64,000 nucleotides of DNA from positions 1 through 64,000 of the forward strand of contig NZ_RHOC01000004.1 in NCBI RefSeq assembly GCF_003946145.1, given 5' to 3'. Below, in pieces: positions 1-64,000 of the stretch; positions within the stretch are counted from its first letter, which is position 1, and each line of letters opens with the position of its first letter. The position numbers were made by a program, and so were the translations under genes. The DNA comes from Levilactobacillus huananensis (GTDB taxonomy: Bacteria; Bacillota; Bacilli; Lactobacillales; Lactobacillaceae). The notes beneath the pieces are model-generated. The model was given only the letters and a program-made list of their open reading frames with translations, was not told the origin of the DNA and did not search any database.

Positions 1-18
1 TAGTTCTAGGCATAATAA

Positions 19-77
19 AGTCCCCTCAAAGTTAACAGATGAATTATACTTTTTCATCTGTCAACCTTAAGGGGACT
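19..77 (-). terminator. Long hairpin, probable terminator of the two-gene unit that follows it
   Basis: Arms at 19-42 and 54-77 are 24 nt each with an 11-nt loop. Read on the minus strand, the three positions that are not Watson-Crick become G-U pairs, so the hairpin is fully paired as a minus-strand RNA but mismatched on the plus strand. The trailing minus-strand sequence is T/A-rich but not a classical T tract. It lies 37 bp past the stop of the minus-strand gene ending at 114. Confidence 0.5.
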
Positions 78-113
78 ATAGCACTTCAATTAGGTCTGAC
101 AGTATTTTCACTT

Positions 114-386
114 TTATTCAGTTACGTGGTTCGCAGTAATCAATCGGTAGTTAAATGAATTAATCACTAACTGCACCTGACGAGACGAGTTAGTCACATA
201 GTAGTTCTTCCCCACCTTCTCAACGTCAGTAGCACTATCATCCAACACCGCAGTGACTAATGCTTCTATCTCTGGCTTCGACAGATCAACAGCCAGCTTC
301 TTATTCACCCGCTGATACACCAGCTCGGTATAGCAGACATATTCCTTGATTCGCGCCAACAACTCGCGCCTAACTAGCTTCGTCAT
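114..386 (-). CDS. DUF3781 family protein (90 aa)
   Basis: Small soluble protein of unknown function. The pattern CYTELVYQRVNKKL near the N-terminus, a central KVGKNYYV block and the C-terminal NSFNYRLITANHV fit the DUF3781 family of Firmicutes as I remember it, and the length is normal for that family. It has an ATG start and overlaps the end of the upstream gene by 17 bp, so the two are almost certainly co-transcribed and translationally coupled. No catalytic residues can be assigned. A long hairpin follows the stop. The family call is from recognition of the motif pattern only. Confidence 0.7.
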   Translation of the reverse strand: MTKLVRRELLARIKEYVCYTELVYQRVNKKLAVDLSKPEIEALVTAVLDDSATDVEKVGKNYYVTNSSRQVQLVINSFNYRLITANHVTE

Positions 387-627
387 CTTCCGTCACAAAC
401 GTATGCTTGTCATCCAACACATACTGGAATTCCACAGCGTTCAACATCAAGCTCGCCCGGAATAGTGCTTTGATCCCTTGTTCATTGCTCATCACCACAA
501 AGAATTCCCGATCGGTGCCACTGACCCGTTGGAAGCTGTCATACTCGCCAGTGAAACCTTCTTTGCGAAACAAGCCGATAATCTTCATCATTTCAATCTG
601 GGTTACTTCTTTATCTGCCAAATTCAA
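370..627 (-). CDS. Hypothetical protein, first gene of a two-gene unit (85 aa)
   Basis: I do not recognise this family. The protein is acidic, without signal peptide or membrane segment; it has a FRKEGFTGEYDSF segment and an acidic tail. The reading frame opens with TTG preceded by AAGAGA, a weak ribosome site; an alternative is the double ATG twelve codons in. It overlaps the DUF3781 gene by 17 bp, so the pair is one transcription unit lying between its own upstream repeats and the gpmA terminator. Coding status is supported mainly by that tight overlap. Confidence 0.55.
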   Translation of the reverse strand: MNLADKEVTQIEMMKIIGLFRKEGFTGEYDSFQRVSGTDREFFVVMSNEQGIKALFRASLMLNAVEFQYVLDDKHTFVTEDDEAS

Positions 628-653
628 TCTCTTTTCTCTTATTTAAATTTTCG

Positions 654-687
654 GTCACTACCGGCCCCTCTAGTGACCGCTAGTGAC
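654..687. promoter_or_regulatory. Three GTCACTA half-sites upstream of the DUF3781 unit
   Basis: GTCACTA occurs at 654-660 on the plus strand, and TAGTGAC at 671-677 and 681-687. Two are direct copies 10 bp apart (one helical turn) and the third is inverted. The position just upstream of the minus-strand gene starting at 627 suggests an operator. The regulator is unknown. Confidence 0.3.
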
Positions 688-698
688 ATTTTTTCCAC

Positions 699-728
699 GA
701 AAAAGCCGCCCCCAAAACGAGGCGGCTC
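699..728 (-). terminator. Rho-independent terminator of gpmA
   Basis: On the minus strand AGCCGCCTCG and its complement form a GC-rich stem followed by TTTTTC, 17 bp after the gpmA stop. Confidence 0.85.
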
Positions 729-744
729 TGACGCAAGCAGGTAG

Positions 745-1437
745 TTACTTACCTAACTTCGTCTTGTTAGTCATGTTCAATTTGTCATCAAAGTCGTAGA
801 CAACTGGTTCACCGGTTGCCATTTCGAGGTTCATGATGTCATCGTCGGAGATCCGTTCGATGTACTTGCTTAAGGCACGTAATGAGTTACCGTGAGCGGC
901 GATGATGACGTTCTTGCCGTCAAGCAACTTAGGTGCAATTTGGTCTTCCCAGAATGGCATAACGCGTTCCAGGGTAACCTTCAAGTTTTCCCCACCAGGC
1001 ACGATGTTAGGGTCCAAGTTAGCGTAACGAGGGTCCTTCACAGCTGAGCCTTCAGCATCTGGGGCCAGAAGTGGTGGTAAAACATCGTAGGAACGACGCC
1101 AGATGTGCACTTGATCGTCACCGTACTTTTCAGCGGTTTCCTTCTTGTTCAGGCCTTGTAAAGCACCGTAGTGACGTTCGTTCAAACGCCAAGTCTTGGT
1201 TTCTGGAATCCAGAGTTGGTCGGATTCTTCCAAAACGTAGTGTAACGTCTTGATCGCACGCTTCAGAACTGACGTGTAAGCGTAGTCGAAGGTCAAGCCA
1301 GATTCCTTGATCTTTTGACCAGCGGCCTTGGCTTCTTCAACACCCTTTTCACTCAAGTCAACATCAACCCAGCCGGTGAACTTGTTAGCTAAGTTCCATT
1401 CACTTTGTCCGTGGCGAATCAATACTAATTTTGCCAT
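745..1437 (-). CDS. gpmA: 2,3-bisphosphoglycerate-dependent phosphoglycerate mutase
   Basis: Cytosolic glycolytic enzyme interconverting 3- and 2-phosphoglycerate through a phosphohistidine. The N-terminal [10 protein letters not shown] carries the catalytic RHG (Arg8, His9), LNERHYG holds the catalytic Glu region, and [11 protein letters not shown] holds the second catalytic His. At 230 residues it is the usual length of dPGM. GTG at 1440 and ATG at 1437 are both possible; I prefer ATG because it gives the family N-terminus [10 protein letters not shown] and leaves 9 nt after AGAGG. It is monocistronic, with its own terminator at 699-728. Confidence 0.96.
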
Positions 1438-1585
1438 CACTGATAACCTCTTTCTGTTGTAGAATACCTTGTCATTTTACACCATCTCACCCTAAATTTC
1501 AGCTTAATTCTGCCGTTCGAGCCATGTAATCGTTTTCCATTACTCAATTAGCCATTTGCAGGTCCAGCTGCCCGCACTGTTAACT

Positions 1586-1620
1586 AAAAAATCAGCTTAG
1601 CGCTTCGGCTAAACTGACTT
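1586..1620 (-). terminator. Terminator of the AI-2E family permease gene
   Basis: Minus-strand stem TCAGTTTAGC / GCTAAGCTGA around CGAAGC, followed by TTTTT, a few bases after the stop at 1625. Confidence 0.8.
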
Positions 1621-1624
1621 TCTT

Positions 1625-2731
1625 CTATTTCTGATCACTATCACTATCGTTATCTTCATCATCACTTTGACTATAATTACGCCGGATTTCTCGTAATTTC
1701 TCCAGTTGTGGGGCCTGATGCAAGCCATGTACCGGCCGAACTCCCAAAATATCCAGGAAGAATGTGAAAATTGGCACCCCAACGATCAAGCCCCAAACGC
1801 CGAACAGTGCTTCGCCGGCTAATAAGACCACAAAAGTGTAGAAAATCGGCAATTCTGTACGGCTCGACATGAACTTGGGGTTCAACACATAGGCCTCGAG
1901 CGCGTGAACCACAACGATCATCACCAGAATATAGATAACATAGCGGAAACCACCCACGGTATAGCCGAGAATTGTCAACGGAATGACCGACACAATCACG
2001 CCGGCCACCGGAATCAAACTCAGGATGAAAATCATAATGGCTAGCGTCGCCAATTGTGGCATCTGCATGATGGCCAAGATAATTGTCGTAATCACCGTGT
2101 TGCAGAGCGCGATGAAGAATTGTGCCTCCAACACCACACCGAAAGTGTTAACGAACTTCGTGGCAAAGAAGTTAATATCCTGGAAGAACCACCCATACGT
2201 ACTCGTGAGGAAACGTTTAGAAAAAGCCGTCATCTGTTTCGACTCAATCGTGAAGAAGAAACTCAGAATCATCGACATAAAGACCGTGAATCCGAACGAC
2301 CCAATCGTCGACAGATAGGTCAGCACAAGCTTGGCACTGCTCTGAACCTGCGACACGATATTAGAATTACTGATATAGTCAGAGATCCACCGAATAACCT
2401 CATTATTCTCATTAGCGGGATTCTCATAGAAGTTAATGAGCCCTTCAATCCCCCGAACTGATGACGTGACAATGGTTGGCAGATAAGCCGTAATCACCCA
2501 ATACAGGCCACCCAGCACCGCAACATAGGTCACCGTGACAATCAATGCCGGTGGCACCTTCACAAAGCGCCGCACGGCCTTGACCAGTTGCAACACCAAG
2601 AAGGTAAAAATGAACGTCAATAGAATCATGTTCATTTCACTTCTGATCAGCCACAGCACAAAGATTAATAGCACCAGGATAACGAAGCGTCGTAGCCGAA
2701 CATTGTCGATAAATCGTTGCCAAATACTCAA
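1625..2731 (-). CDS. AI-2E family (UPF0118/PerM-like) membrane transporter (368 aa)
   Basis: Polytopic membrane protein of the family that includes TqsA and PerM, associated with export of autoinducer-2 or other small solutes; the real substrate cannot be read from sequence. Seven or eight hydrophobic segments are visible, including paired N-terminal helices around residues 15-65 and the C-terminal block with VVLLAGEALFGVWGLIVGVP, which is the conserved family signature. The tail ends in an acidic Asp/Ser stretch. The start is TTG with a G-rich ribosome site 8 nt upstream. It is a single gene between two terminators. Confidence 0.85.
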   Translation of the reverse strand: MSIWQRFIDNVRLRRFVILVLLIFVLWLIRSEMNMILLTFIFTFLVLQLVKAVRRFVKVPPALIVTVTYVAVLGGLYWVITAYLPTIVTSSVRGIEGLINFYENPANENNEVIRWISDYISNSNIVSQVQSSAKLVLTYLSTIGSFGFTVFMSMILSFFFTIESKQMTAFSKRFLTSTYGWFFQDINFFATKFVNTFGVVLEAQFFIALCNTVITTIILAIMQMPQLATLAIMIFILSLIPVAGVIVSVIPLTILGYTVGGFRYVIYILVMIVVVHALEAYVLNPKFMSSRTELPIFYTFVVLLAGEALFGVWGLIVGVPIFTFFLDILGVRPVHGLHQAPQLEKLREIRRNYSQSDDEDNDSDSDQK

Positions 2732-2867
2732 ACGTCATTCCCCCCATTTCATCTGCTTTTTATTATACCGCATTGCTTCCAGATCCCTAGCACTTTCCAC
2801 CAGTTAACGCCGTAGCCTGCCGTGATGGGTCATCATCTACCGGCAACCCCACCGAATTTGAACCACA

Positions 2868-2897
2868 CAAAAGAGCGTGGTTGCAACCACGCTCTTC
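2868..2897. terminator. Perfect palindromic terminator after the ROK regulator gene
   Basis: AAGAGCGTGGTTG pairs with CAACCACGCTCTT with no mismatches; short T runs on both sides make it potentially bidirectional. It lies 25 bp past the stop at 2922. Confidence 0.75.
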
Positions 2898-2921
2898 TGA
2901 CTTAATTTTAGATTTTTTCGC

Positions 2922-4106
2922 CTAAGATTCCACACTCTCGAGCACTGCCGAGCGCTCATTGGTGAAGGTTAATTGCAAGTCGTCTAATGCTAAGGCCCGG
3001 TGAATAATCGCCGAAGCCCCACCCTTTAAGGACGCCTCACGGGAATTCTTGGTTAACAGGAGTGGCGCCTTCCGCACAATCGCCAATTGGTCGACGTAGT
3101 TGCGAACGGTTTCCATTAGTTCTGGCAACAACTCCAGGATTGGAGCATTGACGATAATGGCATCCGGCGCGAACGTATTCGACAAGTTCCCCAGGACCTT
3201 GGCGAGATAGTAAGCAAACTCGTCAAGAATCGACAATAATTCTGGCCGGTGACTCAGATAATCACGACGGATCCGGTTCACATCGACCCGATCAATCTTC
3301 TGGTAGGCCATAATCCGTTGCAGAACTGTTCCTTCTGCCACATAGTGATTAACTGTCTCTGAATTTCCTTCCTGATAGCGATCGGCCAATGGACAAGTCC
3401 CAATATTGCCGGCTTCACCATTGTGTCCGCGATACAGATGGCCTTCGGTGATAATGCCGGCGCTAACTTGGTCTCTAATCGTCACTGAAATCAAATTACG
3501 ATAAACGCCTTCACCGGAGAAGTCTCGTTCAAAGATTGCCGATTGATTGGCCAAATCTTCCAAAACAACAGGAACTTGGAATTTATCACTAAAGTACTTC
3601 GCCAAATCAAAGTTTTTGAAGCCTTTCAAACAAGAATCCAGAATCTGGTTGTCATAAATCGTGCCATCCAAACCAAATGAAATTCCTAACAGTCGCGTGT
3701 CACTATTCGCCACTGTCGCCACAATCTTTTCATCAATCATATCCAGAACTGTCGTCAGATCAACGCCTCGCGTTGAAACGCTTGCATAATTCTCCGAGCG
3801 CCCATCTAGTTGACTGGTAATCATCGAGAACCGTGACCGCAAAATATTAATGCTGATGACATAACCATACCCCACGTTTAGCAATGCCATGACCGGTTTC
3901 CGACCGCCGTTACGCGTGCTGACACCGTGACCAACCTCACGGATCAACCCTTCATGCAGTAACTGACTGTAAATATCAGAGACCGTCACTTTGTTTAAAC
4001 TCAGGTTACGAGAAATTTGACTACGCGAAATCGGACCAGCGTTGACAATCTGCTGTAAAACTTGTTTTTCATTCGTCGTACGCATGATATGTTTGTTGAT
4101 AATCAT
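2922..4106 (-). CDS. ROK family transcriptional regulator (NagC/XylR type, 394 aa)
   Basis: Predicted sugar-responsive repressor. An N-terminal winged HTH (ISRSQISRNLSLNKVTVSDIYSQLL, quoted here only to mark residues about 29-53 of the protein) is followed by a ROK sugar-binding domain with the GISFGLDGTIYD and GHNGEAGNIGT segments. The usual ROK zinc motif CxCGxxGCxE is not evident: only CPLAD remains after the GHNGE motif. Several starts are possible; I use the ATG giving MIINKHIMR, because the upstream TTG has no well-placed ribosome site. No sugar genes adjoin it, so its target is unknown; the 480-bp AT-rich region upstream may hold its operators. Confidence 0.85.
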   Translation of the reverse strand: MIINKHIMRTTNEKQVLQQIVNAGPISRSQISRNLSLNKVTVSDIYSQLLHEGLIREVGHGVSTRNGGRKPVMALLNVGYGYVISINILRSRFSMITSQLDGRSENYASVSTRGVDLTTVLDMIDEKIVATVANSDTRLLGISFGLDGTIYDNQILDSCLKGFKNFDLAKYFSDKFQVPVVLEDLANQSAIFERDFSGEGVYRNLISVTIRDQVSAGIITEGHLYRGHNGEAGNIGTCPLADRYQEGNSETVNHYVAEGTVLQRIMAYQKIDRVDVNRIRRDYLSHRPELLSILDEFAYYLAKVLGNLSNTFAPDAIIVNAPILELLPELMETVRNYVDQLAIVRKAPLLLTKNSREASLKGGASAIIHRALALDDLQLTFTNERSAVLESVES

Positions 4107-4557
4107 AATTTTCTTGCAACGCCACTCCCCCAATAGCCTTGTGGTGATTTGGGAATCAAATCAGTTCAGGTCGCCCTATCCCCCAAGATCGGTGCTCACC
4201 CAGCTATTTTCAGAGGCAGCGTTGCTCTACCCCCCTTGTAGATTTCTGATTCTATCTATATAGTAAGACACCCTTACCAATTTAGTGTAAATAATGACTT
4301 GTGAAATATTTTAGGATTTAAGTTCACAAAGTTGTCTAAAATGCCTTGATGACGGCGATTAGGACAGTTAATTTACCTAGATATCCCGTGGGTGAAGTAA
4401 TTAACTTACTAACTTATTTGTTTGCTAACCTTACCATCATGTCAAGTTTTAAGACCGTTAGGATAGATATGGTAAGTTTTCCTACCAAATTGATCGGCTT
4501 GACTCGCAAACGCCTTTTTTTTCTGCTAAGCGTCGCTATCTTTCGAAGACCGCTATG
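4107..4557. other. Non-coding region upstream of the ROK regulator
   Basis: AT-rich region without a convincing gene. On the minus strand it contains TTAGCAAACAAATAAG followed by TTAGTAAG (about 4403-4436), reminiscent of XylR/ROK-type half-sites, and an imperfect repeat GTTAATTTAC/GTAATTAAC around 4366-4404. These could be operators of the ROK gene, but that is inference. Confidence 0.3.
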
Positions 4558-4592
4558 CAAAAAAAAGAACCCAGACCATCGTCCAGGTTCTT
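4558..4592 (-). terminator. Terminator of the membrane-anchored repeat protein gene
   Basis: Minus-strand hairpin AGAACCTGGAC / GTCTGGGTTCT followed by eight T, directly after the stop at 4601. Confidence 0.85.
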
Positions 4593-4600
4593 CTCCTCAT

Positions 4601-5476
4601 TTACTTTAAGTTTTGCTGGGTGTATTGTGTCAACGAAATCTTTTGCTTGCTGGCTTGTTGAATGGCTACCCGCACGTCCTGGTCACTCATGGCATCCGAG
4701 TGTCCACCGGCCGCACTGATCGTCTTTCTCGCATTAGCAATCTGAGCCGCGGTAATGACCTTACCGTTAACCTCTTTCTCCTTTTGTGTAACCGTGTATT
4801 CGTTACTTCCGGAGTAATTGCTTGCGGCCGCCTGTTCAGACGACGTCAGAGACGCGCTAGAGCTGCTAGCGGTGCTGCTACTCGAGGAAGCACTCGTTGC
4901 AGAACTCGTGTTGGCCGCTTGACCCGCGTTGTTAGACTTCCGTAATGCCAGCGCCTGATCGTACAGGTTTTGGTAATACTTCTGACGGAACTTCGCGTTG
5001 TTAAATAATTCGTCCAAAGTTGTATTGGATTGACCATAGTTCAGGGCCTGATTCTCACCCGTGGCCTTGGTTAAAATCTTCTTGAATTCCTTGACGTTGG
5101 CCAAAATTCCCTTAACTTGCTTGACCTTCGCCGTCGCCCGCGTCACGAGAACTGACGAGCCTTGGGTCGTCGCCTTAACGGCTTCGTAATGCTTGCGGGC
5201 CGTTGTAAAGTGCCGTGCATCCAAGGCGTTTTCCCCAGAAACGAATTGCTGCGTCTGCGTCAGGTACGTCTGAGCTGACTCGTCATTCAAACGCCGCTTG
5301 AGCGCGTTCTGGAAATAGCTCTCCGCCTGCGTATAATGTTTACTTTGAATAGCAGTCCGACCATTGGTCATCGCTGCCTGGTACTCTTTAGCTGTCGCAT
5401 GATGATTTGAATAAGCATAACCACCAATCAGCAGTGCCACAACGACTGTCGCTACGACCCATACCCATTTTTTCAA
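4601..5476 (-). CDS. Membrane-anchored extracytoplasmic protein with TPR-like N-terminal half (291 aa)
   Basis: No family recognised with certainty. Residues 5-24 form an uncleaved signal anchor (WVWVVATVVVALLIGGYAYS). The following region up to about residue 180 looks like helical TPR-type repeats (AIQSKHYTQAESYFQNALKR, then a second copy with ALDARHFTTARKHYEAV). A Ser/Ala/Thr-rich linker around 185-225 precedes a small C-terminal domain with TAAQIANARKTISAAGGHSDAM. The start is TTG with a perfect GGAGG 9 nt upstream. Likely a cell-surface protein; the partner is unknown. Monocistronic. Confidence 0.7.
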   Translation of the reverse strand: MKKWVWVVATVVVALLIGGYAYSNHHATAKEYQAAMTNGRTAIQSKHYTQAESYFQNALKRRLNDESAQTYLTQTQQFVSGENALDARHFTTARKHYEAVKATTQGSSVLVTRATAKVKQVKGILANVKEFKKILTKATGENQALNYGQSNTTLDELFNNAKFRQKYYQNLYDQALALRKSNNAGQAANTSSATSASSSSSTASSSSASLTSSEQAAASNYSGSNEYTVTQKEKEVNGKVITAAQIANARKTISAAGGHSDAMSDQDVRVAIQQASKQKISLTQYTQQNLK

Positions 5477-5600
5477 AATGAAAGACCTCCGCTGGTTAAT
5501 TGTAAACTCATTATACCATGCTTAGCCGGTAAATCGGTCAATTTTACCGAGTCCTCGCAACCAAAAATCCAGGTTAACCGTTTTCATCCGAATCCTTTCC

Positions 5601-5630
5601 TTACGTCAAACAGGGTGAAAGGCGTATAAT
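5601..5630 (+). promoter_or_regulatory. Probable cfa promoter
   Basis: TTACGT (-35-like) and a perfect TATAAT (5625-5630) separated by 18 bp, about 60 bp before the cfa start. Confidence 0.55.
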
Positions 5631-5690
5631 GATGAAGTAATTTTGTTTTTCGACTATTATATGGTAGAAAAACCGGAAAGGACCCCTGTC

Positions 5691-6893
5691 ATGCTTGAAA
5701 AAACATTCTACAAGACGTTTCTAAGCCACACCTTTAACATCCCCGTCCGTGTCAACTATTGGGACGGATCCAGTGATGTTTATGGGACTGGCACTCCCGA
5801 CATCACCATTACCTTCCACGAAGCCATTCCGATTAAGGAAATCTCCAGTAATGCCTCTATTGCACTGGGCGAAGCTATCATGGACGGTAAGATTGAAGTC
5901 GACGGCAGCATCGAAGACCTGATTACTGCGGCCTACGAAAACACGGATTCCTTCTTCCACAACAAGAAGTTTATCCACTTCCTGCCAAAACAAAAACACA
6001 CGGTCAAAGAAAGTAAGTCCGATGTGCAAGACCACTACGATATTGGGAATAACTTTTACAAGTTATGGCTGGATGACACCATGACATACTCCTGTGCCTA
6101 CTTTGAGTCACCCGATGATGATTTGCATACCGCACAGGTTAATAAGGTTCATCACATCATCAAAAAGCTGAACCCTCAACCCGGGAAGACACTTCTCGAT
6201 ATTGGTTGTGGTTGGGGTACCCTGATGTTGACGGCGGCCAAGGAATATGGCCTGCACGTCACTGGGATTACGCTGAGCCAAGAACAATATGACTACGTGA
6301 ACGCACGCATCGAGGAGGATGGCCTCCAAAATGTTGCTGAAGTTCGGTTGGAAGACTACCGCGAATTAGGCAACGAAAAGTGGGACTACATTACCTCTGT
6401 GGGGATGTTCGAACACGTTGGTCAAGAGAATCTGGGCCAATACTTCGAGTGTGTTCAAAAGTATCTGATGAATGATGGTGTCGCCTTAATCCACGGGATC
6501 ACCCGGCAACAGGGTGGGGCCAACAATGGTTGGTTAAACAAGTGGATCTTCCCAGGTGGTTACGTGCCTGGCTTGATTGAAAACACCACCCACATCATCG
6601 AGAGCGGGTTACAGATCGATGATCTGGAGCCTCTGCGTCGCCACTACCAAAAGACGGTAGAGATTTGGGATAAGAACTTCAACGACCACCGCGATGAAGT
6701 CGTCAAGATGTTTGACGAACGCTTCGTTCGGATGTGGGATCTTTATCTTCAGGCTTGCGCAGCATCATTCAAGTCTGGTAATATTGACGTGATTCAATAT
6801 TTGATCTCAAAGGGCCCTTCAGCCCGGATGTTACCTATGACGCGGGACTACATGTACGATGAGACTCACGACAAGACAACGGTAACAGACTAA
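5691..6893 (+). CDS. cfa: Cyclopropane-fatty-acyl-phospholipid synthase (400 aa)
   Basis: Transfers a methylene group from S-adenosylmethionine to unsaturated acyl chains of membrane phospholipids, a stress and stationary-phase modification in lactobacilli. The SAM site [12 protein letters not shown] lies near residue 173, the family sequence [11 protein letters not shown] precedes it, and GMFEHVG follows. The first in-frame ATG (5643 region) is ignored because the ATG at 5691 has GAAAGGA 8 nt upstream and yields the normal length. It is the only long plus-strand gene in the first 39 kb and is flanked by its own promoter and terminator. Confidence 0.95.
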
Positions 6894-6930
6894 TCACCAG
6901 GCCAGAATGACCGCGGATCATTCGACCGAC

Positions 6931-6980
6931 TTAAAAGCACCACTTACCTGGATTGATCACCAGGTAGGTGATGCTTTTTT
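6931..6980 (+). terminator. Terminator of cfa
   Basis: AAAGCACCACTTACCTGG pairs with CCAGGTAGGTGATGCTTT (few mismatches) and is followed by TTTT on the plus strand. Confidence 0.85.
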
Positions 6981-7104
6981 GATTGACTTAATTTTTCTCA
7001 TAGCTAAATTGACGAGGTTCTTAACCATTGTGTCTGATTTTCATCTCTTATCGGCCTGCATGACGAAACGTGGTATGGTTGAGCCAGTTCAAATCGTTTC
7101 GATC

Positions 7105-7136
7105 AAAAAAGAGGTCCGGCAAGAACGCCAGACCTC
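7105..7136 (-). terminator. Terminator of azlCD
   Basis: Minus-strand stem GAGGTCTGGCG / GCCGGACCTC followed by TTTTTT, about 26 bp past the azlD stop. Confidence 0.85.
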
Positions 7137-7161
7137 AGCTGATTTAGTTAGTCATTTAATG

Positions 7162-7506
7162 TCAGAGGAACATCGACAAGAGGAACACCCCTGCCAGTCC
7201 GACAACGACGGAAACGGCCATCGACCGCGTTCGATAGGCAATGTAGATCACAATCACTGCCGCAATCATTAAAGGATAGTTGGTCAGAACCAACCCGTAG
7301 CTAGAGCTATCAATGAAGATATCTTTAACCACCAGAGCCGTAAACAATGACACCGGCACAAACTTCATCCATTCGTTAAACCATTCAGGAATGGCCCGCT
7401 TGGTGAACAGCATCAGCGGCACGAAACGGGGAATGAAGGCGACAACAAATCCCAAAATAATTAGCCAAAAATGTTGCGTACTGTTCCAGTTATTAACTGC
7501 ATTCAT
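7162..7506 (-). CDS. azlD: AzlD family branched-chain amino acid exporter subunit (114 aa)
   Basis: Small partner of AzlC in export of branched-chain amino acids and analogues across the cytoplasmic membrane. Four hydrophobic helices and the family sequence FIPRFVPLMLF with VPVSLFTALV are visible; the length is typical. ATG start with AGGGAGA placed 6 nt upstream. It follows azlC by 17 bp on the same strand and shares its terminator. Substrate range is inferred from the family. Confidence 0.88.
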   Translation of the reverse strand: MNAVNNWNSTQHFWLIILGFVVAFIPRFVPLMLFTKRAIPEWFNEWMKFVPVSLFTALVVKDIFIDSSSYGLVLTNYPLMIAAVIVIYIAYRTRSMAVSVVVGLAGVFLLSMFL

Positions 7507-7523
7507 ATAGTTCTCCCTGCATC

Positions 7524-8327
7524 CTAATTAGCGTCTGAATGTTCCACAACTGATTTCTTTGACCCTGGACTATGTAACCGTCGCAACCAGTGACTGTCCG
7601 GCATCTTCTTTTGCAGAAGTTCTTCCAATCCAAACCCAATTAACGAAGAGACAATCGTCGCAATGACTAGTCCTAACGTACTCTTGGTTATAATCATGAA
7701 GAAGGCAGCCAACACTGCCGAAACGAGACAAATCAGAACCGTCAAGTGACTCTTAAGTTGCATCACAATCATGTAGAGGAACAAGGACGTCAGCGCAAAG
7801 TGCACGACGCTCAAATCAATCTTCAACGCGCTACCGATTAGACTACCGATAACGTTACTCGTTGCCCAGAACAACAGCGAATAGTGTTCGACCATCAAGG
7901 CCTCGCGTACCGTCCACTTCTTATCCGTCGCAAATTTTAAGTAGTTAATCGCATAATTTTCATCATTTAACGAAACCGCAAAAATAAATAAAAAGCGGTT
8001 GGATTGGCCTTTTAAGTAAGGCGATAGACTCGAACTCAGTAATGCATACCGAAGTTCCAAGAAAAACAGCATCAAAACAATTGAAAGTAATGGGGAATTA
8101 ATAGTCAACATCGTGGCAATTAAAAATTGACCCCCACCAGAAAAGACCAGCAGTGAAACTAATCCAGTAAGGAATGTATTGAACCCTGCCGCGTGTAGCA
8201 AAATCCCACAAGCCAGCCCGATAGGTATGTAACTCAAGTTAAGGGGCATGGCTACCCGCAAGGTCGACCGCCACATGGGTTCTGTGGGGTCCGGCACCTG
8301 CTTGGGGTTTGGCCGTCGTTTATTCAA
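7524..8327 (-). CDS. azlC: AzlC family branched-chain amino acid exporter subunit (267 aa)
   Basis: Polytopic membrane protein forming the exporter with AzlD. The segment SYIPIGLACGILLHAAGF and the following hydrophobic helices are typical of AzlC. An upstream ATG extends the frame by 19 residues, but a GGAGG lies 9 nt before the TTG at 8327, giving LNKRRPNPKQ as the true N-terminus; I chose that start. The last two residues-worth of sequence is followed 17 bp later by azlD. No regulator gene of the AzlB type is adjacent. Confidence 0.88.
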   Translation of the reverse strand: MNKRRPNPKQVPDPTEPMWRSTLRVAMPLNLSYIPIGLACGILLHAAGFNTFLTGLVSLLVFSGGGQFLIATMLTINSPLLSIVLMLFFLELRYALLSSSLSPYLKGQSNRFLFIFAVSLNDENYAINYLKFATDKKWTVREALMVEHYSLLFWATSNVIGSLIGSALKIDLSVVHFALTSLFLYMIVMQLKSHLTVLICLVSAVLAAFFMIITKSTLGLVIATIVSSLIGFGLEELLQKKMPDSHWLRRLHSPGSKKSVVEHSDAN

Positions 8328-8537
8328 GAATGTCTGCCTCCGTCGAATACTCTGAGATATGAAGCACGTTAATGGATTTACCACTTACGAGTAAAACCAC
8401 ACGATGATATTTTAACATGTTTCAGCCCATTTTCATATAACATCTCTGATATTTATCAAGGGTTATCCCTAATCTAGCTAGGATCTATGAAACGTTTGTG
8501 AAGTTCCCCAGGAAGTTTTCATAACTTTCATTACTTT

Positions 8538-9044
8538 TTAATCTGTCGTCGTGAAATGACGGCCGTAGACTTCCAAGTCGGCGGTAAACCCAGGCATTTC
8601 CGCAATTTGGGGCAGATGGCCCCACTGCTCATAGCCGGCCTTTTCAAAGAGGTGCCGGCTGGCCTGATTGTGACCGAAGATCCGCGCAATCACCGTCGTT
8701 AACCCTAGCTTTGGGGCCTGTTGGGCAATCCAATCAACGGCCTGTGACCCAAGATGCTGCCCCTGCTGATCACCAGCCAGGTAAAGGGCCGCTTCGGCTA
8801 TGCCCCGATAACCAGCACGGTCACTGTAAGGCTCTAGGCCGATAAAACCGGCCACCCGGCCCTCATTTTCAATCATCCATAGTGGGAAACGTAATGGATC
8901 AAAGGCGTCAAACCAAGCCTCCCGCTGCGCGACGGTTACCGGTTGAAGGTCCGCCGTACTTTGCTTCGTGGCGACCGCTTCATTATAGATGGCGACGATC
9001 AATGACAGATCAGCCCGCTTAGCTGACCGAAATTGGATACTCAT
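8538..9044 (-). CDS. GNAT family N-acetyltransferase (168 aa)
   Basis: Acetyl-CoA-dependent acetyltransferase, closest in pattern to the phosphinothricin/MnaT-type subgroup. The N-terminal IVAIYNEAVA and PLWMIENEGRVAGFIGL motifs, the acetyl-CoA loop region QQGQHLGSQAVDW and the ending FEKAGYEQWGHLP are characteristic. The chosen ATG has AAAGGGG 8-9 nt upstream; an ATG seven codons earlier has only GGAG at short spacing. The true substrate cannot be predicted. It is transcribed after the terminator of the YhgE-type gene. Confidence 0.85.
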   Translation of the reverse strand: MSIQFRSAKRADLSLIVAIYNEAVATKQSTADLQPVTVAQREAWFDAFDPLRFPLWMIENEGRVAGFIGLEPYSDRAGYRGIAEAALYLAGDQQGQHLGSQAVDWIAQQAPKLGLTTVIARIFGHNQASRHLFEKAGYEQWGHLPQIAEMPGFTADLEVYGRHFTTTD

Positions 9045-9085
9045 TCTAAAATCCCCTTTTCTCATACATACTCCTTTATTATACG

Positions 9086-9122
9086 CAAAAAGCGACGCGA
9101 AACCAGCGGTCTCGCGTCGCTT
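9086..9122 (-). terminator. Terminator of the YhgE/Pip gene
   Basis: Minus-strand stem GAAGCGACGCGA / TCGCGTCGCTTT followed by T residues, 15 bp after the stop at 9138. Confidence 0.9.
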
Positions 9123-9137
9123 CTCAGCAAGTCAGGA

Positions 9138-12083
9138 TTAAGAATGACTATTTGTATTTGGGTCTTCGACCTCTTGGAGTTTTTGATTATCATCCAATTG
9201 GGAAACGCCCATTAAATGCTTCTTTTGAAGCCACCACATCGTTGGCCAGAGTAAGGCAATCGACCCGATCGTAAACAAGATCAGGACCCAGGTTGCCAAG
9301 CCAACCATCCCGGTCATCCCCGAAGTAATTGCTTCACGGAAGCCTAAGATGGAGTACGTCATTGGCAAGAATGGATGAACGACATTGTAGAAGTGGTTCG
9401 TGACTTCCATTGGGAACGTCCCACCAGAACCCCCGAGTTGAAGCATCAGGAGAACCATGGCAAGGAATCGTCCTGGGTTGTCCAGGAGCATCGACAGGAA
9501 CATGACAATGAACATCGACGCCTCCGCAAACAAGACGGAAATCAGAATCATTTGCATTGGGTGGTCAACGGACAAGCCGGCGAGCATCATCAGTGATGGT
9601 TCGATGATCCCCATGGCTAATCCTTCAACCGCACCGATCGACAGCTTGCTCAGGTACCAACCTGAAGCGGAACCGCCGGCCATCGATACCTTCCGAATTG
9701 GGAAGGCAAAGTTGAAGACCAACGCCCCAACGTACAAGGCCACGGACAGCACGTAAGGTGCTAAGGCATGTCCATAGTTTGGCACGTAGCTGTAGCTTTC
9801 GTGCTTAAGATGCGTTGGTGCCGCAAACATATCGGCCGTCTTGCTGGTCAATGGTTGCGCATTAATTTGGTCAGCCCCTGACTTCAGCGACTTCGCTAAA
9901 GTCCCGGACCCCTTGCTGAGCTTGTTGGTTCCTTGCATCAGCTTGTTGCTGTTGGCGTCTAATTTTGCAGACCCGTCGGCCAGCTGGTTAACCCCACTGG
10001 TTAAAGCAGGAACCTTACTGTTCAACGTCGACAAGCCATTGCTGATTTGACTAGCACCACTGTTCAATTGACCAGACTTGCTGTTCAATTGTGAAACGCC
10101 GCTTGCAACTTGACCGATACCAGAATTGAGTTGTGACGTCCCACTCGTCAATTCAGAGCCCTTCTTAGCCAGTGTATTGCTACCGTCTAACAATTGCGCC
10201 ACACCGGACGTTAAGGCTGGAATCTTGGCATTCAGGGTGTTCAGGCCACTTGAAAGTTGCTTAGAACCACCTAGTGCTGTGTTAACTCCGGCCGTGTAGG
10301 TGTCTAATCCAGTTGATAACTTGTTAGCACCAGTAACCGCATCGTTAATCTTACCAACAGATGACCCAAGACTTGAAATCAACGCCGAATTAGCCTGAAG
10401 TGTGCTCAGGGCACTTGATAACATAGTCAGATCAGAAGGTGTAAATTGTGATGTTGCAGTAAGCAATGGACTTAATTTGTTAATAATGCCACTCTGTTGT
10501 AACGTTATTAACCCAGACAAACCGCTGGTAACAGAACTTAATTGTTTATTCAGTCCTTCTACCATAGCCATCAACTTGTTAACTTCTGTAACATAATTTG
10601 AAGTTGCATCCCCTGCGGTATTGCTACTTCCCTTAGTTGCAGCATCCTTTTCGTTAGCTACGGCAGTCGAAACTGCAGCCGTCGCGTCAGAAATTTCTTG
10701 TTCCGATGAAGTCTTATTACCAACAACATCTTTTAATTTATCCACCGCATCGTCAGCAGCCTGCGCTGCACTTGTTACATCACTTGTGTTAGTACCACCA
10801 GGATTATCGTCGCTCGGTTGAGCAGCTTTAACGGCTGCCATCTGTGCACCAATAGCCTGAACTGCAGTTGGCAACTGTTCCATTGATGAGAGATCCATAT
10901 TTTGCAGACTGTTCAACTGAGCCTGCAACGCACTAGACGTAGCGGCATCCATGCCAATCAATCCCGAACTACTTAAGGAAGTTAGCATACTGTTCAACGC
11001 CTGCAATTTAGCCGGTTGACTCGTCAATGAAGATAACGTATTTAAACTAGGCCCTAACTTAGTTAGCAAGGTTTGCATGTCACTAAGTCCATTTGCCAGT
11101 TGTTTTGCCCCACCAGTCAATTGACTAGAGTTAGCATCCAACTTCTTCAAGCCCTTAGTTAAGTCTGAACTTCCAGACTTCAACTGCGTAACCCCACTGG
11201 CCAAAGGTCCAACTTTACTGCTCATTTGACCCAAGCCACTGTTGAGCTTGTAAACACCATCAACGTAGCTGTAAGTCCCACTGTTCAGCTTAGAAGCCCC
11301 AGCCTGTAAGGTTGGCATGTTACTGTTCAACTTCGAAACTCCGGCCGTATATTGGCTGAGTCCGGCCGTTAACGTTGCAGAACCGGTACTGAGCTTCTGA
11401 ATTCCGGTAGCCAGCGGCGTCACGGAGGTCTTCATTTGTTGCAGACCATTGTTTAACGTCTTAACCCCAGTGGTATACGTGTTTAACCCATCGGTCAGCG
11501 TAACGGTTCCGTCCTTCAATTGGGCAGACCCCTTAGCGGCCTTCTTCATTCCTTGACCCACGGTGTAGATCTGCTTGAACGTCGCCTGTGCGTAGGCCTT
11601 CGTAACCTTGGCACGGATCTGACTATCCAGCTTATCTGACCCAACTTCACTCATAACTTGGGCAATGTAGTTCGCAGAGCCGTTCGTCTTGTAAGTAAAG
11701 GTCATCTTCTTAGGATGCTTGTCCAGCGCCGTAGCGGCGTTAGCGGAGAAGTTCTTTGGTAAGGTGATCACCGTGTAGTACTTATGGTGCTTCAACCCAT
11801 CCGCGGCGGTCTTCGCCGACACAAACTTCCAACCTAATTGACTGTTCTTCTTCAAGTTGGTGACGGTCTGGTCCCCAACATTTAACTTCTGTCCTTGGTA
11901 AGTGACCGGTTGGTCTTGGTTAACCACCGCAACGGGTAATTCACCGGTTTCACCATATGGATCCCACACTGACTTCAGAAAGAAGATACAGTAGAGGAAC
12001 GGAATGAACATAATGGCCAACACGGAAATCAGAATTAACCGGTTGTGCCGAATGTAATCCCATTCGCCTTTAATCATCTTCAC
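9138..12083 (-). CDS. YhgE/Pip-type membrane protein with long repeat-rich ectodomain (981 aa)
   Basis: Large membrane protein of the YhgE/Pip superfamily (includes phage infection protein and ESX/Yuk-linked members). One N-terminal helix (LISVLAIMFIPFLYCIFFL), a family ectodomain start (PVAVVNQDQPV), then hundreds of residues of a repeating LxxGxxxLxxG pattern predicted to form a long helical rod, then five or six helices at the C-terminus resembling ABC-2 permeases. Residues about 360-560 differ in composition (Asp/Ser/Ala-rich) and interrupt the repeats. A TTG at 12092 abuts the ribosome site AAGGGAG, so I take the GTG three codons later (9-nt spacing). Function inferred only at family level: wall or secretion related, possible phage receptor. 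Confidence 0.85.
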   Translation of the reverse strand: MKMIKGEWDYIRHNRLILISVLAIMFIPFLYCIFFLKSVWDPYGETGELPVAVVNQDQPVTYQGQKLNVGDQTVTNLKKNSQLGWKFVSAKTAADGLKHHKYYTVITLPKNFSANAATALDKHPKKMTFTYKTNGSANYIAQVMSEVGSDKLDSQIRAKVTKAYAQATFKQIYTVGQGMKKAAKGSAQLKDGTVTLTDGLNTYTTGVKTLNNGLQQMKTSVTPLATGIQKLSTGSATLTAGLSQYTAGVSKLNSNMPTLQAGASKLNSGTYSYVDGVYKLNSGLGQMSSKVGPLASGVTQLKSGSSDLTKGLKKLDANSSQLTGGAKQLANGLSDMQTLLTKLGPSLNTLSSLTSQPAKLQALNSMLTSLSSSGLIGMDAATSSALQAQLNSLQNMDLSSMEQLPTAVQAIGAQMAAVKAAQPSDDNPGGTNTSDVTSAAQAADDAVDKLKDVVGNKTSSEQEISDATAAVSTAVANEKDAATKGSSNTAGDATSNYVTEVNKLMAMVEGLNKQLSSVTSGLSGLITLQQSGIINKLSPLLTATSQFTPSDLTMLSSALSTLQANSALISSLGSSVGKINDAVTGANKLSTGLDTYTAGVNTALGGSKQLSSGLNTLNAKIPALTSGVAQLLDGSNTLAKKGSELTSGTSQLNSGIGQVASGVSQLNSKSGQLNSGASQISNGLSTLNSKVPALTSGVNQLADGSAKLDANSNKLMQGTNKLSKGSGTLAKSLKSGADQINAQPLTSKTADMFAAPTHLKHESYSYVPNYGHALAPYVLSVALYVGALVFNFAFPIRKVSMAGGSASGWYLSKLSIGAVEGLAMGIIEPSLMMLAGLSVDHPMQMILISVLFAEASMFIVMFLSMLLDNPGRFLAMVLLMLQLGGSGGTFPMEVTNHFYNVVHPFLPMTYSILGFREAITSGMTGMVGLATWVLILFTIGSIALLWPTMWWLQKKHLMGVSQLDDNQKLQEVEDPNTNSHS

Positions 12084-12415
12084 GAGTTTCAACTCCCTTT
12101 TCCTTTAAAATTCCTCAAAATAATGGCTAATTATTATAGAACATAGTCGCACAACATTACTTGACTTGTCAAAAATGCAACAGGCCATCGACAATTTTTC
12201 AAATCGCCGTCATCCCTTGTCATGACTGGTTTTCACGGCTATCTGGGCTGATTAAAGAAAATGTTTCACAGTACAGACTCATCAGACTTTAACCTTAAAA
12301 AGTCCGTAATATCGGGATTTTCCCGACCTGGTTTACTGAAAGCAACTGCCTGTTTTAACACAAATGAAAGCCCTTTTTCATTCGATCCCGGCCACAATTT
12401 ATCGACCCTCGACCC
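12084..12415. other. Intergenic region between dacA and the YhgE gene
   Basis: No gene seen. Contains a small hairpin CGGGATTTTCCCG near 12317 and presumably the promoter of the minus-strand YhgE-type gene. Confidence 0.3.
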
Positions 12416-12449
12416 GAAAAAATCGCCCACCCCCGTAGGGATCGGCGAC
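12416..12449 (-). terminator. Terminator of dacA
   Basis: Minus-strand imperfect stem TCGCCGATCC / GGGGTGGGCGA followed by TTTTTT, about 30 bp past the stop. Confidence 0.7.
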
Positions 12450-12475
12450 AAAACTTATCTCAGGATTAGCTGGGG

Positions 12476-13804
12476 TTAAAACAGTGAAACAATTGACCGC
12501 CACAGACGGACAAAGATATTGGCCTTTTCAACGGCTTGGGTCACCTTTAATGGTACCTTGGTCGTCTTGGTATTCCCTAAGAAGCCTAATTGGTCCCCCT
12601 TCAAGGAGACGTTTGCGGTCCCAATCGTCGCATTCTTCTTAACTGGTGCTTCCAGTGCCTGGTTCTTTTCCAACTTGGCCTTTAACTGTGGCTTGGCGGA
12701 AACGTTGCTGGCAATTTGGTCATTTCGAATCCAGAGCTTAACATTCTGACCCAGAACCGTCTTGGCTGTCTTCTCTTTAGCATCGTTAGTCTTGATACTC
12801 TTGGCACCCTTGATCTGGTCACCAGCCTGGTAGCTGACCGTCTTGAAGTTGTTATAGACATAAGACATCATCTTCTGTGTCTGTTGGAAACGAGCTGGGT
12901 CGGTTTCAGACTTGTGAGAAGCGTGAAGCACCACCGTCACGATCCGGTTGCCATCATTATCGGAAGTCCCGGTAAAGTTGGCCCCAGCGGCATCGGACGT
13001 CCCCGTCTTCAGCCCGTCAACGTGAAGCTTGCTGTAAGAAGCGGTGAGCCCCTTTAACATCCAGTTCCAATTGTCCATCTTCGTGGCATCTTGAGTGCCC
13101 TTCTCAAACCACAACTTGTCAATCTTCGTCGTTTGAAGCACTTCTGGGTACTTGTTCAGTAAGGCGACCGCCAATTTAGCTTGGTCGGCTGCGGACCATT
13201 GGTTTTCAGCTGAACCCGCCACGTTTGAATAGCCCAGGTTACCCACCTGTTCATTGGTTAACCCACAGGCGTTGTAAATCTTGACGTTGGTCATCCCCAA
13301 CTTCTTCGCCTGCACCTTCATCTGGTTGACAAACGCATGCGGTGATCCGGCCACGGCACTACCGAGGGCTTCAACCGCCCCATTGGCCGAATAAATTAAT
13401 GACGCTTGATATAGTGACTTGACCGTGTAGCTGTGACCGGCCCGCAAAGGCACGTTGGATAATTTGGTGTTCTTAGCGACCTTAGCCACATCCTTGCTCA
13501 CGGTGATCTTCTGGTCCCACTTTAATTTACCGCTATGAACCGCTTGGAGGACCAGGTAAATGGACAACAATTTGGTCATCGAAGCGACTGGTAAGGCCTT
13601 ATCGCTGTTCTTATCATATAGAATCTGACCCGTCTTGGCGTCGACGGCAATCCCAGCCTTCGCCTGCAGATTTACCGTGCTGGTCGTACTGGTTGCCGCT
13701 TGCGCCACAACCGGTGCACTGGCACCTAATCCACTTAACCCACCAGTAACCAGCGTGACCGCTGTCACTAGTCCAATCAAAACTTGCCGTAACTGTTTCT
13801 TCAT
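12476..13804 (-). CDS. dacA: D-alanyl-D-alanine carboxypeptidase, PBP5 type (442 aa)
   Basis: Secreted, membrane-bound serine peptidase that trims the terminal D-Ala of peptidoglycan stem peptides. Signal peptide of about 36 residues, then the three active-site motifs: SMTK (Ser75-Lys78), SAN (139-141) and KTG (266-268). A PBP5 C-terminal domain follows and the last residues (FVRLWRSIVSLF) form the amphipathic membrane anchor. I start at MKKQLRQ, with GAGGAG 11 nt upstream; the frame itself is open 36 codons further. It lies 52 bp after the histidine kinase gene on the same strand, so may be read with the two-component system. Confidence 0.95.
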   Translation of the reverse strand: MKKQLRQVLIGLVTAVTLVTGGLSGLGASAPVVAQAATSTTSTVNLQAKAGIAVDAKTGQILYDKNSDKALPVASMTKLLSIYLVLQAVHSGKLKWDQKITVSKDVAKVAKNTKLSNVPLRAGHSYTVKSLYQASLIYSANGAVEALGSAVAGSPHAFVNQMKVQAKKLGMTNVKIYNACGLTNEQVGNLGYSNVAGSAENQWSAADQAKLAVALLNKYPEVLQTTKIDKLWFEKGTQDATKMDNWNWMLKGLTASYSKLHVDGLKTGTSDAAGANFTGTSDNDGNRIVTVVLHASHKSETDPARFQQTQKMMSYVYNNFKTVSYQAGDQIKGAKSIKTNDAKEKTAKTVLGQNVKLWIRNDQIASNVSAKPQLKAKLEKNQALEAPVKKNATIGTANVSLKGDQLGFLGNTKTTKVPLKVTQAVEKANIFVRLWRSIVSLF

Positions 13805-13856
13805 GAGATTTAAAACTCCTCTATCATATGTAGTGTCGGCAATGCCGACGCTGAAT

Positions 13857-15032
13857 CTATTTTGTCTTATCTGCTGTACGTAACCGTTCAGGAATGGCCA
13901 ATGGGTGGTCATGCTTAACGGGTAAGTGAATCACAAAGCTGGTCAGCTGGTCATCCGACTCCACGTAAATGTAGCCCCCGTGAAGCGCCACAATACTCTG
14001 CGCGATGGCCAAACCCAACCCGGTTCCACCGGTCTCCTTGGAACGTGACTCTTCGACACGGTAGAACCGTTCAAAGATCAGTGCCAAAGACGCCTTAGGA
14101 ATCTTCGGGCCATCATTGGTGACACGAACTTCCAACTCGTCGGGTGAGACCTGCTTGGCAATCAAGTTAATCTCGCTCCCACCATTCCCATACTTCAAGG
14201 CGTTCGACACCAGATTATTGAAGACCCGCACTAATTTCTCGGGGTCAGCCTCCATCATCAGGCTAGCCGGTGTGCTTGAAGCCCCCACCGTCATGGCCTT
14301 CTTCTGTCCTTCCAGTTCAAAGCTGGCCGCCAGTTGTTCCAACATAGCGGCTAAATCAATCTTAGTGATACTAAGTGGCGTATCGGTCTGCCGGACCTTG
14401 GTGTACTCGAAGAGGTCGTCCACCAAGGATTTCATCTGTTTAGACTTCAAAAACGCCGTGTGCGTGTACTTCAGCAGGTCTTCCTCACTGTGATACTGCT
14501 GATCTTCAATGAGCCCCAGGTAGCCGATAATCGACGTTAATGGGGTCCGAATATCATGACTGACATTGGTAATCAACTCATCCTTGGACTTTTCAATCGC
14601 CCGTTCTTCATTCATCGAGCTAATGACGGAATCCACCAAGGCATTCACGGAATCGACCACCCGTTGAACGTCACCGCTCACGCGAAAGGGAATTCGGTGG
14701 TCGAAATGACCGTTGGCAATGTAATGCAGTTCGCCAATGATATGGCGTAGTTGCATCTGCCGATAGCGTCGAATCAAACGCCACCAGACCACCAATGCAT
14801 CCGCGATCAGCATTAACCCAATAAATAAGTTTTCCCAACTCCACAGCTGAAAATTATTCGGACCAAACATGACAGAACGCTTAATAATGAAGATCCCGTC
14901 TCGCAGGCCTGGATTACTCTCGATAGCCTGAATAATGAGCACTAGCAATGCTAGGTTCAGCATCAGCAGAAGGATCACGGTGACGACCCCTTCCATGAAG
15001 AGCGCACTCTTCTCCCGGGTGGTTAGCTTCAT
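13857..15032 (-). CDS. Sensor histidine kinase (391 aa)
   Basis: Membrane sensor kinase. Two transmembrane helices (about residues 12-36 and 67-85) enclose a very short 30-residue extracellular loop, so it is probably an intramembrane or envelope-stress sensor. A HAMP-like linker is followed by the HisKA box SHDIRTPLTS with His159, the N box NNLVSNALKYG and G boxes (GTGLGLAIAQS). The partner regulator is encoded 71 bp upstream and dacA is downstream; regulation of wall metabolism is an inference from that neighbourhood. Confidence 0.93.
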   Translation of the reverse strand: MKLTTREKSALFMEGVVTVILLLMLNLALLVLIIQAIESNPGLRDGIFIIKRSVMFGPNNFQLWSWENLFIGLMLIADALVVWWRLIRRYRQMQLRHIIGELHYIANGHFDHRIPFRVSGDVQRVVDSVNALVDSVISSMNEERAIEKSKDELITNVSHDIRTPLTSIIGYLGLIEDQQYHSEEDLLKYTHTAFLKSKQMKSLVDDLFEYTKVRQTDTPLSITKIDLAAMLEQLAASFELEGQKKAMTVGASSTPASLMMEADPEKLVRVFNNLVSNALKYGNGGSEINLIAKQVSPDELEVRVTNDGPKIPKASLALIFERFYRVEESRSKETGGTGLGLAIAQSIVALHGGYIYVESDDQLTSFVIHLPVKHDHPLAIPERLRTADKTK

Positions 15033-15103
15033 GATCTAGCCTCCCCGTATCCTGATAAATCGTCATTTCTAAACTGTAACATGGTTATCCTCGATCTTCT
15101 TGA

Positions 15104-15793
15104 TTAATGGGATTCAATCTTGTAGCCGACACCCCAAACGGTTTGAATGACCTTCTCACCGTTCGTCGCGTCCTCGATCTTATCGCGCAAGTGACTCACA
15201 TGGACCATGACGGTTTTGGCCGACACGATACTCTCTTGACGCCAAACGCGTTCGAAGATCTCATCGGCTGAGAAGACCCGGTTCGGGTGACTCGCCAACA
15301 GGTACAGGATCCCAAATTCAAGCGCAGTGAGTGAGATTGTCTTACCAGCAATCGTCTTCACTTCATGGGAATCCTTGTTAATCGTCAACGTTCCGATATC
15401 CAAGATATCTGGGGCATCATCGGTCACTTGATCTTGACTCCGCCGCAACAGTGACTTCACACGCGCCATAACCTCTAATGGGTTAAATGGCTTGGTTACA
15501 TAATCGTCCGCCCCAGTGATTAACCCTTGAATCTTATCCATGTCGCCGGTCTTCGCCGAAAGGATCAGAATTGGAATTTGAGAGTCCTTCCGAACTTCCT
15601 TCACGACTTCAATCCCACTCATTTCGGGCATCATAATATCCAGAATCATTAAGGCAATATCCGGCGTCGTGTGCAGCTTGGTCAACGCTTCCTTCCCGTT
15701 GTACGCGGTCAGAGGTTCATAGCCTTCATTTTTAATGTAAATTTCAAGTAATTGTGCAATTTCTTTATCATCATCGACAACTAAAATTTTCAT
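15104..15793 (-). CDS. OmpR/PhoB family response regulator (229 aa)
   Basis: Receiver domain with acidic pocket VVDDD, phosphoacceptor Asp52 in MILDIMMPEMSG and conserved Lys in DDYVTKPFNPLE, followed by a winged-helix DNA-binding domain ending VRVHLRDKIE-like (here VMVHVSHLRDKIED) and TVWGVGYKIE. Full length. First gene of a regulator-kinase pair, with dacA next on the same strand. VanR-like in layout but no van genes are present. Confidence 0.94.
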   Translation of the reverse strand: MKILVVDDDKEIAQLLEIYIKNEGYEPLTAYNGKEALTKLHTTPDIALMILDIMMPEMSGIEVVKEVRKDSQIPILILSAKTGDMDKIQGLITGADDYVTKPFNPLEVMARVKSLLRRSQDQVTDDAPDILDIGTLTINKDSHEVKTIAGKTISLTALEFGILYLLASHPNRVFSADEIFERVWRQESIVSAKTVMVHVSHLRDKIEDATNGEKVIQTVWGVGYKIESH

Positions 15794-16139
15794 ATTCGGT
15801 TTATTCTCCTTTAACAGCCAGGTTAGGTCGCTAGCGGTCTGCCCCCAAGGGTACTTTACGTCTATTCTAGCAAATATCTTCGGTGAGGCGACGTCAAAGC
15901 CCGAACCTTTAGTCGGGCGTAAGGCACTTAACCATTCCTTAATCTTACACTATTTACCGGCCGCCCGCCAACCTGTTGTTTAAGGCCTTGATAAGTCTTT
16001 TTGACCTAATAGCCTCGTTCAACGATCTCAGGGGGAAAATCAGCAACGTCGATTGATCGGTGAACCTTCGGCCTTCAAGCGAGGTGAGAAACCACTCTTC
16101 AGGCCGTCCCCCATCCTTGGCGGCCAACCCTAACACTAA
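15794..16139. other. Intergenic region between guaB and the two-component system
   Basis: No supported gene. Holds a short hairpin CCCGAACCTTTAGTCGGG near 15900 and the promoter region of the response regulator; a 60-codon minus-strand frame at 15954-16136 has no ribosome site and was not accepted. Confidence 0.3.
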
Positions 16140-16172
16140 AAGAAAAGGAACCAGCCAAAGAGCCGGTTCCAG
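16140..16172 (-). terminator. Terminator of guaB
   Basis: Minus-strand stem GGAACCGGCT / AGCTGGTTCC-like around CTTT, followed by TTTTCTTTT, 10 bp past the guaB stop. Confidence 0.88.
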
Positions 16173-16181
16173 TAAAACAAC

Positions 16182-17339
<1,158 letters not shown>

Positions 17340-17389
17340 TTAATTGTAGTCTCAGGCTCGGTTAGGAATCCTGGGAGATATTGTGTTTA

Positions 17390-17418
17390 AATTTACCAGT
17401 CTAGGCCACTCAGGTCAA
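17390..17418 (-). promoter_or_regulatory. guaB promoter
   Basis: Minus-strand TTGACC (-35) and TAAATT (-10) separated by 17 bp, about 70 bp before the guaB start. Confidence 0.6.
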
Positions 17419-17467
17419 GGACTCTCATTGAACTATCATAGTTCTCTTAGCGTCACTTGTTAAATGC

Positions 17468-19114
17468 CTACCGCCGTTTGAATAACCAGTAGGTCTCGTT
17501 CACCCCTTCAAATATCTGGGTGTGCTGGGCAACCGGTCGGTAATTTCTGAGGAGTATTTTGGCCATCTTGGCCGTCCCGGGATTCAAATCACCACTACTG
17601 ATTCGGCCGTCTACGCCTGGCCACTGCTTAATCGTCTTACCAGCGGGCGTATTCAAGACGACCCATTCAACGTCTTGATCACGAATGACGGCCTGCTGCG
17701 ATGCCAAGATCTGGGGCGCCGAGCTCTGCGGAATATTGTAGTTTTGGAAATAATAAGTGTTTGGCACCGCTCCCGACGCCGTGTAGAACCCCATATCAAT
17801 CGACCCGTAGTTCAGTAGCGTCAGCTTGGTATCCGCCGGTGTCTCCGTACGCATCAATCGACCGAAGACCACCTGGGCAGGCTGTTGCGGCCGAGTCGTT
17901 GCGACCTCCGTAATGGCCGAATTATTCGGAAAAACCTTGGAATTCGTCACATTACTGTTGACCCCTAATACTAGAAGCAAGCTGAAGACCAGCGTTGCTA
18001 GAATTGGGAATGGTGCATCCCCCGTCGGTAGCGGCACTCGTTTGAAGGCCCACTGACACAAGTAGACAAAGGGTAGAATGAAGAAGGCAAAATAGATCAG
18101 CTGATAATACTGATAAACCGCGTTGGCTTGATAGCCATAAAGGGCAAATAGATCGGCACCTAAATTAGTTAACAGGTATGTCCCTCGCATGAACGGATCG
18201 TGAAAGAGTGCCGGTTGAAACATCACCACTAACGTTCCGACAATCCCTAGAATAAAGAAGATGACGTTACTCAGATAGAATTGCGAAACCAGCGTCGTGG
18301 ATTGAACCAAGTTAGCGAAGAAGGCCACCGACGAGGTCAAATAAACGTGGGTATTGAACAAAACATAAACATTGATGAACGCCGCCAGCGACCCGGTGAC
18401 CAGAAAGTAAACCAACCAGGGCAGGGTGGTCACCAGAAAGCCGATGGCACTCCAGGCCACCAACTTTCCCAGTTCACGCCACCGCTTAGTCACCATCAAC
18501 CGACCCATTAACAAGAGGTAAAAGACGATCCACGCACCGAGTAACGTGTACTTCGATAGTAAGACCACGCCCACGATAGCCCCTTGAGCGGCATACATCC
18601 CCCGACTTCCTGTCAGCTGTGTGCGATCAAGCTTAACCATGACCATCACCAACGAGATGAGTAAGGGGAACGTGAAGAACTCTACCGTGTCCCCATAATC
18701 ATAGTACGGGTGGTAAAGTAGCAGGCTTGGGACCAAGATCCCCGTCAACAGGGCTGGCAACGATGGGGTTCCCAATAGCAAGGCTAACCGATAGACCAGA
18801 AACATCGCGGCCACCAGGGTGATAATTTCGACAATAAAAATTAATAGGAAACTCCGCGACGATACTAGATAGGCTAGGCCATGCAACAGATAGACGTAGG
18901 GGCCCTTCTGCTCGAAGATATCCTTGTAAGGGACGATGCCGTGCATCATGGCCTTCCCCACCGTGAAGAAGGCATTATTGTCGGGTGACGTGTCGAAGTA
19001 AAAGGCCGGCGAGGTGTAGGAACAGAAGGTCATGATAAAGGCCCCAATCACCGCAAACAGCCCCAGCACCTGCAGATTACGCTCGTGAAGTTTGTCTCTG
19101 AACCACTTAATCAT
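17468..19114 (-). CDS. Polytopic membrane protein, GT-C type glycosyltransferase-like (548 aa)
   Basis: About ten to twelve hydrophobic helices, an acidic FDTSPDNNAFF motif in the first extracellular loop and FEQKGPYVYLLHG, a pattern seen in GT-C enzymes (lipid-linked sugar donors, Asp in the first loop as catalytic base). A soluble tail from about residue 430 is extracytoplasmic. Probably glycosylates teichoic acid or another envelope polymer, but acceptor and sugar are unknown. ATG start with GGAGAGGAC ribosome site. No terminator of good quality follows; guaB has its own promoter. Confidence 0.65.
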   Translation of the reverse strand: MIKWFRDKLHERNLQVLGLFAVIGAFIMTFCSYTSPAFYFDTSPDNNAFFTVGKAMMHGIVPYKDIFEQKGPYVYLLHGLAYLVSSRSFLLIFIVEIITLVAAMFLVYRLALLLGTPSLPALLTGILVPSLLLYHPYYDYGDTVEFFTFPLLISLVMVMVKLDRTQLTGSRGMYAAQGAIVGVVLLSKYTLLGAWIVFYLLLMGRLMVTKRWRELGKLVAWSAIGFLVTTLPWLVYFLVTGSLAAFINVYVLFNTHVYLTSSVAFFANLVQSTTLVSQFYLSNVIFFILGIVGTLVVMFQPALFHDPFMRGTYLLTNLGADLFALYGYQANAVYQYYQLIYFAFFILPFVYLCQWAFKRVPLPTGDAPFPILATLVFSLLLVLGVNSNVTNSKVFPNNSAITEVATTRPQQPAQVVFGRLMRTETPADTKLTLLNYGSIDMGFYTASGAVPNTYYFQNYNIPQSSAPQILASQQAVIRDQDVEWVVLNTPAGKTIKQWPGVDGRISSGDLNPGTAKMAKILLRNYRPVAQHTQIFEGVNETYWLFKRR

Positions 19115-19179
19115 GTGTCCTCTCCCCTATCTCTGTTGTGTCGATACAGCGAAATATCAGATAGCGCTGGTATTAACCG

Positions 19180-19224
19180 CTATTTTCGCAGAAGGTCTCG
19201 GCCAGCGAAAACACCGCCGCACAT
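19180..19224 (-). CDS. Possible 14-codon leader peptide upstream of the GT-C-like gene
   Basis: ATG with a GGAGGGAGG ribosome site 4 nt upstream opens a 14-residue frame (MCGGVFAGRDLLRK) ending 65 bp before the start of the downstream membrane protein gene. The ribosome site is much stronger than chance, but there is no attenuator hairpin that would prove a regulatory role. Confidence 0.25.
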   Translation of the reverse strand: MCGGVFAGRDLLRK

Positions 19225-19515
19225 GGCACCTCCCTCCAGGCCTAATATTAGCCACTCCAATAACGAGGCAGGGCTGACAACACTCCAAACCGTCCCGTTT
19301 TTCCCGTCAAGTAATTATCGGGATCAAGGTTGTCGGCAGTGATCAATTGACGGGTAGACACGTCTCGGCCGGCAATCCTATTCCGACACGGTATGACTAC
19401 ATCCTTGAAGTTTCCGACAACGCAACAGATAGCCCCGGCTTCTGTTGCCTGCACCAATCAGTAAATTGACTGACCGTTCTCAGCGAAGGGACGCAGTGCC
19501 TTTAAAAACCAGCGA
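19225..19515. other. Non-coding stretch
   Basis: No gene recognised on either strand apart from the short leader described separately. Presumably carries the promoter for the GT-C-like gene. Confidence 0.3.
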
Positions 19516-19551
19516 TCAAAAAAAGAGGCCGTAGCCGACACCACGGTCTCT
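19516..19551 (-). terminator. Terminator at the end of a ~190-nt 3' untranslated region
   Basis: Minus-strand stem GAGACCGT / ACGGCCTC followed by seven T. It is the first good terminator after the secreted basic protein gene ending at 19743. Confidence 0.75.
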
Positions 19552-19742
19552 CCAAACACAGGCGGTCATTTTCCGGTCTCAATCCCCGTCACGACCTTCC
19601 TGTGGCGTGTGCCCGATTACTCGAACACAACGGGTGTCTTCAGGTTACCGTTAAGCCACACCCGGCCAACGATTGACCCAGGCGTCTAGCTCAGCTTAAC
19701 AGCTCCCTCAGACCACTCGACTAAATACCCCGAATTACCGTC

Positions 19743-20387
19743 TTATTTGTAAAGACGGTAACGAACGGTGTAGGCACGATAACCCTTTTCGTGGACAGTG
19801 AAGGTAAAGTACTTGCCCCCCTTGCGGAGGTCACGTGCTTCACGCTTCGAGAGTTTGATTTCAAAACGGCCGTTGCGACGAATCCTGAAGTGTTCAATCT
19901 CGCGCCCTTTGCGGTTACGAAGAATCACTTCAGATCCCTTCACGCCCTTCTTGAAACGAATAATGCGGCTGCCATCGCGATAGTGATCGTGACCGCGCAT
20001 CTTCTTGTCAGCCCGCATGATCTTTTCCTTAGCCACATGCCGACGAACGACGACGCGTGGGTGACGGACCCAAGTCCGAATCACAATCTGCCCGGATTCG
20101 GAAGTCCCAGATCCGGCTTCGGGTGCCCCCGATTCACTTGCCCCGGCAACGGGTGCTGCGGCGCCAGAAGCGCTCGCGGCACTCGTCGCACTAGCTGCAC
20201 TGGCTGATCCGGCAGCGCTGGCTGCACTAGCAGCCTTAGCAGTTCCGGCAACACTCGCAGCGCTAGCCGCACCACTACCACTAGCAGCACTGACACTACT
20301 TCCATCGGCATTTGCGGTCGTTGCAATTGCCCCTGCGGCACCTAAGGTCGCAACCAATCCCAAGACATACCCCATGATTTTCCTCAT
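19743..20387 (-). CDS. Secreted protein with Ala/Ser repeat region and strongly basic C-terminus (214 aa)
   Basis: Not recognised. MRKIMGYVLGLVATLGAAGA is a signal peptide ending near ANA (residue 27). Residues about 28-90 are almost only Ala, Ser and Gly in short repeats (AASAAS type), then a GASESGAPEAG stretch. From residue 100 the protein is very rich in Arg, Lys and His, with motifs such as VRHPRVVVRRHVAKEK and a final domain (KGGKYFTFTVHEKGYRAY). Start chosen by GGGAGG 7 nt upstream. It could coat the cell surface by binding teichoic or nucleic acids; that is a guess from charge. Monocistronic. Confidence 0.7.
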   Translation of the reverse strand: MRKIMGYVLGLVATLGAAGAIATTANADGSSVSAASGSGAASAASVAGTAKAASAASAAGSASAASATSAASASGAAAPVAGASESGAPEAGSGTSESGQIVIRTWVRHPRVVVRRHVAKEKIMRADKKMRGHDHYRDGSRIIRFKKGVKGSEVILRNRKGREIEHFRIRRNGRFEIKLSKREARDLRKGGKYFTFTVHEKGYRAYTVRYRLYK

Positions 20388-20650
20388 AATAAATCCTCCC
20401 CACGAAATGAAGTTATCAGAGTGGTCATTTGCTTGGCTACTCGAGTGCATGATAGGGCCAAACGACTTCGGCAACAAGGGCATTTTTTAGCTACTTTATC
20501 CCAAAATAAAATCAGCGGGAAACGCAGCTAATCGGGCAATTGGCGTCCCTTATCCATGATGTTGTGGGATCATTATTTTGGACTAGGAAGTCTGGTCTTC
20601 TGACGTGCTAGCCGCGAAATTCACCACTAAAAGAATCTGGAACATAACTC

Positions 20651-20698
20651 AAAAATCAGCTTTTTCAGAAGAATTCCCCTCTGAAAAAGCTGATTTTA
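20651..20698. terminator. Strong bidirectional terminator
   Basis: AAAATCAGCTTTTTCAGA and its exact complement form an 18-bp stem with an 11-nt loop and T-rich sequence on both sides. It ends the minus-strand unit whose last gene stops at 20750. The rest of 20388-20749 holds no gene. Confidence 0.88.
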
Positions 20699-20749
20699 TT
20701 TTTTGCTATTATCGTGTCGAAACGTGCGCCACAAGGCAGTTTATTGCGC

Positions 20750-21475
20750 TTAACCGAGTAACCCACCACGAATGTTGTAATGACGACGCATCCAAAGCAT
20801 GATAGCGATGGACAGGAGTCCCAACGCGATGCTTGGCTTGGGTTGTAGAACAGGGTTGATCATTGGTGGTAAGAGTTGTGCTGAGAAGAACAACACCATC
20901 CACACGACGAAAACCAAGACGACCAGTAAGGTTCTCAACCACCCGTTGTAACGATGCTTGATCTTCGGATCGAAGACCCGTGGCATCACAGGCAGGGCAA
21001 ACCCTGCAATCAGGGCACTGACCGTAATGGCCGTAATCCCAACGGGTTGACTCGTATTCATCATCTTCGGTGAGAAGAAGTAGATCAAACCAAACATCAG
21101 GTTGAAGATCATGAAGAATGTCAAGGCATTGTAGATCATGTTAGGCCAGTAATCCCGGCCACCGAACAGGGAATCCGGCTTCTGTGGCCCTTCAACGACG
21201 AGTTTCACGCGTGCGTCGATGTCCCCATACGTATTCTTACCGGTCATCCCTGACTTTTGACCCTCCAGAAGTTCATCAACCATGGCCTGCACGGCCTCAG
21301 CCTTCCGTTCTGGTGTCAACTTGGTCTTTTCCAAGGCCTTGTTGAAGCGGTACATGTATTCGGCGTTACGCTTGGTCAACCCAAGGTTGTCAAACGCTGC
21401 CCGTTCGTTGACCGCAACACTGTTGCGATTCTGACGAACGCCCGCATTCCGCGGAGTTTGCTTGTTATCACTCAT
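20750..21475 (-). CDS. DUF1129 family membrane protein (241 aa)
   Basis: Last gene of the segregation cluster. A soluble helical N-terminal part (FDNLGLTKRNAEYMYRFNKAL) precedes four or five transmembrane helices (MIYNALTFFMIFNLMFGLIYFF and following). The family is common in lactobacilli beside ychF; function unknown. It follows ychF by 17 bp and is closed by the strong terminator at 20651-20698. Confidence 0.85.
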   Translation of the reverse strand: MSDNKQTPRNAGVRQNRNSVAVNERAAFDNLGLTKRNAEYMYRFNKALEKTKLTPERKAEAVQAMVDELLEGQKSGMTGKNTYGDIDARVKLVVEGPQKPDSLFGGRDYWPNMIYNALTFFMIFNLMFGLIYFFSPKMMNTSQPVGITAITVSALIAGFALPVMPRVFDPKIKHRYNGWLRTLLVVLVFVVWMVLFFSAQLLPPMINPVLQPKPSIALGLLSIAIMLWMRRHYNIRGGLLG

Positions 21476-21492
21476 CTAATTTCTGTTCCCTT

Positions 21493-22593
21493 CTAAACGT
21501 TAAACCGGAATTCGACGATGTCGCCGTCTTCCATCACGTAGTCTTTCCCTTCGACCCGTAGCTTGCCGGCTTCCTTAACAGCAGCTTCAGATTCGAGCTT
21601 GTCCAAATCATCAAAGGCCATGACTTCTGCCCGAATAAAACCACGTTCAAAGTCAGAGTGAATGATTCCGGCCGCTTGAGGGGCCTTAGTGCCACTTCTG
21701 TACGTCCAGGCACGGGTTTCCTTGCCACCAGCCGTGAAGAAGGTCTCGAGGCCTAAGAGGTGGTATGAGGCACGAATTAAGCGATTCAATCCGGGTTCTT
21801 CCACACCCTCGGCTTCGAGGAAGTCCTGCTTCTCGTCATCGTCCAATTGGGCAATCTCTTCTTCGGCTTCGGCAGCCACGGCAATCGCTTCGGCGCCTTC
21901 CTTGGCAGCATAGTCCTTGATCAGACCGAAGTACTTGGAGTTTTCGGGATCAGCCATGTCGTCTTCGGCAATGTTAGCCACGTAAAGGACGGGCTTGGAT
22001 GTTAACAAGAAGAGTCCCTTCACAACCTTGGTTTCTTCCTCGTCAAAGTCAATCGTCCGAACGGCGCCACCAGCCTCAAGAACGGGTTGGATCTTTTGTA
22101 AAACGGCCAATTCAGCCTTAGCTTCCTTGTCGCTCCCCTTAGCCGCACGTTCAACTTTAGCCAAACGCTTGTTAACGGCTTCTAGATCGGACAGGCCTAA
22201 TTCCAAGTTGATCGTTTCAATATCCTCAATGGGATCGATCTTCCCAGAAACGTGGGTGATGTTATCGTCGTCAAAGGCGCGGACAACGTGAACGATGGCG
22301 TCCACTTGGCGAATGTTTTCCAGGAACTTGTTCCCCAGACCTTCACCCTTGCTGGCGCCCTTGACGATCCCAGCGATGTCGGTAAATTCAAACGTCGTTG
22401 GGACAACCTTCTTGGCTGGAATCAATTCTTGAATCCGATCCAAACGGTTATCAGGAACTTCCACCATACCCACGTTCGGATCGATCGTGGCAAATGGGTA
22501 GTTAGCCATTTCGGCCCCGGCCTTGGTAATCGCGTTAAATAAAGTTGACTTCCCGACGTTCGGCAGGCCAACGATTCCTGCAGTTAATGACAT
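21493..22593 (-). CDS. ychF: Redox-regulated ATPase YchF/OLA1 (366 aa)
   Basis: Universally conserved P-loop protein of the Obg family that prefers ATP and associates with ribosomes. The G1 loop GLPNVGKST (residues 8-16), the switch region [19 protein letters not shown] and a C-terminal TGS domain ([10 protein letters not shown] at the end) are all present and the length is standard. It lies 5 bp downstream of the DUF951 gene, with DUF1129 following, in one operon. Confidence 0.96.
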
Positions 22594-22598
22594 AGCAA

Positions 22599-22805
22599 TT
22601 ATTCACTCTTTCCATTCTCGGCGTCGGCTTTGCGAACCAATACCTTTTTTAGTTTCTTTTCAAATTCACGCCGTGACAACATCACCACGTGACCGCAATT
22701 GGTGCACTTGATCTTAATATCCGCGCCCATTCGGGTAATCTCCCAGCGGTTGGTTCCGCATGGATGGGGCTTCTTCATTTCTACCAAATCACCTAAATCA
22801 TACAT
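22599..22805 (-). CDS. DUF951 family zinc-ribbon-like small protein (68 aa)
   Basis: Short protein with MYDLGDLVEMKKPHPCGTN and IKCTNCGHVVMLSRREFEKK: three cysteines in a CxxCGH arrangement plus HPCG suggest a metal-binding knob. The family is nearly always found between parB and ychF in Firmicutes. ATG at 22805 is preferred because GGGAGG is 7 nt upstream; an ATG two codons earlier is too close to that site. Function unknown; may act in nucleic-acid binding. Confidence 0.9.
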   Translation of the reverse strand: MYDLGDLVEMKKPHPCGTNRWEITRMGADIKIKCTNCGHVVMLSRREFEKKLKKVLVRKADAENGKSE

Positions 22806-22823
22806 GGTCATGCCTCCCATGAG

Positions 22824-23708
22824 TTAGTCCTGGTGGATATTCAGCAGGTCCAAGATGCGGTTCAGATCATCATTGGAGAGATAGTCAATCTCGATCTTTC
22901 CTTGTTGATCCTTGCCAGCAGTCTCGTTAATCGTGACCTGCGTGCCAAAGTGTTCCTGGAGTTGATTCTCCGTAGAACGCAGGAATGGCGACTTCTTCTT
23001 GGCTGGTTTCTTAGCGAGCTTCTTAGCCGCACCATTCAGCTTACCAACCTCGGCCTCCAAGGCCCGCACGGTCATCCCCTCGCTCACGGCACGCTTGGCT
23101 AACGCCACGAGCTTGGTCTTATCCTTCAAGGATAACAAGGTCCGCGCTTGCCCCATCGACAAGTCGTTCTTCTGTAACATGTCTTTAACCGCCTTAGGCA
23201 GTCCCAATAACCGCAAATAATTGGCGATGTAGGGGCGACTCTTACCGAGACGTTCGGAGACCTGGGCCTGCGTTAAGGTGAGCTTGGTCATCAACGTATC
23301 GTAGGCTTCGGCTTCTTCCAATGGGGTTAAATCCTCGCGTTGGAGATTTTCCAACACGGCGATTTCCATCATCTGTTCTTCAGTCACATCACGGATGATC
23401 CCAGGAATCGTGGTCTTTCCAGCTAAGTTAGAGGCCCGGAAGCGTCGTTCACCGGCCAGAATTTCGTAACGGTTCACGCGTTTGTCTGGTTGGCGGACGA
23501 TAATCGGCTGGAAGACCCCAGTCTTTTCGATCGAGGCAGCCAAATCGTCCAGGCCCTTCTTATCGAACTTCTGACGAGGTTGGTACGGGTTAGGTCGGAT
23601 ATCGGCCAACGTTAAATCAACCACTGTTTCTTCGCCGGCGTCGACGCCATTTTCGGCAAATAACGCGTCAATTCCGCGGCCTAAACTTTTTTCTTTCTTA
23701 CTTGCCAT
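22824..23708 (-). CDS. parB: Chromosome partitioning protein ParB/Spo0J (294 aa)
   Basis: CTP-dependent clamp that loads at parS and helps segregate the origin. The ParB/sulfiredoxin-like domain with IRPNPYQPR and the ILAGERRFRA CTP-binding box is followed by the HTH (TQAQVSERLGKSRPYIANYL) and a C-terminal dimerisation domain. A Lys-rich linker (KKLAKKPAKKK) sits before that domain. Overlaps parA by 11 bp. No complete parS site was seen in this window. Confidence 0.96.
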   Translation of the reverse strand: MASKKEKSLGRGIDALFAENGVDAGEETVVDLTLADIRPNPYQPRQKFDKKGLDDLAASIEKTGVFQPIIVRQPDKRVNRYEILAGERRFRASNLAGKTTIPGIIRDVTEEQMMEIAVLENLQREDLTPLEEAEAYDTLMTKLTLTQAQVSERLGKSRPYIANYLRLLGLPKAVKDMLQKNDLSMGQARTLLSLKDKTKLVALAKRAVSEGMTVRALEAEVGKLNGAAKKLAKKPAKKKSPFLRSTENQLQEHFGTQVTINETAGKDQQGKIEIDYLSNDDLNRILDLLNIHQD

Positions 23709-24465
23709 GGGCTGCTAGCACTTCCTTTGCGAGTTCAGTGTATACTTCGGCACCTTTGGATTTTGGCGCATAATCAATGATTGGCATCCCATGACTCGGT
23801 GCCTCCGCTAACTGGACGTTACGCGGAATAATGGTGGCATAAACTTTATTTTGGAAATATTTTTTAACTTCTTCATTAACCTGTTTTCCAAGATTGGTCC
23901 GGGCATCGTAAAGGGTCAGTAAGACCCCTTCGATCTTCAGGTCACGGTTAAAATGCTTTTGAACCAACTTCACCGTATTCAACAGCTGGGTCAGTCCTTC
24001 CAAGGCATAGTACTCACTTTGAACGGGAATCAAGATCGAGTTCGCCGCGGTAAACGCGTTGATCGTCAAAAGCCCTAACGAAGGGGGACAGTCGATGAGA
24101 ATGTAATCATACGCGTCTTTAATCTCATCGAGGGCCGCCTTCAACCGGGTTTCCCGTGCCATCATTGGCGTTAATTCAATTTCCGCCCCGGAAAGCTGAA
24201 TGGTTGCGGGCACGATATCCAGTCCTTCATGTTCCGTATGGATAATCGCCTCTTGAATTGGCGTCTCATTCACCAACACGTCGTAGACTTCACGTTCAAT
24301 GGTTGCCTTTTGAATGCCGACCCCACTGGTCGCATTTCCCTGGGCATCGGTATCCACCAAGAGGACGTGTTTGCCGGCCGAAGCCAGCGCTGCGCCCAGG
24401 TTAACCCCGGTCGTGGTCTTCCCTACGCCACCCTTTTGATTGGCTAATGCGATGATATAGCCCAT
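23698..24465 (-). CDS. parA: Chromosome partitioning ATPase ParA/Soj (255 aa)
   Basis: Deviant Walker-A ATPase (KGGVGKTTTGVNLG at residues about 11-24; signature Lys present) that works with ParB in origin segregation and DnaA control. Switch motif DTDAQGN and DCPPSLG are intact. I start at MGYIIALANQ since AGAGGTG is 8 nt upstream and the family begins there. Lies 13 bp after noc and overlaps parB. Confidence 0.96.
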   Translation of the reverse strand: MGYIIALANQKGGVGKTTTGVNLGAALASAGKHVLLVDTDAQGNATSGVGIQKATIEREVYDVLVNETPIQEAIIHTEHEGLDIVPATIQLSGAEIELTPMMARETRLKAALDEIKDAYDYILIDCPPSLGLLTINAFTAANSILIPVQSEYYALEGLTQLLNTVKLVQKHFNRDLKIEGVLLTLYDARTNLGKQVNEEVKKYFQNKVYATIIPRNVQLAEAPSHGMPIIDYAPKSKGAEVYTELAKEVLAAHGK

Positions 24466-24478
24466 ATGTCGTTCACCT

Positions 24479-25309
24479 CTAGCTTTCTTTTGGAATGTCA
24501 ATGATGATCCGGTAACTGTCTGGTGTTTCTTCTTCCTTAGTCGTCAACGTCATGCCGGCATCCTGAACCATCTTCACCGAATGACGAATCGTGTTGACCG
24601 CCACGCGCGTGTCCTTGGAGACCCCGTGCTTGGTGACTTTGCGCCGCCGCTTAGGCTGTTTGCGTTTGGTGATCGCCGCTTCAGTCTCCTTAACCGTCAA
24701 CTTATCGGCAATGATCTGTGCCAACAGCTCGACCTGACCGGCATCGTCCAAGGCCAATAAGGCCCGGCCGTGGCGTTCAGTAATTTGACGATTCAAGATG
24801 GCGTCACGTACGGGTTCAGCCAGCTTCAAAAGTCGCAGCTTGTTGGCCACGAACCCCTGACTCTTGCCAATGCCTTCTGCCAACTGCGACTGCGTCATGT
24901 GATTGAGTGCCATCAGCTGTTGATAAGCGTGAGCCTCTTCAATAGCGGAGAGTTCCTCTCGTTGAAGGTTTTCGATCAGCGCCATGGAAGCCGTCTCGTC
25001 GTCACTCATCTCTTCAACGATGGCCGGCACCGTCTCCCATTTCAGTTGATTAATCGCTCTAAACCGCCGTTCACCGGCAATGATCTCGTAATGATCGGTT
25101 TCAAATTGACGAATCACGACAGGCTGTAAGAGGCCATGCTCCTCGATCGTCTGTGCTAACTCGGTAATCGCGGTGGCGTCGAACCGTTGCCGCGGTTGAA
25201 ACCGGTTGGGAATGATTTGGACAACCGGAATCATAACGACGTTTTGTTTCACGGGATGTGTCGGCTGAACCGCCTTCTCCCGATTATTTCCAAATAATGA
25301 AAATGGCAA
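24479..25309 (-). CDS. noc: Nucleoid occlusion protein Noc (276 aa)
   Basis: ParB paralogue that binds its own sites and blocks division over the nucleoid. N-terminal FSLFGNN resembles the amphipathic membrane-targeting sequence of Noc; the ParB-like core has IPNRFQPRQRF and IIAGERRFRA, then an HTH (SQLAEGIGKSQGFVANKLRLL) and a Lys/Arg-rich region before the C-terminal domain. TTG start with GGGGG 8 nt upstream. Position directly between rsmG and parA is the classical one. Distinguished from parB by this order and the N-terminus. Confidence 0.92.
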   Translation of the reverse strand: MPFSLFGNNREKAVQPTHPVKQNVVMIPVVQIIPNRFQPRQRFDATAITELAQTIEEHGLLQPVVIRQFETDHYEIIAGERRFRAINQLKWETVPAIVEEMSDDETASMALIENLQREELSAIEEAHAYQQLMALNHMTQSQLAEGIGKSQGFVANKLRLLKLAEPVRDAILNRQITERHGRALLALDDAGQVELLAQIIADKLTVKETEAAITKRKQPKRRRKVTKHGVSKDTRVAVNTIRHSVKMVQDAGMTLTTKEEETPDSYRIIIDIPKES

Positions 25310-25328
25310 TTATCTTACCCCCATCCCA

Positions 25329-26057
25329 TTAATCTTCTAACGGTTCCTTATTAGGCGTCCCCGCCTTACGCGGATAACGCTTTGGTGTATGTCTAACCTT
25401 GTCGATAACCACAATGTGGCGTTGGTCACCGCTCACTGGTAGCGCGAAGGCCTCATCGGCTGCGAGCTTGCCGCCCAGAGTCGCAATAGCCGTCTGGCTC
25501 ACCGCGAGTTCATCTTCCGTCTGCGCGGCCTTCAAGGCCACGAATTGACCCCCAACCTTAGCGAGTGGTAAACACAATTCGCTCAAGACGGACATCCGCG
25601 CTACGGCTCGAGCCAAGACGAGGTCAAAGCCTTCGCGATTGGCGGCACGCTTGCCACCAAATTCTTCGGCACGGGCATGATGAAAGGCCACGCCGGTTAG
25701 GTTGAGCTTAGCCGCCAGTTCATTTAAGAACGTGATTCGCTTGTTCAACGAGTCCACGATCGTCACTTGGAGCTGTGGGAACATAATCTTCAAAGGTAGC
25801 GACGGAAACCCGGCACCTGCCCCGACATCACAGACCGTTAACGGTTCCGTGCGCATCGCGTCCACGTAAAAAGCAGGGGTCAGTGAGTCGTAAAAATGTT
25901 TCAGGTAGACGTCTGGCTCCGCGGTAATCGTGGTTAAATTTACGTGTTCGTTGGTCGCAACTAAGAACTCATAGTAGGTTGCAAATTGCTGTTCCTGTGT
26001 TGCGGTTAAATCAATGCCTTGCGCTGCTAACGCGGCACGAAACTCTTCTGGATTCAT
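25329..26057 (-). CDS. rsmG: 16S rRNA (guanine527-N7)-methyltransferase (242 aa)
   Basis: SAM-dependent methyltransferase acting on the 530 loop of 16S r[20 protein letters not shown] is the SAM-binding motif; [13 protein letters not shown] and the C-terminal KYPRK-like end ([14 protein letters not shown]) fit the GidB family. First gene of the rsmG-noc-parA-parB-DUF951-ychF-DUF1129 operon. The usual upstream neighbours mnmG/mnmE are not here. GGGAG ribosome site; a palindrome lies just upstream. Confidence 0.96.
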
Positions 26058-26078
26058 ACGTTAATCTCCCAGTTCACT

Positions 26079-26106
26079 TCTGTGAAACAAGATTGTTTCA
26101 CGTTTG
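26079..26106. promoter_or_regulatory. Palindrome GTGAAACA-4-TGTTTCAC upstream of rsmG, parS-like half-sites
   Basis: A perfect 8+8 inverted repeat with a 4-bp centre. The right half reads TGTTTCACGT, identical to the first ten bases of the consensus parS, but the second half of parS is missing. Could be an operator, a degenerate ParB site or a leader hairpin. Confidence 0.35.
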
Positions 26107-26128
26107 GTTATACTTTACCTTACTTACT

Positions 26129-26183
26129 AGCGAAACGCAACTCGTCCCCCACAAACTCGCGAGGTTTCCTGCGGCGTTTCGCT
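26129..26183 (-). promoter_or_regulatory. 10-bp inverted repeat in the rsmG leader region
   Basis: AGCGAAACGC at 26129-26138 is exactly complementary to 26174-26183. No T tract follows, so it is not a standard terminator. It lies about 75 bp upstream of the rsmG start. Confidence 0.3.
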
Positions 26184-26250
26184 CACACGTCGATACCTAT
26201 TATACCGAAAACTAGGCTCACATGAAACGCCTATTCCTGAGGAAAACTAA

Positions 26251-26292
26251 CAGAGGGGTGATTCCCGCCTTGCCACTGGGAATCACCCCTCC
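26251..26292. terminator. Probable terminator between the metallophosphoesterase gene and rsmG
   Basis: GAGGGGTGATTCCC pairs perfectly with GGGAATCACCCCTC around an 11-nt loop. T-rich sequence is weak on both sides. It would end the minus-strand phosphoesterase transcript after a ~140-nt tail. Confidence 0.55.
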
Positions 26293-26432
26293 AAAATTTG
26301 TTTTTATGGGTTTAATTTGCCTTTGACTTCAATAGTCTGAGGATTGCCCTGGTGAGGCTCTGGGGCGTCCTGAATTATGATTGGCAATTATGTGGTCAAT
26401 CATCCCCATATCCCATGATCAGACAGCAACAC

Positions 26433-27314
26433 TCAGGCAAACGGCCCATTGGCAATCCGCCGTGAACTGGTCAAGCGTGGTCGGTGTTTGGCAAAACCTG
26501 TGTTGTTCACCGTAACTGTGTCGATGATAGATTGCCCCAGATAGAGGGGATGGCTGGTAATGCTGGCTAGCCCGCGCTGAATCGTGATGACGTTGTAGGT
26601 CACCGCATCGTGGACCTCATGATAGTGGGGATCCTGACAGTTAATATAGGTCGAAGCCGACCCCACGGCCGTGACCGGAATGGTACTTTCAACTAAGTAG
26701 CTGGCCGCAAAGTGTAAATGGCCAGTAAAAATCCCACCAATATTGTGGCCGTGTAGAATTGCCAGGAGCTCGCGATTATTTTGGAGTAAGGCGTAGCGCA
26801 TCGGTCGTAAGGCCGGCGCATCCAGCGGATGATGGAGGAAGATGAAGGCCCGACGGCGTGGTGCGAGATGCAGATTCTTGTTCAACCAGTCTAGCTGTTC
26901 TCTGTCTAACCATCCCGCCTCCTTGTTCTCCTCCCATTTGGAATCTAAGAAGTAAAAATCCATATTTTGATGGACTTGCTTATAGGCGTAGTACGGCAGA
27001 GCGGGCTGGGATAAGTAGCCGTTGTTAAAGGCCTCACGATCATCCTGGTCCCCTAAAACCACTTCAATTGGGGCCGCCAATCGTTGCGATTGTTCACGCA
27101 GGTAACTGTGAAACCGAGCGTAGTCCCCGGCCGTACCACTCTGTAAGAGGTCGCCGCTCAAGACGATGAGGTCCGGCTGTAACTGGTGTTCCAAGACATC
27201 GTCGAATACCCGCTGGAGTTTCTCCTGCGGCAATAGCCGTTGGTGATACTGTGGGTCGACCCCTGGTGCCGTGAGTTCTGAATCCGATAAATGGATAATG
27301 GTAAATTTATTCAT
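26433..27314 (-). CDS. Metallophosphoesterase of the CpdA type with altered metal ligands (293 aa)
   Basis: Calcineurin-like phosphoesterase fold: LSGDLLQSG, FLHHPLDAP and FTGHLHFAA are recognisable motifs II, IV and V. However motif I reads LSDSEL where CpdA-like enzymes have DxH, and motif III reads LGDQDDR where GNHD/E is expected, so one metal-ligand His and the catalytic His appear replaced by Glu and Gln. The protein may be inactive, use altered chemistry or have become a sensor. ATG start at MNKFTIIHL with a G-rich site upstream. Single gene; upstream 600 bp carries only a small peptide gene. Confidence 0.75.
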   Translation of the reverse strand: MNKFTIIHLSDSELTAPGVDPQYHQRLLPQEKLQRVFDDVLEHQLQPDLIVLSGDLLQSGTAGDYARFHSYLREQSQRLAAPIEVVLGDQDDREAFNNGYLSQPALPYYAYKQVHQNMDFYFLDSKWEENKEAGWLDREQLDWLNKNLHLAPRRRAFIFLHHPLDAPALRPMRYALLQNNRELLAILHGHNIGGIFTGHLHFAASYLVESTIPVTAVGSASTYINCQDPHYHEVHDAVTYNVITIQRGLASITSHPLYLGQSIIDTVTVNNTGFAKHRPRLTSSRRIANGPFA

Positions 27315-27550
27315 GTCCCCGTTGCCCCCCAAAACAGATGATGGCCGCCGGGAAATCGGTCACCCGGTGACGGTAAAACGCCGATAATCACTAAGTTAGG
27401 TCTAGCATAGCGATCCTATGTAAATTAACCATGTGATCCACGTCAACATCTTGTAAAGTTTCCGCAAATAGTGAGCAAGCAACCCGATTCTGTCTAAATT
27501 TCTTTTGCTATCGTCAGCCTATCTGATAGTTTATGGTCTAGCGCGACGAT

Positions 27551-27587
27551 CAAAAAACGGCCTGAATTCACACTGAATTCAGGCCGT
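27551..27587 (-). terminator. Terminator of the 30-codon peptide gene
   Basis: Minus-strand ACGGCCTGAATTCA and its perfect complement (14 bp) around GTG, followed by TTTTTT; starts 12 bp after the small gene's stop. Confidence 0.9.
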
Positions 27588-27598
27588 AACTGTACAAG

Positions 27599-27691
27599 TT
27601 AGTTGTGACGCTTTGGCGGTCGGGAAAACCAAAGCATCGGTAACCACGTGATAATCAGTAAGATTAAGGTATCGAATTCCGTAGCGGACAT
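27599..27691 (-). CDS. Small single-span membrane peptide (30 aa)
   Basis: Reads MSATEFDTLILLIITWLPML followed by WFSRPPKRHN. An acidic start, a hydrophobic core of about 17 residues and a basic tail give a classic one-helix membrane peptide. AGAGG lies 8 nt before the ATG and a near-perfect terminator follows, so this is a complete miniature gene in a 600-bp gap. The layout (length, one helix, basic tail, strong terminator) resembles Fst/Ldr-type I toxins, but no antisense RNA could be confirmed. Upstream is a direct repeat GTTTGTGTAA twice at 11-bp period (27768-27788). Confidence 0.6.
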   Translation of the reverse strand: MSATEFDTLILLIITWLPMLWFSRPPKRHN

Positions 27692-27767
27692 ACGATCATC
27701 CTCTTCCCCTTGATTTACCTCTTATCATACGCGGTCAATGTATCGGAATCGTATGGAAAACCTACTC

Positions 27768-27788
27768 GTTTGTGTAAAGTTTGTGTAA
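27768..27788. promoter_or_regulatory. Direct repeat GTTTGTGTAA with 11-bp period
   Basis: Two identical 10-mers at 27768-27777 and 27779-27788, about 80 bp upstream of the small peptide gene. On the minus strand it reads TTACACAAAC twice, similar in spacing to PhoP-type boxes. The regulator is not known. The rest of 27789-27890 holds nothing recognisable. Confidence 0.3.
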
Positions 27789-27892
27789 TGAAAATGAGGC
27801 CTGCGTTTGTCTGCCTGTGACCGTCGCGCTCACCTCAAGTCCCTACCACATCGTTCGCACCAGCCTAACGACTTTTCTCCAATTATCTCAAA

Positions 27893-27926
27893 AGAAAAAG
27901 AGCCCAGGATTTCTCCCAGGCTCTTC
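27893..27926 (-). terminator. Terminator of the first nucleoside hydrolase gene
   Basis: Minus-strand AAGAGCCTGGG / CCTGGGCTCTT stem followed by TTTCTTTT. Confidence 0.88.
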
Positions 27927-27948
27927 AAAATTCTATTCGTAAGAAAGA

Positions 27949-28866
27949 CTAGTTCTTAATGGCGCGAACTTCTTCAAGGAACCACTTGTTGAAGGCAGCG
28001 GCATCAATGTCAACGGAAACCTTGGCATTGGTCTTGCCATCATGGTAAGCACCCCGGATGTCACCGACCGTTTCACCAATGGCAGCGCCAGTGGTAACCA
28101 CGTCGATCCACATGTCTTCAGTCTTGATTGCTTCTGGGTGAAGCAGGTAGAAGATGGTGTTCACATCGTGCATCGCAATCCCGTTGCTGTTGTTATCACC
28201 ATCTTGGACGATGATATCATGCAACATCTTACCAGTCTCGCTAATCTTTGGTAATTCTTCGATGCTTTCGTGAGTTAAGAGGGCCTTCATGGTAATGTCC
28301 AGACCAACCATGACGATTGGAATACCGGACTTGTAAACGATAGCGGCTGCATCTGGGTCAGTGAAGACGTTGAATTCAGCGGCACTCGTCATGTTCCCTT
28401 TACCTAAGGCACCACCCATGGCCACGATCCGTTCGATGTGGCTCTTAACTTCTGGGTATTCAGAGAAGAGTAAAGCAATGTTGGTGTATGAGCCGGTTGG
28501 AACCAACGTAATTGGTTCGTCACTAGCCATGATTTCATCATGGAGCGCTTCGACGGCCGTCTTGTCTAATGGCTTAGGCAGGTCGGTTGGGAAGTCGTAA
28601 CCAGGCATCCCTGATTCACCGTGAATCCGAGCAGCATCTTCAAAGTCCTTGAAGAGTGGTTGTTCGGCACCGGCGGCAACTGGGATGTTCGCATTGAAGA
28701 AACGGACAATCTTTTGTGCATTGATGGTGGTCTTGTCGACCGTAACATTACCGGCAACAGTCGTGATCAGCTTCAAGTCAATACTTGGGTCGTTGATCGC
28801 CATCGTTAAGGCAGCAGCATCATCAATTCCTGGGTCAGTATCCATAATAATCTTTGTAGTCATCAT
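27949..28866 (-). CDS. Nucleoside hydrolase, inosine-uridine preferring type (305 aa)
   Basis: Hydrolyses ribonucleosides to base and ribose in the cytosol. The N-terminal DTDPGIDDAAAL is the calcium-binding Asp cluster, VPTGSYTNIALL and MGGALGKGN are conserved, and NVFTDPDAAAIV plus AMHDVNTIF carry further active-site residues. Full length. It has GGGAGG before a double ATG; either ATG could be used. It lies downstream of the NCS2 permease but behind that gene's terminator, and a small hairpin (28899-28914) sits in its leader. Part of the purine/nucleoside salvage block. Confidence 0.93.
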   Translation of the reverse strand: MMTTKIIMDTDPGIDDAAALTMAINDPSIDLKLITTVAGNVTVDKTTINAQKIVRFFNANIPVAAGAEQPLFKDFEDAARIHGESGMPGYDFPTDLPKPLDKTAVEALHDEIMASDEPITLVPTGSYTNIALLFSEYPEVKSHIERIVAMGGALGKGNMTSAAEFNVFTDPDAAAIVYKSGIPIVMVGLDITMKALLTHESIEELPKISETGKMLHDIIVQDGDNNSNGIAMHDVNTIFYLLHPEAIKTEDMWIDVVTTGAAIGETVGDIRGAYHDGKTNAKVSVDIDAAAFNKWFLEEVRAIKN

Positions 28867-28898
28867 TATTTCCTCCCAATGAAAATTTGGTTTTTAAC

Positions 28899-28914
28899 AG
28901 CGGTCGAAACCGCT
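28899..28914 (-). promoter_or_regulatory. Leader hairpin of the nucleoside hydrolase gene
   Basis: AGCGGT and ACCGCT pair around a CGAA/TTCG tetraloop, about 20 bp upstream of the ribosome site. On the minus strand the loop is TTCG. It could be an operator or mRNA stabiliser. Confidence 0.3.
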
Positions 28915-28930
28915 TACGTTTAACCCTTGT

Positions 28931-28957
28931 GTAAAACCCTGTCATTACAACAGGGCA
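28931..28957 (-). terminator. Terminator overlapping the stop of the NCS2 permease gene
   Basis: Minus-strand CCCTGT-8-ACAGGG followed by TTTTA; the stem contains the stop codon region at 28945. Confidence 0.55.
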
Positions 28958-30258
28958 CTAAATACCAGATCGACTAAGAACAGTCCACCCAGCAGGTAGA
29001 CTGGCCAGGACAGGTTCTTTCCCTGACCCAAAGCCACCTTCATCACCGGATAACACACGAATCCGAAGGCTAAGCCGGTCGAAATACTATTGGTAAATGG
29101 AATCAGCACAATAATCAGAAAGGCTGGAAACCATTCGGAGAAGTCTGCCATCTTAATATTTCCGATAGCAGCCATCATGATGGCACCGGTGATGACAATC
29201 ACTGGCGCAATCGCCGCGGAAGGCACATAGGCCAACAGCGGAACGAAGATGAGTGAGAGACCAAACATGACCGCAGCCACTAAGGCCATCAGCCCGGTCC
29301 GACCCCCACTCTCAATACCCGAGGCACTTTCTGCAGCGGCAACAGTTGGGCTGGTCCCCAAGAAGCCGGAGAAAAAGGTGGTAATCGCGCTACCCTCGAA
29401 GGTCTTCTTGAACTTCTTTTGGTTGGGTAGGAGGCCCTGTAAGAGCCCCATCGACTCAAAGACCAGAATCATGGTCATTGAGAAGGCCGCCAGGATGAAA
29501 GGAATACTGAGCCAGTGCGAGAAATCATTCTTAAATAAGATCTCGTGGTACTGAGCCAATCGTGCCAGGTCAACCTGCGGCGTGTCACTGTCCTTGACCC
29601 CCAAGAAGAAGGCCAACAGGCTGGTCGCAATGATCGCGATGAAGAAGTTTCCCTTCACCTTACGGATGTAGAGGACCAGACTCAACACCAACCCGAACAA
29701 GGCCAGGAGTGGCGTGGGTTTGGTCAGATCTCCCAACACAATCAGTGACGATTTGCCCGCCACGATGAGACCCGCCTTCTCCAGGCCAATTTCGACCAAG
29801 AAAAGACCGATCCCCGCGGTAATCCCACTCTTGAGGGACTCGGGTATCGCCGTGGAGAGAATCGTCGCCACCTTCGTAAAGGCGATTAACATGTAGACAA
29901 AACTCGCCACGGCCGCGATCCCGAGGGCCTCTTGCCAACTCAATCCCATATTCACCACAACGGTGTAGGTGAAGAAGGCATTGACCCCCATCCCCGGGGT
30001 CAGAATGATTGGTGCATTGGCCCAAAAGGCCATGACCAAACACCCGATCACCGAGGAGAAGATGGTCGCGAAGACACTGAGATCCGTGGGGATCCCAGCG
30101 TCCTTAAGAATCAGCGGATTAACGATAATAATGTAGGAAATGGCGAAGAAGCCCGTGATCCCCGCGATTATTTCGTTACGGACGATATCCTTGTGTCGCA
30201 AGGCTTCGCGTAACGTCATGTCGTTCGCTAAGTCAGCTTGCGCTTGTTGCTTATCCAT
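28945..30258 (-). CDS. NCS2 family purine permease, AzgA/PbuG-like (437 aa)
   Basis: Proton-coupled uptake of adenine, guanine or hypoxanthine. Multiple membrane helices with ITPGMGVNAFFTYTVV near residue 90, GIGLFLVEIGLEKAG, and the SGIESGGRTGLMAL block with AESA typical of the AzgA subgroup. Length is right. Starts with ATG and an AGGA site. A ~160-nt structured leader precedes it, which hints at RNA-level control, but it does not match the purine riboswitch consensus as I read it. The exact purine cannot be told. Confidence 0.9.
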   Translation of the reverse strand: MDKQQAQADLANDMTLREALRHKDIVRNEIIAGITGFFAISYIIIVNPLILKDAGIPTDLSVFATIFSSVIGCLVMAFWANAPIILTPGMGVNAFFTYTVVVNMGLSWQEALGIAAVASFVYMLIAFTKVATILSTAIPESLKSGITAGIGLFLVEIGLEKAGLIVAGKSSLIVLGDLTKPTPLLALFGLVLSLVLYIRKVKGNFFIAIIATSLLAFFLGVKDSDTPQVDLARLAQYHEILFKNDFSHWLSIPFILAAFSMTMILVFESMGLLQGLLPNQKKFKKTFEGSAITTFFSGFLGTSPTVAAAESASGIESGGRTGLMALVAAVMFGLSLIFVPLLAYVPSAAIAPVIVITGAIMMAAIGNIKMADFSEWFPAFLIIVLIPFTNSISTGLAFGFVCYPVMKVALGQGKNLSWPVYLLGGLFLVDLVFSALL

Positions 30259-30285
30259 TAGATTAATTTCCTATCTTTCAATACG

Positions 30286-30420
30286 TCATTACCCGACGTA
30301 CGTACTTTATCGGGCATTGCAACCGAATGCTTTCACCCATTCGGCTGGGTTTCACTCCCGCATGGAAGGTCGGCACCCGGACGGACATCCCGGGAAAGTC
30401 CCGTTTTGTCGCTGTCCTTC
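30286..30420 (-). promoter_or_regulatory. Structured 5' leader of the purine permease mRNA
   Basis: Minus-strand RNA would fold CCGAATG-8-CATTCGG (30323-30344), CCCGA/TCGGG enclosing a CGTACGTAC segment (30292-30314) and GC-rich pairing around GGGACTTTCCC. The canonical purine aptamer core was not found. Candidate regulatory RNA, unassigned. Confidence 0.35.
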
Positions 30421-30447
30421 TAGTATAACCTAGATTCGCTGACACAG

Positions 30448-30482
30448 ATAGCCCAGAAGCCAATGGCCCTGGGCTATCAATT
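30448..30482. terminator. Hairpin after the NupC-type transporter gene
   Basis: GATAGCCCAG and CTGGGCTATC form a 10-bp stem. T-rich sequence is only moderate on either side. It lies about 30 bp past the stop at 30511. Confidence 0.6.
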
Positions 30483-30510
30483 TTAAAACGTTAAGCTATT
30501 TGACTCAGGT

Positions 30511-31764
30511 TTACCAAACGAATAATCCAACCATACCGGCTGAAAGTAAGGAAACCAAAATCCCGGAAAGAAGCATGTAACCAACGTTCTTGGAGATAAG
30601 TTCGTTGTTTTCGCGGTCAACGATCCCCTTGAAACAACCGATAATCATCCCAGTCGTTGAGAAGTTAGCGAATGAAGTCAAGAAGACAGTCAAGATGGCA
30701 CGGTAGTGAGGTGAGAAGGCGTTCGTGTTGATCGTCCCGGCAATCTTACCCATGACAACGAATTCGTTGGTAACCAACTTCGTCCCCATGTATTGGGCAA
30801 AACCGAAGGCATCGTGCACGTTCAGACCCATTAACCATGCAAATGGGAACATGATTACCCCTAAGATGTGTTCCAGGGATAATACTGGGCTAATCAAGCC
30901 AAGTAACTTGTCAATCAAAGCAGCTAAGGCAACGAAGGCAATAACGTTACCAGCGATGATTAAGATCAAACGACCGGCACCCATGATAGAGTCACCCAAG
31001 AATGAGAAGAAAGGTTCCTTCTTGCCATCGGATTCAACTTCGCCCTCTTCAGCAGCAACACTGGAGCCACCGATCTTAGCGATCGTGTCTTCTTCAAGTG
31101 TGACTTCGACAGGGTTCAAGATGTTCGTCACGATGATGGCATTCAAGATGTTAATTGGAACGGCCGTCAAAACGAATTGACCTGGAACCATTTGGGTATA
31201 TGCACCCAAGATGGAAGCCGTGATACAAGACATGGACATCATGGCAAGGGTTAAGTTACGTTCCTTACGCATTGTCTTTAATTGTAATTGAGAAACGGCG
31301 AGGGCTTCAGTGTTCCCTAAGAACATCATTTCAACAGAGAAGAATGATTCGAACTTAGGTTGGCCAGTAATGAAGGATAAGCCACGGCCGACCCACTTGA
31401 TGATCCAAGGCAATACCCCGATGTAAGTCAAGATATCGAACATTGGCACAACCAAGAGGATTGGTAAGAGTGAACTGGTAATGAAGTTCATTGACTTAGC
31501 AGTCCCACCGAATTGTGGCGTTACCCAGTTAGGTAAGGCGAAGACAATCCCTTGGTAGGCAACTTGGACTAACCAGTTGAAACCATCGGCGGCACCCTTG
31601 ACGATGTCTTGTCCGATTTGGAAACTCGTGAAGAACCAAGCTAAGACAAGGTTCAATACTAAAACAATAACCGTTGACTTCCAGTTGATCTTTTTCTTGT
31701 TCTTCGAGAACAAGAACGCAATGGCGAGGTAAACAAGTACCCCTAACATGTTAATAAAAATCAT
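30511..31764 (-). CDS. NupC family concentrative nucleoside transporter (417 aa)
   Basis: Proton- or sodium-driven nucleoside importer. A helical N-terminal part, then the conserved PILLVVPMFDILTYIGVLPW region, GNTEALAVSQ (nucleoside-binding segment), and the C-terminal MGLNVHDAFGFAQYMGTKLVTNEFVV with FANFSTTGMIIGC. Full length. ATG with AGAGG upstream. It is downstream of the shortened phosphopentomutase relative on the same strand, with a palindrome in between, and belongs to the nucleoside salvage block. Confidence 0.93.
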   Translation of the reverse strand: MIFINMLGVLVYLAIAFLFSKNKKKINWKSTVIVLVLNLVLAWFFTSFQIGQDIVKGAADGFNWLVQVAYQGIVFALPNWVTPQFGGTAKSMNFITSSLLPILLVVPMFDILTYIGVLPWIIKWVGRGLSFITGQPKFESFFSVEMMFLGNTEALAVSQLQLKTMRKERNLTLAMMSMSCITASILGAYTQMVPGQFVLTAVPINILNAIIVTNILNPVEVTLEEDTIAKIGGSSVAAEEGEVESDGKKEPFFSFLGDSIMGAGRLILIIAGNVIAFVALAALIDKLLGLISPVLSLEHILGVIMFPFAWLMGLNVHDAFGFAQYMGTKLVTNEFVVMGKIAGTINTNAFSPHYRAILTVFLTSFANFSTTGMIIGCFKGIVDRENNELISKNVGYMLLSGILVSLLSAGMVGLFVW

Positions 31765-31793
31765 TGGTCGAAATACCTCTTTCCGAATTTTTT

Positions 31794-31812
31794 AACTGAC
31801 GACCCGTCAGTT
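31794..31812. promoter_or_regulatory. Palindrome AACTGAC-5-GTCAGTT upstream of the NupC-type gene
   Basis: Perfect 7+7 inverted repeat about 35 bp before the start of the transporter gene. It lacks a T tract on the minus strand, so it is more likely an operator or leader hairpin than a terminator. The remaining 31813-32053 has no supported gene; it contains an AAAGGAGGTGA sequence (about 32010-32026) without a usable start codon after it. Confidence 0.4.
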
Positions 31813-32053
31813 TTAAACAAACCGTGAAGTGGTCGCTAAGAATCTATGTACCACAGTTGTTGAAACGTTCATCGCGGTGTCGACGCCCGGATCGTATTCG
31901 TCAGAGAATTGGTGAATAGATCCCTGCGAAGGAATCTGAATAATTGATGAATCTTCTTCTGACGATCTACACGACCCCTGGTTGGCCGAAGATGTTCCTG
32001 CGATGCTGTGCCCCTCACCTCCTTTCATGATGCCTAGTTTGTGTGGCGTTTTA

Positions 32054-32881
32054 TTATTGCGTTAATTCATTCATAAAGCTATGTCCAGCGGCATTACGTG
32101 CCAAACCGAAGTTCTCAAGCACCGTCGCCCCAACATCAGCCAGTGTGCGGCGAATCCCTAAGGCATGGGCACTAGGCCGTGATGGCGAATAAGCTATCAA
32201 CGGCAAATACTCGCGGGTTGGTTTACCCGGCATAGTCGGATCACCGGCATGAGTAGCGGTGAGAATGAGGAGGTCGTTCGCCCCCATGTCATTCATAACC
32301 TGAGCCAAGTAGTGGTCGGCATTCATCAACGCCTTACCAAACTCACCGACGTCCCCTTCCTCACTGGCGAAGCGAAACTCTGGGAGCATCACTGTGGCCA
32401 ATCCAGAAGCTGGTCGATAGAGCTGGTCATACAGAACACGGAAGGCATCCTGATTGCTCCCAAGTTGGAAGCGTTCAACGGTGTCCTGCGTTTGTAGATA
32501 GCTGAGGAAAGGACCGGCAACAGTTACGGGATACCCTGCCGTCGGTAACGTATCGAACACGCTACGGGTCCGGATCTCTCCGGTGTAGTCCCACATCTCC
32601 CGTAAGCCCGTGGCTCGGCCATTATCGCTGGCAGCCATGTGTAACCGACCAAAGAATCCATCTGGATGATCGATCGGGGGCACACCTGGAAGTGGATGGT
32701 CAACCCGAATATTTCCGAGACCCAAGCGCTGTAATGTTGGAAGTTTTAGCTGACCTGACCAACTAGCCGCAACGTGACCAATTGTATCTGCGCCAACGGA
32801 TTGAAAACGGTTAGCGTCGGGGGCTTCACCCAAGCCTAAGCCGGCAAAGTCAATGACAAAGATGCGATGAAAAGCCATCAT
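32054..32881 (-). CDS. Shortened phosphopentomutase (DeoB)-like protein, probably catalytically altered (275 aa)
   Basis: Clearly related to DeoB: FVIDFAGLGLGEAPDA start, GADTIGHVA, LKLPTLQRLGLGNI, and the end with PTREYLPLIAYS, TLADVGATVLENFGL and HSFMNEL. DeoB is about 390 residues; here roughly 115 are missing from the cap and following region. Asp11 is kept, but the TADHGNDP motif reads TATHAGDP (Asp lost), DHTREY reads KPTREY (His lost), and the DFD-GHRRD metal segment is not present. Probably not a normal mutase; may be regulatory or have a new substrate. SD AAGGAG. Operon with the NupC-type transporter. Confidence 0.75.
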   Translation of the reverse strand: MMAFHRIFVIDFAGLGLGEAPDANRFQSVGADTIGHVAASWSGQLKLPTLQRLGLGNIRVDHPLPGVPPIDHPDGFFGRLHMAASDNGRATGLREMWDYTGEIRTRSVFDTLPTAGYPVTVAGPFLSYLQTQDTVERFQLGSNQDAFRVLYDQLYRPASGLATVMLPEFRFASEEGDVGEFGKALMNADHYLAQVMNDMGANDLLILTATHAGDPTMPGKPTREYLPLIAYSPSRPSAHALGIRRTLADVGATVLENFGLARNAAGHSFMNELTQ

Positions 32882-32942
32882 CTCTCACTCCTTCGTAACC
32901 ACCCCATCAAAAATGACGTTGGCAAAATTTCGGTCTAGTAAT

Positions 32943-32971
32943 AATATACCGTTTCCATCGCCGCCTGTAAA
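32943..32971 (-). promoter_or_regulatory. Promoter of the DeoB-like/nucleoside transporter unit
   Basis: Minus strand TTTACA (-35, 32966-32971) and TATATT (-10, 32943-32948) with exactly 17 bp between, about 60 bp before the DeoB-like start. Confidence 0.65.
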
Positions 32972-33070
32972 TGGCTGATTGCATAATTTCTAAGAAACTC
33001 ATTCCCGAACATTACGCCCCTTAACGATCCTTGAGACTCTAAGAATCGCGGCAGATTACAGTTATTGGAG

Positions 33071-33099
33071 AAACCGTTTTCTTTTTCGTTAAACGGTTT
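33071..33099. promoter_or_regulatory. Pair of AAACSGTTT operator-like palindromes 20 bp apart
   Basis: AAACCGTTT at 33071-33079 and AAACGGTTT at 33091-33099; both sit in extended symmetric contexts (GAAACCGTTTTC and TAAACGGTTTA). Their centres are two helical turns apart, about 100 bp upstream of the DeoB-like promoter. This suggests cooperative binding by a LacI-, DeoR- or similar regulator. Confidence 0.4.
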
Positions 33100-33578
33100 A
33101 CGTTCCATTTATACATTTATAATGGCGATGTCACCCCTCTAACTTCCGGGATCGGGCTAATTTAAACCGATAAACCGGTCAGGTGGTGGATAACTGAACG
33201 ATAAGCCGTTGCTAAAAAATAGGCGAACAAAACTGATATTACCGGTAAGCGGTTCCAATTGGTCTAATGTCCCCACCGCCTCCTCAATTGATGACCCGTC
33301 AGGGCTCCCCGACACTTCAGTAGCTCCCAAAGTGAAGCGGCCTACTGACCTACGCTGGGTTACGATACCCGCTGGTTACCCGCTATCGCAGCCAAAGCAG
33401 TTATCCCGCGTTCCAATCAATTCACACCGGTAATGGACCTTATCAGGAATAGGTCTCCCTATAACCAACGGATAGAGCGGACTGTTACAACCCCCGACGA
33501 TGCAAATCCCCGTCATGACAGGTGCACGCAGACCACAGCGTCTTAAGACAGACCCCTTTAAGGCTTAAAAAATGGCAC
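33100..33578. other. Gene-free stretch downstream of the operator pair
   Basis: No coding region accepted on either strand: open frames (for example 33209-33433, plus) lack ribosome sites. A possible divergent promoter TTTACG-15-TATAAT starts at 33097. Otherwise nothing recognised. Confidence 0.3.
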
Positions 33579-33620
33579 AAAAAAACGAACTTCAAGTTTG
33601 AAATGGAGATGACTTGAAGT
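33579..33620 (-). terminator. Terminator of a decayed minus-strand gene
   Basis: Minus-strand ACTTCAAG and CTTGAAGT (8-bp stem) with 16-nt loop, followed by TCG and seven T. Confidence 0.6.
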
Positions 33621-33678
33621 CCGCTAACTCACGGAAAGGAGGTTGTGATTACTACTAAATTTCCGTTTCGTAATCAAT

Positions 33679-34140
33679 TTAATTCTTAATCGCCTCATAA
33701 CTATATTTTTCCAACTGAGCTGTCACAGCCGTTCTCATATTATTTAATTTCTGGCTATCGTCTCAGCTTGAATCAATTTCTTAATGCCTTCATTACCCTA
33801 ACAGAACACGCTCTATCGACTCTTGTTGAAATCCTTGCATGACCTCTGTTACCGTAACATAGGAGCTCTAGTGAAACTCTGGAACTGTCGTCTAATCTTT
33901 TGAAACAATTACGCTTTCGTCAAACGCTAAGCTTGAAACAGATATTAAATTATTTGTTGATGAAATGTTGCCTGGTACCTGAAGCTACTAGAGTTCTTTA
34001 GAAGGGTTATCGGAGTTGTCAAAAACTTTTTTTCACTGGTGCGGGAACCTGAATCTAAAAACCTGTCTCGCGTCAAAACGGAAATCGGTTTCTTGAAGCA
34101 GTGTACCAACTAGATTTGAACCTGAAAAACAGAATCTCAC
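33679..34140 (-). pseudogene. Remnant of an unidentified gene
   Basis: A promoter-like region with a cre-like palindrome, an AAAGGA ribosome site 10 nt before a GTG (34138-34140), and a terminator downstream frame about 460 bp in which coding-like stretches occur in different frames: EVMQGFQQESIERVLLG, and later DDSQKLNNMRTAVTAQLEK with YSYEAIKN and a stop at 33679. In-frame stops and shifts separate them. The original function is not recognisable. Confidence 0.35.
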
Positions 34141-34179
34141 AACTCTTAATTCCTTTCCGCACCTTTATAGTATCACGAG

Positions 34180-34195
34180 TTGTAAGCGTTTACAA
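34180..34195. promoter_or_regulatory. cre-like / LacI-type operator
   Basis: TTGTAAGCGTTTACAA is a 16-bp palindrome with one central asymmetry that fits the CcpA cre consensus (TGWAANCGNTWNCA type). On the minus strand a -10-like TACTAT follows a few bases later, so it overlaps the promoter of the decayed gene. Confidence 0.5.
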
Positions 34196-34498
34196 CAAAA
34201 AGAATGCCGAAATTAAAATTAATTTTTAAGCCGAATCCGTAATGAAAAGTCAAGTCTTATGCTCAACAACAAATGCCGTTATATCGGGTCTGGCGGCTTG
34301 TTGACAAGACAATTTCAGTGGGCCGTTCCAGACATGAAATTGGCTGCCCAATCTAAGCACAACTGGCGCCCGAAATTTCCGGTTGAACTTGCTAAATGTG
34401 CAATCAAAATTCTAATGAATCACCCTGAAAAAAGGCCGTTAAGCCATCAAAATTGCCCAATCACCTGCCCAGGAGGTTTCAAAAACCGTCCTGAGGCC
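34196..34498. other. Non-coding stretch
   Basis: An 88-codon plus-strand frame (34259-34525) has no ribosome site and runs into a terminator; I do not accept it. Nothing else recognised. Confidence 0.3.
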
Positions 34499-34540
34499 AA
34501 AAAAAGCACCGCCAGCGGGTCATGACCGCCAACGGTGTTA
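34499..34540 (-). terminator. Orphan terminator
   Basis: Minus-strand CACCGTTGGCGGT / ACCCGCTGGCGGTG stem followed by seven T. No gene ends here, so it probably belongs to a lost gene. 34541-34791 has nothing recognisable. Confidence 0.6.
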
Positions 34541-34791
34541 CACAACATATGAATCAATTCCAGGCAAATCCATGGGTTCTTGTTTGGAGGAAAAGTTTCA
34601 CAGAATAGCTTAGTAAATTGATTCCAAGTTAAGTAAAAAACAAGTCTCTGGCTTATGCGCCATACTCAGCGCACACCATAGTTATACCGCGAATCGACGC
34701 CTTTTGCACTCTTTTTGACCTGGTCTTTTCTGTTGTCGCCAAGCGAACGCCGTTAAACAGGCTTTTATAGGAAGAAATTATTTTTAGCCTA

Positions 34792-34821
34792 ATTCAAAAA
34801 GCCCGTCGAAAGACGAGCTCC
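34792..34821 (-). terminator. Terminator of the SDR oxidoreductase gene
   Basis: Minus-strand GAGCTCGTC-TTTC-GACGGGCT followed by TTTTGAATT, 14 bp past the stop. Confidence 0.85.
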
Positions 34822-34834
34822 TAAATGAACTTGT

Positions 34835-35476
34835 TTAGTACCAAACAGGCTTATCGCCATCGGTGTTGGGCTTGTTGACACCCAGAGAAGCGTGAATCGA
34901 TTGGGTCGGATCAGCGACCAACTGGGTAACCAAGGCCGCAATACTCTTTCGTGAAACTTCGGTCCCCTTGAAAGGCTCACCCTTCTGCGTCGTTTCGTAG
35001 TCAATCTCATCACGGTTGCTCAACCAGGCTGGCCGAATAATCGTGTAGTCCAGGTCGGAACCCTCGATAACCTTGGCAGCGGCACTGTAAGTTTCGAGGT
35101 AGCCCCCATCGAGCATCTTGTGGTTGAATTCACCGTACTTGCCAGGCACTTCATCATAAATCCCCAGTGTGGAGATCCAGATCAGGCGCTTTACATCGGT
35201 GGCATCCATGGCAGCCACTACCGTCTTGGCTTGGTCTTCGATGTTATCTCCGGCTAAGTTGGCGTAAACGATATCGGCGTCGACCATAGCGGCCTTCAAG
35301 TCGGCCTCGTTGTCGGCGTCCCCATCAACCACCTTCACCCGGTCACTGGCAGCGTCGGCCAAGCGGCTAGAGTTACGCAGGAACAGCGTTAAGTGATTCC
35401 GATCATTGGCTAATAATTGTTTGGTGGCCAGCTGTGCGATACGACCGTTGGCACCTAATACTAAGACATTTGTCAT
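34835..35476 (-). CDS. NAD(P)H-binding SDR/NmrA-like oxidoreductase (213 aa)
   Basis: Atypical short-chain dehydrogenase. Rossmann start VLVLGANGRIAQLATKQLL (GxxGxxA), an acidic residue-containing second strand region, YANLAGDN, and TIIRPAWLSN, which is characteristic of the NmrA/YwnB-type subgroup. The SDR catalytic YxxxK is not clear (YSAAAKVIEG may correspond). Such proteins are redox sensors or quinone reductases; the substrate is unknown. GAGGG ribosome site 8 nt before ATG. A perfect palindrome overlaps the promoter, suggesting control by a MarR/HxlR-type repressor encoded elsewhere. Confidence 0.85.
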   Translation of the reverse strand: MTNVLVLGANGRIAQLATKQLLANDRNHLTLFLRNSSRLADAASDRVKVVDGDADNEADLKAAMVDADIVYANLAGDNIEDQAKTVVAAMDATDVKRLIWISTLGIYDEVPGKYGEFNHKMLDGGYLETYSAAAKVIEGSDLDYTIIRPAWLSNRDEIDYETTQKGEPFKGTEVSRKSIAALVTQLVADPTQSIHASLGVNKPNTDGDKPVWY

Positions 35477-35501
35477 CTTAAGACCCTCGTTTCTTTTTAG
35501 T

Positions 35502-35518
35502 TTACAGTTATACTGTAA
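35502..35518. promoter_or_regulatory. Palindromic operator TTACAGT-TAT-ACTGTAA
   Basis: Perfect 7-3-7 inverted repeat 25 bp upstream of the SDR gene, overlapping a TATAAC that could be its -10 box. Confidence 0.55.
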
Positions 35519-35670
35519 TACTAGTAATTACATTAAGCAAGCCAGATGTTTTCGCTCCTAATCACTTCATGCAAGACAGTCGCCATAAACCAATCCATGC
35601 CAACGTTCGTTATTAAAACGGATCTTGGATATCAAGTGTTCCCAAATTACGCATCAGTCCCTTCTTGTAT

Positions 35671-35745
35671 AAAAAAGGACACATCACAATTGCGTCTACA
35701 CAATCTATCAGAAATCAGTAGACAGCAAAAATAAGTGATGTGTCC
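35671..35745 (-). terminator. Large hairpin ending the 35.9-37.1 kb unit
   Basis: GGACACATCAC (35677-35687) pairs exactly with 35735-35745, and an inner GTCTAC/GTAGAC pair (35694-35699, 35718-35723) extends the structure; the minus strand continues with TTTTTTATA. It is about 190 bp past the stop at 35940. The flanks within 35519-35939 hold no accepted gene. Confidence 0.6.
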
Positions 35746-35939
35746 GAAACCTATACAATTTTAGAAATACAAATCATCATTGAACGAGTTTCAAAAATAG
35801 AGTGGCAAACATTGTTCCCTACATCAATTGCGAGTTATCCTAAACCATCACCAAATGAGGCCACTAAAAAACAACCTTTTTTCGAAATTTTTAAAATAAT
35901 TGACGCTAGCATACTGTTTTCAGTAATGTCAGCGACCTA

Positions 35940-37103
35940 CTATTTGATCTGGATACCATTCGTTTTGAAATTGTGCTCAGCTGTCTTTGCATTGTCAACA
36001 ATTTGAATCGAAGAATTATCATCCGTATTTAACTTAGAGATGTTGATATTCCCCTTGGAATCATACTTAAGTTCGGTCAAACTTACCTTGTACGTATCCG
36101 GTTTGGCATCTTCATCATCCTTATCTAACACGCTGTAAAGAACATCGACTTCTAAAAGCTGTGTACCACTATAGTCACCAATGCGATTAACCGTAACGTC
36201 TTCGCTAAGTGCATCCGCGTCATCATCCGTATATGGCACTAGATACATAGACTGGAAAGTATTGACATAATCCGAAAAATCATCAGATGAGTACTCCTTG
36301 TCAATTAAGGCGTCAGTCAATTTTTGAACTTCTCGGATATTTTTGAATTTGGTCAGTGGCTTGAGACCATGGACTTTTACAGTGAAGTAGTCATTACCCG
36401 TGAAGTTTTTATCGTCATCATCGAAGAAGCCATCAGGAGCTTTAATCTTGACCTTGTCTCCATTAGAAAGATGCCCATTATTTTCAACCGTCAAATCATT
36501 GGCTGATTTCCAATCCGAATTTTGACTCTTAACCACCGTTTGTCCTCGGCCATTAAAACCAGTGAAAGAAACCTTCAATTCTTTGAAAAGGCTACTCGTC
36601 GCAATTGTCTTGATCTTTTCCAAGCCCTTCACCTTGAAAGTTTTACTTTCTGGTTTAATCGGGTTACTTTTATCATTACCCGTGTCAACCTTCAGAGTGA
36701 CCGTATCGCCATTACTAAGATTACCAGATTTAGAAACAGTTACCGAGGTTTCCTTATACCATTGGCTAATCTTTGAAAGCTTCTCGCCATCCTCAGATGA
36801 TGACGCATCGCCATCATTCTGCCAGTCTTCAATATCATCTGGTCTGGCCAATAGCTTATTTGTCCAGTAGTCCCCCAGCTTGACGCGCTTGACCATGGTT
36901 TTCATCATGACATTCCCAGAGTTGAAGGCGACTTCACCGGAACCATTGTACCCAGTGAAGTGAACATTTGACGCATTATGACTAAGAACACTAATCTTAC
37001 GGTTATTCCACAGGTGCACGCCACCAAAAATTATAATCAAAAGTATTGCAACGATACCAATTCGGGTCCAGTTTTTCTTTGAAATGTTTTTTAGGGCATC
37101 CAT
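35940..37103 (-). CDS. Membrane-anchored extracellular protein with FTGxNGxG repeats (387 aa)
   Basis: MDALKNISKKNWTRIGIVAI opens an N-in signal anchor (about residues 14-32). The ectodomain contains two copies of a module beginning VHFTGYNGSGEV and VSFTGFNGRGQTVV, each with NGxLSNGDxVxxK further on. I know such modules from Firmicute zinc-ribbon/TcaA-like envelope proteins, here without the zinc ribbon. The remainder is acidic (many Asp). Start chosen by AGGAG 9 nt upstream. Downstream of the 199-residue membrane protein gene, 138 bp apart. Function unknown. Confidence 0.7.
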   Translation of the reverse strand: MDALKNISKKNWTRIGIVAILLIIIFGGVHLWNNRKISVLSHNASNVHFTGYNGSGEVAFNSGNVMMKTMVKRVKLGDYWTNKLLARPDDIEDWQNDGDASSSEDGEKLSKISQWYKETSVTVSKSGNLSNGDTVTLKVDTGNDKSNPIKPESKTFKVKGLEKIKTIATSSLFKELKVSFTGFNGRGQTVVKSQNSDWKSANDLTVENNGHLSNGDKVKIKAPDGFFDDDDKNFTGNDYFTVKVHGLKPLTKFKNIREVQKLTDALIDKEYSSDDFSDYVNTFQSMYLVPYTDDDADALSEDVTVNRIGDYSGTQLLEVDVLYSVLDKDDEDAKPDTYKVSLTELKYDSKGNINISKLNTDDNSSIQIVDNAKTAEHNFKTNGIQIK

Positions 37104-37241
37104 ATTGAACTCTCCTGTATTTAGTTTAGTTTTGCTAGTTGACAAAAAGAAAGCCCGGAGCCTTGACGACCAAAATGACACAGTATCGTCGCATCTTGGG
37201 TACAAGATAGCTCTAGGCTATGTGCCTGAGAATTTAAGTAA

Positions 37242-37841
37242 CTATTTCCGCGTATTGAGTGCCGTAAATACATTGGCCGCAGCGGAAATCGCAGACAGCT
37301 TATTCGTGGATTGATTAACGGACAAATTTTCTTGCTGCAAAGCCAGCTGGTCATTCTGAAAGTCTTGATTTTCGGCAACGTTAAAGGCTTCCTGTAAGGT
37401 CGTTGCGCGATTTTCATTAACTAAATGAATCAAACGATCAATCGTCCAGAAACTATAGAACTTATCAGGGAAATCAGCTTTGCCGTCAATGTAGGACTGA
37501 GCTGACATCTCCTGCGTGATCTTTTCATTGGCCTGTTCCACAATCTGCGCAGCTAACTTCTTTTTCTTGAAATAGAGAATAATGGCATAAACCATACCAC
37601 CCCAGCATGCAAACATTGCAATCACCCCAAGCACATTACCGGCAATATTGGTAGCAGCACCGGTAATAAATGGTAGCAGAATCATCAATCCAATGACAAT
37701 ACCGATTGTTTGTCTTTTGAGCGACTTGGTTTGAGCAGCAAATGCCTGCTTAGCCTCATAAGCATCGTGGCGAGCATCCTGCACGCCAGCAGTTAAATCG
37801 CGCTTTGCAAATAAATACTTTAAAATTTCTTCTTTTGTCAA
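37242..37841 (-). CDS. Hypothetical membrane protein with two central helices (199 aa)
   Basis: Not recognised. A helical cytosolic N-terminus (EILKYLFAKRDLTAGVQDAR), two transmembrane helices at about residues 45-62 and 66-90 separated by a tight turn, then a long helical, coiled-coil-like cytosolic tail rich in Gln and Asn. TTG start with a weak GAAGA site. Lies just after a decayed gene and before the FTGxNGxG protein on the same strand, so these may be an accessory envelope cassette. Confidence 0.6.
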   Translation of the reverse strand: MTKEEILKYLFAKRDLTAGVQDARHDAYEAKQAFAAQTKSLKRQTIGIVIGLMILLPFITGAATNIAGNVLGVIAMFACWGGMVYAIILYFKKKKLAAQIVEQANEKITQEMSAQSYIDGKADFPDKFYSFWTIDRLIHLVNENRATTLQEAFNVAENQDFQNDQLALQQENLSVNQSTNKLSAISAAANVFTALNTRK

Positions 37842-37871
37842 AATGTCATCTTCTTCGTTTTTTATGTAAAA

Positions 37872-38189
37872 CTAATCTCCAAAAGCATCCGTTAAATTTG
37901 TCGTGAACGTAACCAATTCAGACTCGGAAGTGACCACAGTCAGCCGTGCTCATCTGCCAGTCCTACACTGGATAACATCAAGAATAACCATCAGAAGTTT
38001 ACTATCAGTCCGGTAAATTTCTGCGGCCCTTTCCCCATCTCGGTATTAAACAATCTGACCAAATCACAGATGAAGTTTAATCTATTCCTCGATTCGATAA
38101 ATAATGCGCCACCTCCGGAAGATCAATACCATTGATCTTTATAGGAATTCTGACGCCTGATAACTTCATCCTGAAAAATTTGACTTCAT
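37872..38189 (-). pseudogene. Decayed gene upstream of the 199-residue membrane protein
   Basis: GGAGTGGTGAAG-ATG starts a frame that breaks at once. Coding-like pieces follow in different frames: MKLSGVRIPIKINGIDLPEV, then LVRLFNTEMGKGPQKFTGLI, then MVILDVIQCRTGR, a TGA, and LTVVTSESELVTFTTNLTDA with FGD and a stop at 37872. At least two frameshifts and one nonsense change. About 105 residues originally. Not identified. Confidence 0.45.
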
Positions 38190-38755
38190 CTTCACCACTC
38201 CAATCTCATTATTTTATTTTTTTAACATCATAACAGACCATACTCTACACTAATTAGAGTAGCAAATGTAGTGCCAAGGATCAATATCAACCATCACTAA
38301 TGATCGACCAACATGCATTTGAGACGAAGTTACAATTAAAAAAGCATTCCTAAACTTAAGTAACAGGCAGGTGCTACCAACCCCCAAAAGAAATATACGC
38401 TATAGGGTGTGGATGAACAATTCACTGACACCATTTTTATTTACCAATCGACTAAAACCAGCCAAAACTGCAATAAGCGATATGTCTCTCCAAAGTCAGT
38501 TCACCAGGACTGAAAAAAAGATGCGGAATATTCTCCACACCTTTCGTATCTTATTCCATTTCATTACTAAATGTCACATTGGGAGTAGCTTAAGAACTTA
38601 TGGTGGCACTTAGACCGTCACAATTCAAAAAAATGCCGTCAAATCGAGAAACAGCCAACATGGAATTGATAGTAACCAAGTACTTTTCTTGATTGTTGCG
38701 TGATGGTACCCGCTAGGAAAACTCTTATCCAATTAACATTTAATTTTAATTAATA
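38190..38755. other. AT-rich gene-free stretch
   Basis: No convincing gene. An 80-codon plus-strand frame (38371-38613) begins with GTG without a good ribosome site and is rejected. The minus strand near 38190-38260 probably contains the promoter of the decayed gene. Confidence 0.3.
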
Positions 38756-38789
38756 GAAAAAGCGCTACGACCAAAGCCGCAGCGCTTCC
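38756..38789 (-). terminator. Terminator of the 88-residue protein gene
   Basis: Minus-strand GAAGCGCTGCG / CGTAGCGCTTT stem followed by TTTC, directly after the stop at 38792. Confidence 0.85.
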
Positions 38790-38791
38790 GC

Positions 38792-39058
38792 TTAGATTAA
38801 CATTAACGTGACACCTTTGATTGGCGTTAAGCTGTCGCCCAGGTCACCGAAAACCAGTTCCTTCTTGAAAACCGGTGAGTCGAGCGCAACCAAATTGGTT
38901 TTATCAAGGCTCAGATGATAACGGCCATGCTTATCCCGTTCCAAAGTATAATTAATAAATTCCTGTTCAGGGGCGTAAGTCGCAAAGTGGGCAGCGTAGT
39001 GACCGGTCTGATGGGAAACGACCAGACGAATCCCGTTTTCATCTCTAAAAATGTGCAA
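38792..39058 (-). CDS. Hypothetical small protein (88 aa)
   Basis: Not recognised. Soluble, with a beta-rich look and the segments LVVSHQTGHYAAHFATYAPE, INYTLERDKHGRYHLSLDK and KELVFGDLGDSLTPIKG. TTG start with AGGAGTG at 9-nt spacing and a terminator immediately after the stop, so it is a real single gene. No neighbours suggest a role. Confidence 0.65.
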   Translation of the reverse strand: MHIFRDENGIRLVVSHQTGHYAAHFATYAPEQEFINYTLERDKHGRYHLSLDKTNLVALDSPVFKKELVFGDLGDSLTPIKGVTLMLI

Positions 39059-39105
39059 AATTGTTCACTCCTAAATTGATTGGAAATTATCTGGCTTTGG
39101 CAGAA

Positions 39106-39297
39106 AATAAAAAAGGAAGGGTCGCGCTCAGGTGCCCCCTTCCGCTATCAACACGTGGTCGATCGGTGGGGAGATCCGTGGCACGACTGGTGGCAACCAC
39201 GGCCCAGCAGCAATCTTCGACGACCTCCGGGTACACAGTGATGCCAGCCCTACCAAACGTCAAACACGCTTGGCATCACCAGATAATTCCTCTATGT
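39106..39297 (-). ncRNA. Candidate small RNA
   Basis: On the minus strand an extended -10 (TGGTACAAT, 39304-39312) would start a transcript of about 190 nt that ends in a GGAAGGG...CCCTTCC hairpin followed by TTTTTTATTTT (39106-39143). Near the 5' end CCAAGCGT-5-ACGTTTGG forms a stem, flanked by GATG/CATC. Only a nine-codon frame follows the AGAGG site; a longer open frame has no ribosome site. Could be a true sRNA or the remains of a lost gene. Confidence 0.35.
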
Positions 39298-39500
39298 ACT
39301 TCGATTGTACCATACTTACCCTGAAAAGATCAGTCGGGAGCGAAATCCCAATCACCCTCTCATTTTAGCTGCCCCTTGTCTGTGTGCGACAAACATGCTT
39401 CAATATGAATAGCGCTTGGCGACGGCTCACAGCCCGCCAGCAGATTCACCCAATAAAGACTATACTATTTCATAACGATTACACGTATGGAGGCCCTACA

Positions 39501-40094
39501 ATGGCAAACACAAAAAACAGTCAGGCGGCAAAGATTCGCCAACAGATCATCAGCTGGCTTCAAGATCCGGCAGAAACAGAAGTCGTCTCCCAGGAAAAGT
39601 TTCCCGGGATTCGCGGGATTAGAGCCGTCAGCCTACGCCAGAAGCTAGGCGATCTTGGCTACGTCAACTCTGTCGTCATGGGGGCCGTCTCCGCAGCACC
39701 TTCGATAGACACACGCATCAAGAAAGCCGCCCGTAAGCCGCGCCAGGTCTTCTATTATTTCGACGGTGACCCCGATACCACCCCAGCCCCAACCAAACCG
39801 GTCGTCAACGCGACGACAAGCCAGCCTAAGCTAGCTTCGACTCCCGCAACACCACAGGCCGTGTCACCGGCTGTTAAAGGTCTCAGCGGCACCAGCGCCT
39901 TCCAGGACCTCTTGGCAACCAACCAAGCGCTCCACAACCAGGTCAACGACTTGTTGGATGCCGCTCAGCAACAGCGCCCCTTAGGCGACCTCGAGCTCAC
40001 CTTCTTGACGGACTTTACGGCTCAGGTTGCTAAGCAAACCGAACTATTAGATGCCTTGGCGACCCAAGAACGTATCGACCAACTGCGACACTAA
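39501..40094 (+). CDS. Hypothetical protein with Pro/Thr-rich linker (197 aa)
   Basis: Not recognised. The N-terminal 75 residues (QQIISWLQDPAETEVVSQEK, then LRQKLGDLGYVNSVVMGAV) look like a compact helical, possibly winged-helix domain. Residues about 90-130 are a Pro/Thr/Ala linker, and the C-terminus (about 135-197) is helical with coiled-coil spacing. No signal peptide. ATG chosen by GGAGG 8 nt upstream; the frame is open further upstream without a site. DNA-binding adaptor is a possibility only. Confidence 0.6.
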   Translation: MANTKNSQAAKIRQQIISWLQDPAETEVVSQEKFPGIRGIRAVSLRQKLGDLGYVNSVVMGAVSAAPSIDTRIKKAARKPRQVFYYFDGDPDTTPAPTKPVVNATTSQPKLASTPATPQAVSPAVKGLSGTSAFQDLLATNQALHNQVNDLLDAAQQQRPLGDLELTFLTDFTAQVAKQTELLDALATQERIDQLRH

Positions 40095-40169
40095 GCGCTT
40101 GCTCAGTCGTTAGCACACTGAACAAGGCCCTAAATAATTCGGTTTTTGAAACTTTTTCTTCAAAAAGTC

Positions 40170-40198
40170 TTGACTTTCCGTCCCGCAACCCTTATTCT
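40170..40198 (+). promoter_or_regulatory. Promoter of the DUF2187-like gene
   Basis: TTGACT and TATTCT with 17-bp spacing, about 35 bp before the start. A small hairpin ACTTTTT-CTTC-AAAAAGT lies immediately upstream (40151-40168). Confidence 0.6.
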
Positions 40199-40230
40199 TT
40201 TATAAATTACTTTTAAGGGGGACGATTGCT

Positions 40231-40494
40231 GTGGCATTACATGAAAACGATCGCGTCTTTTGTGAAAAGACCGAGCTCTTCTCAAACTCATTTTACGGCA
40301 CCATTACCAAGATGTATGAACACTCTGCGATAGTTAAGGTTGAACCAAACCAGCTGTCAAAGAAAGAAACAGACAAAATCGACTCCTTCGGCGATCTCGT
40401 TGTGATTCGCCAAGCCGAACTTCAATTGGTCGACGCTGAGGGTCATCCCATGGATGAGCCTGAAGAAGACGAACCTTTAGAAGCAGCAGAATAG
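40231..40494 (+). CDS. DUF2187-like small protein (87 aa)
   Basis: Short acidic-tailed protein. ENDRVFCEKTELFSNSFYGT followed by ITKMYEHSAIVKVE resembles the KOW-like barrel of DUF2187/YkvS proteins (a basic start, a glycine-turn and a valine-rich strand). The tail is very acidic (DEPEEDEPLEAAE). GTG start with AAGGGGG upstream, own promoter and own terminator. Function unknown; family match is moderate. Confidence 0.65.
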   Translation: MALHENDRVFCEKTELFSNSFYGTITKMYEHSAIVKVEPNQLSKKETDKIDSFGDLVVIRQAELQLVDAEGHPMDEPEEDEPLEAAE

Positions 40495-40504
40495 GACGTT
40501 AAGC

Positions 40505-40538
40505 AAGGGAATGTGGCAGCGGCCATATTCCCTTTTTT
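40505..40538 (+). terminator. Terminator of the DUF2187-like gene
   Basis: AAGGGAATGTGGC-AGCG-GCCATATTCCCTT followed by TTTT. Confidence 0.85.
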
Positions 40539-40683
40539 GTTTGCTTTTTCTGGCGAAGAAGCCCCTAACACCGCCTGACCGGAAACCAACTAGACAACTG
40601 GAATAGGTTTCCGAACCAAAGCCGGCCTTGGTGTAAATGCCGGATTCTCTAACAGCAACAGACGACTACGCCAAACTCAAGCC

Positions 40684-40717
40684 CAAAATAAAAGAGGTGT
40701 CAGTAACGACACCTCCC
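40684..40717 (-). terminator. Terminator of the MarR family gene
   Basis: Minus-strand GGAGGTGTC / GACACCTC stem around GTTACT, then TTTTATTTT. Confidence 0.85.
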
Positions 40718-40748
40718 TCTGCACAGAACAGAGATTCCTTTGAGTCGT

Positions 40749-41135
40749 TTATTCGGGTTCAATAACACCAGCGATCTGTCGCATGAGCTCTGGGAGTTCT
40801 TCGACCAGCACATCACTAACGTGTTCCTCAACCTTTCGACCTCTGGCCGTGATTTGAAAAACATGGTAGCGGCGATCGGTTGGCAAGGTCTCATCCTGAA
40901 TGAACCCACCATTCAACAATCGGCTAATCTGAATCGACACCATAGATTGGCCGACATTCAATCGCCGAGAAAGTTCACTGGTACTGATCTTTTCCGTCGC
41001 GAGTTCATGTAAAATCCGGTACTGTTCAAACGTAATTGCATCTCCACTGCTCGGTCGCTTGATAAAGGGACGCAGGAGCGAATTCAACTGGTGAATCCGG
41101 TCGACGTCCATGGCCAACTTATTGGCTTCCATCAT
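40749..41135 (-). CDS. MarR family transcriptional regulator (128 aa)
   Basis: Dimeric winged-helix regulator. FEQYRILHELATEKISTSEL leads into the recognition region SRRLNVGQSMVSIQISRLLN, followed by the wing (IQDETLPTDRRYHVFQITARG). Slightly short for the family. The ATG at 41135 is used because GAGGAGG lies 9 nt upstream; the frame is open 40 codons further. Single gene, no obvious target besides itself. Confidence 0.88.
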   Translation of the reverse strand: MMEANKLAMDVDRIHQLNSLLRPFIKRPSSGDAITFEQYRILHELATEKISTSELSRRLNVGQSMVSIQISRLLNGGFIQDETLPTDRRYHVFQITARGRKVEEHVSDVLVEELPELMRQIAGVIEPE

Positions 41136-41358
41136 GATGCTCTTCCTCCTCGTGACCCGGTGATATGCCGCACCGGTAGTCCTTAACATAGTCATAGGTA
41201 GTTGGCGATTCATGGGTAAAAAGCATAATCCCTTAAAGTTACCGCCCCTAAACATCCTACCATAGATAACTGACTATATTATAAACAAATCACATCTTAG
41301 CCAAATTTCTTTATTACCAAACTAATATGACCGGCACCGTTAGTGTCGCTAAACCCTA

Positions 41359-42234
41359 TTATTCCGCCGTATGCCGCTCATCCTCGTACCTGTATTTACG
41401 GGTATCCCCATCGAGAACTTGACGGACCAGTTCTTCAACCTCTTCATCCGGAAGAATCATACCAACCTTACGCAAGAGGTCTTGGGCCAACCCAGCGTGG
41501 TGGGCCAATCGTTCTGCCATAACCTCTTCGGAAGCCATCACATAATCGAATTGCTTGTCGTTGTGATGCTGGTTGTCGGCGAAGTCTTGTCTGCGTGACT
41601 GGGCCTTGAAGAGGCCCCGGGCCTCGTTGATATGCGTCCATAGTCTGTCTTTGGTATCGCAAACAATCATCTCCATTCCGTTCTTTAACTGGACCTTGAC
41701 CTTCCCCTTGACGCCAAATGAATTAATCTCGTCAATCAGGTGGCCGTTAATCCAGCTGTGATGACCGCCCTTCTGGGGCTTGTCGGTTGGGACCATCAAG
41801 AAGCGGCCGACAACGACTGGGTAGGGTTGCGTCAGGTGATTTTTCTTAGCCTCATGCGCAATGTCAAACCTCGTCTGTCCAGCGGCCGCACGCCCTTTGT
41901 TAATCACCTTCGTGGGAGTCATATCCGTCCTGAAGATGTGATCATTCGCCCAGACGATGGTTTGACGCTGTTGTCGCGTGGTACACATGTTCTTGGCAAA
42001 GACAATATTGGGCCAATCAAAATCACTATCGGTGCCTGGATAAACATCGATCACATCATCCAGGGTTAACTTGGTCGTATCAAGGACGCCTGTCTCTTGA
42101 ATCTGCAGCCGTATCTCGGGCCGTAGACCCTTGATGTGACTAAGAGGTGAATACTTCAATGGCTTGCTCCAGTGGTCATTTTGGCACCTTAAATAATTAC
42201 CATGGTTGGTCCCTACCCACGTACATAATGGCAT
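41359..42234 (-). CDS. Protein of unknown function, weak similarity to ComK-type regulators (291 aa)
   Basis: Soluble, no signal. The segment GRFLMVPTDKPQKGGHHSWI followed by NGHLIDEI and VQLKNGMEMIVCDTKDRLWTH recalls the pattern of ComK (pro-rich SP..., WIN, hydrophobic strand with NG) but the protein is about 100 residues longer than ComK and has a charged C-terminal extension. No ribosome site precedes the ATG, so the start is uncertain. Divergent from the HTH protein gene at 42460, with an inverted repeat between them. I rate the ComK idea as a hint only. Confidence 0.5.
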   Translation of the reverse strand: MPLCTWVGTNHGNYLRCQNDHWSKPLKYSPLSHIKGLRPEIRLQIQETGVLDTTKLTLDDVIDVYPGTDSDFDWPNIVFAKNMCTTRQQRQTIVWANDHIFRTDMTPTKVINKGRAAAGQTRFDIAHEAKKNHLTQPYPVVVGRFLMVPTDKPQKGGHHSWINGHLIDEINSFGVKGKVKVQLKNGMEMIVCDTKDRLWTHINEARGLFKAQSRRQDFADNQHHNDKQFDYVMASEEVMAERLAHHAGLAQDLLRKVGMILPDEEVEELVRQVLDGDTRKYRYEDERHTAE

Positions 42235-42293
42235 GAAACACGAATGATAGCAAGAAATATACTCAACTTGTATATAAAAGAAATATCAGCGTA

Positions 42294-42349
42294 ATAACTG
42301 ACATAAAGCGGTCTAAACGATGTCTACCGGTAATTATTATGCCAGTTAT
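42294..42349. promoter_or_regulatory. Inverted repeat in the divergent intergenic region
   Basis: ATAACTGACATAA (42294-42306) and TTATGCCAGTTAT (42337-42349) match at 12 of 13 positions as inverted repeats, 30 bp apart, between the divergent genes at 42234 and 42460. Possible shared operator. Confidence 0.4.
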
Positions 42350-42459
42350 ATACGAACTATAATCTATTTTATACAATTTAAATCCGTTTTCTCACCTAAT
42401 CTTCACCCAACTCTCGCATTCGCTTGGTATACTCGACAAAAATGAAGGGACTGGTCATC

Positions 42460-43113
42460 ATGCAAGACCCCAAAACACCCGTGAATTCGCTAGGAAAAAT
42501 ACTGACTCTAACACGTCTGATTCCCGGGAATGGTGTTCCCGTGTTCTTCGTCGCACGCAACCTAGACATCCCCGAATGGTACCTGCAAGGCCTCGAGGAC
42601 GATAAGATCCCCCGGCCTAACATTGACCGCCTCGCGCTGGTTCTGTTGACTTATGGCCTCACGCTCGACCTGCTCGATACCTACCAGATGGACCCGGATC
42701 TGACCACGACCCTCTTCAAACGCGGACTGCGTCATAACCAAGAACTCCGTAACATGGACCTGGGCGAAGAGATCGACTGGCCCGACACCGCGGCTTTCGC
42801 TCAAGGCTACGGAATCATCAGTATGACCGACAAGGCTGATCGCCATAACTATGCCGATATTCTGCGCTGTCTACGTCAAGAATTCGACGCCACGTCGATT
42901 CCAACTGCCAGCCAACGCTATGGGGTCGCCCCAATCATCTACTGGCAGATCGAGGCTGCACGGATACCGACACCCGCCAAGATCATTGCTGATCTGAAGA
43001 CACGCCTACACGCAGACGACCTGACCCCCTTCTTAACGACTTCTGACCTGTACCAGGCGATCTCCCAACAGTTAGAGGAAGACCAGGATAATTTACCAGC
43101 ATCTCAGTCATAA
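42460..43113 (+). CDS. Probable HTH (XRE-like) protein with two similar halves (217 aa)
   Basis: No signal peptide. Residues about 25-75 (VFFVARNLDIPEWYLQGLED, then IDRLALVLLTYGLTLDLLD) have XRE-type HTH spacing. A second region (about 130-180: SQRYGVAPIIYWQIEAARIP, then KIIADLKTRL) repeats the pattern. Acidic overall. The ATG at 42460 has AAGGGA 9 nt upstream. It faces away from the 291-residue gene and toward the S-layer cluster; a role in its control is only positional speculation. Confidence 0.6.
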   Translation: MQDPKTPVNSLGKILTLTRLIPGNGVPVFFVARNLDIPEWYLQGLEDDKIPRPNIDRLALVLLTYGLTLDLLDTYQMDPDLTTTLFKRGLRHNQELRNMDLGEEIDWPDTAAFAQGYGIISMTDKADRHNYADILRCLRQEFDATSIPTASQRYGVAPIIYWQIEAARIPTPAKIIADLKTRLHADDLTPFLTTSDLYQAISQQLEEDQDNLPASQS

Positions 43114-43220
43114 GTGCTTAGACGCAAATTTAGGGGGATTAGAATCGACATTTGTCGATTAGTGTCCTAATTATTTATATATTCATAACTATGAAACATC
43201 ATCTTTCGAAAAAATTTCGT

Positions 43221-43250
43221 AAAAAAAGGCCCCCCGCGGGGTGGCCTTTC
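43221..43250 (-). terminator. Terminator of the first S-layer gene
   Basis: Minus-strand AAAGGCCACCCCGC / GGGGGGCCTTT stem followed by TTTT. Confidence 0.88.
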
Positions 43251-43266
43251 AGTTTAGAAATTAGAT

Positions 43267-44568
43267 TTAATTAGCTGGCGTAAAGTCACCAACAGAAGTC
43301 GTTGACGTTACGAAGCCCTTTTGAGCATTGTAATAGATAGTTGAAGCAGTACCACCAAAGACAGCATCCGTCGCATGGTTCAACGTGAATTTGTAAGCAA
43401 TGTGCTTAGTACTATCCTTAGGATCTGTCTTCTCAGTGACAACAGTGAAGTCGCCAGCACCATCGGCCTTCAAGTGGGTTTCGATATCACTTGCAGTGGC
43501 AGCTAAACCACTAGGTTGCTTAAAGAAAGCGTCAGCTTGGATAGCTGTGTTAACAGCCGTAGGGAACTTCAGTGAAGTTTGTGCATCAGCATCAGCATCG
43601 CCGTTGTAAACCTTCAAAGTCGTTGAAAGCGTAACAGAGTTGTTGGCCGTAACGTAAACCGTCACAGTCGTATCCTTAGCATAAGTATCTGCAACATTAC
43701 CAAAGGTTGTGTCAGCATCCTTACCTGCTAAAGTGTAACCTGCTGGCTTCAAGTTTTCAGCTTGAGTGTATGCATCAGCTTTAGCTAAAGTCGTAACATC
43801 CTTAGCATAAGCGTAAATCTTTGAGTCAACCTTTGTACCGGTACTCTTGTTAATGTAATTGAACGTTACACCATCTTTAGCAGAAGCGTCAGTAGCAGGC
43901 TTAGTCGCTGTCAAAGCCTTGTAGTAGATGTAACCATTAACTTCAGGGTTCTTAGCGTCCTTAACGTAGTAGTAAAGCGTACCTTCACGAGACTTCTTAA
44001 CAGCCTTCGTCACTATCAATTCGTCGTTAGCGTAGGCCGTGGTGTCACTAACCTTCGTTGAGGCACCGTATTGGGTGTAACGAGGTGCTGACCAAGTCAC
44101 GTTTTGAGTCCCTGGCTTAGCGAAGTACATCGTGGTTGTTGAAGGCATAGTAGCGTTCTTAGTCGTTGCGGCCTTCTTGATCCCACCGGCGAAAGTCCCC
44201 TTCTTCGTTCCACCGTACACGAAACCACGGTACTTACCATCCATAGAAACAACCTTGTAGTAGTATGTTCCCTTGTTGGTCTTAGCCATTTGGTAAGCCC
44301 GGAAGTATTGCTTGGACTTCTTGGAAGTTCCAAACTTCTTCATAGAAGTCTTGGAAAGAACCTTCTTGGCACCCTTTACAACACCTGGCTTGGTGTATAA
44401 AGCATTCTTACCATTTGATTGAACGTTACGCTTGGAACCTTTGTAACTCAGGTTAGTCGTCGACGTTACCTTGGTTTTCTTAGCAGCTTGAGCGGTCGTT
44501 GCTGAAACAGCACCTAAACTCAAAACAGCTAAACCAAGAAATAATGACTTGGTTAAACGTGATTGCAT
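43267..44568 (-). CDS. S-layer protein, L. brevis Slp type, copy 1 (433 aa)
   Basis: Secreted surface-lattice protein. Signal peptide MQSRLTKSLFLGLAVLSLGA ending near TAQA (28). The N-terminal wall-binding region (to about 200) has the Slp features NALYTKPGVVKGAKKVLSKT, YFRAYQMAKTNKGTYYYKVV, DGKYRGFVYGG and REGTLYYYV. The C-terminal half, expected to self-assemble and face outward, is variable and ends VGDFTPAN, as in copy 3. Very basic N-terminus. AGAGGAG ribosome site. Monocistronic. Alternative S-layer genes in L. brevis are differentially expressed; which copy is used here cannot be told. Confidence 0.9.
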   Translation of the reverse strand: MQSRLTKSLFLGLAVLSLGAVSATTAQAAKKTKVTSTTNLSYKGSKRNVQSNGKNALYTKPGVVKGAKKVLSKTSMKKFGTSKKSKQYFRAYQMAKTNKGTYYYKVVSMDGKYRGFVYGGTKKGTFAGGIKKAATTKNATMPSTTTMYFAKPGTQNVTWSAPRYTQYGASTKVSDTTAYANDELIVTKAVKKSREGTLYYYVKDAKNPEVNGYIYYKALTATKPATDASAKDGVTFNYINKSTGTKVDSKIYAYAKDVTTLAKADAYTQAENLKPAGYTLAGKDADTTFGNVADTYAKDTTVTVYVTANNSVTLSTTLKVYNGDADADAQTSLKFPTAVNTAIQADAFFKQPSGLAATASDIETHLKADGAGDFTVVTEKTDPKDSTKHIAYKFTLNHATDAVFGGTASTIYYNAQKGFVTSTTSVGDFTPAN

Positions 44569-44691
44569 GTGTTTATCTCCTCTGGAATTAAGTAATTTGT
44601 TACCGCTAACTAGTATACCAAATTAAGCGCTTAAATTACCGATCATTCCCAAAAATTAATAAGTCTCGATGGCCTAGTGCCAGAACACAAC

Positions 44692-44720
44692 AAAAAAGTG
44701 ACCATCTCTGGCCACTTTTG
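44692..44720 (-). terminator. Terminator of the second S-layer gene
   Basis: Minus-strand AAAAGTGGCC-AGAGAT-GGTCACTTTT then TT. Confidence 0.85.
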
Positions 44721-44740
44721 GATCAGTCATTTGAATTAGA

Positions 44741-46180
44741 TTATGCTTGCCAGCTGTTATCACCGGTCGTTGTACCAGTACCCTTACCTAACACAAGCTG
44801 TGCCGTGAAGGTTGCCTTTAATTCATCACCAAAGTGCTTGTTCCAGTTATCACCCGTGAAGCTCGTTGCGTCGATGCTGAATTCGTAGTGATACTCGACC
44901 CCAGCCTTATCTTTATAAGTCTGCAGGCCTTTAGCGCCGGTAGTAAAGCCACCTGCAATAACACCAAGCTTGCTTGAAACCGTTGCTGTAGGTTCTCCAG
45001 TCAAGGCTTTGATTGCATCAGCTGATAAGGCCATCTGAACATCCTTACCCGTTAATTTGGCACCCTTTTTCAATGGGTTAATCACATCAACTGCTGTCGT
45101 CGCATCAGCCTTAGGCGCTTTTCCATCTGATGGTGCAGCGGAAACCGTGTTCATCACATTACCAACAGCCATCGAAATCTTAGAGGTTGCCGCAGCCATA
45201 ATATCCACATAGACGGTGTTACCGTAGCTAGCACCCTTAACCGCATCTGCAATCGTCGTGTCAGATTGCGCTCTGTACCCACTAGGTAACTTGCTCTTAA
45301 GGACGTCAGTCAGTGTTTGACCAGAAGCGTTCTTGGCATCATTAACCGCTTGCCCAGCCACAGTCTTCTTATCCGCCGTCGTCCAAGTAGCCTTAGCCAC
45401 TTCTGCCTTCGTCTTAGCATCACGGTATTGAATCGTCACGCTGTTGTCATTCGTGGCTGCTTGGTCGGCAACGTTGACCGTCAAGCCACCGAATTCAGTG
45501 GTCGTGGCGTCTTTGTAGCCTTCACCAGCGTAAATCCAACCAGAGATAGAAGAGTCGCTCTCAGCGGTCACGTAGTAGTATAACGTGCCTTCCTTACTCT
45601 TCGTCACAGCCTTAGAAACCTTGAACGTGTCGTTCTTGTTCAAACCGTAAAGACTAACACGATGGGCTTTGTATTCAGTGTTCTTAGGTGCTGTCCACAG
45701 CGTGTTCTTGTTAACGTTACGCAAGTGGAAGCCAGTCGTCCGTGTTGGCATCGTAGCCTTGTGGGTCGTCGTTGCTTCTTGAACACCACCAGTAAAGGCC
45801 TTTTGGACGCGACCCCCATAGATGTAGCCACGGTACTTGCCATTCATGGAAACGACTTTGTAGTAAACCGTGCCCCGGTTTGTCAATGCCATGTGGTAAG
45901 CGCGGAAGTAATCAGCGGAACGCTTGGAAGCGGCGAGATTTTTCGCTTTGGCTTTGGAAACTACTCGCTTGGCACCGTTCACCGTTCCCGGCTTGGTGTA
46001 GATGGCATTCTTTCCTGTTAGTTGAACGTTTTGACCATCCTTACCCAGTGAAACCTTAGACACAATCTTGGCCTTAGAAGCGGCATTTGCCGTAGTCGGT
46101 GCAATAACGCTGTTGGCAACGCCACCCAGACTCAGTGCGGCCAGACCAACGTAAAGTGATTTTGCTAGAATCGATCTCAT
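44741..46180 (-). CDS. S-layer protein, L. brevis Slp type, copy 2 (479 aa)
   Basis: Signal peptide MRSILAKSLYVGLAALSLGG ending near TANA (33). Shares the wall-binding region (NAIYTKPGTVNGAKRVVSKA, YFRAYHMALTNRGTVYYKVV, NGKYRGYIYGG) and, unlike copies 1 and 3, the ARTTGF-like and LWTAP segments (RTTGFHLRNVNKNTLWTAPK) seen in SlpA as I know it. The C-terminal half (DNSVTIQYRDAKTKAEV onward) has no relation to the C-ends of the other two and ends DNSWQA. ATG at 46180 chosen by GGGGAG upstream. Divergence in the exposed half suggests antigenic or functional specialisation. Confidence 0.9.
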   Translation of the reverse strand: MRSILAKSLYVGLAALSLGGVANSVIAPTTANAASKAKIVSKVSLGKDGQNVQLTGKNAIYTKPGTVNGAKRVVSKAKAKNLAASKRSADYFRAYHMALTNRGTVYYKVVSMNGKYRGYIYGGRVQKAFTGGVQEATTTHKATMPTRTTGFHLRNVNKNTLWTAPKNTEYKAHRVSLYGLNKNDTFKVSKAVTKSKEGTLYYYVTAESDSSISGWIYAGEGYKDATTTEFGGLTVNVADQAATNDNSVTIQYRDAKTKAEVAKATWTTADKKTVAGQAVNDAKNASGQTLTDVLKSKLPSGYRAQSDTTIADAVKGASYGNTVYVDIMAAATSKISMAVGNVMNTVSAAPSDGKAPKADATTAVDVINPLKKGAKLTGKDVQMALSADAIKALTGEPTATVSSKLGVIAGGFTTGAKGLQTYKDKAGVEYHYEFSIDATSFTGDNWNKHFGDELKATFTAQLVLGKGTGTTTGDNSWQA

Positions 46181-46329
46181 TGTATTTTTCTCCCCTAGAA
46201 AAGTAATGTGGTTGAACACGATTTAGTATAGCAGGTGCCCCGATCAATGGAACCCTTGCGGCAAAATTCACTATGTTAATCATGATATCAACTCAACGAG
46301 CCTTTCATAAAAGTCGCAACTAACGCCAA

Positions 46330-46360
46330 CAAAAAAGGCGATCGCCGCCTGGCAATCACC
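46330..46360 (-). terminator. Terminator of the HTH antitoxin-like gene
   Basis: Minus-strand GGTGATTGCC-AGGC-GGCGATCGCC followed by TTTTTT. Confidence 0.8.
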
Positions 46361-46373
46361 CGTAAATTTATTT

Positions 46374-46904
46374 TTAAATATGAGAATTACTCTCATACAT
46401 GGCAAGTTTTCCCAGGAGACTTTCGGCATTAACCTCAGTCTGACGACAATGTTCTCGAATGATTGCTGGGTGCCGCCGCACCATACCCGCAAAAGCCTCT
46501 GGATTCAGTAACCAGCGAAGCTTAACCTCCTGCTCATACGGTTGAAGCGCCATATTGGCCTCAATATCTGCCAAGAGACTGATATCCAGGCCTAAGGCAA
46601 TCGCCGCCTCCGCCTGTGTCAATCCCAGATGCTCGCGGGCCTCACGAATCGCCGCAGGCTCCATGAAATGATATTGACGGCGATAGATGGCAAAATCTGT
46701 GCGGAAATTGTAGTCAGGGTCGTCCACCGGTTCTAGGTATTCCTCCTCGTCCTCAACATCTGCACTCACCGGTACCCAGTAACGGTGAATATTGGCAATT
46801 GGCTCACTAAAAATCATCACCTGTTCCGCCACCTCGATCACGTGAAAATCCACTGGCGCCCCGGTCGTATCCGGATGGCTGACCTGCGCAATAACTTTAA
46901 CCAT
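46374..46904 (-). CDS. HTH domain protein resembling MqsA/HigA-type antitoxins (176 aa)
   Basis: The C-terminal half (about 85-150) holds an XRE HTH: IREAREHLGLTQAEAAIALG followed by DISLLADIEANMALQPYE, with the LRWLLNPEAF ending found in YgiT/MqsA-type antitoxins. The N-terminal half is acidic (VEDEEEYLEPVDDPD) and has no cysteine zinc site. No toxin gene is adjacent, so it could be an orphan antitoxin or a stand-alone regulator. ATG at 46904 with AAGGGGAG upstream. Positioned between S-layer copies 2 and 3. Confidence 0.65.
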   Translation of the reverse strand: MVKVIAQVSHPDTTGAPVDFHVIEVAEQVMIFSEPIANIHRYWVPVSADVEDEEEYLEPVDDPDYNFRTDFAIYRRQYHFMEPAAIREAREHLGLTQAEAAIALGLDISLLADIEANMALQPYEQEVKLRWLLNPEAFAGMVRRHPAIIREHCRQTEVNAESLLGKLAMYESNSHI

Positions 46905-47241
46905 GACTCTGACTCCCCTTCCCAAAGCTCCCATCGTGTCCGTGTACATTGCTTGCGTCTTCCGATCAGTAAGCAACTTGACCCCACTATACAGGAAAAT
47001 TCCCGAAGACTGGTCAGCTATGCCCTATAAATAAATTTATCGCTAAATAACCTCGTCATACGCCAATTACGACATTCATGCCAATAACTTTATCATGTTG
47101 GGTTAATGACCCCACGCAACTAGCGTTTAGTAATGGTTCCCTACGCCAAACGTGTTACGCTTCAATTGCTCCTACTAAGACCCCCAAACGGGCAGAGCAT
47201 GGCGAACTATCACGAGCTAAAACGGGAAAGAAAGTGATTTT
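46905..47241. other. Intergenic region
   Basis: No gene or strong structure seen. Carries the presumed promoters of the HTH gene (minus) and the KTSC-like gene (plus). Confidence 0.3.
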
Positions 47242-47451
47242 ATGCCTCTGACCATAATCAACAGTGAGGTAGTAACCGCGGTATCTTATGCCGAAGGCTG
47301 CGGACTATTGGAGGTACGCCTCAAGAATGGTCAAATTCGCGTCTACTGCAATGTTACCGAAAAGACCTTACTGGAGTTTTTAGATGCTGATGATGTCGAT
47401 TATTTCTATGACGACGTGTTGTGTCACCATTCGTATATTGTGATTGAATAA
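47242..47451 (+). CDS. KTSC-domain-like small protein (69 aa)
   Basis: INSEVVTAVSYAEGCGLLEV, RLKNGQIRVYCNV and a final SYIVIE follow the KTSC domain pattern (small beta domain first described at the C-terminus of some lysyl-tRNA synthetases; stand-alone versions are of unknown function). Acidic. ATG with a weak AAAGAAAG site upstream. Isolated plus-strand gene between the antitoxin-like gene and an IS remnant; may be carried by an integrated or transferred segment. Confidence 0.6.
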   Translation: MPLTIINSEVVTAVSYAEGCGLLEVRLKNGQIRVYCNVTEKTLLEFLDADDVDYFYDDVLCHHSYIVIE

Positions 47452-47504
47452 TAATTACCCATTCTAAAAGGGCTAACTACACGCAAAAAGCCTCTTAAAT
47501 GGGC

Positions 47505-48126
47505 ACCCCAAAAAAACTACCAATCGCTGACCCTTGCCTTGGTAGTTTTTACTTCTTAAATAGATCTTGATATTCACGCTTCGTCATGCTGTCATTTACA
47601 CGATCTTCAGTTTCTTGATTGCGAATATATTTTTCTATTGTCCTTTGGTTCAAACCAACTGTACTCACGTAATATCCACGAGCCCAAAACTTTGATTTAC
47701 GTAATTGTACTTTAAATTCGTATGGCGTTCATGAATTATCACGGCACTTCGCCCTTTCAAATACCCCATAAGACCAGCGACACTCATCTTAGGTGGAATT
47801 CTAACCAGCATATGGATATGGTCTGGCATTGCATGTGCTTCAATAATCTCAACATCTTTTAACTCACACAACCTTCTTAATATTATGGCCAATATCTGCT
47901 CTTAACTCTCCAAAAATAACTTTTCACCGATACTTGGGGCAAAAGATTATGTGGTACTTACAATTCCATCTAGTATGTGCTAAGCTACTATCGTCTTTGG
48001 ACTTCTTAGACATGTAAAACACCCTTTCGATACTATTTTTTGTTGGTTTCTGTTAAATAGTATATAGAAAGGGTGTTTTGGGCCAAAGCCTTTTTCACCC
48101 CCCCACAAGTTTTACTTGTGGGGGTA
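47505..48126 (-). mobile_element. Dead IS200/IS605-type insertion element (tnpA only)
   Basis: Ends carry imperfect hairpins typical of IS200: AAAACTACCAA / TTGGTAGTTTT at 47510-47550 and CCCCACAAGT / ACTTGTGGGG at 48101-48123. A long inverted repeat AAAACACCCTTTC / GAAAGGGTGTTTT (48016-48079) lies between the transposase start and the left end. No tnpB is present. The transposase is broken (see pseudogene). Confidence 0.75.
47549..48013 (-). pseudogene. tnpA: IS200/IS605 transposase TnpA, inactivated
   Basis: Y1 transposase of about 154 codons. It starts MSKKSKDDSSLAHTRWNCKY and reads HIIFCPKYR, after which an in-frame TGA replaces an expected Arg codon. A frameshift follows near the NIKK region, then the intact HUH part AHAMPDHIHMLVRIPPKMSV. 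A second one-base loss near NLKYN precedes the final block with the Tyr-containing helix (RTIEKYIRNQ) and stop at 47549. Three lesions mean no active enzyme. Confidence 0.8.
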
Positions 48127-48143
48127 TTTAACCTAATTAATAG

Positions 48144-48172
48144 AAAAAACCCGATTCCGTATGGAATCGGGC
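48144..48172 (-). terminator. Terminator of the third S-layer gene
   Basis: Minus-strand CCCGATTCCATACGGAATCGGG, an 8-9 bp perfect stem, followed by TTTTTT. Confidence 0.9.
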
Positions 48173-48207
48173 CTTTCTCAATACAAGCACAAATCAATTA
48201 TTAAAAA

Positions 48208-49518
48208 TTAGTTTGCGGGAGTAAAGTCACCAGTCGAAGCTGGATTTTCAGTTACACTACCCTTAACAGCAGTGTAGTAAACGTTAGAAGCTGAACCGAA
48301 GGCACCTTGGTCAGCACTCTTGATAGTGAATTGGTATGCAGGTTGCTTACCGTTGACAGCTGCATCCTTAGTCTTAACAGTGAACGTGTTAAGCTTATCA
48401 GTAGTCAATTGGGCAACAATGTCAGTACCGCTCATAGTAAGGCCTTCAGGTTGAGTAAATGCCTTGTCCTTGGCAACGATAGTGACAGGGTCAGTATCTG
48501 CACCAGTACCTGCCCAGAATTCAGTCAACAAGCCTTGTGCATCGGCACCAGCACTTTGGTTATCAACAATTGGAGTAAAGGTCATAGCCTTGGCTTCGTT
48601 AGCAGTTACATATACGAGAACTGAACTGCCCTTAACAACTGAGTCAGTATCACCATTGACAGTTGCGTTGCCGTAACCAGCAGGGATATTGTTCTTGTCT
48701 GAAACAGCCGTAGCAAGATCTGCTGCAGTCATACTTGCAGCACCCTTCAAGTCAAGTACCTTAGAAGATACTTCCTTGGCAGTGTTCTTGTCAATGTACT
48801 TAACAGTGATACCATTCTCAGCTTGAACTGCATCACTAGCAGTAGTAGAAACTGCACCCGCGTAAATCCAACCACTTACAGTTGGGTGAGTAGCATCTTC
48901 AACATAGTAGTACAATGTGTTTTCACGAGTCTTAGTCTCTGCCTTAGTAACAGTTAACTTGTCACCGGCAAATGGAGTCGTGTTGATAACACGTTGTGAA
49001 GCCTTGTGTTCAGTGTACTTAGGTGCAGTCCACGTAACATTGTGAGTACCAGGGTTCTTGAAGTAAACCGTCTTGTTAAGCATTGCATCAGTAGTCTTAG
49101 GAGTAGTGGTTTCAGCCTTAACGATTCCACGGCTGAATTCGCCTTCCTTTTTACCAGCGTAAACATAACCACGGTACTTACCATTCATGGTAACGACCTT
49201 GTAGTAAACGGCACCCTTGTTAGTAGTAACCGTACGGTATGCCCAGAAGTAGTCAGCTGACTTACCTGAGTTAGCCAACTTCTTCATCTTTGCCTTAGAA
49301 GCAACTACCTTAGCACCCTTAGTAGTACCAGGCTTAGTGAATAAGGCGTTGGTACCCGTTGATTCAACGTTAGTGTCATCTTTAGTGACAGTCAAATCGG
49401 TTTCGGCACCGGCTTTAGCATATGACTTTGCAGATGCGTTAGTTGAAACAGCAGCTACAGAAGCAAAGCTAAGAGCAGCGAGTCCTAAATAAAGAGATTT
49501 CTTTAAACTGGATTGCAT
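48208..49518 (-). CDS. S-layer protein, L. brevis Slp type, copy 3 (436 aa)
   Basis: Signal peptide MQSSLKKSLYLGLAALSFAS ending near NASA (30), nearly the same as that of SlpA of L. brevis as I recall it. Wall-binding N-terminal region with NALFTKPGTTKGAKVVASKA, YFWAYRTVTTNKGAVYYKVV and NGKYRGYVYAG; C-terminal half ends STGDFTPAN like copy 1. Codons are strongly biased (few synonymous codons, AAC/GTT/ACT rich), suggesting this is the highly expressed copy. Start at 49518 with GGAGG 10 nt upstream. The region upstream is AT-rich and long, as expected for a strong multi-promoter S-layer gene. Confidence 0.92.
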   Translation of the reverse strand: MQSSLKKSLYLGLAALSFASVAAVSTNASAKSYAKAGAETDLTVTKDDTNVESTGTNALFTKPGTTKGAKVVASKAKMKKLANSGKSADYFWAYRTVTTNKGAVYYKVVTMNGKYRGYVYAGKKEGEFSRGIVKAETTTPKTTDAMLNKTVYFKNPGTHNVTWTAPKYTEHKASQRVINTTPFAGDKLTVTKAETKTRENTLYYYVEDATHPTVSGWIYAGAVSTTASDAVQAENGITVKYIDKNTAKEVSSKVLDLKGAASMTAADLATAVSDKNNIPAGYGNATVNGDTDSVVKGSSVLVYVTANEAKAMTFTPIVDNQSAGADAQGLLTEFWAGTGADTDPVTIVAKDKAFTQPEGLTMSGTDIVAQLTTDKLNTFTVKTKDAAVNGKQPAYQFTIKSADQGAFGSASNVYYTAVKGSVTENPASTGDFTPAN

Positions 49519-49884
49519 AATTTTTCTTCCTCCAAACATAATATATGTAATTTATCAAGCAAGAATAGTATAACTGAAGTTAGCGTATTTGTTAAGAATT
49601 ATATTCCACAAATTGTTAACCGCCATTAGCTATCCCCTAACTACGACATTGATTATAGACGGATAAGTCCCGTTTAACAAGGATTTGCCCTTCTTTGTCG
49701 TTGGAATGAAACAATAAGCCCCTCTTTGTAATATTCTTGTCATCTAAGTTAAAGTTATCACACGTTATTAAAATATTAGTAACGCACTGGCTGATTCCAT
49801 AACATATTTTGCATTTTTTTAAAGCTTAATGTGTCGTTAAGGAAAGTCACTTTACTTGCAAAGACTGTCCCTCGGATATACACT
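49519..49884. promoter_or_regulatory. Upstream region of the third S-layer gene
   Basis: No gene. AT-rich, with several TATA-type -10 candidates for the minus-strand S-layer gene; individual promoters cannot be fixed by eye. Confidence 0.35.
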
Positions 49885-50022
49885 GTGGTCAATTAAATGA
49901 AAGGGGGTGATGCTTTTTGGCAACTGGAAATAGTTACCTCAAAGTGATCGCTTCCGCGGAGAACGGAAGCAATTAACCACTTTAAGGTGAGCGTCGGCGA
50001 AATCATTCGCCGGCGCTTTTTG
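49885..50022 (+). pseudogene. Remnant of a type I (holin-like) toxin gene
   Basis: Begins with AAAGGGGGTGATGCTT and ends with CAATTAACCACTTTAAGGTGAG plus a GCG-TCGGCG / CGCCGGCGC hairpin and TTTTT (49991-50022). I recognise this frame as that of the small holin-like toxin genes of lactobacilli, but the usual ~30-codon toxin frame between the two is gone; only a seven-codon ATG frame remains. A TTGCAA/TATACA promoter-like pair precedes it. Confidence 0.5.
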
Positions 50023-50035
50023 CTATATAAAGAGT

Positions 50036-50208
50036 GCGCAAGCAGGCCGCTAGTCAGTGAGCATTAACGTCAATAACGTGAGTGACCCGGGCTTGGTTAC
50101 TTGCGTTATTGGGGTTACGCGGAGCTGACTGCCTGCTGTAGCACGTTTCGACCATAGATACTGAATGCCACCCGTAAGGCCTGAGAGCACCAACTCTCAG
50201 GCCTTTTC
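50036..50208 (+). ncRNA. Structured RNA element, copy A, with terminator
   Basis: A ~110-nt element (50041-50149) closely matched by copy B on the opposite strand at 55.2 kb. The stem AGCAGGC/GCCTGCT encloses AGTCAG/CTGACT and a long hairpin (CAATAAC...GTTATTG). Relative to copy B, changed pairs are compensated. In the plus-strand RNA the AGTGACC/GGTTACT helix pairs fully via a G-U, whereas the other strand would have an A-C mismatch, so plus is the RNA strand. It ends in AAGGCCTGAGAG / CTCTCAGGCCTT and TTTT (50176-50208). Confidence 0.6.
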
Positions 50209-50486
50209 TGATCCAAAGGTCACTCCCAATCCGCCTCCAAGTCAAAACCAGCTACCGTAATTTCTCTAAACACCTATCTAAATCCCACTATTTATAGCAA
50301 GTAACGGCGTCACGCCCCACCTCCAGCTAACTGATCCCTACGCCTCATCACCCCATCACCAAATCAGCACAACAAAAAAACGACCGGCACCCCTCACCCA
50401 CCAATCTTCTCAGTGGGTAAAACGATCACCGAATCGTTCTATCTTTTCCTATATTAAGTTCATTTTCGGTACCACGTTATCACGTT
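50209..50486. other. Intergenic region between the RNA element and the aminotransferase gene
   Basis: No gene. Contains a run of seven A near 50370 followed by CCGGCACCC; a hairpin terminator for the minus-strand aminotransferase gene is not clear. Confidence 0.25.
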
Positions 50487-51701
50487 CTAGACCACGGGCT
50501 TAGCCGTATGCAAGGCCGCCTTAATCTGATCACCCAACCGGTGCATCCCCTCATCAATCGTTTCGGGTGCCAGGCCAGTGAAGCTCAGCCGGAATCCATT
50601 ACGCACATTGCGGTCTGGATAGAAGTTGGTCGACGGCACGTAGCTGACGTGTGCTTGCGGGATAATCGTCTCACTTAACAGCCTGTCGGCATCGAGTTCC
50701 TCGGGTAAGGTGACCCAGTTGAAGAAGCCCCCCTCGGGCCGCGTAAAACTAACCTCATCGGGGAAGTAATCCTCGAGAGCTTGAATCATAGCGGCACACT
50801 TCCGCTGATAGTCGGCCTTCAAGATCCCAACGTGAGCATCGAGATCGTTGGCCGTCAGATAGGCATCAACGGCCGCGTGAACGATGTTATTGGCCTCAAG
50901 GTCACTGGCCTGGCGTGCCCGCAGAATTGCCGTCAGGAGGTCCCCATCGGCCACCAGCCAGCCCGTCCGCAGTCCCGGCATCAGAATCTTAGACATACTG
51001 GAGACGAAGATCACGCGTCCCTCGGTATCGAAGGCCTTGATGGCTGGCAGTGGCAGGTGTTCATACCCGAGGTCGCGATAAGGCGAATCCTCGAGAATCA
51101 CGAAGTCATACTTATTGGCTAAAGCCACCAACTGCTGGCGCTTGCCCACGGTCATAGTGATCCCCGTTGGGTTATGATAATCCGGCACGGTGTAGAGTAA
51201 CTTGATATTCGGATGCTGCCTCAGGGTATCTTCCAATGCATTCAGGTCGATCCCATCATCTTGTAACGGCACGCCGTAATACGTTGGGGCATAGAGGTCA
51301 AAGGCAGCCAAGGCCCCGACATAAGACGGCGCCTCCACGACGACCTCATCGCCAGGATTCAACAATGTCTTGGCAACCAGTTCGAGCGCCTGTTGGCCAC
51401 CCACGGTTAGGACCACGTGATCCCCGGTGGTCTGGACCTGGCCCCACTTGCCAATTCGCCGGGCGAGCTGATCGCGTAACCCAGCGTTGCCTTGGGCCGT
51501 CTGGTATTGAAATAGGTGCGCACCTTGGTTTCTAATCGCGGTGTCAAAGGCCGTGCGCATGGCCTGGACCGGGAAGAGGTCCTGGTTAGGACTCCCGGCT
51601 GCAAAGGAGATGGCGCGTGGGTCATCATCTTTCGTGAATAGGCCACTTAACGCCGACGGAACATCTGGATTAACGCGTTGTGCTAACAAGTCTTTCATCA
51701 T
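50487..51701 (-). CDS. PLP-dependent class I aminotransferase, 2-aminoadipate/aromatic type (404 aa)
   Basis: Fold-type I aminotransferase without the MocR HTH. VLTVGGQQALELVAKTLLNP, PDYHNPTGITM (Asn and Tyr for PLP), ILEDSPYRDLGY and SSMSKILMPGLRTGWL with the PLP Lys are intact. Resembles 2-aminoadipate transaminase LysN-type enzymes; in lactobacilli such genes often act on aromatic or branched-chain amino acids. ATG at 51701 chosen from AAAGGG 8 nt upstream. Divergent from a LysR regulator 203 bp away, which likely controls it. Confidence 0.9.
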   Translation of the reverse strand: MMKDLLAQRVNPDVPSALSGLFTKDDDPRAISFAAGSPNQDLFPVQAMRTAFDTAIRNQGAHLFQYQTAQGNAGLRDQLARRIGKWGQVQTTGDHVVLTVGGQQALELVAKTLLNPGDEVVVEAPSYVGALAAFDLYAPTYYGVPLQDDGIDLNALEDTLRQHPNIKLLYTVPDYHNPTGITMTVGKRQQLVALANKYDFVILEDSPYRDLGYEHLPLPAIKAFDTEGRVIFVSSMSKILMPGLRTGWLVADGDLLTAILRARQASDLEANNIVHAAVDAYLTANDLDAHVGILKADYQRKCAAMIQALEDYFPDEVSFTRPEGGFFNWVTLPEELDADRLLSETIIPQAHVSYVPSTNFYPDRNVRNGFRLSFTGLAPETIDEGMHRLGDQIKAALHTAKPVV

Positions 51702-51903
51702 TGAGCTCACCCTTTCTAGTCGCGTCCAGCCCCTACCAGACACGCTGACTACCCCTTAGGTGTCGGAATATCCCAACCACCCAATAAAAGCTTCCTGGCT
51801 TTCACAGAGTATGATAGAATACCCGTGACAGAAAAACGAGTTCAACTATCTCGAAATTGCGTGAATGTAATTCATCTTAACCAATCGGAGGGGGTCACGC
51901 ACC

Positions 51904-52824
51904 ATGTTACCATTTGCATATCGGGTCTTTCAGGCCATTGTTCAAGAACACACTTTTTACCGGGCCGCACAGACACTCAATGTGACGCCATCGGCCATCA
52001 GTCACTCGGTCAACCAACTGGAGAAGGAACTGGGCTTTCCCCTCTTCATTCGGAATCGATCCGGCGTCGAACTCACCACAGACGGCCAGAGCGTCTTACC
52101 ACTGATTCAAGCAATCATCAATGCCGAGGATCGGCTCCAACAAGCCGCCGCTAATATCCACGGTCTCAATGCGGGATCGGTGCGCATCGGGGCGTTCTCC
52201 TCGGTCTGCATCAACTGGCTGCCACCGATCATCCGCCAGTTCCGTCAGGACTACCCGCAGATCGCCATCAACGTTGAACAGGCTGGCTTCGGGGAGATTG
52301 CGGCGGCCGTCAAGACCGGCCGTCTCGACCTGGGACTGTCGGCATTACCCGTCTCTGAGAAGCTGACCGTCTTACCCCTAGTCAAGGATGCCATCTACTG
52401 CATCACGCCCAACGACTTCGTTCCCGCTAACCACACCACGGTGACGGCGGCCGACCTGGTCGATCAGAACTTCATCCTCCAACGAGGCGACTACGACAAA
52501 GATACCAAGGCCGCGTTGGACCACTACCAGATCCGGCCAAACGCCCTGCGCTTCTCAATCGACGACCAATCGATTCTGGCAATGGTCGAGGCCGGCATGG
52601 GCATGGGGATCTTGCCCGAGCTAGCTCTTGAACGCGTCACTGGGAACGTCAACGTCTACCCCTTCGACAAGCAGTTCTACCGGACGATCTGTCTGGTCGT
52701 CAATGCCGAACAGGCCAAGGCCCCATCAACGGCCAAGCTACTACGAGCGATTAACGACTATGTTGAAGCCACCTACCCGGATAAGGTCTTGACGCATAGT
52801 GCTGGGAATAATGACGCTATGTAG
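51904..52824 (+). CDS. LysR family transcriptional regulator (306 aa)
   Basis: N-terminal winged HTH (FQAIVQEHTFYRAAQTLNVT followed by PSAISHSVNQLEKELGFPLF) and a C-terminal effector domain with VRIGAFSSVCINWLPPIIRQ, LDLGLSALPV, and GMGMGILPELA. Full length. GGAGGGGG upstream of the ATG. It is divergent from the aminotransferase gene, the usual LysR arrangement, so that gene and itself are the likely targets; the effector is unknown. Confidence 0.93.
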   Translation: MLPFAYRVFQAIVQEHTFYRAAQTLNVTPSAISHSVNQLEKELGFPLFIRNRSGVELTTDGQSVLPLIQAIINAEDRLQQAAANIHGLNAGSVRIGAFSSVCINWLPPIIRQFRQDYPQIAINVEQAGFGEIAAAVKTGRLDLGLSALPVSEKLTVLPLVKDAIYCITPNDFVPANHTTVTAADLVDQNFILQRGDYDKDTKAALDHYQIRPNALRFSIDDQSILAMVEAGMGMGILPELALERVTGNVNVYPFDKQFYRTICLVVNAEQAKAPSTAKLLRAINDYVEATYPDKVLTHSAGNNDAM

Positions 52825-52892
52825 AAAAGAACAGTTTAGCTGATAAGCCAACTGCCTCTTAGCACACGTTTCAGCCATATACCTTTAGAAAC

Positions 52893-52932
52893 ACAGAAGC
52901 GCCTGGGACAAAATCCCAGACGCTTCTTTTAG
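52893..52932. terminator. Terminator after the LysR gene, shared with the convergent gene
   Basis: AGAAGCGCCTGGGA-CAAAA-TCCCAGACGCTTCT followed by TTTTAG on the plus strand; also suitable for the minus-strand gene ending at 52948. Confidence 0.9.
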
Positions 52933-52947
52933 TTTGTGCCGTGTAGC

Positions 52948-53217
52948 TTACCGGGCAGCCAGAACCAGGTTGGTGAAGGTGGTACGCTGGTCGATCGTCA
53001 TCTTGTGCGTCTCCACCAAAGCGCTGTCCACGTCGACCCAGCTATTCCCATCATTGTTGGACCAGATAATGTCAGGCTCGGTCATGGGGTCTTCGTCGAG
53101 GCCTTCAGGGGTGAAGATGGTGAGATCTTGGGCGAGACGCGTGACCTCGACATCGGTCAGCGTGCCGGATAACCAGGCGGTGGCTATGGAGAGTAGGGAA
53201 AGTTTGGTGTTTTTCAT
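52948..53217 (-). CDS. Hypothetical small protein (89 aa)
   Basis: Not recognised. NTKLSLLSIATAWLSGTLTD may be a weak hydrophobic start, but there is no clear cleavage site. The rest is acidic with TIFTPEGLDEDPMTEPDIIW. GAGGGGAG before the ATG and a strong terminator after the stop support expression. It lies beside a CRISPR-like remnant and the sigma-factor operon but has no evident link. Confidence 0.6.
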   Translation of the reverse strand: MKNTKLSLLSIATAWLSGTLTDVEVTRLAQDLTIFTPEGLDEDPMTEPDIIWSNNDGNSWVDVDSALVETHKMTIDQRTTFTNLVLAAR

Positions 53218-53291
53218 TGCGGCACTCCCCTCTTTTAATTTTGCTTATGGATTAAGTATAGTTTTTTGACTGACCAATATAATTATGTTTG

Positions 53292-53393
53292 GTCCCCACT
53301 ACGGTCAAATCAACAGACCTTAGACCCGAAGATTTACCAGACAGCCTAGGGGGTGGGGTCCCTACTACAGTCAAATCAACGGACCTTAGACCT
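53292..53393. CRISPR. Two-repeat remnant of a CRISPR array, type II-A-like
   Basis: Two 36-bp direct repeats (53292-53327 and 53358-53393) agree at 32 of 36 positions and are separated by exactly 30 bp, the repeat/spacer geometry of type II-A arrays. Reverse-complemented, each reads GGTCTAAGGTC then TTGATTTGAC and ends GGGAC, similar in the TTGATTTGAC core and GAC end to lactobacillar type II-A repeats. No cas gene or tracrRNA is visible in the window. A protein frame (53289-53585) that spans them has no ribosome site and was rejected. Other parts of 53218-53635 hold no gene. Confidence 0.5.
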
Positions 53394-53635
53394 GTTAAAT
53401 TTTATTCACTTAACCATAGCGCTTACGGTGAACAATTGTCCTGGATAAGCTCAAAGTACAAACCTAAACGGTGGCAGTTTATTTTAACCGTCGTTAACGA
53501 CCGGATCGGCCGTAGTAATAATTCATTAACACTTACCCTTAGCTTACTACCACTTAAAGAGTTGAACAACACTCAGACATCCTGAATATATACATTTTCG
53601 CGTTTTACAACTATATTGAAATTTTTCTCCAAAAG

Positions 53636-53680
53636 CCAAAAAGGCGACCGCATCCCTCTCGGAGACCGGTCGCCCTTTCA
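53636..53680 (-). terminator. Terminator of the sigma-factor/DUF2922 operon
   Basis: Minus-strand GGCGACCG / CGGTCGCC stem with a ~14-nt loop, followed by TTTTTGGC. Confidence 0.8.
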
Positions 53681-53708
53681 GGTTGTGATTCAGCTAGACA
53701 GGGTCAGG

Positions 53709-53948
53709 TTAGGCCGTTGGTGCGGGCACAACCGGCGCGACCAAGCTGGTCTTGGTGGTTTCAATCATGTCGGCACTCACGGGTTCGGCGTACAGGTCAC
53801 CGCCATCCTTAACGAACAACCGAGCGGCCGCAATCTTAGCCATGAGGGCTTCGATTTCCTTAGGCTTCAAATCAGTGTTGATGTACTTCAACCGGAGATG
53901 CTTGACGCGCTTATCGGTACCCTTAAAACTCATTTCTAGTGCTTTCAT
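53709..53948 (-). CDS. DUF2922 family protein (79 aa)
   Basis: KALEMSFKGTDKRVKHLRLK, then KIAAARLFVKDGGDLYAEPVSADMIETTK (residues about 40-68) is a clear match to DUF2922 as I know it. Such genes usually follow a DUF1659 gene and a sigma-factor gene in Firmicutes. No signal peptide; function unknown. Last gene of a three-gene operon, 34 bp after the DUF1659-like gene. AGGGAAG before the ATG. Confidence 0.85.
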   Translation of the reverse strand: MKALEMSFKGTDKRVKHLRLKYINTDLKPKEIEALMAKIAAARLFVKDGGDLYAEPVSADMIETTKTSLVAPVVPAPTA

Positions 53949-53982
53949 TGATGGAGGACTTCCCTTCTTCGTTGGCTAGGCG

Positions 53983-54180
53983 TTAGGCAACGGTGCTTTG
54001 CGTGGAGACGGTGGCAGTGCGAAACGTGAGGCCGGTTAAGGTCGCGAGCGTCGCGCCAAAATCAGCAATCTGCGTGGCTTCCGGGGCGCTGATGGCGTTT
54101 TGTAACGCGATCTTGACCGGATGGTCGCCGTCGTCGATGAAGATAAAGGTGATGGTCGTTTTCTTCCAGTTCGTTTGCAT
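53983..54180 (-). CDS. DUF1659-like small protein (65 aa)
   Basis: TITFIFIDDGDHPVKIALQN followed by FGATLATLTG and a Ser/Thr-rich tail fits the short DUF1659 pattern (strand, NG/GD turn, FG and LTG helix), though the match is moderate. ATG with GGAG 8 nt upstream. It lies between the sigma-factor-like gene and the DUF2922 gene, which is the usual setting of that family. Confidence 0.65.
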   Translation of the reverse strand: MQTNWKKTTITFIFIDDGDHPVKIALQNAISAPEATQIADFGATLATLTGLTFRTATVSTQSTVA

Positions 54181-54284
54181 GGTGGTACTCCTTCCGTGGG
54201 ACTGAATTTTGTAGGAGTTGGCTAACCCTTACACGACTACTAACGAATTTCGGCCCGATTTTTTCGCACCTTTTCGCCAATAAC

Positions 54285-54845
54285 TTAAAGAAATCGGTCC
54301 GGTGGGGTTAACTGTTCAACCAATCGTCGGGTTAGTGAACGCCGCCAGCGATACACCGTCGCGACATTCACATCATGGCGCGACGCGATCTCGGCAATCG
54401 TCAGCTGATCAATTAAAGTCCCTACCAGAAAACGCCACTCGCCGGTCTTGCCGGCCGCCCCAATCAGCTTCACCAGATACATCCGATAGTCACTCAGGCC
54501 GATCTGCGCCAACACATCTTCATCCTTCGCCAGCGTCGCCAACAGTGTCGCCTGATCGCCGGGCGCTTGATAATCGTCTTGACGCCGATCCCGCCGCAGT
54601 TGGTCCGCCAGCTTCCACGTGATTTTCTGTTGCGCATAAGCCAAGAACTGGTGCGGCTTAGCTTCCGGATCATCCGGGAACTCGGCGTAGACCGTCGGAA
54701 AGAGTAGCCGAGCCTCTTGCAGGTAGTCCTCGTAATCCGCATGAGTGGGTGTCAAGTGCAGGCGTTTCAAGGCCCCATACAGGATCGCCTCGTGGTCGCC
54801 AGTAAATAAGAAGCGGTAAGCCGGTGTCACATCGTTGTCCATCAT
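54285..54845 (-). CDS. Sigma-70-like factor (SigH/ComX or SigO-like, 186 aa)
   Basis: Residues about 35-80 (YEDYLQEARLLFPTVYAEFP, then HQFLAYAQQKITWKLADQLR) look like sigma region 2, and residues about 145-178 (LTIAEIASRHDVNVATVYRW, then RRSLTRRLV) form a region-4 HTH. No anti-sigma gene is next to it. Followed by DUF1659-like and DUF2922 genes, a combination seen in many Firmicutes. Whether it controls competence or only its own operon cannot be read here. The start has AGGGA 6 nt upstream. Confidence 0.75.
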   Translation of the reverse strand: MMDNDVTPAYRFLFTGDHEAILYGALKRLHLTPTHADYEDYLQEARLLFPTVYAEFPDDPEAKPHQFLAYAQQKITWKLADQLRRDRRQDDYQAPGDQATLLATLAKDEDVLAQIGLSDYRMYLVKLIGAAGKTGEWRFLVGTLIDQLTIAEIASRHDVNVATVYRWRRSLTRRLVEQLTPPDRFL

Positions 54846-55096
54846 GAATCATCCCTTCTCGGTGGTGATCCATAGCGCTATGGTCAAGGCTTACCCTAAC
54901 GGATTCCCCGAGCGTTGCCAAACAGGGGTTTGACGGTGATCTAGACCAATTCTGAGGCGACCAGTGGCAATGACTTACCCCACAAACACTCGTTCGCGGT
55001 GGTACGGGGTGAAGCGATTATTTGTCGGTCTGACGTTTGGCGACGTAATTACGTCGGAATTGCGCTGAAAATAAAGTTTAATTTTAACGCGGCACA
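54846..55096. other. Upstream region of the sigma-factor operon
   Basis: No gene. A perfect 16-bp palindrome CGACGTAATTACGTCG lies at 55041-55056, about 195 bp upstream of the sigma-factor start; possible binding site. Confidence 0.35.
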
Positions 55097-55275
55097 TGAA
55101 AACGGCACCCGAGAAGTTACCTCGGGTGCCGCTTTTTCGGGTGTTGGTGGTGGTTCTGAAACGTGCTTCAGGAGGCAGTCAGCTCCGCTTAACCCCAATA
55201 CCGCAAGCGTCCAAACCCGGGACGCTCACGGTATTGACGTTAATGCTCACTGACTAACCGCCTCCTGAACCACTC
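55097..55275 (-). ncRNA. Structured RNA element, copy B, with terminator
   Basis: Element 55158-55269 on the minus strand, homologous to copy A. Outer stem TTCAGGAGGC/GCCTCCTGAA is 10 bp perfect; AGTCAG/CTGACT, CAATACC/GGTATTG and AGCGTCC/GGACGCT follow. It starts 2-8 bp after the stop of the nucleoside hydrolase gene (55278) and ends in CGGCACCCGAG / CTCGGGTGCCG plus TTTTC (55097-55131), so it may be a 3'-UTR-derived RNA or a long structured terminator region of the operon. Confidence 0.6.
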
Positions 55276-55277
55276 TA

Positions 55278-56228
55278 CTATGAGAAGAACGCCATCGACT
55301 GATAAACCAACTCACGGAACCGTGGCAAGTCAACGTCAAAGGCTACCGTCACGTTCTTATCCTTACCGGACACCTCGTCGTAATCGACGACGGTGCTCCC
55401 TAAGGACAAGCCATCCTTGGTGTCGATCGCAACGTGTTTCTTACGCGTCGTGAACAGCGTCGGGTCAATGATATAGGCCATCGCACAGGGGTCGTGCATG
55501 TGCACCCCTTCGACGTGGTCGGGACCCGCTAGAAATGGTGGCGTCGTGGTTAAGGCGAAGAATTTCAAAAGATCGGCCATGACCTTGGCGACGGGATTCC
55601 CGATATTTTCGATATGCGCGATATCCTCATCAAAAAGCTGTGCCTTCAGCGTGACATCCAACCCGAACATCGCCAGAGGAACCCCAGATTGCATCACAAC
55701 TTCAGCCGCTTCTGGGTCGACATAGATGTTGAATTCGGCTTGTGGCGTAACGTTCCCACCGAAGCAAGCCCCACCCATGTAAGAAATCTGGGCAATCTTG
55801 GACTTCAGTTCTGGATGTGACAACAGGAAGATCGCCATGTTTGTCAGCGGACCCGTCGCAACCAAGGTGATGGGTTCATCTGAATTGCGCAACGTTTCTG
55901 CCAAGAGATCGTTAGCCGACTGCGTCAATGGTTCTTGGGTAGGCTCCGGTAATTCCGCCCCGTCGAGTCCCGTCTTCCCATGAACGTTTTCCGCAATAAT
56001 TAGATCACGCAAGAGGGGCTTAGCGGCCCCCATGGCAACGGGAATATCCTCGCGGCCAGCCAAAGCCAAGAGTTTTCGGGCATTGTGGAAGGTCTTCTCT
56101 GGTCTTTGATTCCCAGCAGAAGTGGTCACGGCCACCAACTCAATGTTGTCGGCGGCTAGGGCCATCAGTAACGCCATCGCGTCATCGTGTCCTGGGTCAC
56201 AATCTAAAATGACTTTTTGCTTTGCCAT
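55278..56228 (-). CDS. Nucleoside hydrolase, second copy (316 aa)
   Basis: Same superfamily as the gene at 28 kb. DCDPGHDDAMALLMAL is the metal-binding cluster, VATGPLTNMAIFLL, YMGGACFGGNVTPQAEFN and MHDPCAMAYII are conserved. The His in DPGHDD (instead of the DPGIDD of the first copy) marks the RihA/B-like subgroup. Last gene of the long minus-strand operon starting beyond 64 kb and followed directly by the structured RNA element. Substrate unknown; company with an ECF transporter suggests a special ribosyl compound. Confidence 0.92.
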   Translation of the reverse strand: MAKQKVILDCDPGHDDAMALLMALAADNIELVAVTTSAGNQRPEKTFHNARKLLALAGREDIPVAMGAAKPLLRDLIIAENVHGKTGLDGAELPEPTQEPLTQSANDLLAETLRNSDEPITLVATGPLTNMAIFLLSHPELKSKIAQISYMGGACFGGNVTPQAEFNIYVDPEAAEVVMQSGVPLAMFGLDVTLKAQLFDEDIAHIENIGNPVAKVMADLLKFFALTTTPPFLAGPDHVEGVHMHDPCAMAYIIDPTLFTTRKKHVAIDTKDGLSLGSTVVDYDEVSGKDKNVTVAFDVDLPRFRELVYQSMAFFS

Positions 56229-56256
56229 AACTTTAATTCCTCCTTGATTTCAGTGA

Positions 56257-57696
56257 CTATTCAGCGTCTTTGATCTCTTCACGTGTCCGACTGTAGATGG
56301 TCTTGTGGAAAATAATGTAGATCGCTAAGGCGGCCAAGACGATGAATCCACCAATCATAAAGATGTTGGCGTAAGTCGACGCAGCGCCGGCCTTGGTCCC
56401 AAAGAGACTCCCACCGGACATCACGCCGGAGGACATCATCCCACCGAAGAGGGAAACCCCGATGGATCCCGTAATCGCTTGAATCAAATCATTCAGACCC
56501 AAGACACGGCCAGACTCTTCGGCTGGCACCGTTAACGTGGCCGTATCCACGATTGGGGAGTAGAAGAATGACGTCCCGAAGTAGTAGATACATGGTGCAA
56601 TCAACAAGGCCGCAACCTTCCCGTAAGGAATCGCAAAGGCAATGGCGATTAACCCCAGACCCATGCTGGACAGGGCCAGGATAATCGACGTTGTCCGACC
56701 CATCTTCTTAATCAGAGGGCCACAGAAGCCCAGAACGGCGGCTAACAGAATGGACCAAACCAGTAGGGTTGAAATCTCGGCAGAGTCGATCCCGTAAACA
56801 TTCAATCCAATCGCGTTCACCCCAGCATTTAGCGTGTAACTGAAGAAGTAACCGATGAAGATCACAGACATCGTCGCAATGAAAGCCGGATTCTTAAAGA
56901 ATTCTGGCGTGATGAAGGGGTTCTTCGCCTTATTAATATAAACAATAAAGGCAATTAACGTGATCACGGATGCGGCGGCCCACCAGATGTTCATGTTGGT
57001 AAAGAACATGGTCACGGCACCGGCGAATAACCCAATCAGGGTAAACCCAATCCCATCGACCTCGGCACCTTCAGCGTGCTCATCTGGTAAGTTCCGACTC
57101 AACGATGGCAGGAAGAAGATCGCCACAATCGGCGCAGCGAAGAGCCAACGCCAGTCAATCTTTTCCACGTAACCAGCCAGCACAACCCCTAAGGCAGCGG
57201 AGAACCGGAACACGGCCACGAAGATTTGATAATAGATAACTCGACTCACTTTTGACACATACTTAGACACCAGCACCAGGAAGACTGACCCGGCCACTTG
57301 GCCCCCCGCCGACTGGAGGACTCGCGCAATCACCACAGCCCAGATGTTCACGGGCCCCAGGATAAACCCAATGGCGGACCCGATCACGAGGAGTAACGTC
57401 CCAAAGATCGTCATTTTCTTCAAGGAAACGAAGTCCCCTAAGGACCCATAAATCACACAGACAATCCCCAAAACAATCCCGGGAATCGACGTAATCAGTG
57501 GTGCCAAGGCTTCTGACCCCAATTGTTTCCCGATATTCACGAAGATCATCCCAAAGGCTTGTTGTTCCAAAATGCCTAACGTGAAAATAATTAAAATCAA
57601 CGGAATGGCCTTTTTGGCCATCTTATTCATCTTTTCGTACTCTGCAGTCCCTTCTGCGGGAACTGGGATTCCTGTGATTTTTGTCTTCTCATCCAC
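56257..57696 (-). CDS. MFS transporter, 12-14 TM drug:H+ antiporter-like (479 aa)
   Basis: Hydrophobic throughout with paired six-helix halves; GDFVSLKKMTIFGTLLLVIG is the loop 2-3 motif and VVIARVLQSAGGQVAGSVF is the motif of the DHA family. Either uptake or export in the operon is possible. ATG at 57708 touches the AAAAGG site, so I use GTG at 57696 (11-nt spacing); the first is an alternative. Lies between the alcohol dehydrogenase and nucleoside hydrolase genes, 18-30 bp from each. Confidence 0.85.
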   Translation of the reverse strand: MDEKTKITGIPVPAEGTAEYEKMNKMAKKAIPLILIIFTLGILEQQAFGMIFVNIGKQLGSEALAPLITSIPGIVLGIVCVIYGSLGDFVSLKKMTIFGTLLLVIGSAIGFILGPVNIWAVVIARVLQSAGGQVAGSVFLVLVSKYVSKVSRVIYYQIFVAVFRFSAALGVVLAGYVEKIDWRWLFAAPIVAIFFLPSLSRNLPDEHAEGAEVDGIGFTLIGLFAGAVTMFFTNMNIWWAAASVITLIAFIVYINKAKNPFITPEFFKNPAFIATMSVIFIGYFFSYTLNAGVNAIGLNVYGIDSAEISTLLVWSILLAAVLGFCGPLIKKMGRTTSIILALSSMGLGLIAIAFAIPYGKVAALLIAPCIYYFGTSFFYSPIVDTATLTVPAEESGRVLGLNDLIQAITGSIGVSLFGGMMSSGVMSGGSLFGTKAGAASTYANIFMIGGFIVLAALAIYIIFHKTIYSRTREEIKDAE

Positions 57697-57714
57697 TGGT
57701 CGACACATCCTTTT

Positions 57715-58911
57715 CTAAAATAGCTGTCCGTCAAACGCTGATTGATAAATCCGGCGACAATCTTCTCGATTCAAGCGCACGATACCACCGATACACTGGT
57801 CATCGCCGCGAAAGGCAATATTGCCCAACATCCGTTCTGTTTCCGTCGTGGGAACGTCATAGTCCGCAAAGGACGTTGGCATCCCCAATTGTTTAAAGAA
57901 AGCCACGACCTGCTTAATCCCTTCGTTCGCCAGCTCCTGATCATTTTTACCGGCAGCCGGCACGTGGCAGACCTCGCGGGCAAAGCGGGCAAACCGATAG
58001 GGCTTCTGTCGACTGGCATAGGCCATCCAAGACCCCATAATAATGGCGATCGTCGCCCCATGTGGGGTGTCGAAGACGGCACTCAGTTCGTTAGCAATCT
58101 CGTGGGTCGCCCAATCTTGGGTTCGTCCCATCCCCACCGTATTGTTCTGCGCAATCGTCGCAATCCACATGAGTTCGGCGCGACTCTCATAATCTGCGGG
58201 ATGGGCGAGAACTTTTGGACCCAAGTCAACAATGGTCCGAAGAATGCCTTCTGCCATGCGATCGACTACACCAATCTCATTGTCTGGTGAGAAGTAACGT
58301 TCGCACACGTGACAGAACATATCCACGATCCCACACGCCGTCAGAAATGGGGGCAGGGTGCTCGTGAGCTCCGGTGCCATGAAGGCCACCGCTGGTCGTA
58401 CGATGGGGTCACTGACGAGAAGCTTCTGCCCAACCGCCGTGTTATTGACGACCGTGACGGCACTCGACTCACTGCCGGCCGCTGGATAGGTCACGAGTGA
58501 GGCTACCTTCACCGTAGCGGTCGGTGTCGCCTGGCCCGTGAAGAAGTCCCAGACGTCTCTGTCCGTGGCTGCCCCCAATCCGATCGCCTTAGCGGAGTCA
58601 ATGGTGCTACCGCCACCGATCGCGAAGATCAGATCGATTTTTTGGGCCTTCACAATGGCGATCCCTTCACGCACCAGTGACAGCCGCGGATTGGGTTGTA
58701 CCCCGGCTAACTCGGTCACCGCAATCCCGGCCTGCTTGAACTGGGCCCTTACCCGATCCAAAAGCCCGGTAGACTGGAGAAACGGCCCGCCATCGTGATG
58801 CAAGAGGACGTGATGCACGTTCATGGTCTGAAGCTTGTCCCCAATCTGGTCAATACTCTGGCGACCGAAGACGAAGTCCGTCCCAATCTGAATCTCAAAA
58901 TCCTGTAGCAT
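57715..58911 (-). CDS. Iron-containing alcohol dehydrogenase (398 aa)
   Basis: Type III ADH of the BdhA/YqhD kind that reduces aldehydes with NAD(P)H. The GGGSTID(S)AKAIG dinucleotide motif, DMFCHVCE and the C-terminal WATHEIANELSA and TPHGATIA blocks supply the Asp/His metal ligands. Full length. Overlaps the HAD gene by 17 bp. In this operon it probably disposes of an aldehyde from sugar breakdown, but that is inference. Confidence 0.92.
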   Translation of the reverse strand: MLQDFEIQIGTDFVFGRQSIDQIGDKLQTMNVHHVLLHHDGGPFLQSTGLLDRVRAQFKQAGIAVTELAGVQPNPRLSLVREGIAIVKAQKIDLIFAIGGGSTIDSAKAIGLGAATDRDVWDFFTGQATPTATVKVASLVTYPAAGSESSAVTVVNNTAVGQKLLVSDPIVRPAVAFMAPELTSTLPPFLTACGIVDMFCHVCERYFSPDNEIGVVDRMAEGILRTIVDLGPKVLAHPADYESRAELMWIATIAQNNTVGMGRTQDWATHEIANELSAVFDTPHGATIAIIMGSWMAYASRQKPYRFARFAREVCHVPAAGKNDQELANEGIKQVVAFFKQLGMPTSFADYDVPTTETERMLGNIAFRGDDQCIGGIVRLNREDCRRIYQSAFDGQLF

Positions 58912-59569
58912 TCTCCTGCTCCTTTCCCAATAATTTTGCTTTTAGCTGAGCCACCGTTGACACACACTGCCACGGCCGCTGTTGCCGTAAGGCTGCCACA
59001 TCACCATCTCCGTAGGTGACCCCCAAACACATCAGGCCATTCGCTCGGGCGGCGCTCACGTCCGTCCCCGAATCTCCTATGTAGAGGAATGGACCAGGGT
59101 AATGGGTGTCCATCAGAATGTGTCGAATGGCCGTCGTCTTGGTGGCCTGGGGGCCAAACCAATCGATGCCATAGACCGCGGTAAATAAGGACTGCCAACC
59201 CTTGTTCGCCACAATGCGATCCAATGCCGCTTGTGGCTTGAGGCTGACGACCACATTGCGAATACCACGATTCTTCAGGTCCTGGAGGAGATCCTGAATT
59301 CCCGGGTAAAGCCGCGTCTGGTCAAAGGTATTCAGCGTGCGATAATGCTTGGCGACTAACCGATCGAATTTAGCGAAATCTCGCTGATCCGCTCGCGGTT
59401 CCAACTGTTGAAACAACTGCTCTAATGGCCAACTTAAATGACTGGGATCCGCCGTGAGTGCCGCTGGTAATGTGGCGTTCAATGCCGCCGCAGCGTAGGC
59501 TACCGAGGCCCACACGTCTGGTGCTGTATCCGCCAACGTTCCGTCGAAGTCCCACAGGATGGTCCCCAA
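58895..59569 (-). CDS. HAD superfamily phosphatase, PGP-like (224 aa)
   Basis: Phosphoglycolate phosphatase-like hydrolase. Motif I WDFDGTLADT with nucleophile Asp7 and Asp9, motif II near VVVSLKPQ, motif III Lys in KNRG-to-K region, motif IV GDSGTDVSAA. A helical cap lies after motif I. TTG start with GGGTGAGGG upstream. Overlaps the alcohol dehydrogenase and follows the PfkB gene by 45 bp. Substrate in the operon is unknown. Confidence 0.88.
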   Translation of the reverse strand: MGTILWDFDGTLADTAPDVWASVAYAAAALNATLPAALTADPSHLSWPLEQLFQQLEPRADQRDFAKFDRLVAKHYRTLNTFDQTRLYPGIQDLLQDLKNRGIRNVVVSLKPQAALDRIVANKGWQSLFTAVYGIDWFGPQATKTTAIRHILMDTHYPGPFLYIGDSGTDVSAARANGLMCLGVTYGDGDVAALRQQRPWQCVSTVAQLKAKLLGKEQENATGF

Positions 59570-59614
59570 TGTTGTGATACCCTCACCCCCTTAACTAGTG
59601 GTTGTCACTGACAG

Positions 59615-60583
59615 TCATGACTCTGTCAGCACGTGATCTTCTAAGAAAGCTTCGAGCTGGGCTTGCGTCGGACAAGCGCGACTTCCTGGCTTCGTCACCG
59701 TATAGCCCGACACGGCATTGCCTAATCGCAAGGCTTCGCGGAGCCCTTGATGCTGCAACATTGCCTTGATGAACCCTGCGTTGTAGACGTCGCCAGCGCC
59801 GACCGTATCGTCAACGGTCACCTCGAATGCGGGCACTGCGATCTGCCGGTCAGGCGTTAACGCCAGGGATCCCTGACTGCCGTTACGGACGACAATCGTT
59901 CGGTCATTTGTGACCAATGATCTGGCGTTGGTTATCCCATCCTGACTGTCACCCAAGTAGGCATATTCCTCCTCGCCCGAACCCAGGACGTAGGTGGTGT
60001 AGGTCAGAATTTCTTTAATCGCTTGTTCATAGCTTGGATCGAGCCGACCATTATCGACCCTGAGATTCAGGTCAAAAGACGTCGGAATGTTGTGTTCATA
60101 AGCTAATTTGAAGATCGCTATGATAGTCGATCGCGCCGAGGTGTCATAAGTGAGCGTCATGCCGGAAGAATGCACCCAATCTGCCTGTAAGACTTGGTTG
60201 TCATTCACTTTCGCCGGGTCCAATACCTTGAAGGACCGTTTCTCACGCGGCCATCCCCAAAGGTATCGTTCCCCCTGGTTATCGATAAAGGCGAAGACCC
60301 CGACCGTATTCCGTGTGGGGTCGACAATGAGTCCCGTCGTATCAATACCGCTCTTCCGAAAGTCTTCTTGCACGTAACGACCATACGAATCGTCCCCGAT
60401 TGTTCCGATAAATGCTGTCGGCACATTCAAACGAGCCAGAGCCGTGGCGGTATTCGCCGCTGTTCCGCCGCCTTGTAGGCTGGGATTCTCAAAGTGAACG
60501 GCCGTTGGTTGCTCACGCGTCACCGTTGGGTAGTGAACCAGAATGTCGACATTGGCATCCCCCACAATTAGAACTTTAGGCAT
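59615..60583 (-). CDS. PfkB family carbohydrate kinase (322 aa)
   Basis: Ribokinase-fold sugar or nucleoside kinase. N-terminal VLIVGDANVDILVHYP, the first PfkB signature region GGGTAANTATALARL, and near the C-terminus DDTVGAGDVYNAGFIKAML with the catalytic Asp in GAGD. Overlaps the TrpF-like gene by 8 bp. The ATG giving MPKVLIVGD is used. Beside a nucleoside hydrolase, ribose or a modified ribose is a plausible substrate (inference). Confidence 0.9.
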   Translation of the reverse strand: MPKVLIVGDANVDILVHYPTVTREQPTAVHFENPSLQGGGTAANTATALARLNVPTAFIGTIGDDSYGRYVQEDFRKSGIDTTGLIVDPTRNTVGVFAFIDNQGERYLWGWPREKRSFKVLDPAKVNDNQVLQADWVHSSGMTLTYDTSARSTIIAIFKLAYEHNIPTSFDLNLRVDNGRLDPSYEQAIKEILTYTTYVLGSGEEEYAYLGDSQDGITNARSLVTNDRTIVVRNGSQGSLALTPDRQIAVPAFEVTVDDTVGAGDVYNAGFIKAMLQHQGLREALRLGNAVSGYTVTKPGSRACPTQAQLEAFLEDHVLTES

Positions 60584-61277
60584 TTTGCGCCGCCTTGATG
60601 AACGCCTCAACCTTCTGCGGATCCTTGCAACGCAAGGTGTTGGCGCGCTCATCGTCGTAATTGGTCAGACTGAAGGAATCGACGCCGTAAGGATGGGTCA
60701 GGTGAATGGCCGCCGCCACGTTCTGATCGTCTAAGCCCCCTGCGATAATGCAGGGCACCTGGGTGCTATCAATAATGGCCGCGTCAATGTTCTGATCGTG
60801 AACCTCACCCGTTGCCCCAATATCGTCCGCGTCTGGCGTCTTGGTATCAATTAAGAAGAAGTCGGCCACCGGTTCATAGGCCTTCACGTAGTCCAAGACC
60901 GGTTGTTCGGCCAATGGCACGCCAGCCAAAACCGGTAACGCTTGCATTATTTTCAATCCTGGAAAGCGATCTTTTAGGATCTGAGCCTGTTTCGGGCTGA
61001 TACCGTCAATATCTCCGGAAAGATGCATGACGTCCGGTAAGGCCAGCTTGAGGTCTGATGTAATTTCGTCGATATCTTCGGAAACCGTTAGGCCCACACG
61101 GACCACGTTGCCAGCAGTCGCCTCAAAGATCGCCTTGGCCTGGTCGCAGGTTAATTGTCCGGGGGTCCGCTTCACTTGACCATAGCTCACGCCGATGTGG
61201 TCGCCCCCTAAATCAATAACCATCTGCGCATCTGCAATCGTTCTAATGCCATAAATTTGCGTAATCATCTTTGCCAC
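60576..61277 (-). CDS. TrpF-like (phosphoribosylanthranilate isomerase family) barrel protein (233 aa)
   Basis: The pattern YGIRTIADAQMVIDLGGDHI with VGLTVSEDIDEI and the C-terminal CIIAGGLDDQNVAAAI and PYGVDSFSLT resembles TrpF: K/C...GxR start and the GGL and GVD phosphate-binding strands. No other tryptophan gene is nearby, and the usual catalytic Cys at the first strand appears as Tyr (YG instead of CG), so activity on PRA is doubtful. GTG start with AAAGGAAG 9 nt upstream. Likely an aldose-ketose isomerase or related step in the operon's own pathway. Confidence 0.7.
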   Translation of the reverse strand: MAKMITQIYGIRTIADAQMVIDLGGDHIGVSYGQVKRTPGQLTCDQAKAIFEATAGNVVRVGLTVSEDIDEITSDLKLALPDVMHLSGDIDGISPKQAQILKDRFPGLKIMQALPVLAGVPLAEQPVLDYVKAYEPVADFFLIDTKTPDADDIGATGEVHDQNIDAAIIDSTQVPCIIAGGLDDQNVAAAIHLTHPYGVDSFSLTNYDDERANTLRCKDPQKVEAFIKAAQNA

Positions 61278-61283
61278 AATCCG

Positions 61284-62090
61284 TTACTTCCTTTCCGCTT
61301 CGAATGCCCGTACAAAGGCGTCCGTGGTAAATGGTGTTGCGGTGAACCCCACCGCTTGCGCTAATTGAGTCAGCGGCGGTGGCGTGATGAAGCAGGTCTT
61401 CAAGGCCGCCGTCTGAGAGAAGACGGCTTCCGGCGTCCCATCCAGCCGAACAGCGCCCTGTGACATGACAATCACCCGCTTAAAGTTCTGAGCCACAAAG
61501 GTCATATCGTGGGAAATCGTCACACAGAGTTTTCCTGCGGCTGTGAGGTGGCGAATCAGACGATTCAACAGGTGATCGCCGTGAACGTCTTGCCCACAGG
61601 TTGGCTCGTCAAACACCACCACATCGGGATTCATCATGATAATAGCGCCGATGGTACAGAATTTTTTCTGCGTGTCGTCAAGGTCGAAGGGATGGGTATC
61701 AAGTTCATCGGTCAACTCGACCAAGTCAGCGACCTGATCGATGCGGTGCTTAATCTCTGCCGGTGCCATCCCAATTCGTTTGGGCCCAAACTCAAATTCT
61801 TTCCGGACCGAATCTAAAAACAATTGGTCATTAGGATTTTGAAAGACATAGCCCACTTTTGCGGCCCATTTGGCGGTCGTCTGGGTGGTCACATCCTGAC
61901 CGTCAATCAAGACGTGTCCGGAAGTCGGCGTCAAGATCCCATTGAACTGCTTCACTAACGTCGTCTTGCCGGCCCCGTTCTGGCCAATGATGGCGATGGG
62001 GTCCGTCCCAGCCAGCGTTAAGTCCACGCCATGCAAGATTTCATGTTCAGGATGATACCCGAAATGTAAATCCTGTAAGTCAATGCGCAT
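61284..62090 (-). CDS. ECF transporter ATPase, second subunit, degenerate signature motif (268 aa)
   Basis: ABC ATPase of an energy-coupling factor transporter. Walker A GQNGAGKT (36-43), Q-loop at 84 (FQNPNDQLF) and Walker B VVVFDE (157-162) are intact. The ABC signature, normally LSGGQ, reads LDDTQ (137-141). In the ATP sandwich this motif faces the partner's Walker A, so one of the two sites is probably impaired. Overlaps its partner gene by 11 bp. SD GGAGGGG inside the partner's end. Confidence 0.88.
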   Translation of the reverse strand: MRIDLQDLHFGYHPEHEILHGVDLTLAGTDPIAIIGQNGAGKTTLVKQFNGILTPTSGHVLIDGQDVTTQTTAKWAAKVGYVFQNPNDQLFLDSVRKEFEFGPKRIGMAPAEIKHRIDQVADLVELTDELDTHPFDLDDTQKKFCTIGAIIMMNPDVVVFDEPTCGQDVHGDHLLNRLIRHLTAAGKLCVTISHDMTFVAQNFKRVIVMSQGAVRLDGTPEAVFSQTAALKTCFITPPPLTQLAQAVGFTATPFTTDAFVRAFEAERK

Positions 62091-62940
62091 GATTGAGCCC
62101 CTCCTTCACCAGTGCGACCGCCTGTTCTTTGGTGACACCTAATTCAGCTTTGATGAGGTGGCGCTGGGCCAAGGCCTGCGTGACCGTCGCATAAGCCGGG
62201 GGTTCGACCCCAAATTCGGCTAATCGCGGATCGCCGAAGACTTCCGCGGGCGTCCCCTGTAAGACTGGAGACCCTGCCGCCAAGACCAAGATTTGGTCGG
62301 CATACTCGGCGACTCGTTCCATATCATGGTCGACCATAACCACCGTTATCCCTTCATGATTGAGGCGCTTCACGATAGCAAAAATATCATCGGCACCCAT
62401 AGGATCCAATTGTGTGGTACATTCATCCAGCACCAAAATCTTCGGTTCTAGAATGAAGGTGGACCCAAAGGCCACGCGTTGCGCCTGACCACCGGACAAA
62501 TCAAGCGGATTCTGGTCGAGTACCTGATCGATCCGCATTAATTTGGCCACGGCCGCAACTTTCTTCACCATCTCTTCACGAGCGACCCCGCGGTTCCCCA
62601 ACCCGTAAGCCAATTCCTCGGCGACCGTTGAGGCCGTGTACGAGAGTTGATTAAAGGGATTCTGGAAAACCAGACCAATCTGTGACGATAAATCCGCAAT
62701 GGACTGGTCTAAGATACTCTGGCCGTTGACACGGACCTCTCCGTCCATCTTGCCTAAAAAGTAATGGGGAATCAGCCCCACGAAGGTATTACACAACGTG
62801 GATTTGCCCACACCATTGCCGCCAATGATACAGAAGAAGCTCCCCTTGGGTACCGAGAAACTAACGTGGCTTAACGCCGCGTGGGTCGTTTGCCGGTAAC
62901 GAAACGACAGATCCTTCACTTCAATTGCTAACTCGTCCAA
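62080..62940 (-). CDS. ECF transporter ATPase, first subunit (286 aa)
   Basis: Walker A GGNGVGKS (40-47), FQNPFNQLS Q-loop, canonical LSGGQ (148-152) and Walker B ILVLDE (168-173, DECT instead of DEPT). TTG start with GAGGAGGG upstream. Forms the energising heterodimer with the downstream ATPase and binds the EcfT coupling helices. Gene order S-T-A-A' is typical of a dedicated (group I) ECF system. Confidence 0.9.
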   Translation of the reverse strand: MDELAIEVKDLSFRYRQTTHAALSHVSFSVPKGSFFCIIGGNGVGKSTLCNTFVGLIPHYFLGKMDGEVRVNGQSILDQSIADLSSQIGLVFQNPFNQLSYTASTVAEELAYGLGNRGVAREEMVKKVAAVAKLMRIDQVLDQNPLDLSGGQAQRVAFGSTFILEPKILVLDECTTQLDPMGADDIFAIVKRLNHEGITVVMVDHDMERVAEYADQILVLAAGSPVLQGTPAEVFGDPRLAEFGVEPPAYATVTQALAQRHLIKAELGVTKEQAVALVKEGLNHAH

Positions 62941-62958
62941 CGCGCTTCCCTCCTCGTC

Positions 62959-63735
62959 TTACTGTGCCCATCTCATCCAAATAGAAATAATAATGACTGC
63001 GACTAAAAAAATAATGAGGCCTGCGCGTAAATATGTATCCGCCTTGGACGTTGTGACTTCGATATAGCTCGTCCGCTTAACGTTCGTGTTCGCAAACCCC
63101 CGCGTTTCCAAGGTCATCCCCCGCTCCTGGGCATCCGTCAATGAGGACATCACGACGGGGCCCATCAACGGCACATAGGCCTTTAGTCGGGCCCACAGGC
63201 CACCGGTTGTTTCAACACCACGCGCCTCTTGCGCTTCTTTGATGATGTCCAAGCGGCGGTGCATCTGTGGCACCACATTGAGACTGGCCAGAATGAGGTA
63301 ACCGACCTGCGGATTGATCCCGCTCCTGGTCAAAGCAGCGACCATCTTTCCGGCATAAGTCGTTTGATTCATGATGTAGAATGTCGCTAAGAAAACAAGC
63401 AGCGTGATGACAATCTTCGCCGCGTACAGGAGGCCCTCTTCACCAAGCTTGGCGAATCCCAAGTCCGCAATGATGGTCTTATTCTTGGGACTGTAGAGGC
63501 CTTGAATAAAGAACAGCATCAGCGAAATGGGAATACCAAAACCGAAAATCGTCTTGGCGAAAGACGTCAAGATATGGGCTATTCCTGCGACTCCGAAGAG
63601 GACAATCACGATGCCTAATCCTAACCAAGAGTTCGGATAAATTAGCGTTGCGAGTCCCAAACAAAAGATGGCCAGCATCTTTGTAAGCGGATTCAATTTT
63701 TCGATCGGACTTTTAACTGGTTCTCCGCTACCCAC
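62959..63735 (-). CDS. ECF transporter transmembrane component EcfT (258 aa)
   Basis: Membrane scaffold joining the ATPases to the S component. Five or so transmembrane helices and two Arg-Gly coupling motifs, EAQEARGVE and TLETRGFAN, in cytosolic helices. GTG start with GAGGGGG upstream. Lies 35 bp after the S component and 18 bp before the first ATPase. Confidence 0.9.
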   Translation of the reverse strand: MGSGEPVKSPIEKLNPLTKMLAIFCLGLATLIYPNSWLGLGIVIVLFGVAGIAHILTSFAKTIFGFGIPISLMLFFIQGLYSPKNKTIIADLGFAKLGEEGLLYAAKIVITLLVFLATFYIMNQTTYAGKMVAALTRSGINPQVGYLILASLNVVPQMHRRLDIIKEAQEARGVETTGGLWARLKAYVPLMGPVVMSSLTDAQERGMTLETRGFANTNVKRTSYIEVTTSKADTYLRAGLIIFLVAVIIISIWMRWAQ

Positions 63736-63770
63736 GGGACTTTCCCCCTCTCAAAATAAACAATGGCTTG

Positions 63771-64000
63771 CTAGTCGTCACCCAGGCTCGATGAATACTG
63801 ACTCAGGAACTTCTTTGGAATCCGCTGGATGATGAGGTAGGCAATCACAAAAACAATGGCCTTATCAATTAAATTTTCCACCATCGATGACGAGAAAACT
63901 GAAAACATGATTTTCTTGGTGGTGGCAAGCAGGGCCGCCGTGACTAGCGAGGTACTGTTCACCCCAGTGGCCCCCCCATAAACGAAGATCGTGATGAGTG
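63771..64000 (-). CDS. ECF transporter S component, partial (C-terminal 75 residues; start beyond window)
   Basis: The frame stays open to the window end. The visible part, LITIFVYGGATGVNSTSLVT onward, contains two hydrophobic helices, an invariant-looking NLIDKAIVFVIAYLIIQRIP and a short tail. Ending and position next to EcfT and two ATPases mark it as the substrate-binding subunit. The substrate cannot be deduced from this fragment. Confidence 0.75.
   Translation of the reverse strand, partial: LITIFVYGGATGVNSTSLVTAALLATTKKIMFSVFSSSMVENLIDKAIVFVIAYLIIQRIPKKFLSQYSSSLGDD

Follow-up and report, generated by a model that had tools for sequence, protein, structure and literature searches.

The window analysed here, a 64,000-nt stretch of the Levilactobacillus huananensis genome, carries a two-repeat unit in the intergenic stretch at 53267..53600. 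A 36-nt repeat (53291..53326, + strand) is followed by a 30-nt spacer (53327..53356, +) and by a second 36-nt repeat (53357..53392, +) with three substitutions relative to the first; the unit is given in the orientation that aligns its repeats with the Cas9-associated repeats of the genus. The two copies are direct repeats with 33/36 identity and a period of 66. Because the spacer's match to its chromosomal source (see below) covers exactly 30 bases and the flanking bases differ, the ends of the repeats are fixed from both sides. A preliminary description of this DNA had recognized the unit, and its 36-bp repeats and 30-bp spacer are real, although the frame had been set one base late and the identity counted as 32/36 rather than 33/36.

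The unit's repeats are the only pair of 36-mers in the window with at least 31/36 identity at periods of 55-90, and no pair with at least 33/36 appeared in 40 first-order Markov windows that served as a chance control. Elsewhere in the 2.29-Mb, 35-contig genome, no other copy of the full repeat, or of 23-nt and 20-nt parts of it, was found with up to 3 mismatches, and a search beside the unit for decayed extra repeats flanking the pair yielded none. A 98-aa ORF (53289-53585, +) reads both repeats in frame, the 66-bp period being 22 codons; it matches no Pfam family and is taken as a mechanical consequence of the period.

In three close relatives, the flanks of the intergenic stretch enclose different DNA, approximately 2 kb long. 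The counterpart in G009 (L075:1714-3685, on G009:C1), the sole relative scanned, encodes an AAA ATPase and a RloB-family protein. A small hotspot of defence genes may therefore lie here. Adjoining the unit is an 89-aa ORF (52948..53217, - strand) that matches no Pfam family and is 78-81% identical in three close relatives. On the other side, a DUF2922 gene, a 65-aa ORF and a gene with a helix-turn-helix match form a small putative operon (53709-54845, -), a region that is 86% identical in three close relatives. Among 34 other genus genomes, one per species and with at most eight candidate places per genome scored in one of the comparisons, nothing matched 53267-53600 except the spacer, and no single-copy 36-mer, the state expected before integration, was found.

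The spacer matches the phn operon of the host

When 181 bases around the unit were used as a query, the match besides the unit itself covered exactly query positions 88-117, which correspond to the spacer, at 30 of 30 bases. This protospacer (G000:C30:195388-195417, minus strand) lies outside the window on the same contig, 142 kb from the unit. It lies in an operon for a phosphonate/phosphite transporter, where it spans the phnC stop codon and the ribosome-binding region of phnE, and the spacer reads as the sense strand of this phnC stop/phnE Shine-Dalgarno junction. The match runs exactly to the border of each repeat and no further. The NCBIfam models for PhnC and PhnE are over cut-off at this operon, and its truncated binding protein passes TIGR01098 and fails the PhnD equivalog. 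By our calculation, a chance match of a 30-mer in 2.29 Mb has a probability of approximately 4e-12.

Matches to the spacer were found in 4 of the 58 genomes searched, namely the own genome and three relatives of the same genus, in which the orthologous phn site agrees at 28 or 29 of 30 bases. Both the spacer and the phn operon of the same genome read AGGGGG where all three relatives read AGGAGG. This pattern, which involves four sequences, suggests that the spacer was probably copied in the organism's own lineage, after the change from AGGAGG to AGGGGG. The preliminary description had pointed to phages and plasmids as places to look for the spacer. These comparisons were negative: the spacer had no match among plasmids, the spacer with its flanks gave two weak phage matches, both outside the spacer, and the first 24 of its 30 bases had no match in viral contigs. 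The source is the host chromosome.

Cas systems of the genome, genus and family

A search for Cas9 (NCBIfam TIGR01865) gave no match in the own genome, whereas the same search gave matches that pass the cut-off in 14 of the 35 genomes of the genus. The genus genomes are the positive control for this search, since no match passed the cut-off in the 14 named control genomes. A search with the Pfam model Cas9_REC was uninformative because no control matched, and TIGR01865 was used instead. The orphan status proposed for the unit at the outset is supported.

The sole Cas1 found in the genome is of type I-E. It belongs to a CRISPR-Cas system on contig C32 (L099:9562-20000 and L100 from 592 on; G000:C32) in which domain models for Cas1e, Cse3, Cas5e and Cas3 pass and that for Cse1 falls below cut-off. 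Beside cas1 is a 296-aa ORF that may be a Cas2 fused to a DnaQ-like exonuclease. The two I-E arrays, with 20 and 33 repeats, have a period of 61 (once 62) and a repeat core of 28 nt as read, a ruler that the 36/30 arrangement of the unit does not fit.

Arrays were called by a script that required at least three exact 20-mers at a period of 60-72 (55-80 for the genus set) and misses short arrays. In the genus, 12 of the 16 Cas9 regions fetched contained 14 arrays, with 36-nt repeats (one called 37) and a period of 66, in a few cases 63 or 67. Among 269 spacers from eight of the genus Cas9-associated arrays, 262 are 30 nt long. Cas9 is over cut-off in 162 of 397 family genomes, and 80 family regions together with the 16 from the genus gave 92 arrays, 85 with 36-nt repeats. 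At the G009 locus, Csn2 and a type II Cas1 pass their cut-offs, which types it as II-A; the other genus Cas9 loci are presumably II-A as well. The 36/30 ruler of the unit is thus that of Cas9-associated arrays in the genus and family, which bears out the II-A geometry first ascribed to it. At G027:C6, G022:C70/C44, G033:C14 and G008:C58, Cas9 matches are interrupted, split or partial. Loss of the Cas9 system may be recurrent in the genus, with contig ends explaining some of the broken matches.

The site of the G009 II-A locus is empty in this genome

In G009, the II-A locus has a membrane-transport gene on one side and an oligopeptide-binding-type gene on the other. The own genome has these two flank genes as well, at 84-91% identity, 339 bp apart and with no cas gene between them; no II-A remnant above background was detected within these 339 bp. 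When 13 genus Cas9 regions were compared, G009 and G034 shared both flanks and five more shared one. The site is empty and holds no recognizable II-A remnant, so the former presence of a system is something that we infer: it is plausible that a II-A system once stood there and was lost in the organism's own lineage. The locus site of G009 and G034 is a different chromosomal place from that of the unit.

The repeat resembles type II-A repeats in part

A reference set of 76 unique repeats was assembled from 91 arrays in 83 family Cas9 loci. The best identity of the unit's repeat to any of them is 20/36, a value that 3% of 1500 random 36-mers from the own genome also reach. Family repeats, compared with one another, have best identities of 21-36/36, all but one at 25 or above. 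A profile was made from 70 of the 76 repeats, oriented by likeness to a typed consensus, after those that were not 36 nt long or lacked 20 nt of leader context were dropped. The full repeat scores best against this profile at offset 0 on the + strand. For both copies, repeat positions 15-36 score at a level found at a fraction of approximately 6e-5 of own-genome positions, whereas for positions 1-14 of the two copies, 31% and 21% of such positions score as high or higher. The lactobacillar likeness claimed for the repeat stands as a weak but in-phase match at positions 15-36 and fails at positions 1-14, with 20/36 as the best value overall.

The GTTTTAG-like 5' part of II-A repeats pairs with the tracrRNA. 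Such a segment is missing from both copies here. Judged by sequence likeness, the repeat departs from the normal II-A type, its last 22 bases resembling the family consensus and its first 14 not. Because the odd 5' part is common to both copies, the repeat would have been non-canonical before it was duplicated. A search of the genome for anti-repeats, which allowed up to 3 mismatches against the 20-nt and 23-nt parts of the repeat, gave none; bulged anti-repeats could escape it. The 23-nt core, again with up to 3 mismatches, was not found in 396 other family genomes, and the repeat had no match in viral contigs. Three matches to the two-copy core in genome collections, in unrelated bacteria, were rejected because they resemble tandem repeats or a gene for a repeat protein.

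The conserved genus leader is absent beside the unit, by comparison with a profile of 10 genus repeats that leaves out the outlier repeat of L036 (G014, small Cas9). Likeness to leader-repeat junctions was better in the - orientation in two separate comparisons. In the one made at three context sizes, with the set of 70 family repeats, the fractions obtained were 0.061, 0.020 and 0.0045 in the - orientation and 0.16, 0.083 and 0.061 in the + orientation, the last value of each series (0.0045 versus 0.061) being that for the longest junction context (-10..+8). In the + orientation the sequence adjoining the first repeat is a poor leader, and in the - orientation the likeness is confined to the junction. 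A G is present at both integration borders of the unit. The earlier description of the unit as the trailing end of a locus since lost or moved elsewhere is not supported, given the missing 5' segment and leader, a repeat beyond the family range, and a G009/G034 II-A site that lies elsewhere and is empty here.

The protospacer flank fits a motif drawn from five genus spacers

From the 269 spacers taken from genus arrays, 93 were sent for comparison, and five had protospacers in other genus genomes. The 3' flanks are TGGAA, TCGAA and AAGAA for array L030 and GTAAA, twice, for the G009 array (L034), which combine to NNRAA. In the + orientation, the phn protospacer is followed by CAAAA, which fits this five-spacer motif (background 3.9%); the flank in the other orientation, TCAGA, does not. 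The L034 pair alone would permit a stricter motif that CAAAA fails. Protospacers in phages were also sought: the L035 and L026 arrays gave no match, and weak matches were obtained for the L034 array (14 records) and the L029 array (two records); the motif was taken from the genus protospacers instead. The clues to orientation conflict, since repeat likeness and the PAM favour + and the leader-repeat junction favours -.

Spacer number 3 of L030 (the G024 array) has 93-100% matches in 12 further genomes of the genus; in all 11 loci that were read, the 3' flank is TGGAATGCC. Its target is perhaps a widespread mobile element, which is a guess.

Origin of the unit

Spacer integration is the only process known to us that would place a copy of exactly 30 bp from a distant part of the chromosome between direct repeats of 36 bp. 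It is very probable that some CRISPR integrase made the unit, whatever the type of site on which it acted. The specific origin that we favour, with a confidence just past the halfway mark, is off-target ('neo-CRISPR') ectopic integration by a II-A adaptation complex that is now absent. Such a complex (Cas1-Cas2 with Csn2 and Cas9), since lost, would have captured 30 bp of the phnC/phnE junction. The fragment would most likely have been integrated at a non-array chromosomal site resembling a II-A repeat, and integration would have duplicated 36 bp of the target site to give repeat, spacer and repeat. A single spacer is flanked here by a repeat-length duplication of host DNA, the arrangement by which neo-CRISPR loci are recognized; that a II-A complex was the maker and that the site lay outside an array we infer, and the duplicated DNA would not already have been an array.

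Several observations support ectopic integration: the 30/30 spacer match without extension, the shared AGGGGG, the 36/30 ruler, the CAAAA flank, the G at both borders, the odd 5' segment in both copies, the absent leader and the empty II-A site. Others weaken it. No relative was found with a single 36-mer, the orientation clues conflict, and the PAM comes from five spacers, of which the G009 pair would allow a motif that CAAAA fails. The empty II-A site keeps no recognizable remnant of a former system, and three differences between the repeats against none between the spacer and its phn source are, by our estimate, mildly unusual. In addition, positions 15-36 are too II-A-like for an arbitrary site (approximately 6e-5), a feature that also suits a decayed array.

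This last point leads to the main rival, which is serious and which we regard as a real, if lesser, possibility. The unit might be what is left, after decay down to a single spacer, of a true II-A array from a divergent lineage of repeats, in which self-targeting favoured the loss of cas9. The 36/30 geometry, the in-phase likeness of positions 15-36 to the family consensus and the fit of the phn protospacer flank to the five-spacer PAM all speak for such a relic, as do the three sites at which the repeats already differ, and self-targeting spacers can reportedly accompany disrupted systems (PMC6990116). A relic array fits less well with a repeat that reaches at most 20/36 in comparison with the 76 family repeats, where genuine repeats reach 21-36, and whose 23-nt core (up to 3 mismatches) occurs in none of the 396 other family genomes; the leader and further repeats are absent, and the 5' segment is missing from both copies. 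Under either the ectopic or the relic reading, the unit is probably inert today and its self-match tolerated, because no Cas9 and no matching anti-repeat were found and the 5' segment that pairs with tracrRNA is lacking.

A regulatory role for the unit is improbable. A weak promoter-like site (9 of 12 positions; 53610..53639, - strand), recognized as a consensus match, might start minus-strand transcription across the unit, and such a transcript would reach the 89-aa ORF at 52948..53217; four promoter-like sites occur in 1151 bases, compared with a mean of 1.0 in shuffles. As a Cas-free regulator, this RNA would carry a 30-nt perfect antisense to the Shine-Dalgarno sequence of phnE, the phosphonate permease gene, and would lower phnE translation. 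The position of the spacer over the phnC stop and phnE ribosome-binding region is what such a role would call for, and the cited passages of PMC11788318 speculate that array transcripts could regulate without interference machinery. However, shuffled sequences fold as well as either strand of the unit does, the promoter is a consensus match, the repeat alignment and PAM give the sense orientation, and a spacer would overlap some start region by chance in approximately 5% of cases by our estimate. If this reading were true, off-target CRISPR adaptation would have created a trans-acting RNA gene, and a lost immune system would have left a regulator behind.

Two further origins are similarly improbable. 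An ordinary short duplication or regulatory repeat that by coincidence flanks a copied fragment would be in keeping with a repeat that is in no other array or genome searched, but the lack of any other known process for such a copy and the chance expectation for the 30-mer match make this very improbable. Off-target integration by the organism's own type I-E Cas1-Cas2, the least likely of all, has in its favour that a I-E system with two arrays is present, but is rejected on geometry.

Relation to known systems

To our knowledge, natural cases of off-target integration are few; Nivala and colleagues reportedly worked with the type I-E system of E. coli and pointed to natural candidates from Yersinia pestis and Sulfolobus islandicus. 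In the open-access literature searched, no natural II-A spacer integration outside an array was found. Overexpressed Cas1-Cas2 can integrate outside arrays, as stated in the cited part of PMC11788318 (citing Nivala et al. 2018). For II-A Cas1-Cas2 of Streptococcus thermophilus, low-level off-target integration in vitro prefers G and sites that resemble leader-repeat junctions, and the authors regard these events as likely half-site integrations (passages of PMC6895254). With neo-CRISPR loci from off-target Cas1-Cas2 integration, as reportedly described by Nivala et al. (2018), the unit shares one spacer between duplicated host sequence outside a canonical array. It differs in its II-A ruler, its self-derived spacer and a pre-integration site that was not found among genus relatives.

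The G009 II-A array (L034) and other Cas9-associated arrays resemble the unit in their 36-nt repeats, 30-nt spacers, core CAAATCAA and a compatible protospacer 3' flank. Unlike them, the unit has a single spacer at a different chromosomal site, and no GTTTTAG 5' segment, genus leader, Cas9 in the genome or detected anti-repeat accompanies it. Orphan mini-arrays are known, including I-F orphan arrays of E. coli and mini-arrays of viruses; those with self or cas-targeting spacers are likewise small and without cas genes, and some have chromosomal targets (cited sections of PMC8616872). The target of the unit is instead a transporter operon. Virus mini-array repeats mostly match host arrays, according to the same sections (PMC8616872), whereas the repeat of the unit matches none found. 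Ectopic spacer insertion in S. thermophilus, in the part of PMC8047081 cited, is also II-A integration at an unusual place, but it occurs inside an array and the unit stands alone. Self-targeting spacers are common, making up 0.4% of spacers and occurring in 18% of CRISPR-bearing genomes in one survey (figures from the cited part of PMC6990116).

The unit bears on how CRISPR arrays come into being at places apart from existing ones. It is a concrete natural candidate for such an event, one that combines the II-A ruler with a spacer taken from the organism's own DNA and assignable to a lineage. The unit is likewise an example of how a genome may tolerate a spacer directed against itself, since no Cas9 was found and the repeat lacks the pairing segment.
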